Below are positions 1 to 21,321 of a DNA stretch of 21,321 nucleotides, piece by piece (within the stretch, counting starts at the first letter, position 1; each line of letters opens with the position of its first letter). Origin of the DNA: Priapulus caudatus (Eukaryota > Priapulida > Priapulimorpha > Priapulimorphida > Priapulidae); contig NW_014577134.1 of assembly GCF_000485595.1 (NCBI RefSeq), forward strand, positions 491,749-513,069, given 5' to 3'. Both the position numbers and the translations under genes were made by a program. Under the pieces are notes generated by a model. That model ran no database searches, was not told the DNA's origin, and worked only from the letters and a program-made list of their open reading frames with translations.

Positions 1-32
<32 letters not shown>

Positions 33-41
33 GGTATGTCT
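1..41. repeat. (TGTC)n microsatellite
   Basis: Tetranucleotide run of TGTC, slightly degenerate after position 32. Confidence 0.95.
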
Positions 42-60
42 GTTTGTCAGTCGGGCTCAT

Positions 61-326
61 AGGGTCTATGTCCCCCCGGGTACTGCCGGAACTATAACGG
101 CCAGCGGCAGCGATCCGTGGGCTATAGTACTAGAGCTATGCCGGAACGTACCCTGGGTACGGTCCGGTATACCGGAACGTACCCTGGTAACTATTTGATA
201 TGGTTAGGGTTAGGGAGTAGGCGTAGGCGACTCCCTAGACTCGTTAGTGGAGTATGCGAGGTACGGTCCGGCATATTAGATAGTTACAGGGTACGTTCCG
301 GCAGTACCCTGGGGGACATAGACCCT
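61..326. mobile_element. Short TIR element, copy I of the AGGGTCTATG family
   Basis: 32-bp terminal inverted repeats, 61-92 and 295-326, differ by one base; they begin AGGGTCTATGTCCCCC. The inside holds GTACC-rich palindromic blocks (CCGGAACGTACCCTGG) and GGTTAGGGTTAGGG at 203-216. No coding potential. Conserved flanks (GGCTCAT left, CTCAGCGTTAATTAGCC right) recur around the copy at 5890-6779, so the true ends may lie a little further out. Confidence 0.6.
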
Positions 327-410
327 CTCAGCGTTAATTAGCCCGACCAGGCTGTGCGACCGATTGTCTATACAGTTCGGGTATTCTATATAAATATAGG
401 GTTTTCTAAC

Positions 411-917
411 CACTGGCAGCAAGAACCAGTCCGCACCTGCAGCTACAGCACACACGCGGCCATTGACTATATATATACTACATGGCCGCACGGACCACAA
501 CTCACTGTTTTCAATCAGTTACAACTCCGGTGTTCCTGCAGGTGACGCCACTTTCTAACTATCGTTGGAATCGCGGAAGACTGCTGAACAAGCTACACCC
601 GCCATTTTTGACAATCGGCCCGCCACAATGCGCGCAAATCACAGAAATTCCTCAAATATACATGCGAAATGATCCTTCGCATGCTACCTATGAAGAAGGC
701 GGCAGGGCCGGCTGCGCTGATTGGCTGTAGCAAGTTTAATGTGCAGACAGGCTGCGCAACTACGCAACTGACTTGCTGGCAGTTGCGGCAGCCAATCAGC
801 GCAGCCGGCCCTGCCGCCTTCTTCATAGGTAGCATGCGAAGGATCATTTCGCATGTATATTTGAGGAATTTCTGTGATTTGATTGCTGCAGGTGCGGACT
901 GGTTCTTGCTGCCAGTG
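411..917. repeat. Nested foldback repeat (two inverted-repeat pairs)
   Basis: The outer arms 411-443 and 885-917 are perfect 33-bp inverted copies. The inner arms 635-727 and 789-881 are near-perfect 93-bp inverted copies around a 61-bp loop. The structure is lopsided: 191 bp separate outer and inner arms on the left but only 3 bp on the right. No coding region recognised. Confidence 0.85.
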
Positions 918-931
918 CTTCTAACCGGCGC

Positions 932-1243
932 AAATCCACTTTAGGCACCTTAGGTATCACAAAGTGATGCACAGATTTCTGTGTATCATGAACTGATGCA
1001 CAGACTTTCCGTATATCAAGGAATGATGCAAAAACCCTAACCCTAACCTTAGGTCATAAAGTATAACCTTAGGTATCACGAAGTGTGTTAGGGTTTGGGT
1101 TAGGGTTAGGGCTTTTGCATCATTCTTTGATATATGGAAAGTCTGTGCATCAGTTGATGATACACAGAAATCTGTGCATCAGTTGATGATACACAGAAAT
1201 CTGTGCATCACTTCGTGATACCTAAGGTGCCTAAAGTGGATTT
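932..1243. repeat. Inverted repeat with telomere-like centre
   Basis: Arms of about 120 and 144 bp (932-1052, 1100-1243) share CACTTTAGGCACCTTAGGTA and its complement. The right arm has a duplicated 29-bp unit (CAGTTGATGATACACAGAAA...). CCCTAACCCTAACC (about 1036-1049) and TTAGGGTTTGGGTTAGGG (1088-1112) face each other at the apex. Confidence 0.85.
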
Positions 1244-2160
1244 GCACCCTTCTAACCATAGCAAGACCGTTTCTTGAAGCTACAGTACAGGCTAATGAAT
1301 GCAGGGCCCTCGCTACCCACTCGCCAATTCGCCAATGGCGAACAAATTAGTAATCTGGCGATTGAAAGTCTTATTTGGCGAAAAAAGTGACGAACGTAAT
1401 TTTCCCGTAATAAACATGACCCAGCAAATACGATCCTATTTGATCGTCGAAACAGCAACGTTTCTTTTTGCGTGCCGGCACACTCCTGTGTCATTCCCGA
1501 TTGCAGCTTTTTCCTCGATTCCAGGAAAGTTTTGCTGTCGCTCCCTCATACCAGCGCGGTGCCCACCCCTACATATACAGCAATAACCACACCCACGCGA
1601 CTGTAACAATCAGTGCATTCGCACCCCGCGCCCTGTACTGCAATCAATGCCGCCCCAGCCAGCAAGCCTGAGCCACGATGTGCACAGCCACGGACGTGGG
1701 TAACAGGGGTGTCGCGGGCTGCCTTTTTTTTTCTTTTTTTTTCTTTGGCGTGAATGCGTGAGAATGCGTAGGGCATGCGGGAGCGCGGGAGAATGGGTCC
1801 AGATGCGTGAGTCTCCCGCGAAATGCGCAGCGTGAGACTTAGTAGGTCTGCTAACAGAGTAAGATTTAAACTAAAGGGTGAAATTTTATTTTCGGAGTGC
1901 ATCAAATGCAGTCTAAGACATTCAAATGTTTTAAATTTTGCTGGGGGAGACTCCCAGAACCCCCTCTACCTGTCTCCCCCGCGTCTGCCTGCAGAATCCA
2001 CATTCGTGCCTACTGCACGCCTTTGAATTCATCATGTGCGTTTTTCCCCAAACTGGGCATTACCACCGTTGTCTAATTTTCCCTCAGAAGAAACCCTGGT
2101 GTTTAAAAAAGTCCTGTCTCTACACACGGCACGGCAACGGCGCTGGCAAAAGTTAAATGA
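1244..2160. other. Non-genic part of the duplicated segment, possible hAT 5' end at 1302
   Basis: No gene recognised. From 1302, CAGGGCCCTCGCTA followed by repeated CGCCAA/GGCGAA motifs resembles a hAT terminal repeat; the same start is at 7802. A T-rich run lies at 1723-1744. The open frames here have no family resemblance and are broken by indels in the second copy. Confidence 0.4.
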
Positions 2161-2250
2161 TTTTTACTACGCGTCTGCGTGCACGTGTGTGTTTGTGCGC
2201 GCGTGCGTGCGTGTGCATGCGTGTAGGTGTGTTTGTGTGTACTGTGTGTG
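2161..2250. repeat. GT/GTGC-rich low-complexity tract
   Basis: Irregular GTGCGTGTGT runs; also present in copy 2 around 8775-8850. Confidence 0.8.
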
Positions 2251-2435
2251 AGGTACTGTAAAAAGTAGTAAAACTGATAAGTACTAACTGGGGAATATAG
2301 TCAGCTTTTCTGGTTCAATAGCATCCCGAAGTTACAAAAGTAGTAGAGTATATGCATGTGCTGTGAAAACTCTTCTGTAAACTATTAGTATTACTGTAAA
2401 TAACTATAGTGTGTGTATAGTACTGTCTATACTGT

Positions 2436-2606
2436 ACTGCGTGCGTGCATACGTGCGTGCGCGTGCGTGCGTGCGTATGTGCGTGTGCGTGTGCGTGTGC
2501 GTGTGACTGTGTGCGTGTGCGTGTGCGTGTGCGTGTGCGTGTGTGACTGTGTGTGTGTGTGCGTGCGTGCATGCGTGCGTGCGTGCGTGCGTGCGTGCGT
2601 GTGCGC
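2436..2606. repeat. (GTGC)n/(GTGTGC)n microsatellite
   Basis: 171 bp of CGTG and GTGTGC repeats with alternating purines and pyrimidines. The duplication breakpoint lies inside it. Confidence 0.95.
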
Positions 2607-2641
2607 TAATTAGGTTATATTACCTTTTTATTCACTATAGT

Positions 2642-2645
2642 CTAT

Positions 2646-2680
<35 letters not shown>

Positions 2681-3240
2681 GGCAATTATTCATCATATAC
2701 AATACATAGCATACTTTTACAATAAATTTTGAATTCATAAAATTGGATAACACCCAAGGATATATACACAAAAAGCATGACGAGCACACTTATTTACATT
2801 GTGGTCCTTGTTTTGCTATGCCTTGCTGTTATTAACAAATACACTACTATCAGCACTAACTATTTAAATGTAAAAATTTGTAGTTTTAACCGGTCATACA
2901 ATGGTACATTCTCATAAGACGATACAAACATTTTCTTATACCTAATTTTAACCGAATTATTTTAGCGAAAGTCATTCTCCTCTGCCGCTAATGTTTCTAC
3001 CTTTTCCATCAGACATTTCTTAACACGATACTTAAAACTAGAATAAACAGAATTTGTCCTAACTAGCTGTGATAGAGAGAGAGTTCCAAGCTTCAATTGC
3101 AGTATAGGTAAAAGAGGTTTTTCCATTAGGCCTACAAGTGTAGAATCTTTTGTCATCCTATGGATGACCACCACAATATTTATATTCCCGGTGTCCATGC
3201 AATGGGTGACCGCGTATGCTTGCAGTCTACGTTAGGTGTT
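2642..3240 (-). pseudogene. 5'-truncated non-LTR retrotransposon 3' end
   Basis: On the minus strand an open frame (3198-2962) encodes a 78-residue piece with INIVVVIHRMTKDSTLV and RTNSVYSSFKYRVKKCL, which looks like the C-terminus of a CR1/Jockey-type ORF2. Downstream on that strand come 260 bp of AT-rich sequence and a (TAAA)n run (2642-2681) that serves as the 3' tail. Family assignment is tentative. Confidence 0.4.
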
Positions 3241-3900
3241 GTAGCGGTACACCAGTTAAGCTTTGGTCTACTAGCTATATCAAATGAACTATAAAGACAT
3301 CCCACTTCTCCAATTTGTCAAATTCTACTAAATACCTTGATCAGAATCTATAATTAATACTCTTTGCCAATTACTTGTATACTTGTTGTTTCTGTATTAT
3401 TAGATATATGCTTGAGAACATGTTTGTATATTAATTAATTTATAAAATTAAATTTTGCATTGAATTTGAATTTGAATTTGAAATGTCTAACTGTTTAATA
3501 ACTATAGTATAAGTATCTAAGCTTTTCTTTTTTGTTTTTGATAATAATCATTGTTCAATATAAGTCTTAAAGATGGATTTTTTGTTTGAAGAATTTATTT
3601 GTTGAGTGAATTCGAAGTTTGTTTGTTGAATATACTTGTAAAAAATCTTATATAACTGTATGTAATCTGAAACGTTTCCAATGACAGAGTTCAACTATTA
3701 TTTTTATTTTTTTTTGGCCATTAATAATTTTCTGCAATGTATATAGGAGCTAGCCGCGCTGACTAGAAGACCGCATTAATTGTCATTTCGCCCTCCATCA
3801 CTTAATTGTATTTATTTTGTATCATGTTATACCTTTCTGCTAAATTTAATTTGTGTAAGTGTAAATAAAGTTTTGAATTGCATTGAATTAAATTGAAAAA
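3241..3900 (+). repeat. AT-rich sequence with two (TTGAAT)n retroelement-type 3' tails
   Basis: AT-rich and without genes. TTGCATTGAATTTGAATTTG (3456-3482) and, after AATAAAG, TTGAATTGCATTGAATTAAA (3873-3895) look like the 3' microsatellite tails of plus-strand non-LTR elements or SINEs. No coding region left. Confidence 0.35.
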
Positions 3901-3959
3901 CTCAAAAACGCAATGCGGTCTGATGCGGTACAGATTACACGTCGAGTAGAGTAAAACTT

Positions 3960-4080
3960 TTAACCAATTAAAATGCGTAAAGTGTTTCTCGCGTGACGTC
4001 ATTCCGGGTAAGTTTCCCTCTTGCTTCCTGGAAAATATGGCGATCGTTGTGCGGTTCTGTTCGTGACGTTGTTGAGGTTA
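3960..4080 (+). promoter_or_regulatory. Candidate CpG-type promoter: CCAAT, CRE, ETS-like and YY1-like motifs
   Basis: CCAAT at 3964-3968, a perfect CRE (TGACGTCA) at 3994-4001, CTTCCTGG at 4024-4031, and AAAATATGGCG (ATGGCG at 4037-4042), close to the YY1 motif that often overlaps 5' UTRs. Spacing and order resemble TATA-less housekeeping promoters, and possible 5' splice donors follow (GGTAAGT at 4007, GAGGTTAGT at 4075). It might drive a 5' untranslated exon of MFSD10, 10 kb downstream, or another transcript. This is inference from motifs only. Confidence 0.3.
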
Positions 4081-4212
4081 GTTTCGTACGGAATTTTATT
4101 GCCGTACATGTATTTAATTTTTACGACATTATGTTTGACTACTCAAAACAAAGCCAAAGAGCACACGATAGTTTACGAAAGTATGTGTTTAGTGAATATG
4201 CGCATAATTACT

Positions 4213-4571
4213 CGATTAATTACGCACGAAGGGTCGTTGTCGTAACAGGTACTACAGATATGTACCCGAGGCAGTTTTAGGTTGTTTAGTATTATGTTTA
4301 TATTTTTATATGAGGTATGTTTAGGGTTAGGGTTAGGGTTAGAGTTAGGGTTAGGGTTAGGGTTAGTGTTAGGGTTAGGGTAAACCGACCAGGCTCTCCG
4401 ACTAGTTACACGGCCTCTCGCCACGTAGTGTTAAGCGAGATGGGAACTTGTGGCTAGGGTTAGGGTACACTTCTGTAGTACAAGTCTGGTACACTTTGTG
4501 TATACATATATGTACCTCGGGTACATATCTGTAGTACCTGTTACGACAACGACCCCTTGAGCATTAATTAC
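4213..4571. repeat. Inverted repeat with interstitial telomeric centre
   Basis: The arms (about 4213-4270 and 4516-4571) share GGTCGTTGTCGTAACAGGTA and its complement. The loop holds (TTAGGG)n at 4320-4382, about ten units with few changes. Confidence 0.85.
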
Positions 4572-4678
4572 CCTTACATCGGTTACATTCATTCACTGTT
4601 CCTACAGCTCATACTCATAGGGTCTATGTCCCCCAGGGCCCAAGGATAGAGAACATGGGTCCCAATAAAACCAATGTG

Positions 4679-4750
4679 CCTAACCCTAACCCTAATCCTA
4701 ACCCTAACCCTAACCCCTAACTCTAACCATAACTCTAACGCATAACCCTA
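4679..4750. repeat. (CCCTAA)n interstitial telomeric repeat
   Basis: About eleven CCCTAA-like units, increasingly degenerate to the right. Its orientation is opposite to the TTAGGG run at 4320-4382. Confidence 0.9.
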
Positions 4751-4807
4751 AAAAAACCACCGCGCGCCCGTACCCTACCCGCCCGCCGCCGCCTACCCCT
4801 TACGCCT

Positions 4808-5469
4808 AGATACAATTAATGCTAACCCAAACAAGCAGGGATAGGGTTTTACAAAAGCCTCCCTATCCTTTGTTGCGGCAGCGAATCGCCCGATGTAATC
4901 ACTCGGCCGGTTGCTGTGCGTTCAGAGTAGAACCAGCAACTTCCAACACTGGGTTTATTCTCAACACGAACCTTTCTCCGCTATCTGGGAACTTACTATA
5001 TATCGCAATACTCTGTATATAAACTAATATAACCTGTTACAAGAAATTCGAATGTGACGAGCGGCCGAATATACTGAGCGCCCATTTCTGTTGACCTGGG
5101 ACGTACGCATTTCCCAATGCGGCATAGCGATCGGCAAACGCAGCGCCCTCCGATTGGTCAGTGAATCCGCTCTTTCAAACGCGAAGTACGGTCACAGGTC
5201 AACAGGAAATGCAGCTCGTATATTCGCCGCTCGTCACTTCGAATTTTTGTAACAGGTTATATTACTTAATACAGAGTATTGCGCATACATAGTAAGTTCC
5301 CAGATAGCGGAGAAAGGTTCGTGTTGGAGAATAAACCCAGTTTGAAGTTCTAGTCTCTGAAAACGCACCAGCAAACCGGCCGAGTGATTCACTCGGGCAT
5401 TCCTCCGCACAAAAGGATAGGGAGGCTTTGTAACCCTATCCTCTTGGGTTTGGGTTACATTATTGTATC
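4808..5469. repeat. 662-bp palindrome (arms about 300 bp)
   Basis: The left arm runs from AGATACAAT (4808) to CTGTTGACCTG (5088-5098) and on to about 5110. The right arm begins about 5180, includes CAGGTCAACAG (5196-5206) and ends ATTGTATCT at 5469. Shared blocks include the tract around GGTTCGTGTTGAGAATAAAC and the tract around AAAGCCTCCCTATCCTTT. Arms differ by scattered substitutions and small indels. No coding sequence recognised. Confidence 0.85.
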
Positions 5470-5484
5470 TAACCTACCCTAACT

Positions 5485-5689
5485 GCCGGAACGTACCCTG
5501 GGTACGGTCCAGTATACCGGAACGTACCCTGGTCACTATTTGATATGGTTAGGGTTAGGATTAGGGTTAGGAAGTAGGCATGGGCGACTCCCTAGACTCG
5601 TTAGTGGAGTAGACGAGGTACGGTTCGCATATTAGATAGTACCAGGGTACGTTCCGGTATACCGGACCGTACCCAGAGTACGTTCCGGC
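5485..5689. repeat. 205-bp inverted repeat with telomere-like centre
   Basis: Arms GCCGGAACGTACCCTGGGTA.. (5485-5535) and their complement (5633-5689), with GGTTAGGGTTAGGATTAGGG at 5548-5567 in the loop. Copy I (120-300) is the same structure with part of the right arm missing. Confidence 0.8.
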
Positions 5690-5771
5690 AGTACCCCGGG
5701 GGACATAGACCCTCTCAGCGTTCCGCCAGGCTACACTACACTACAGCCCATCACCGTTGTCATCATTACGG

Positions 5772-5839
5772 TATCACCTACTACTACTACTAGTACTAGA
5801 CTACTACTACTACTAGTACTACTACTACTAGTACTAGAC
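5772..5839. repeat. (CTA)n microsatellite with CTAGTACTAG inserts
   Basis: Runs of CTACTACTA interrupted three times by CTAGTACTAG-type blocks. Confidence 0.9.
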
Positions 5840-5889
5840 TGCGAGACTGGATTAAATTTACCAAAAAGCTGCAGGTTAATTAGGCTCAT

Positions 5890-6779
5890 AGCGTCTATGT
5901 CCCCCATGGTACTGCCGGAACTAGCTCTAGTACTATAGCCCTCGGATCGCTGCCGCAGGGCTATAGTACATTCTGCCCAGTAATGTAATCTATCGACAAT
6001 GCTCCAAACTGGTCTGACCAAAAATTATCCCCAAAACGCAAAATGATCGGTCCTTTTTAACACGTACTTAAATATTTAACATGGAACTCACTCTTAACTC
6101 TCATTCTTTTTGAACACTTCCACAACTTCACACCATGTATTTATGCATTTATTTTATCCCTAAAAGTCTTAGCACTACTGGTGTTTTGTTTTCAAATGCT
6201 GTTGCTATGCTTATGTGAAGAAAAATAGACAAAAGACATGGGCAGCTATGATTCAGCCTAGTACATTTCGGGTGACGTCACACGCTGCACACATAACCAG
6301 AGCAACCGCATTTGAAAACAAAACACCAGAGTGCTAAGACTTTAGGAATAATGCATAAAATACTATGGTGTAAAGTTGTGGGAGCTGTTCAAAAACAAAC
6401 ACAATAGAGAGATTCCATGTTTAGATAATGTAAAAACGCCGCGAATCATTTATGCGTTTGTTGCGGGATAAAATTTTGGTGCAGACCAGTCTGGAGCATT
6501 GATAGATTACATCTATGGCCAGAATGTACTATAGCCCTGCTGCGCAGCGCGATCCGTGGCTATACTACTAGCAGTATGCGGAACGTACCCTGGTACGGTC
6601 GGTATACCGCGCGAAAACGTACCGTGGTAAGCGTAGTTTGATATGGTATAGGGTTAGGAGATAGGGTAGGCGACTCCCTAGACTCCAGTTAGTGAGTATG
6701 CGAGGTAACGCGTCCGGCAATTTAGATAGTGTACAGCGGTACGTATCGGCACGTACCCTGGGGGGGGACAATAGACCCT
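5890..6779. mobile_element. TIR element, copy III of the AGGGTCTATG family
   Basis: The left end AGCGTCTATGTCCCCC is at 5890; the right inverted end, with extra bases (GGGGGACAATAGACCCT), finishes at 6779. It encloses the palindrome 5914-6583 and then the GTACC-rich block also found in copy I. It overlaps the start of duplication copy 2. Confidence 0.5.
5914..6583. repeat. 670-bp palindrome (arms about 300 bp)
   Basis: The left arm runs from GCCGGAAC (5914) to about 6221; the right arm runs from about 6290 to GCGGAAC (6583). Matching tracts include GGTGTTTTGTTTTCAAATGC and GGGCTATAGTACATTCTG. The 68-bp loop contains a CRE-like TGACGTCAC at 6273-6281. Arms differ by substitutions and short indels. 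Confidence 0.85.
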
Positions 6780-9099
6780 CTCAGCCGTTAATTAGCCCGA
6801 CCAGGCTTGCGGAACCCGATTTGTCTAACAGTTCGCGTATTCCTAATAAATATATGGGGTTTTCTACCACTGGCAAGCAGAACCAGTCGCGCAACCTGAC
6901 AGCACCGCACACACACGCGGCCATTTGACTTATAAATACTACATGCGCCGCACGGACGCACAACTCACTGTTTCAATTCCAGTTACAACGCACTCGGTGT
7001 TCCTGCAGGTGACGCCACTTTCTAACTATCGTGGAATCGCGGAAGACTGCATAACAAGTTACCCGCCATTTTGACACAATCGGCCCGCCACAATGCGCCG
7101 CAAATCACGAGAAATTCCTCAAATATACAGCGAAATGACCTTTCGGCATGCTACCTATGAAAGAGGGGCAGGGCTCGGTCTGCGTCTGATTGGCTGTAGC
7201 AGTTAATGTGCAGACAGGCTGCGCACTACGCAACTGACGTTGCTGGCAGTTGCGGCAGCCAATCAGCGCAGCCGCGCCTTCCTGCGCTTTCATAGGTAGC
7301 ATGCGAAGGGATCAGTTGCGCATGTATGGTGTGGATAGAATTTTCTGTGATTTGGATTGCTGCGAGGCTGGCGGACTGGTTCTTCGCTGCCAGTGCTTCT
7401 AACGGCCGCCAAATCCAACTTAGGCACCTATAGGTATCACAAGAGTGATCAGCAGATTTCTGTGTATCATGAAATCATGATGCGACAGACTTTCCGTATT
7501 ATCAAGGAAATGATGCAAAACACCCCTAACGACCTAACGCTTAGGTCATAAAGTATAACCTTTAGTAATCACGAAGGTGTTTAGGGTTTGGTTATGGTTA
7601 GGCTTTTGCATCATTCTTTGATATATAGGATAAGTCTGTGCATCAATTGATGATACATCAGAAATACTGTGCATGCGTTGATGATACCACAGAAACTCTG
7701 TTGGGCATCAACTTCGTGATACCTAAGGTGCCTAAAGTGGATTGCACGCTTCTAACCATAGCAAGACGTTTCTTGAGAGCTACAGTACAGGCTAATGCAT
7801 GCAGGGCCCTCGCTACCCGCGCCCCACGCCGCCCGCCGCCCACTCGCACAATTCTCGCCAATGCGACATAATTAGAAATCTGGCGATTGAAAGTCTTATT
7901 GGCGAAAAACAATGACGAACGTGAATTTTCCCGTCTAAACATAACCCAGCAAATACGATCTATTTGATCGTCGAAAGCAGGCAACGTTTCTTTTGGCGCT
8001 GCGCGGCCACAACTCACCCTGTGTCATTCCCGATTGGCAGCTTTGTTCCTTCGTCATTCCCACGAAAGTTTTGCTGTCGCGTCCTCATACCAGCGCGGTG
8101 CCCACCGTTCCCTACATATACAGCAATAACCACACCTGCCTGACGCGATGTCACACGCATCCGCTGCCCTTCGCGACGCCCGGCCGTATGCATCCATCGC
8201 CCGCGCACCCGCAACGCCTGCCGCCTGCTGCACACCCCGCGGACGTGGTCAACAGCCCCCGCGTGCTCCCGCCGCGCGCTGTCCTTTTTTTTTCTTTTTT
8301 CTTTGGCGTGAAGCGTGAACCGAACCATGCCCGCTCCACCCGCGCATCCGCCCGGCCACGCCGCGGGACAAATGGCGTCGCAGATGCGCGAGTCTCACCC
8401 GCGAATCGCAGCCGTCGCACCTTAGTAGGTCTGCTAACGGCGTAAAGACTTTAAACTAACAGGCGTGAAAATTTTATTTCTTCCGGCAGTGGCATCAAAT
8501 GCAAGTCTAAGACATTCAAATGTTTGAATTTTGCGGGACGACTCCGCAGAACCGCCCTCTACCTGTCTCCCCGCGTCTGCCCTGCAGATCACATTCGTGC
8601 CACCTGCACGCCTTCTGAATTAATCATCGTGCGTTTTCCCCAAACTGGGCTACATTACACCGTGTGTCTAATTTTGCCCTCAGAGAAACCACTGGTGTTT
8701 AAAAAAGTCCTCGTCTCCTACACACAGGCCACGGCACGCGCTGGCACAAGTTAAATGATTTTTACTACGGCGCTGCGTGCACGTGTGGTTTGTGCGCGCT
8801 TCGCGTGCGTGTGCATGCGTGGTAGCTCTGTTGTGTTGACTGTGGTGTGGAGGTACTTCGTAAAAAGTATAAAACCGATAAGTACTAAACTGGGGATACA
8901 GTCAGCTTTCTGGTTCAACTAGCATCCCCGGAATGTTTACAGAGGCAGTAGTAGAGTATCATGCATGTGCTGTGAAAACTCCTTCTGTAAATCTAATTAG
9001 TATTAACTGTAAATAACCTAATAGTGTGTGTATAGTACTGTCTATACTGTACTGCGTGCGTGCATACGTGCGTGCGCGTGCGTGCGTGCGTATTGTGCG
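6540..9099 (+). repeat. Segmental duplication, copy 2 (indel-rich)
   Basis: It follows copy 1 throughout and carries the same features: TIR-element interior (6583-6779), foldback repeat (about 6850-7402), telomere-type inverted repeat (about 7408-7745) and hAT-like terminus (7802). It is about 180 bp longer, owing to many one- to three-base insertions and a few GC-rich insertions such as the one near 7818-7840. Right of 9099 the sequence passes into a hAT transposon end not found next to copy 1. Confidence 0.9.
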
Positions 9100-9119
9100 T
9101 CAGGTACTGTAAAAAGTAG

Positions 9120-9281
9120 CTGTTTGTGACCCTACCATCCACAACAGTTGATGTGGAGAGGGGTTTTAGCAGACATAATTTGGTTAAAACAGCTCTGAGA
9201 AATAACCTGAAAACAGAAAGTGTTTGTGACATTCTAATCATCAAAATTGAAGGCCCAGAAGAAGAGAATGTTCGACTTTAA
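9120..9281 (+). pseudogene. hAT transposase C-terminal dimerisation fragment
   Basis: 54 residues in frame to TAA, including VDVERGFSRHNLVKTALRN and DILIIKIEGP. This matches the hAT C-terminal dimerisation region (the E-R-x-F-S...K-x-x-L-R-N pattern seen in ZNF862-like and other hAT proteins), which helps transposase subunits assemble. Everything upstream is missing: the frame opens out of the GTGC microsatellite and the joint CAGGTACTGTAAAAAGTAG. It is therefore a broken end and not a gene. Confidence 0.75.
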
Positions 9282-9652
9282 AAAGTGCTATGTATATGTC
9301 CAGTGATGTGCCAAAAAAGATAGGAGAATTTTACTGCCAGCAGTGAAGAACAAAATTCAGACAATTTGAATGGCTTTGTCAGTCAGAGTCATGGTGGTGA
9401 ATCATAGTGTTAGTGTCTCAGTCATAGACAGGTGATGAATAATAGTTTGTTTGCATTAAATAAGTGTTGTTTTGTACTTCATGCATATAAAAGTTTGTGT
9501 AAAAATAAAGAAAAGAAAAATTATTTATCGCCTTTTTGTGTTAAGAAAATGTTAGGCTACAGATGTGGCTAACAGGAATCCAAATTGGCTAATGAAAATT
9601 AATTCTGGCTAATTGTTTGGCTACAGGAAAAAAAATCCTAGCTAGGGCCCTG
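9282..9652 (+). other. 3' region of the hAT fragment
   Basis: AT-rich, with AATAAA at 9504-9509 that could be the old polyadenylation signal, then GGCTA-rich subterminal sequence (9555-9635) leading to the terminal repeat. No other gene seen. Confidence 0.5.
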
Positions 9653-9716
9653 GAATGTTAATGTGAATGTAATGACTAGGCCTAATGAATGTGTAGCCTG
9701 TAGGCTGTAGGCGGTT

Positions 9717-9790
9717 CAAGGATAGAGATGATGTCCAGGACGGTGGTAGGATAGGATGATGTTTATTGCTGGACACGCTCTCTATCCTTG
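9717..9790. repeat. Small inverted repeat
   Basis: CAAGGATAGAG..ATGTCCAG (9717-9737) and its complement CTGGACA..CTCTATCCTTG (9769-9790) flank a 31-bp loop. Confidence 0.6.
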
Positions 9791-10020
9791 AGACGACGGT
9801 GATGCAGGGTCAGAAATGAACTTCTGCCAGGCAGCAAGTATTTGCTGTCAGAAAAAAATCAGGCAGCAAACGTACTCGCCTACTAGGCAGAAACCCGAGA
9901 AAACCATAGCAGTACGTTGCACTCGTTCCCACCCTGACAGTCACACTATCCAGCGACGCTAGGCCTACTGTTCTGTTGCCGCTGTCCATAAGGAACCTGG
10001 TTTGGCCTTCACATAGCTGT

Positions 10021-11820
10021 CATAGTTAGTTAGTTAGTTAGTTAAGGATAATGGGTTGTAATAATAGGCCTAGCCTAATGTGCACCCATATCTGGCGATT
10101 TCCTGAATCGGTCGATTCTGACCTTAAATTCGTTAGTCGTGGTAGCTGCGACTGCACTTTGTGGCAGTTTATTCCAGGGTTGCACCACTCTCTGGCTGAA
10201 AAAGTTTTGTCGCACCTGGAGTCTGGACCGTTGTTTATATAGTTTCATGTTATTTCCTCTTAATGATGTTTTTGAGGCTGGACAAAAGAAAGTGTTTGGA
10301 TTCAGTTTATATTTCCCTGTCATGATTTTGTATGATTCTATTAGGTCGCCTCTTAGTCTTCTGGTATGTAAAAATTGTAATCCTAAAAAACTTCAGCCGG
10401 CCCTTAATTGTACTTGACGTTTTTAACCCATATATACTAGTTTGATGGCCCTTCGTTGGAATTTTTTTCCATGTGCTCAATGTCTTTACTAAAGTAGGGA
10501 GACCAGGCCTGGATGCATTACTCTAGATGTGGACGCATAAATGTTTTGTATAGAATCAAGAAAGCTTTCTTGTCCAGGAACTTGACGGACTTCCTGATTG
10601 ACTGTAATACGTTGGTAGCTGTACAGGCTGCCTTTATGCACTGCATCATAGGTTTCATGTCATTAGATATCAAAACCCAGGGTTCTGCCCACGGTGGGCG
10701 GCGGTGGGCGGGTGTGCCCGGCACTCGCGGTTGCCGCCCGGCACTATATATCTCCGCCCGGCACAAATTTTTGATATAAAAAAAAAAGGAAAAAAAAGAG
10801 TGATATATGAGCTTTTTATTGCTCAGAATGCAGGAAATTGAGTTTCAGACTATCAAAAATCAAAAATTTTCAGGGGGGCATGCCCCCGGACCGCCCTAGA
10901 TTGGCTTCGCGCCTACGGCGCATGCATGCATCTGGATGCGCCCGGCACTAAAAAATCCTGGGCAGAACCCTGAAACCCCAATGTCATTTTCCACCTCTTC
11001 CTCCTTCAAAATTCTTCTTTGGTCCCCGTCTTTCATTGTGTAGATTTATATATTTGTTATTTTTACTGCCGATGTGCATCCTTTTGTATTTTTCAACCTC
11101 ACCTCATTTATCGAGGTCTGTCTGCAGAAGAATATTGTCTGTGATGTTTCTTACTATATTCCAAATTTTTGTATCGTCTACAAAAATTTACAAGGTCTGG
11201 TATATCGTTTTAACATAAATTAAAAACAGGATTGGACCCATGACTGATCCTTGAGGTACCCTGCTGTCGACGCTGCTCCACTCAGAAAATTCTTCGTGCA
11301 CTGATACCCGCATCTTTCTGTCTGTCAGGAAACTTTCCAGCCATGCGATTAGGTTTCCCCTGATTCCGTAGCCTTTTAGCTTACTTATGAGACGGCGGTG
11401 TGGAACCGTACGGTGTCGAAGGCCTTTTGGTAATCCAAAAATACTGTGTCTATTGAAGCACCACAGTCCAATGCTGATGTCCAGTCTTCGAACGTTTCTA
11501 GAAGATTTGTCAGGCAGCTTTTTCCTGCCGTGAACCCGTGCTGGTGAGGAGTGAAAAGGTCATTAATGTTTAAGTGCTCCACAATGGGACCTTTTACCAG
11601 AGATTCCATCACTTTACATGTTACACTTATTAGTGCCACCGGTCTATAATTTCCCGCATTAGTCCTGCTTCCCTTCTTGAAGATTGGGGTGATTTCTGAG
11701 CATTTCCAGGCTGTTGGTGCCTTGCCTTCTTGTAGCGACGATTGAAAAATGATGCTCAGTGGTTTAGCGAGACCCTCTGCGCACTCGTAACTAACATAGT
11801 TATTTCCCTTACTCGTACAT
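10021..11820 (-). pseudogene. 5'-truncated CR1/L2-like non-LTR retrotransposon, ORF2 remains
   Basis: Minus-strand reverse transcriptase remnant. Reading from 11800 downward: LQEGKAPTAWKCSEITPIFK and GNYRPVALISVTCKVMESLV (RT fingers); HQHGFTAGKSCLTNLLE; FLDYQKAFDTV (first catalytic aspartate region); SRVPQGSVMGPILFLIY; and FVDDTKI (catalytic DD). After that come the thumb (SNDMKPMMQCIKAA, FLILYKTFMRPHLE) and the C-terminal mark NFFSQRVVQPWNKLP (10075-10323). The element ends in a (CTAA)n tail at 10023-10044. Frameshifts and stops, for example before FVDD, make it inactive. The endonuclease part is absent, as in usual 5' truncation. A MITE interrupts it at 10678-10973. Confidence 0.85.
10678..10973. 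mobile_element. 296-bp MITE with 14-bp TIRs and 5-bp target duplication
   Basis: The ends CAGGGTTCTGCCCA and TGGGCAGAACCCTG are perfect inverted copies, flanked on both sides by AAACC. It interrupts the retrotransposon frame between the codons for GV and ISNDMKP; removing the element and one AAACC restores that frame. Inside are GC-rich CGCCCGGCACT repeats and GGGGGGCATGCCCCCGGACC. The CAGGG start and 5-bp duplication fit the hAT5-type group; this class call is inference. Confidence 0.8.
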
Positions 11821-11852
11821 TCTCAATATAGTCACATAAACTACGGACAGTA

Positions 11853-12105
11853 AAGGCCGCCGCACACCAGCCGATTTTTCACGCGATTTGATCGGCCCGA
11901 TAGAAATCAGCCGATATCGGGTAGGTGTGCGCGTTCATTTGTAGACGATTTTATTTTTATCGGGTGATCGTTCCAAATCAAACATGTTTGATTTTGAACC
12001 GATGAGCCGATGAGCGCGATGGCCGATTTTAAGGCCGCCGACACACCTCATCGCTTCATTCGGTTCATCGTTTTGTAAAATCGCGCTGCGTGTGCGGCGC
12101 CTTAA
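11853..12105. mobile_element. MITE with AAGGC-type TIRs
   Basis: Left end AAAGGCCGCCGCACACC, right end GTGTGCGGCGCCTTAA. The inside is rich in GCCGAT/ATCGGC motifs and holds a second internal AAGGCCGCCGACACACC (12030-12046). TAA-like bases at both edges would fit a PIF/Harbinger 3-bp duplication, but this is not certain. Confidence 0.55.
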
Positions 12106-13604
12106 CGATGGAACAGTCAACGCTGGCGCATTTGAGAAAAGACAACCCTGAACGACTGGCCAAAAGAATTCAAATTGCTTTGTAACGTTGGTGCTTTCAC
12201 TTTTGGTTTATTAGAATTCCTTGTAGGCAGCAAAGCTCCAGCTTGCTACTCTTACTGTTGAATTCTGCGCGCGACGATGTATACCAGGGCATGAAATTCA
12301 GGTTTTTTGCCAATCGCCACGATGGCTGGTACGAGTAGGTTTTTACCTAGCGCTCACCATAATTTTACTCAGCCGCGTCACTAATTTTCAAAAATAAAGA
12401 TTAAGACTGGTTTTACTGACTCTGCTTGGTCGAAAAATGTATGTAGTGTGCGGCAATCGCATAGTAGCTGTTGAACAGACTATGATGCAGATTGTGAATG
12501 ATGTGATCAGGAGTGACTAATAGAGATTATTTATCTCTATTAGTCACTCTGATGTGACCATGTCTGAAGTGTTTTTGTCAATGTTATGTTTCATGCTTGC
12601 ATTCTCGATTTCAAATTTGTAAAATGTTGATAAAATATGGCGTTTTATCCTTCAGGGGAAACAGAAATGTAGGCTATTTTCTCATTAATGCTATAAATAA
12701 AATGTACTTGCTAACGGCTTGTAATCAGGTGTTCGAGGGCCGTTGTTTTGCCAATGTTAGCTGCCCTCCAAATAATTTGGCCGAGCGATACACCGGTCGG
12801 CTTGATGCTTTAATTTCGGCCCCTGTGTGTAACTATAGGTGCTGTGGCAGTGGCACATCATGTATGGAACATATTGTACATGTATTGAAATAAATAATTA
12901 TTGCATGTGGACATTTAGTTCTACAGCCGCCTCGGGGTTTGAAATTAAGGGTAGAAAGCAGCAGTCTTGCTGCCTGCAAGGGTCGGTGTACTACCTGCTT
13001 TCAGCGTTAGCATCAAATACCTGCTGTTTTTTCTTAATTGACCCTATGTTATTGTCCGTACTTCATATTACGTAAGCGTGCCAGTTGGGTTAAGGCTATG
13101 GTGACTAGGATTTATAATTAATTACCTATCTGTGGAACAGTAGGAGGCTTCCAAGTTCCAGCCAAACCAACTTGAGGGCTCCCTCTGGATGTTTTTAAGT
13201 TTGAGCCAAAGACCTTGAGGCCTAGACAAATGTTAATTTTTTAGCACCAATGAAAAACTATAGCCAACTTTCACTTTTGTCATATGTGCTAAGCAAGGTA
13301 TAAACAGGTGATGGGTATGGGAAAAGAGGTGTGCGAAGACATTCTTAATAAAGTAATCAAGTAAAAATTTAAAAAGACTAGATTGTTTTTATTTAAAGGT
13401 AAGTTTAAAATATGACTAGGTAACGGAATTCGTTAGTACTTACATGACATTGCAATCTGACGGATTTTAATTATCTCATATCGTAATTTTTGGTGACGGC
13501 TGTTAAATCATTTCGCCAACTTACATTGGTAGTAAAAATTTCGGAGCCTTATTTATATATTCACGATTTTTTTGCAAAGGTGGCGAACGCCGGCGGTAGC
13601 CCTG
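12106..13604. other. Interior of the 3.96-kb element, no recognisable gene
   Basis: A perfect hairpin lies at 12512-12550. GCAGGCAGCAA-like motifs (12224, 12956-12981) echo the terminal repeats. CAGGGC at 12285 and GCCCTG ending at 13604 could mark another nested insertion, but only six bases match. Open frames of up to 98 codons at 12597-12893 show no family resemblance. Confidence 0.4.
12512..12550. repeat. Perfect hairpin
   Basis: AGTGACTAATAGAGAT and ATCTCTATTAGTCACT are exact complements around a TATTT loop. Confidence 0.85.
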
Positions 13605-13760
13605 CTTATGGACAGAGGCAATAGGACAGTAGTGTTGAGGTGGGAGGGTGTGGGATTGCTATAGTTTTCTCATGTTTCTGCTTTGAGTAAGTTTGCTGCC
13701 TGCATTTTCTCTGACAGCAAAGTACTTGCTGCCTGGCATAAAAGTTCATTTCTAACCCTG

Positions 13761-14132
13761 ATAATATATAGTGGTTCACTGTGGTTGTAGTGTATTATAT
13801 ATAGTATTAGTATGTTCGTAGCTTTAACTGTATAACTTTCAATACACCTACAGTAAGTAATTATAAATTTGTTAGTACTAGTCGGTAAGGTTAAGCATGA
13901 GCTTGTTAGGTTAGGGTAGAATTAGGGCAGTTATTTTGAAGTTGTTGTTAATTGCAGGTAGGTAAAGAGCCATTGCTAAAGGTAACAGGTGTCGTAAACC
14001 ATACCTTACCTAAGTTTGCCATTGCTGTAACTGAAAGCTAGTGTCTGTATTTGCTTTGGCCCACCTTTATGCGTGCATGTGTGTGGCCTAATGTAAACGG
14101 TATATCAATACAGGTTATAACTTCCAGTCACC
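13761..14132 (+). promoter_or_regulatory. Sequence directly upstream of the MFSD10 start codon
   Basis: 372 bp between the transposon end and the ATG. No TATA box in a convincing position. TTAATTGCAG|GTAGGT (about 13950-13964) and CAATACAG (14106-14113) could be splice acceptors of an untranslated exon or exons. If no 5' intron exists, the proximal promoter must lie here. Confidence 0.3.
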
Positions 14133-14342
14133 ATGCAGAGAGTCGGATCAGCCATACTAGAGCAAGGTATGGGTAACGAGAAGGCATCGAAAGTGTCGCA
14201 GGATGGAGGTGACAGGCAGCCAGATGGAGACAGAAAAACCGTCTTTCTTGTAGTTATCATGCTAGTCATTGATCTCCTGGCCTTCACCATGATTCTTCCT
14301 CTTCTACCAACGTTGCTTGACTACTATGGAGAACATGACGAG
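14133..14342 (+). CDS. MFSD10: MFSD10 coding exon 1 (residues 1-70)
   Basis: The ATG at 14133 lies in a good context (TCACCATGC, with A at -3). The exon encodes a charged N-terminal tail (about residues 1-35, rich in Q, G, D and K), then the first membrane helix (about 36-60) and the short loop DYYGEHDE. It ends in phase 0 at GAG, followed by the donor GTACAG. An AG at 14112-14113 (CAATACAG) with a CTAAT-like branch motif about 25 bases upstream could be the acceptor of a 5' untranslated intron. If so, the transcript starts further upstream. Confidence 0.9.
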
Positions 14343-17300
14343 GTACAGTTCATTGAGTGCAGTATTTACCTATGTAGGGTGCATCAGGGGTGTGTGGAGA
14401 AGGAGAGATATAAGGTACGTTATTGTCCCTAGAGACAGAGAGAAAGAGTAGGACAAAGAACATGGAGGGATGGAGGGACGGGCAGAAAGTATGTGGCTGT
14501 GTGTGTGCCTGCACTCGTTTGTGCACGTGGGAGAGTAGGAGAGAGATGGATGACTTGGTATATAATATAAAAAGATGGTAATGTATTTCATGGTGCAAAT
14601 GACAGGGGAGGTAGTAGCAGAGGGAAATCTACGATAAGAATTGCAAAAAAACGGAGCAAATGATTACGTAATATTTTTATTCCTGTACATGATGATTGGA
14701 ATTCATGTTTGGAGTTGCTTAGAAATCACCATTTACATTCTTAAAATTCATAATATGATATTGACAAGGTTTATTATCTTTCTGAGCTAGGCTGTTGCGA
14801 TTCTGAGTCTAAATTTGAACTTTGTGTTTTGTGATTAATAGAGTGGACTTTATGATTGGCTAGTAGACAAAGTGGCAGACTTCAGGGATCTTCTCGGTGC
14901 TCCAGACACGAGGAAGTTTAACTCGGTGCTGTTTGGAGGTTTGCATCATTCTTGCATCATCATTGCATCTATTTTTTGTGATCTAGCCAGTGTTACAAAT
15001 AAAATTTCGGCGGTGGGGTCGCATGCCACGTGAGGAAGAGACCCACGCTTGCTTCTCATTTGCGCTGCTCTTGTGTTTACAGGATTGGTAGGGTCGCTGT
15101 TCTCACTACTGCAGTTTCTCGCCTCGCCTGTGATCGGCGCCCTCTCTGACGTGTATGGACGCAAACCCATGATGTTGCTGAGCATGGTATGCGTGTATAG
15201 TGAACATTTCACAATTCACAACGAATTCACAAATTGAACTCCACAGTGTACAAATTACCTTGATTTGCAATCGTAATTTGCGAGTCAATTCATGGCGATG
15301 CAATGCGAACCAAACATGCTTGTGTTTATCGTTTTAAAGCCGTTTAATAAAAATACATTTATAAATTTAACTGGCAGTGAGACCCATGTGAATGCTTTTT
15401 GCACCAGAAGACATCTTTGCCAATAGTTTTGCTATTTGGAACTTCAACTAACCAATATTTAAAAACTACTTTGTCATCTTACTCACTACTTAAATCATGG
15501 ATGGAACGGTGACAGTGTCAATGCTGCCTGTGCCCGTGCAAAATTGTAATGACAATTTGCGGTCAATGCTAGGTTGGTGTCGCGATCTCCTATGGTGTCT
15601 GGGCGCTGTCAAGTAATTTCCTCATCTTCGTGCTGGCTCGCGTCATTGGCGGCATCAGCAAGGGCAACGTGAGCCTGAGTACGGCAATCGTCACCGACGT
15701 CTCGACCCCAAAGACTCGAGGTCGTGGCATGGTGAGTATCACTGGTGAGGTCGTGCATGGTGAGTATTCCTGTGAGCGTGCATGTGGAGGTATCACTGGT
15801 GATGTCGTGGCAATGGCGAGTGTCACTGTGCAGGTTCGTGGCATGGTGGAGCGTTCACTGTTTTTTTTGGGAAAGGTCTATTCCGGTGGATGCATCGGCG
15901 CGAGTGTAAGTGTGAGGTCCGTCGGCATGGTGAGTATCACTGTGGTGCGTGGCATGAGGGCTATCACCTGTGAGGGTCGTGCGCATGGTGAAGTTACACT
16001 AGTTGGGTCGTGGCATGGGGCAGATATCACTTGTGAGTTGGGTGTGGGACATGGTAGAGTATCACTGTGAGGTCGTGGCATGGTGAGTATCTACTGTGAG
16101 GGGGCAGTGAGTATCATCGTGAGCGTCGTGGCCATGCGTGGTAATAACTCTTGAGGTCGCTGGCATGGTGAGTATCATGTGAGGTCGTGGCATGGGGTGA
16201 GTGATCACTTTGATGGTCGTGCATGCGTGAGTGTCACTGTGAGGTCGTGCATGGTGAGCTACACTGTGAAGGTAGCTGGCATGGCGAGTGTCCTGTGAGG
16301 GTCGTGGCATGGTGAGCTGGTTCACTTGTGGGGTCGTGGCATGGCGAAGGATCACTAGTGAGGGCGTGGCATGCCGCGAGTGCACTGTGAACGGTCGTCG
16401 GCAGCGCGAGTATGTTAGAGTGTGAGGTCGATTGGCATGGTGAGTTGTCATGCTTGGGGCTCGTGCATGGGTGAGTATCAACTGTGAGGTCGTGGCATGG
16501 AGTTACACTGTGATGGTCGTGGCGATGGTGAGTATCACTGTGAAGGTGTGCATGGGAGTGTCACAGTGTGAGGTCGTGGCATGGTGAGTGGTCACTGTGC
16601 GAGTGTGCATGTCGACGTATCACTGTGAGGTCGTTGACACTGGTGAGTATCACTGTGAGGTCGTGGCATGGCGGAGTGTCAAGTGTGAGGTCGTGCAGCA
16701 TGGTGAGTATCACTGTGAGGTCGTGCATGGCTGAGTGTAAGTGTTGAGGTCGCTGGCATTGTGAGTATCACTGTGAGGTCGTGGCATGGTGGTATAACTC
16801 TGGAACTGGTCTGGCATGCGTGAGTATCACTGTGAGGTCGTGCATGCGTGAGTGTCAACTGTGAGTCGTGGCCATGGTGAGTGTCACTGTGAGGGTCGTG
16901 GCATGGTGAGTATGGTCCTGTGAGGCCGTGGCATGGCGAGTGTAGGTGAGGTCGTGGCATGGTGAGTGTCACTGTGGTCGGTGGCATGGTGAGTATCACG
17001 GTGAGGTCGTGGCATGAGCGAGTTCACTGTGAGGTCGTGCATGGTGGAGTTTATCACTTGTGAGGTCGTGGCATGGTGGAGTATTCACTGTGAAGGTCGT
17101 GGCCATGCGCGAGGTCACTGTGAGGTCGCTGGCGATGGTGCAGTATCACGGTGGGTCGTGGCCAATGGCGAGCTATCACTGTGAGGTCGTGGCATGCCGT
17201 GAGTATCACTGGTGAGGTCGTGGGCCATTTGGCGGTTCACTGTTTGAGGTCGTGGCATGTGAGTATCACTGTGGCGGTCGTGGCCATGGCGAGTATCACT

Positions 17301-18796
17301 GTGAGCGTCGTGCATGGTGAGTATCACTGTGAGGTCGTTGGCATTTAGCGTTGAGTATCACTGTGAGGGTCGTGGCAGGCCCGAGTATCACTGTGGAGGG
17401 CGCTGGCATGTCGGCGAGTGTAAGTGTGCAGGTTGGCTGCATTGGTGAGTATCACTGATGAGGTCGTGGACAGTGCTGTGAGTATCGCTGTGAGGTCGCT
17501 GCATGATGAAGTATCACTGCTGAGGTCGTGCATGGTGAGTGTAAGTGTGAGCGTCGTGGATGGCTGAGTATCACTGTGAGTCGTGGCACTGTGTGAGTGT
17601 AAGTGTGAGGTCGTGGCATGGTGAGTATCACTGTGAGGTCGTGGCATGGTGAGTATCACTGTGAGGTCGTGGCATGGTGAGTATCACTGTGAGGTCGTGG
17701 CATGGTGAGTGTAAGTGTGAGGTCGTGGCATGGTGAGTATCACTGTGAGGTCGTGGCATGGTGAGTGTAAGTGTGAGGTTGTGATGCACAGTGAGTGTAA
17801 GTGTGAGGTTGTGCTGCATGGTGAGTGTAAGTGTGAGGTCGCGGCATGGTGAGTGCAAGTGTGAGGTCGTACTGCATGGTGAGTGTAAGTGTGAGGTTAT
17901 GCTGCATGGTGAGTGTATGTGTTAGGTTGTGATGCACAGTGAGTGTAAGTGTGTGGCCAAGCTGCATGGTGAGTGTAAGTGTGAGATCGTGCTGCTTGAT
18001 GAGTTCTACTGTAGGTATGGGTGACATAGTAAGTGGTGGTAAAGATGCAACTCATGATGAGTGAATCTACAGATGGATGCCATGGTACACAATAGTAAGC
18101 ATGCAATGATGCAAGGCATGATATGTACAATGGCAAGCATGCAAGGCATGATATGTATGATGGTAAAAATGCCCGGCATGGTGAACGATATTAAGGACGC
18201 ATGTGATGAGTGTGACTGTAAGGGATATGAGGAGTGGTGAGTGTTACTGTAAGGGGTGCAAGGCATGGTGAGTGTGACTGTAAGGGATATGAGGAGTGGT
18301 GAGTGTTACTGTAAGGGGTGCAAGGCATGGTGAGTGTGACTGTAAGTGATATGAGGAGTGGTGAGTGTTACTGTAAGGGGAACGACCGTACGAGGCATAG
18401 AGTTGTTCGTAAATACCACTCGCGCATTCGCAGAGTTATCGGCGCGTTGCATGCTGGTCTAGCTGGTGATCACGAAAGTTTGCAAACTGCACTAGCGATG
18501 TAGGTCTGCGCAGTATGTTCGAGAAACAGACAGTAGAACAGGTGCGTGCGTGTGCACGTACACGTGAGTGCGTGCGTGCGTGCGTGTGCACGTACACGTG
18601 TGTGTGTGTGTGCGTGTGCGTGTGCGTGTGCGTGTGCGTGTGCGTGTGCGTGTGCGTGTGCGTGTGCGTGTGCACGTACACGTGCGTGCGTGTCCCAGTA
18701 CACGTGCGTTCATGTGTGTGCATGTACACGTGCAGGCGTGTGCACGTACACGTGCGTGCATGCGTGTGCATGTACACGTGCAGGCGTGTGCACGTG

Positions 18797-18828
<32 letters not shown>

Positions 18829-20998
18829 TGTGCACGTACATGTGCGGGCGGGTGCACGTACATGTGCGGGCGGGTGCACGTAAACGTGCGTGCGTGCGTG
18901 TGTGCGTACACGTGCGTGCGTGCGTGCGTGCGTGTGCACGTACAGGTGCGTGCGTGAGTGCACGTACAGATGCGTGCGTGAGTGCATGTGCATGTACACG
19001 TGTGGGCATGTGCACGTACACGTGCGTGCGTGCGTACGTGCGTGCGTGTGCACGTACACGTGCGTGCTTGTGCACGTAAACACCGCCACCTTTCAATACA
19101 GAGGCGTGTTCAGGAGAGCGGATTTGCGAATAACTCTATGGTTAGTGTGACTGTAAGGGGTACGAGGCGTGGTGCGTGTGACTGTAAGAAATGCGAAGCA
19201 TGGTCAGTGTGATGTGATGCTACTGCTGTTATCGAAAGAGATTGGCATCTTGAGTATCTGATTAATTAGTTAGACTTCTGAAATAGTATTAGTCATTACT
19301 CGTCAGTCTAGCTATGTTGTCATGTCGGTGCTTGCTCACATGTCTCTCTTCTCCAACGGCAGGCAATGATAGGCGTCGCGTTCTCAGTGGGTTTCACCGT
19401 GGGTCCAATGATCGGAGCAGCATTCACACGCATGTCTACGGGTGCAGAGGGTTTCTACATTGCTCCCGCACTTTTCGCGCTGACTCTCGCTGTCATTGAC
19501 ATTCTGGTCATCTTCGTGGCTTTCAAGGAGACACTGCCTGCAGAGAGGAGGGTGAGTACGCACACAGCTGCACTACCAGAACACGTTCAAAACATGTCGA
19601 TGTGCGCTTAAAGTGATTACGTCACCGTAAATAGTAAAAAATATGTTAATATTTCCACTTTTTTACAAAATATAAGTAATTCTGTTCACTTTTTATGGTT
19701 AAATTGCTGCATTATACTTCTTATTTTACTATATTGTTCGATGTGAACATACACTCGTGACTCATACATAGCCCATAGCAAGCAAATAATGTTAGGAACA
19801 CTAATATCAAATCGTCCAGGTTTTTGGGATTTTTAACTAGTTGAGAAACAATCTTATCAGGTAAGAATTTGACGATACGTTTAGTCCCGTTAGTTCTTAC
19901 TTTTAATGTAAAAAAATGGCAACAAAAATTTGACAAATTTTACCATAGAAAATTCGTGACGTAGTCAATTTAAGCTTTTTCCCTTGTATTGTAGACTTCA
20001 CGTGTCGTAGTGATACCTGAATCCATGCACTGCCTGCTTGCTTTCGTTGACCACGTTGTCATAAGGTTGTGAATGCAATAGTTTCTGGTCATACCAGTGA
20101 CAGCAAACCTGATAACTACTTGGAAAAGCGAGTTTTTATCAGTGGCTGGATTGTAAAATTTGATTGTATCCTGTCGTTTTCTTCTGCAGTCAAAGTCTCT
20201 GGGCAGTGGAGTGAGTGGTGCCCTGGACTACATCAATCCAGTATCACTCTTTCGCTTCAGTGCTGTCCAACAGGTCAGCGTGAAAGGTAAACAGAGTAAC
20301 TCGTCACTCACCTTTAGCCTAATTAGAGTCGTGTATGTGTTTTTTTGTTAGTTTAGTTTTCCGGGTTTGAATAAAATAACAAACCTAGAAAGCACATTAT
20401 TGCATTTGCAGATAAGGTGATGATGGCAAGACTAGGGCTCATCTACTTTCTATATCTGTTTTTGTATTCTGGACTGGAGTTTACACTTACCTTCCTCACA
20501 CACATGCGTTATCATTACACCAGGTAATGTCATGGAGAGATGAGGGAAGGGGTGACTCACTAATATTAGAAAAGCAAGAGATGCTGGTGGAAATTCATGT
20601 CAATGCTGTGCATTAAAAAGAGCAAATGTTGATTAAAAACGTTCGTTTTCATGGCTATCCTATAGGAATGACTACACACCACAAATTCTCATCTGTCATG
20701 TTTAATCTGTACAATTAGGTGAACTCATTGAACCACTAGGTGACTGTTGTACTATGACATATGTATGAGGTGAGGTACAATAGATTCTATTCCCATAGCT
20801 TCTGTCCCGGCTTTTCCGCGAGTGCAAATATTTACTCGCTGTCCAAACGTGTATGCCAAATTGGTACTGCTTCGAGGCACCAGCCACCTAGCAATCCTCT
20901 ATGTACTTATTTTAATGTTTATTGTGTGCTCTGCTATTTCAGCATGCAGCAAGGCAAGATGTTCTGCTTCATAGGTATCATCATGGCACTCGTCCAAG
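14133..20998 (+). CDS. MFSD10: MFSD10 (TETRAN-like MFS transporter), 8 coding exons, 3' end outside window
   Basis: Spliced gene for a 12-helix major facilitator transporter. Known MFSD10/TETRAN is an organic-anion efflux-type carrier; substrate and membrane here are inferred only from the family. I joined exons 14133-14342, 14842-14938, 15083-15186, 15573-15731, 19363-19551, 20190-20286, 20412-20523 and 20943-20998, each bounded by AG and GT. Together they give 1024 nt, 341 codons plus one base, without a stop; the human protein is about 455 residues, so roughly the last 110 are missing at the right edge. Visible marks: a hydrophilic N-terminus of about 35 residues, TM1 with DLLAFTMILPLLP, the MFS motif A GALSDVYGRKP after TM2, ARVIGG in TM4, a motif-C-like GFTVGPMIGA in TM5, FKETLP after TM6, YFLYLFLYSGLEFTLTFLTH in TM7 and QQGKMF before TM8. 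Motifs and order match MFSD10 rather than other MFS families. No frameshift or internal stop occurs, so the gene looks intact. Confidence 0.93.
14343..14841 (+). other. MFSD10: MFSD10 intron 1
   Basis: 499 bp, donor GTACAG, acceptor ATTAATAG. Purine-rich GGAGGGATGGAGGGACGGGC near 14462. No other feature seen. Confidence 0.8.
14842..14938 (+). CDS. MFSD10: MFSD10 coding exon 2
   Basis: 97 nt between the acceptor ATTAATAG and the donor GTTTGC, entering in phase 0 and leaving in phase 1. It encodes the extracytoplasmic loop between TM1 and TM2 and the start of TM2, ending KFNSVLFG. The NSVLFGG sequence completed by exon 3 is characteristic of MFSD10. The donor is weak at +3 and +5, but the frame and homology leave no other choice. 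Confidence 0.9.
15083..15186 (+). CDS. MFSD10: MFSD10 coding exon 3 (TM2 and motif A)
   Basis: 104 nt, preceded by the pyrimidine-rich TTGTGTTTACAG and followed by GTATGC. It supplies the last two bases of a split glycine codon, then LVGSLFSLLQFLASPVIG (TM2) and the MFS signature GALSDVYGRKP in the TM2-TM3 loop, and runs into TM3 (MMLLSM). It ends in phase 0. Confidence 0.93.
15187..15572 (+). other. MFSD10: MFSD10 intron 3
   Basis: 386 bp from GTATGC to TCAATGCTAG. No repeat or RNA gene recognised. Confidence 0.8.
15573..15731 (+). CDS. MFSD10: MFSD10 coding exon 4 (TM3-TM4); its donor seeds the minisatellite
   Basis: 159 nt, 53 codons, phase 0 at both ends, bounded by TCAATGCTAG and GTGAGTATC. 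It encodes the rest of TM3 (VGVAISYGVWAL), TM4 with LARVIGGISKGN, and the cytoplasmic turn ending in TRGRGM. The last 14 bases, GAGGTCGTGGCATG, followed by the first 14 intron bases, form the unit of the 2.3-kb array that begins at the junction. Exon 5 continues AMIGVAF, so the annotated donor at 15732 is the one that restores the family sequence. Confidence 0.92.
15732..18030 (+). repeat. 28-bp minisatellite made of exon 4/intron 4 splice-donor copies
   Basis: Tandem array starting directly at the exon 4 donor. The unit is GTGAGTATCACTGT plus GAGGTCGTGGCATG: 14 intronic and 14 exonic bases, about 80 copies by length. Every unit recreates CATG|GTGAGT, a near-consensus 5' splice site. Between about 15732 and 17600 most units have one- or two-base insertions or losses. 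Between 17600 and 17770 they are clean, alternating GTGAGTATCACT and GTGAGTGTAAGT variants. From about 17770 a 30-bp variant (GTTGTGATGCA / GTTGTGCTGCA) takes over. Reading frames through the array, including long histidine-rich ones on the minus strand, are products of the repeat and not genes. Confidence 0.95.
18031..18393 (+). repeat. Diverged end of the minisatellite, with a 62-bp higher-order unit
   Basis: The array degenerates through units of the type GCAAGGCATGATATGTA (18060-18180). It then forms a regular 62-bp repeat at 18221-18282, 18283-18344 and 18345-18380, each made of two related halves, GGATATGAGGAGTGGTGAGT and GGTGCAAGGCATGGTGAGTG. Each half still holds a GTGAGT and ends CTGTAAG. 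It shares ancestry with the 28-bp unit. Confidence 0.8.
18400..19136. mobile_element. 737-bp Tc1/mariner-like non-autonomous element inserted in the array
   Basis: The ends are inverted copies: GAGTTGTTCGTAAATACC at 18400 and GGATTTGCGAATAACTC at 19120-19136, flanked by TA on both sides (18398-18399 and 19137-19138). Minisatellite-type sequence resumes directly after it (ATGGTTAGTGTGACTGTAAG). TA duplication and this layout fit a Tc1/mariner-type insertion. I see no transposase; most of the interior is a GTGCACGTACAC microsatellite. Confidence 0.65.
18541..19080. repeat. (GTGCACGTACACGTGCGTGC)n alternating purine-pyrimidine array
   Basis: About 540 bp of GTGCACGTACACGTG blocks separated by runs of GTGC and GTGTGC. 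Purines and pyrimidines alternate almost throughout, and GTGCACGTACACGTG is largely self-complementary, so both Z-DNA and cruciform forms are possible. Open frames on both strands across it come from the lack of stop codons in the repeat. Confidence 0.95.
19137..19215 (+). repeat. Right remnant of the splice-donor minisatellite
   Basis: GGTTAGTGTGACTGTAAGG and two further units (GGTGCGTGTGACTGTAAG, GGTCAGTGTGATG) continue the 31-bp repeat found left of the inserted element, which shows the insertion split one array. The donor core is altered to GTTAGT, GTGCGT and GTCAGT. Confidence 0.75.
19363..19551 (+). CDS. MFSD10: MFSD10 coding exon 5 (TM5-TM6)
   Basis: 189 nt, 63 codons, preceded by a strong pyrimidine tract (TCTCTCTTCTCC) and CAG, and followed by GTGAGTACG. 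It encodes TM5 with the motif-C-like GFTVGPMIGA, a short loop (TRMSTGAEGFYIAP), TM6 (ALFALTLAVIDILVIFVAF) and the start of the central cytoplasmic loop, KETLPAERR. It is separated from exon 4 by 3.6 kb, nearly all tandem repeat. Confidence 0.93.
19837..19974 (+). repeat. Interspersed repeat copy A (intron 5)
   Basis: 138 bp running from CTAGTTGAGAAACAATC to CGTAGTCAATTTAAG. It is matched in inverted orientation by 21052-21167 in intron 8, with the block CAGGTAAGAATTTGACGATA identical. No terminal repeats or coding capacity seen. Confidence 0.8.
20190..20286 (+). CDS. MFSD10: MFSD10 coding exon 6 (central loop)
   Basis: 97 nt after CGTTTTCTTCTGCAG. It encodes the hydrophilic loop between the two halves of the carrier, including LDYINPVSLFRFSAV, close to the loop of known MFSD10 proteins (LLRFSAV). 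I ended it at the GTAAAC donor (20287), because only phase 1 connects in frame to exon 7. The earlier GTCAGC at 20275 would give phase 0 and break the frame. Confidence 0.85.
20412..20523 (+). CDS. MFSD10: MFSD10 coding exon 7 (TM7)
   Basis: 112 nt after TGCATTTGCAG, ending in phase 2 before GTAATG. It encodes KVMMARLGL and TM7 (YFLYLFLYSGLEFTLTFLTH), one of the most conserved stretches of the family, then MRYHYT with a serine codon split to exon 8. Confidence 0.92.
20943..20998 (+). CDS. MFSD10: MFSD10 coding exon 8 (start of TM8)
   Basis: 56 nt after TGCTATTTCAG, ending in phase 1 before GTGTGT. It encodes SMQQGKMFCFIGIIMALVQ, the TM8 entry. QQGKMF is a family marker. The remaining exons, for about TM9-TM12, would lie to the right of the window. 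Confidence 0.9.
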
Positions 20999-21051
20999 GT
21001 GTGTGATAGAATAATTACCACTGCAACTCATTGATCTTCCTTGGCAACTCT

Positions 21052-21167
21052 TTAAATTGACTACGTCTCGAATTTTCGATGGTAAAATTCGTAAAAATTT
21101 AACTAACTAACTAACAGGACTAAACGTATCGTCAAATTCTTACCTGATATGATTGTTTCTCAACTAG
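21052..21167 (-). repeat. Interspersed repeat copy B (intron 8), inverted relative to copy A
   Basis: The reverse complement matches 19837-19974, with a 22-bp deficit in the middle and a CTAA microsatellite (21101-21115) where copy A has CGTTAGTTCTTAC. The two copies face each other across exons 6, 7 and 8. Confidence 0.8.
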
Positions 21168-21321
21168 ACGGACTTGCGGCCCCGCTTTTTGCGCGCGGCT
21201 CGCGGCGAAGCCGCGCCCCAACGCGAATACGCCACCCCCTTTTTGTCCACTTAGAGAGATATCTGAGACAGGGGTCTGAAAACGCACTACGCGAAAACTG
21301 GGCGCAATCCAACCGACATTT
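21168..21321. other. GC-rich intron 8 sequence, unrecognised
   Basis: It begins right after repeat copy B and includes a hairpin GCGCGGCT..AGCCGCGC (about 21192-21217). Base composition changes abruptly from the AT-rich intron, so it may be the edge of another mobile element. No exon seen. Confidence 0.4.

Follow-up and report, generated by a model that had tools for sequence, protein, structure and literature searches.

A gene for an MFSD10-like protein in Priapulus caudatus carries, at the head of its fourth intron, a long tandem array whose unit copies the 5' splice site of the preceding exon. How such an array arose, and how the gene could be spliced with dozens of near-identical donors in a row, are the questions addressed here. 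The window that we analysed is a stretch of 21,321 nucleotides (contig NW_014577134.1, positions 491,749 to 513,069 of the forward strand), and coordinates below are those of this window unless another contig is named.

Results

The MFSD10 gene and its array

The MFSD10 exons of the window are 100% identical to a predicted P. caudatus MFSD10-like protein of 465 aa, and Pfam recognizes MFS_1. Three further exons follow exon 5, up to 20998, and the joined frame stays open for 341 aa. Exon 4 ends with CGA GGT CGT GGC ATG/GTGAGT at 15731 in phase 0 (the slash marks the splice junction), and the acceptor facing it is CAG/GCAATG at 19363. Across this junction the predicted protein reads TRGRGM-AMIG, i.e. 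the first donor is joined to exon 5; the protein is labelled PREDICTED and its gene model may have been built from homology alone, so that splicing from the first donor is evident only in the predicted gene model. The RG[RK]GM end of the exon is kept in the predicted proteins of Strongylocentrotus (NRGKGMAMIG), Lingula (TRGKGMALIG), and Capitella (KRGRGMAVIG). A search for structured RNA gave no Rfam match at gathering scores. The features of the gene and of intron 4 are as follows.

14133 to 14342, 14842 to 14938, and 15083 to 15186, + strand: MFSD10 exons 1 to 3
15573 to 15731, + strand: MFSD10 exon 4, parent of the array; 159 nt, phase 0 at both ends, VGVAISYG...TRGRGM
15718 to 15731, + strand: exonic half of the founding unit, GAGGTCGTGGCATG, which with the preceding bases codes R-G-R-G-M
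15732 to 15745, + strand: intronic half of the founding unit, with the true 5' splice site; GTGAGTATCACTGG in the assembly, one G more than the consensus
15732 to 17592, + strand: 63 units with heavy, mostly private indels and the shared variants GTGAGTATCACT, GTGAGTGTAAGT, and GCGAGTGTCACT; probably uncorrected long-read sequence
17593 to 17760, + strand: six clean 28-bp units, with no indels in 168 positions
17761 to 17998, + strand: eight older units, seven of 30 bp and one of 28 bp; GTGAGT start in 8 of 8, GTGAGTGTAAGT common
18203 to 18380, + strand: older relatives of the unit (GTGAGTGTGACTGTAAGG...), 31 bp, arranged in 62-bp pairs
18568 to 19078, + strand: GTGC/GTGT microsatellite (found by TRF) that breaks up the repeat family in intron 4
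19138 to 19212, + strand: diverged remains of the repeat family, close to the acceptor
19363 to 19551, + strand: MFSD10 exon 5, acceptor ...CAACGGCAG/GCAATG; the predicted protein runs on from exon 4 into it

TRF delimits the array at 15718-17914 with 74.7 copies of the consensus GAGGTCGTGGCATGGTGAGTATCACTGT, and wrap-around alignment resolves 77 units over 15732-17998 (63 up to 17592, 6 up to 17760, and 8 up to 17998). The left edge of the array, at 15718, thus lies inside exon 4, and the 28-bp unit, GAGGTCGTGGCATG followed by GTGAGTATCACTGT, consists of the last 14 nt of exon 4 and the start of intron 4. Both methods bear out the derivation of the unit proposed in the first-pass annotation, the extra G aside: its statement that the second half equals the first 14 bases of the intron is accurate for the consensus and off by that one base for the assembled sequence. 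The tandem array that it described is likewise real, while its count of about 80 becomes about 77 by alignment, itself an approximate figure. The units are less uniform than the annotation had it, with CATG/GTGAGT in every copy; exactly GTGAGT opens 41 of the 77 aligned units and GCGAGT 9 of them, and exact CATGGTGAGT occurs 25 times in the array, the true donor counted in. The unit types also vary in their potential for U1 binding: each GTGAGTGTAAGT unit contains two donor-like motifs, in GTGAGTATCACT a hairpin can form over the donor, and the GCGAGT variant is a weakened donor.

With distance from exon 4 the repeats pass from exon-identical 28-bp units to 30-bp and then 31-bp units. Because the copies next to the exon resemble it most and those towards the acceptor have diverged furthest, we infer that the repeat family is old and that its exon-proximal end is young or has been homogenized.

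Two other repeat features were noticed in the window. Interstitial telomere-like repeats occur at 4321-4381 and 4679-4751, with TTAGGG and about 300 bp on CCTAAC arranged head-to-head, and reverse-transcriptase-like reading frames in overlapping pieces on the - strand (11188-11822) presumably belong to a non-LTR element.

Sequence quality and copy number

Over the 1764 unit positions of 15732-17592 we counted 168 insertions (9.5%), 71 deletions (4.0%), and 79 substitutions. Insertions fall on all 28 positions of the unit and deletions on 21, while the substitutions are concentrated on shared variants (A7G 16, T2C 14, C9A 6, and C11G 6). The indel rate of 13.5% in this stretch compares with 0 of 168 in 17593-17760 (Fisher p 1.3e-10, with a boundary chosen post hoc). 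Among 81 arrays from the loci of this genome that we examined, indels at 8% or more were found in 7 of 7 arrays of at least 800 bp, 6 of 8 of 400-800 bp, 5 of 13 of 200-400 bp, and 15 of 53 below 200 bp. The spread of indels over all unit positions, together with the clean stretch from 17593, indicates that the unit-level decay before 17592 is probably read error, and the noisy stretch looks like uncorrected single-molecule long reads that fill repeats too long for short reads. The copy number of about 77 is for this reason approximate, and neither copy number nor unit-level decay in 15732-17592 should be trusted. A literature search for the assembly method of the Priapulus genome, over titles and the beginnings of abstracts, turned up no paper among the matches listed. 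Within the noisy stretch, about 40 bp at 15860-15900 do not fit the unit (a T-run, then GGGAAAGGTCTATTCC...).

Origin of the array

The first-pass annotation took the exon as the parent and the array as its offspring, and this direction stands because the protein end encoded by the exon is conserved and because the array matches the exon only as far as 15718. It also named the finding that would speak against it, i.e. the unit at unrelated loci; no second locus was found in this assembly. The exact 28-mer, in any rotation, occurs at least 4 times in the 385-Mb assembly, every time in this array, and a 24-mer with up to 3 mismatches matches at least 15 times, 14 of them here and one, with 3 mismatches, on C1163; these genome-wide repeat counts are lower bounds. 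These distributions speak against a dispersed satellite or introner (exact matches 4 of 4 and 24-mer matches 14 of 15 at this locus, as minimum counts). The array on C1163 was rejected as a relative, being a different, noisy short-unit array of which one unit shares 15 bases and beside which no exon was seen.

We therefore consider it likely that the array is a minisatellite seeded by a tandem duplication across the exon 4 donor and tolerated since the first donor is used. A 28-bp duplication, comprising 14 nt of exon and 14 nt of intron, would have straddled the donor; the array would then have expanded and diverged within intron 4, and the duplication would have been tolerated because splicing still takes the exon-proximal donor.

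Donor strength, reading frame, and RNA structure

By a position matrix, the true donor ATG/GTGAGT scores 10.1, a value equalled or exceeded by 26 later sites of the array. Many later copies carry a 9-mer identical to that of the true donor, which can also fold the same small hairpin as the array copies; with both 9-mer and hairpin shared, no local feature explains the choice of the first donor. The competition among donors proposed in the first-pass annotation is partly supported, by the predicted strength of the sites. Folding gave no clear signal of structure: for the RNA of six clean units z was -1.81, matched by 7 of 200 shuffles, and for exon 4 with its donor it was -0.98, matched by 33 of 200. 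With a score of at least 6 on the position matrix as the threshold, the density of donor-like sites per 100 nt is 1.9 in the noisy stretch of the array and 5.2 in the clean stretch, compared with 0.26-0.60 in introns 1, 3, and 5 and in the remainder of intron 4.

Use of the true donor leaves the frame open through 341 aa. Extension of exon 4 by one consensus unit brings a stop 162 nt past the exon, by two units at nt 60, and by three to five units at nt 57. The annotation had supposed that adding three units would preserve the frame; all consensus extensions of one to five units run into a stop. In the assembled sequence, 53 of the 55 later GTGAGT/GTAAGT sites of the array hit a stop, and the two that leave the frame open (15906 and 15930) lie in the error-rich stretch. 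Splicing from a later donor of consensus units would thus add a premature stop, after which mRNA decay is expected, and the cost of the array would be leak.

How the first donor gets chosen we can only infer. Exon definition across the 159-nt exon, transcription in the 5'-to-3' direction, and removal of surplus U1 before commitment may play a part. In vitro studies attributed to Hicks 2010 and Hodson 2012 are said to have found that the intron-proximal of two equal donors is often preferred. Such a preference would favour the late donors of the array and counts against use of the first donor.

Arrays that begin at the donors of other genes

Three copies of GGTGAGT spaced 13-43 nt apart have at least 702 matches in the genome. 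The matches listed span C3 to C119 and were grouped by us into 26 arrays including that of MFSD10; 23 of the other 25 were taken in list order (C50 and C98 were left out, and the flank of C6 is partly N), and three of these 23, at BRR2/SNRNP200, an OATP gene, and an Ig-domain gene, begin at the donor of a recognizable exon. Twelve further arrays came from the list for AGGTGAGT and were hand-picked, partly for a coding-looking unit, so that they are not a sample; five are backed by homology, three by reading frame only, three are unclear, and one is without an exon. Over all 35 other donor-motif arrays, i.e. the 23 in list order and the 12 hand-picked ones, 8 are backed by homology as starting at an exon's donor, or 9 of 36 with MFSD10, and the unit lengths of this set run from 17 to 44 bp. 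In these eight the similarity of the upstream exon stops no more than a few residues short of the first donor; the list gives the residue reached and the number of residues.

C3, BRR2/SNRNP200: 27 bp, 10.1 copies; E 1.3e-22 to 8ro0; exon homology to 76-77 of 79
C64, OATP: 39 bp, 6.9 copies; Pfam E 2e-35; exon homology to 208 of 208
C107, Ig domain: 44 bp, 4.4 copies; homology to 64-65 of 66, weak
C613, dynein LIC: exon homology to 116 of 116
C199, ADPGK: exon homology to 111 of 114
C587, ALDH: exon homology to 73 of 74
C181, SPO11: exon homology to 58 of 58
C409, LENG8: E 3.7e-4; exon homology to 38 of 39, weak
C11: starts at a donor by open reading frame only; no Pfam match
C89, C313, and C612: reading frame only; no match for C89 and C612, 0.086 for C313, below the cut-off
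C460, C175, and C157: exon call unclear
C260: no exon shown

The Ig assignment combines a PDB E value of 1.3e-8, summed over weak matches, with a Pfam I-set score of 20.1 bits, less than the cut-off of 23.7. On this sequence evidence, donor-seeded arrays appear to recur in the Priapulus genome, and the recurrence is the new part of the present findings. SPO11, a meiotic recombination gene, has its own donor-seeded array of 19-bp units in about 7 copies. The ALDH array has 30-bp units; the first in-frame stop (nt 80) comes only after its three later donors, of which two are in frame, so longer in-frame proteins would be possible. This array counts against the origin that we favour, because its 30-bp units would lengthen the protein in frame and bring no early stop.

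Are donors hotspots of array formation?

Triple-copy matches to the strong donor word AGGTGAGT number at least 172, compared with at least 54 for its reverse TGAGTGGA; single sites number 7123 and 5679, a 1.25-fold difference, so that triple copies are 2.5 times more frequent per site. All such triple counts are lower bounds, and the matches are not independent arrays. Among the control words, AGTGGAGT gave at least 38 triple matches, 34 of them in two short-unit satellites, and AGAGTGGT at least 51, against at least 172 for AGGTGAGT; speaking against a hotspot, the control words TGAGGTGA (reversed) and TGGTGAGA, both partly donor-like, gave at least 472 and at least 172. For GGTGAGT the comparison was only at least 702 to at least 432, and GGTAAGT showed no excess (at least 155 to at least 214). 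The acceptor-like word TTTGCAGG gave at least 25 triple matches to at least 2, with 7 of the 25 belonging to one dispersed repeat.

It is conceivable, if doubtful, that minisatellites in Priapulus arise preferentially at 5' splice sites, e.g. through transcription- or U1-linked DNA damage, and that the affected genes, BRR2 and SPO11 included, form a natural library of rows of several to dozens of equal donors from which the cell still picks the first. Random birth of arrays that are neutral while the first donor is kept may be enough to explain them.

Discussion

The human CBS gene carries a VNTR whose original description is said to be that of Lievers et al. 2001. Its 31-bp unit, c.1444_1467+7(16_21), comprises 24 exon nt and 7 intron nt (PMC2630376), it sits at the exon 13/intron 13 boundary, where more repeats go with less enzyme activity (PMC5188458), and it appears in a table row of PMC1395315. 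The two arrays are alike in that the unit, of 31 or 28 bp, straddles a donor and tandem copies extend into the intron. They differ in that the human repeat has 16-21 copies of invariable length, whereas that of MFSD10 has about 77 in generations of 28, 30, and 31 bp; copy number in humans is polymorphic and tied to the activity of the enzyme, while the MFSD10 array is known from one assembly; and species and gene are unrelated. In MFSD10 the unit holds an exon end and an intron start, and its first copy is, by the predicted protein, a real coding exon end. The array belongs to the CBS-type exon-intron boundary repeats, a kind already known. As reported for the human repeat, the leak expected of the MFSD10 array may rise as copies are added.

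Ordinary intronic minisatellites have a comparable period and a comparable pattern of growth and decay, but the left edge of the MFSD10 array lies in a coding exon and its unit contains a copy of the donor. Among the matches listed in our literature search, none treats donor-derived minisatellites as a class, to judge from titles and abstract openings.

Other explanations of the MFSD10 array can be weighed against seeding by a tolerated duplication. One is that the array is a functional dosage device, in which some of the transcripts are spliced from later donors and then destroyed, so that copy number tunes MFSD10 output. The 26 later sites at least as strong as the first donor, the stops in all consensus extensions of one to five units, and the fall of CBS activity with rising repeat number (PMC5188458) would all agree with such a device, but like arrays in unrelated genes suggest a by-product rather than a chosen device, and we consider it unlikely. 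Selection for a platform that binds many U1 snRNPs and shields the intron from premature polyadenylation, or for a U1 decoy, both suggested in the first-pass annotation, is considerably less probable. The donor-like density of 1.9 and 5.2 per 100 nt, compared with 0.26-0.60 elsewhere, and the retention of GTGAGT in eight of eight consecutive older units accord with it, yet copying a donor gives such density automatically.

An assembly artefact, i.e. a mis-joined or mis-counted long read over a true intron with only a few units, would account for the sharp drop from 13.5% indels to none at 17593, for the indel rates of 8% or more in 7 of 7 arrays of at least 800 bp against 20 of 66 under 400 bp, and for the runs of N, either gaps or withheld sequence, that bound the window on both sides. 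It is nevertheless very improbable, given the six consecutive indel-free units on the clean side, the shared variant types that recur throughout the noisy part, and the older unit relatives in clean sequence. The least credible explanation is intron gain by tandem duplication of an AGGT segment, a link that the first-pass annotation had drawn. This model (Rogers 1989; Hellsten 2011; potato RdRp, PMC4974935) resembles the MFSD10 case in the tandem duplication of splice-site sequence, and AG/GT is present in the unit. Nevertheless, the unit holds pre-existing intron sequence, the array neither includes nor resembles the acceptor at 19362, and the predicted protein is undisturbed. The duplication did not supply both the GT and the AG: only the donor was duplicated, without a new intron, and an outside acceptor is used, as judged from the predicted protein, so that the link is not supported.

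Work on how the spliceosome chooses among equal donors usually relies on engineered sites, two or three at a time. Priapulus genes are natural cases with near-identical tandem donors, several to tens per gene, and RNA-seq could therefore measure donor choice in them directly. They also suggest that a tandem duplication can often span a donor without harm, a point relevant to the lengthening of introns and to the origin of boundary repeats such as that of CBS. Arrays near acceptors were also seen. On C47 (1486-1849 of the locus examined), a 30-bp array ends about 10 nt on the intron side of an apparent acceptor, with the coding exon on the opposite strand, and at C33:264441-265312 (- strand) the unit resembles an acceptor plus exon start (TTTGCAG/GCACAGCTGG...), a possible acceptor-seeded counterpart.
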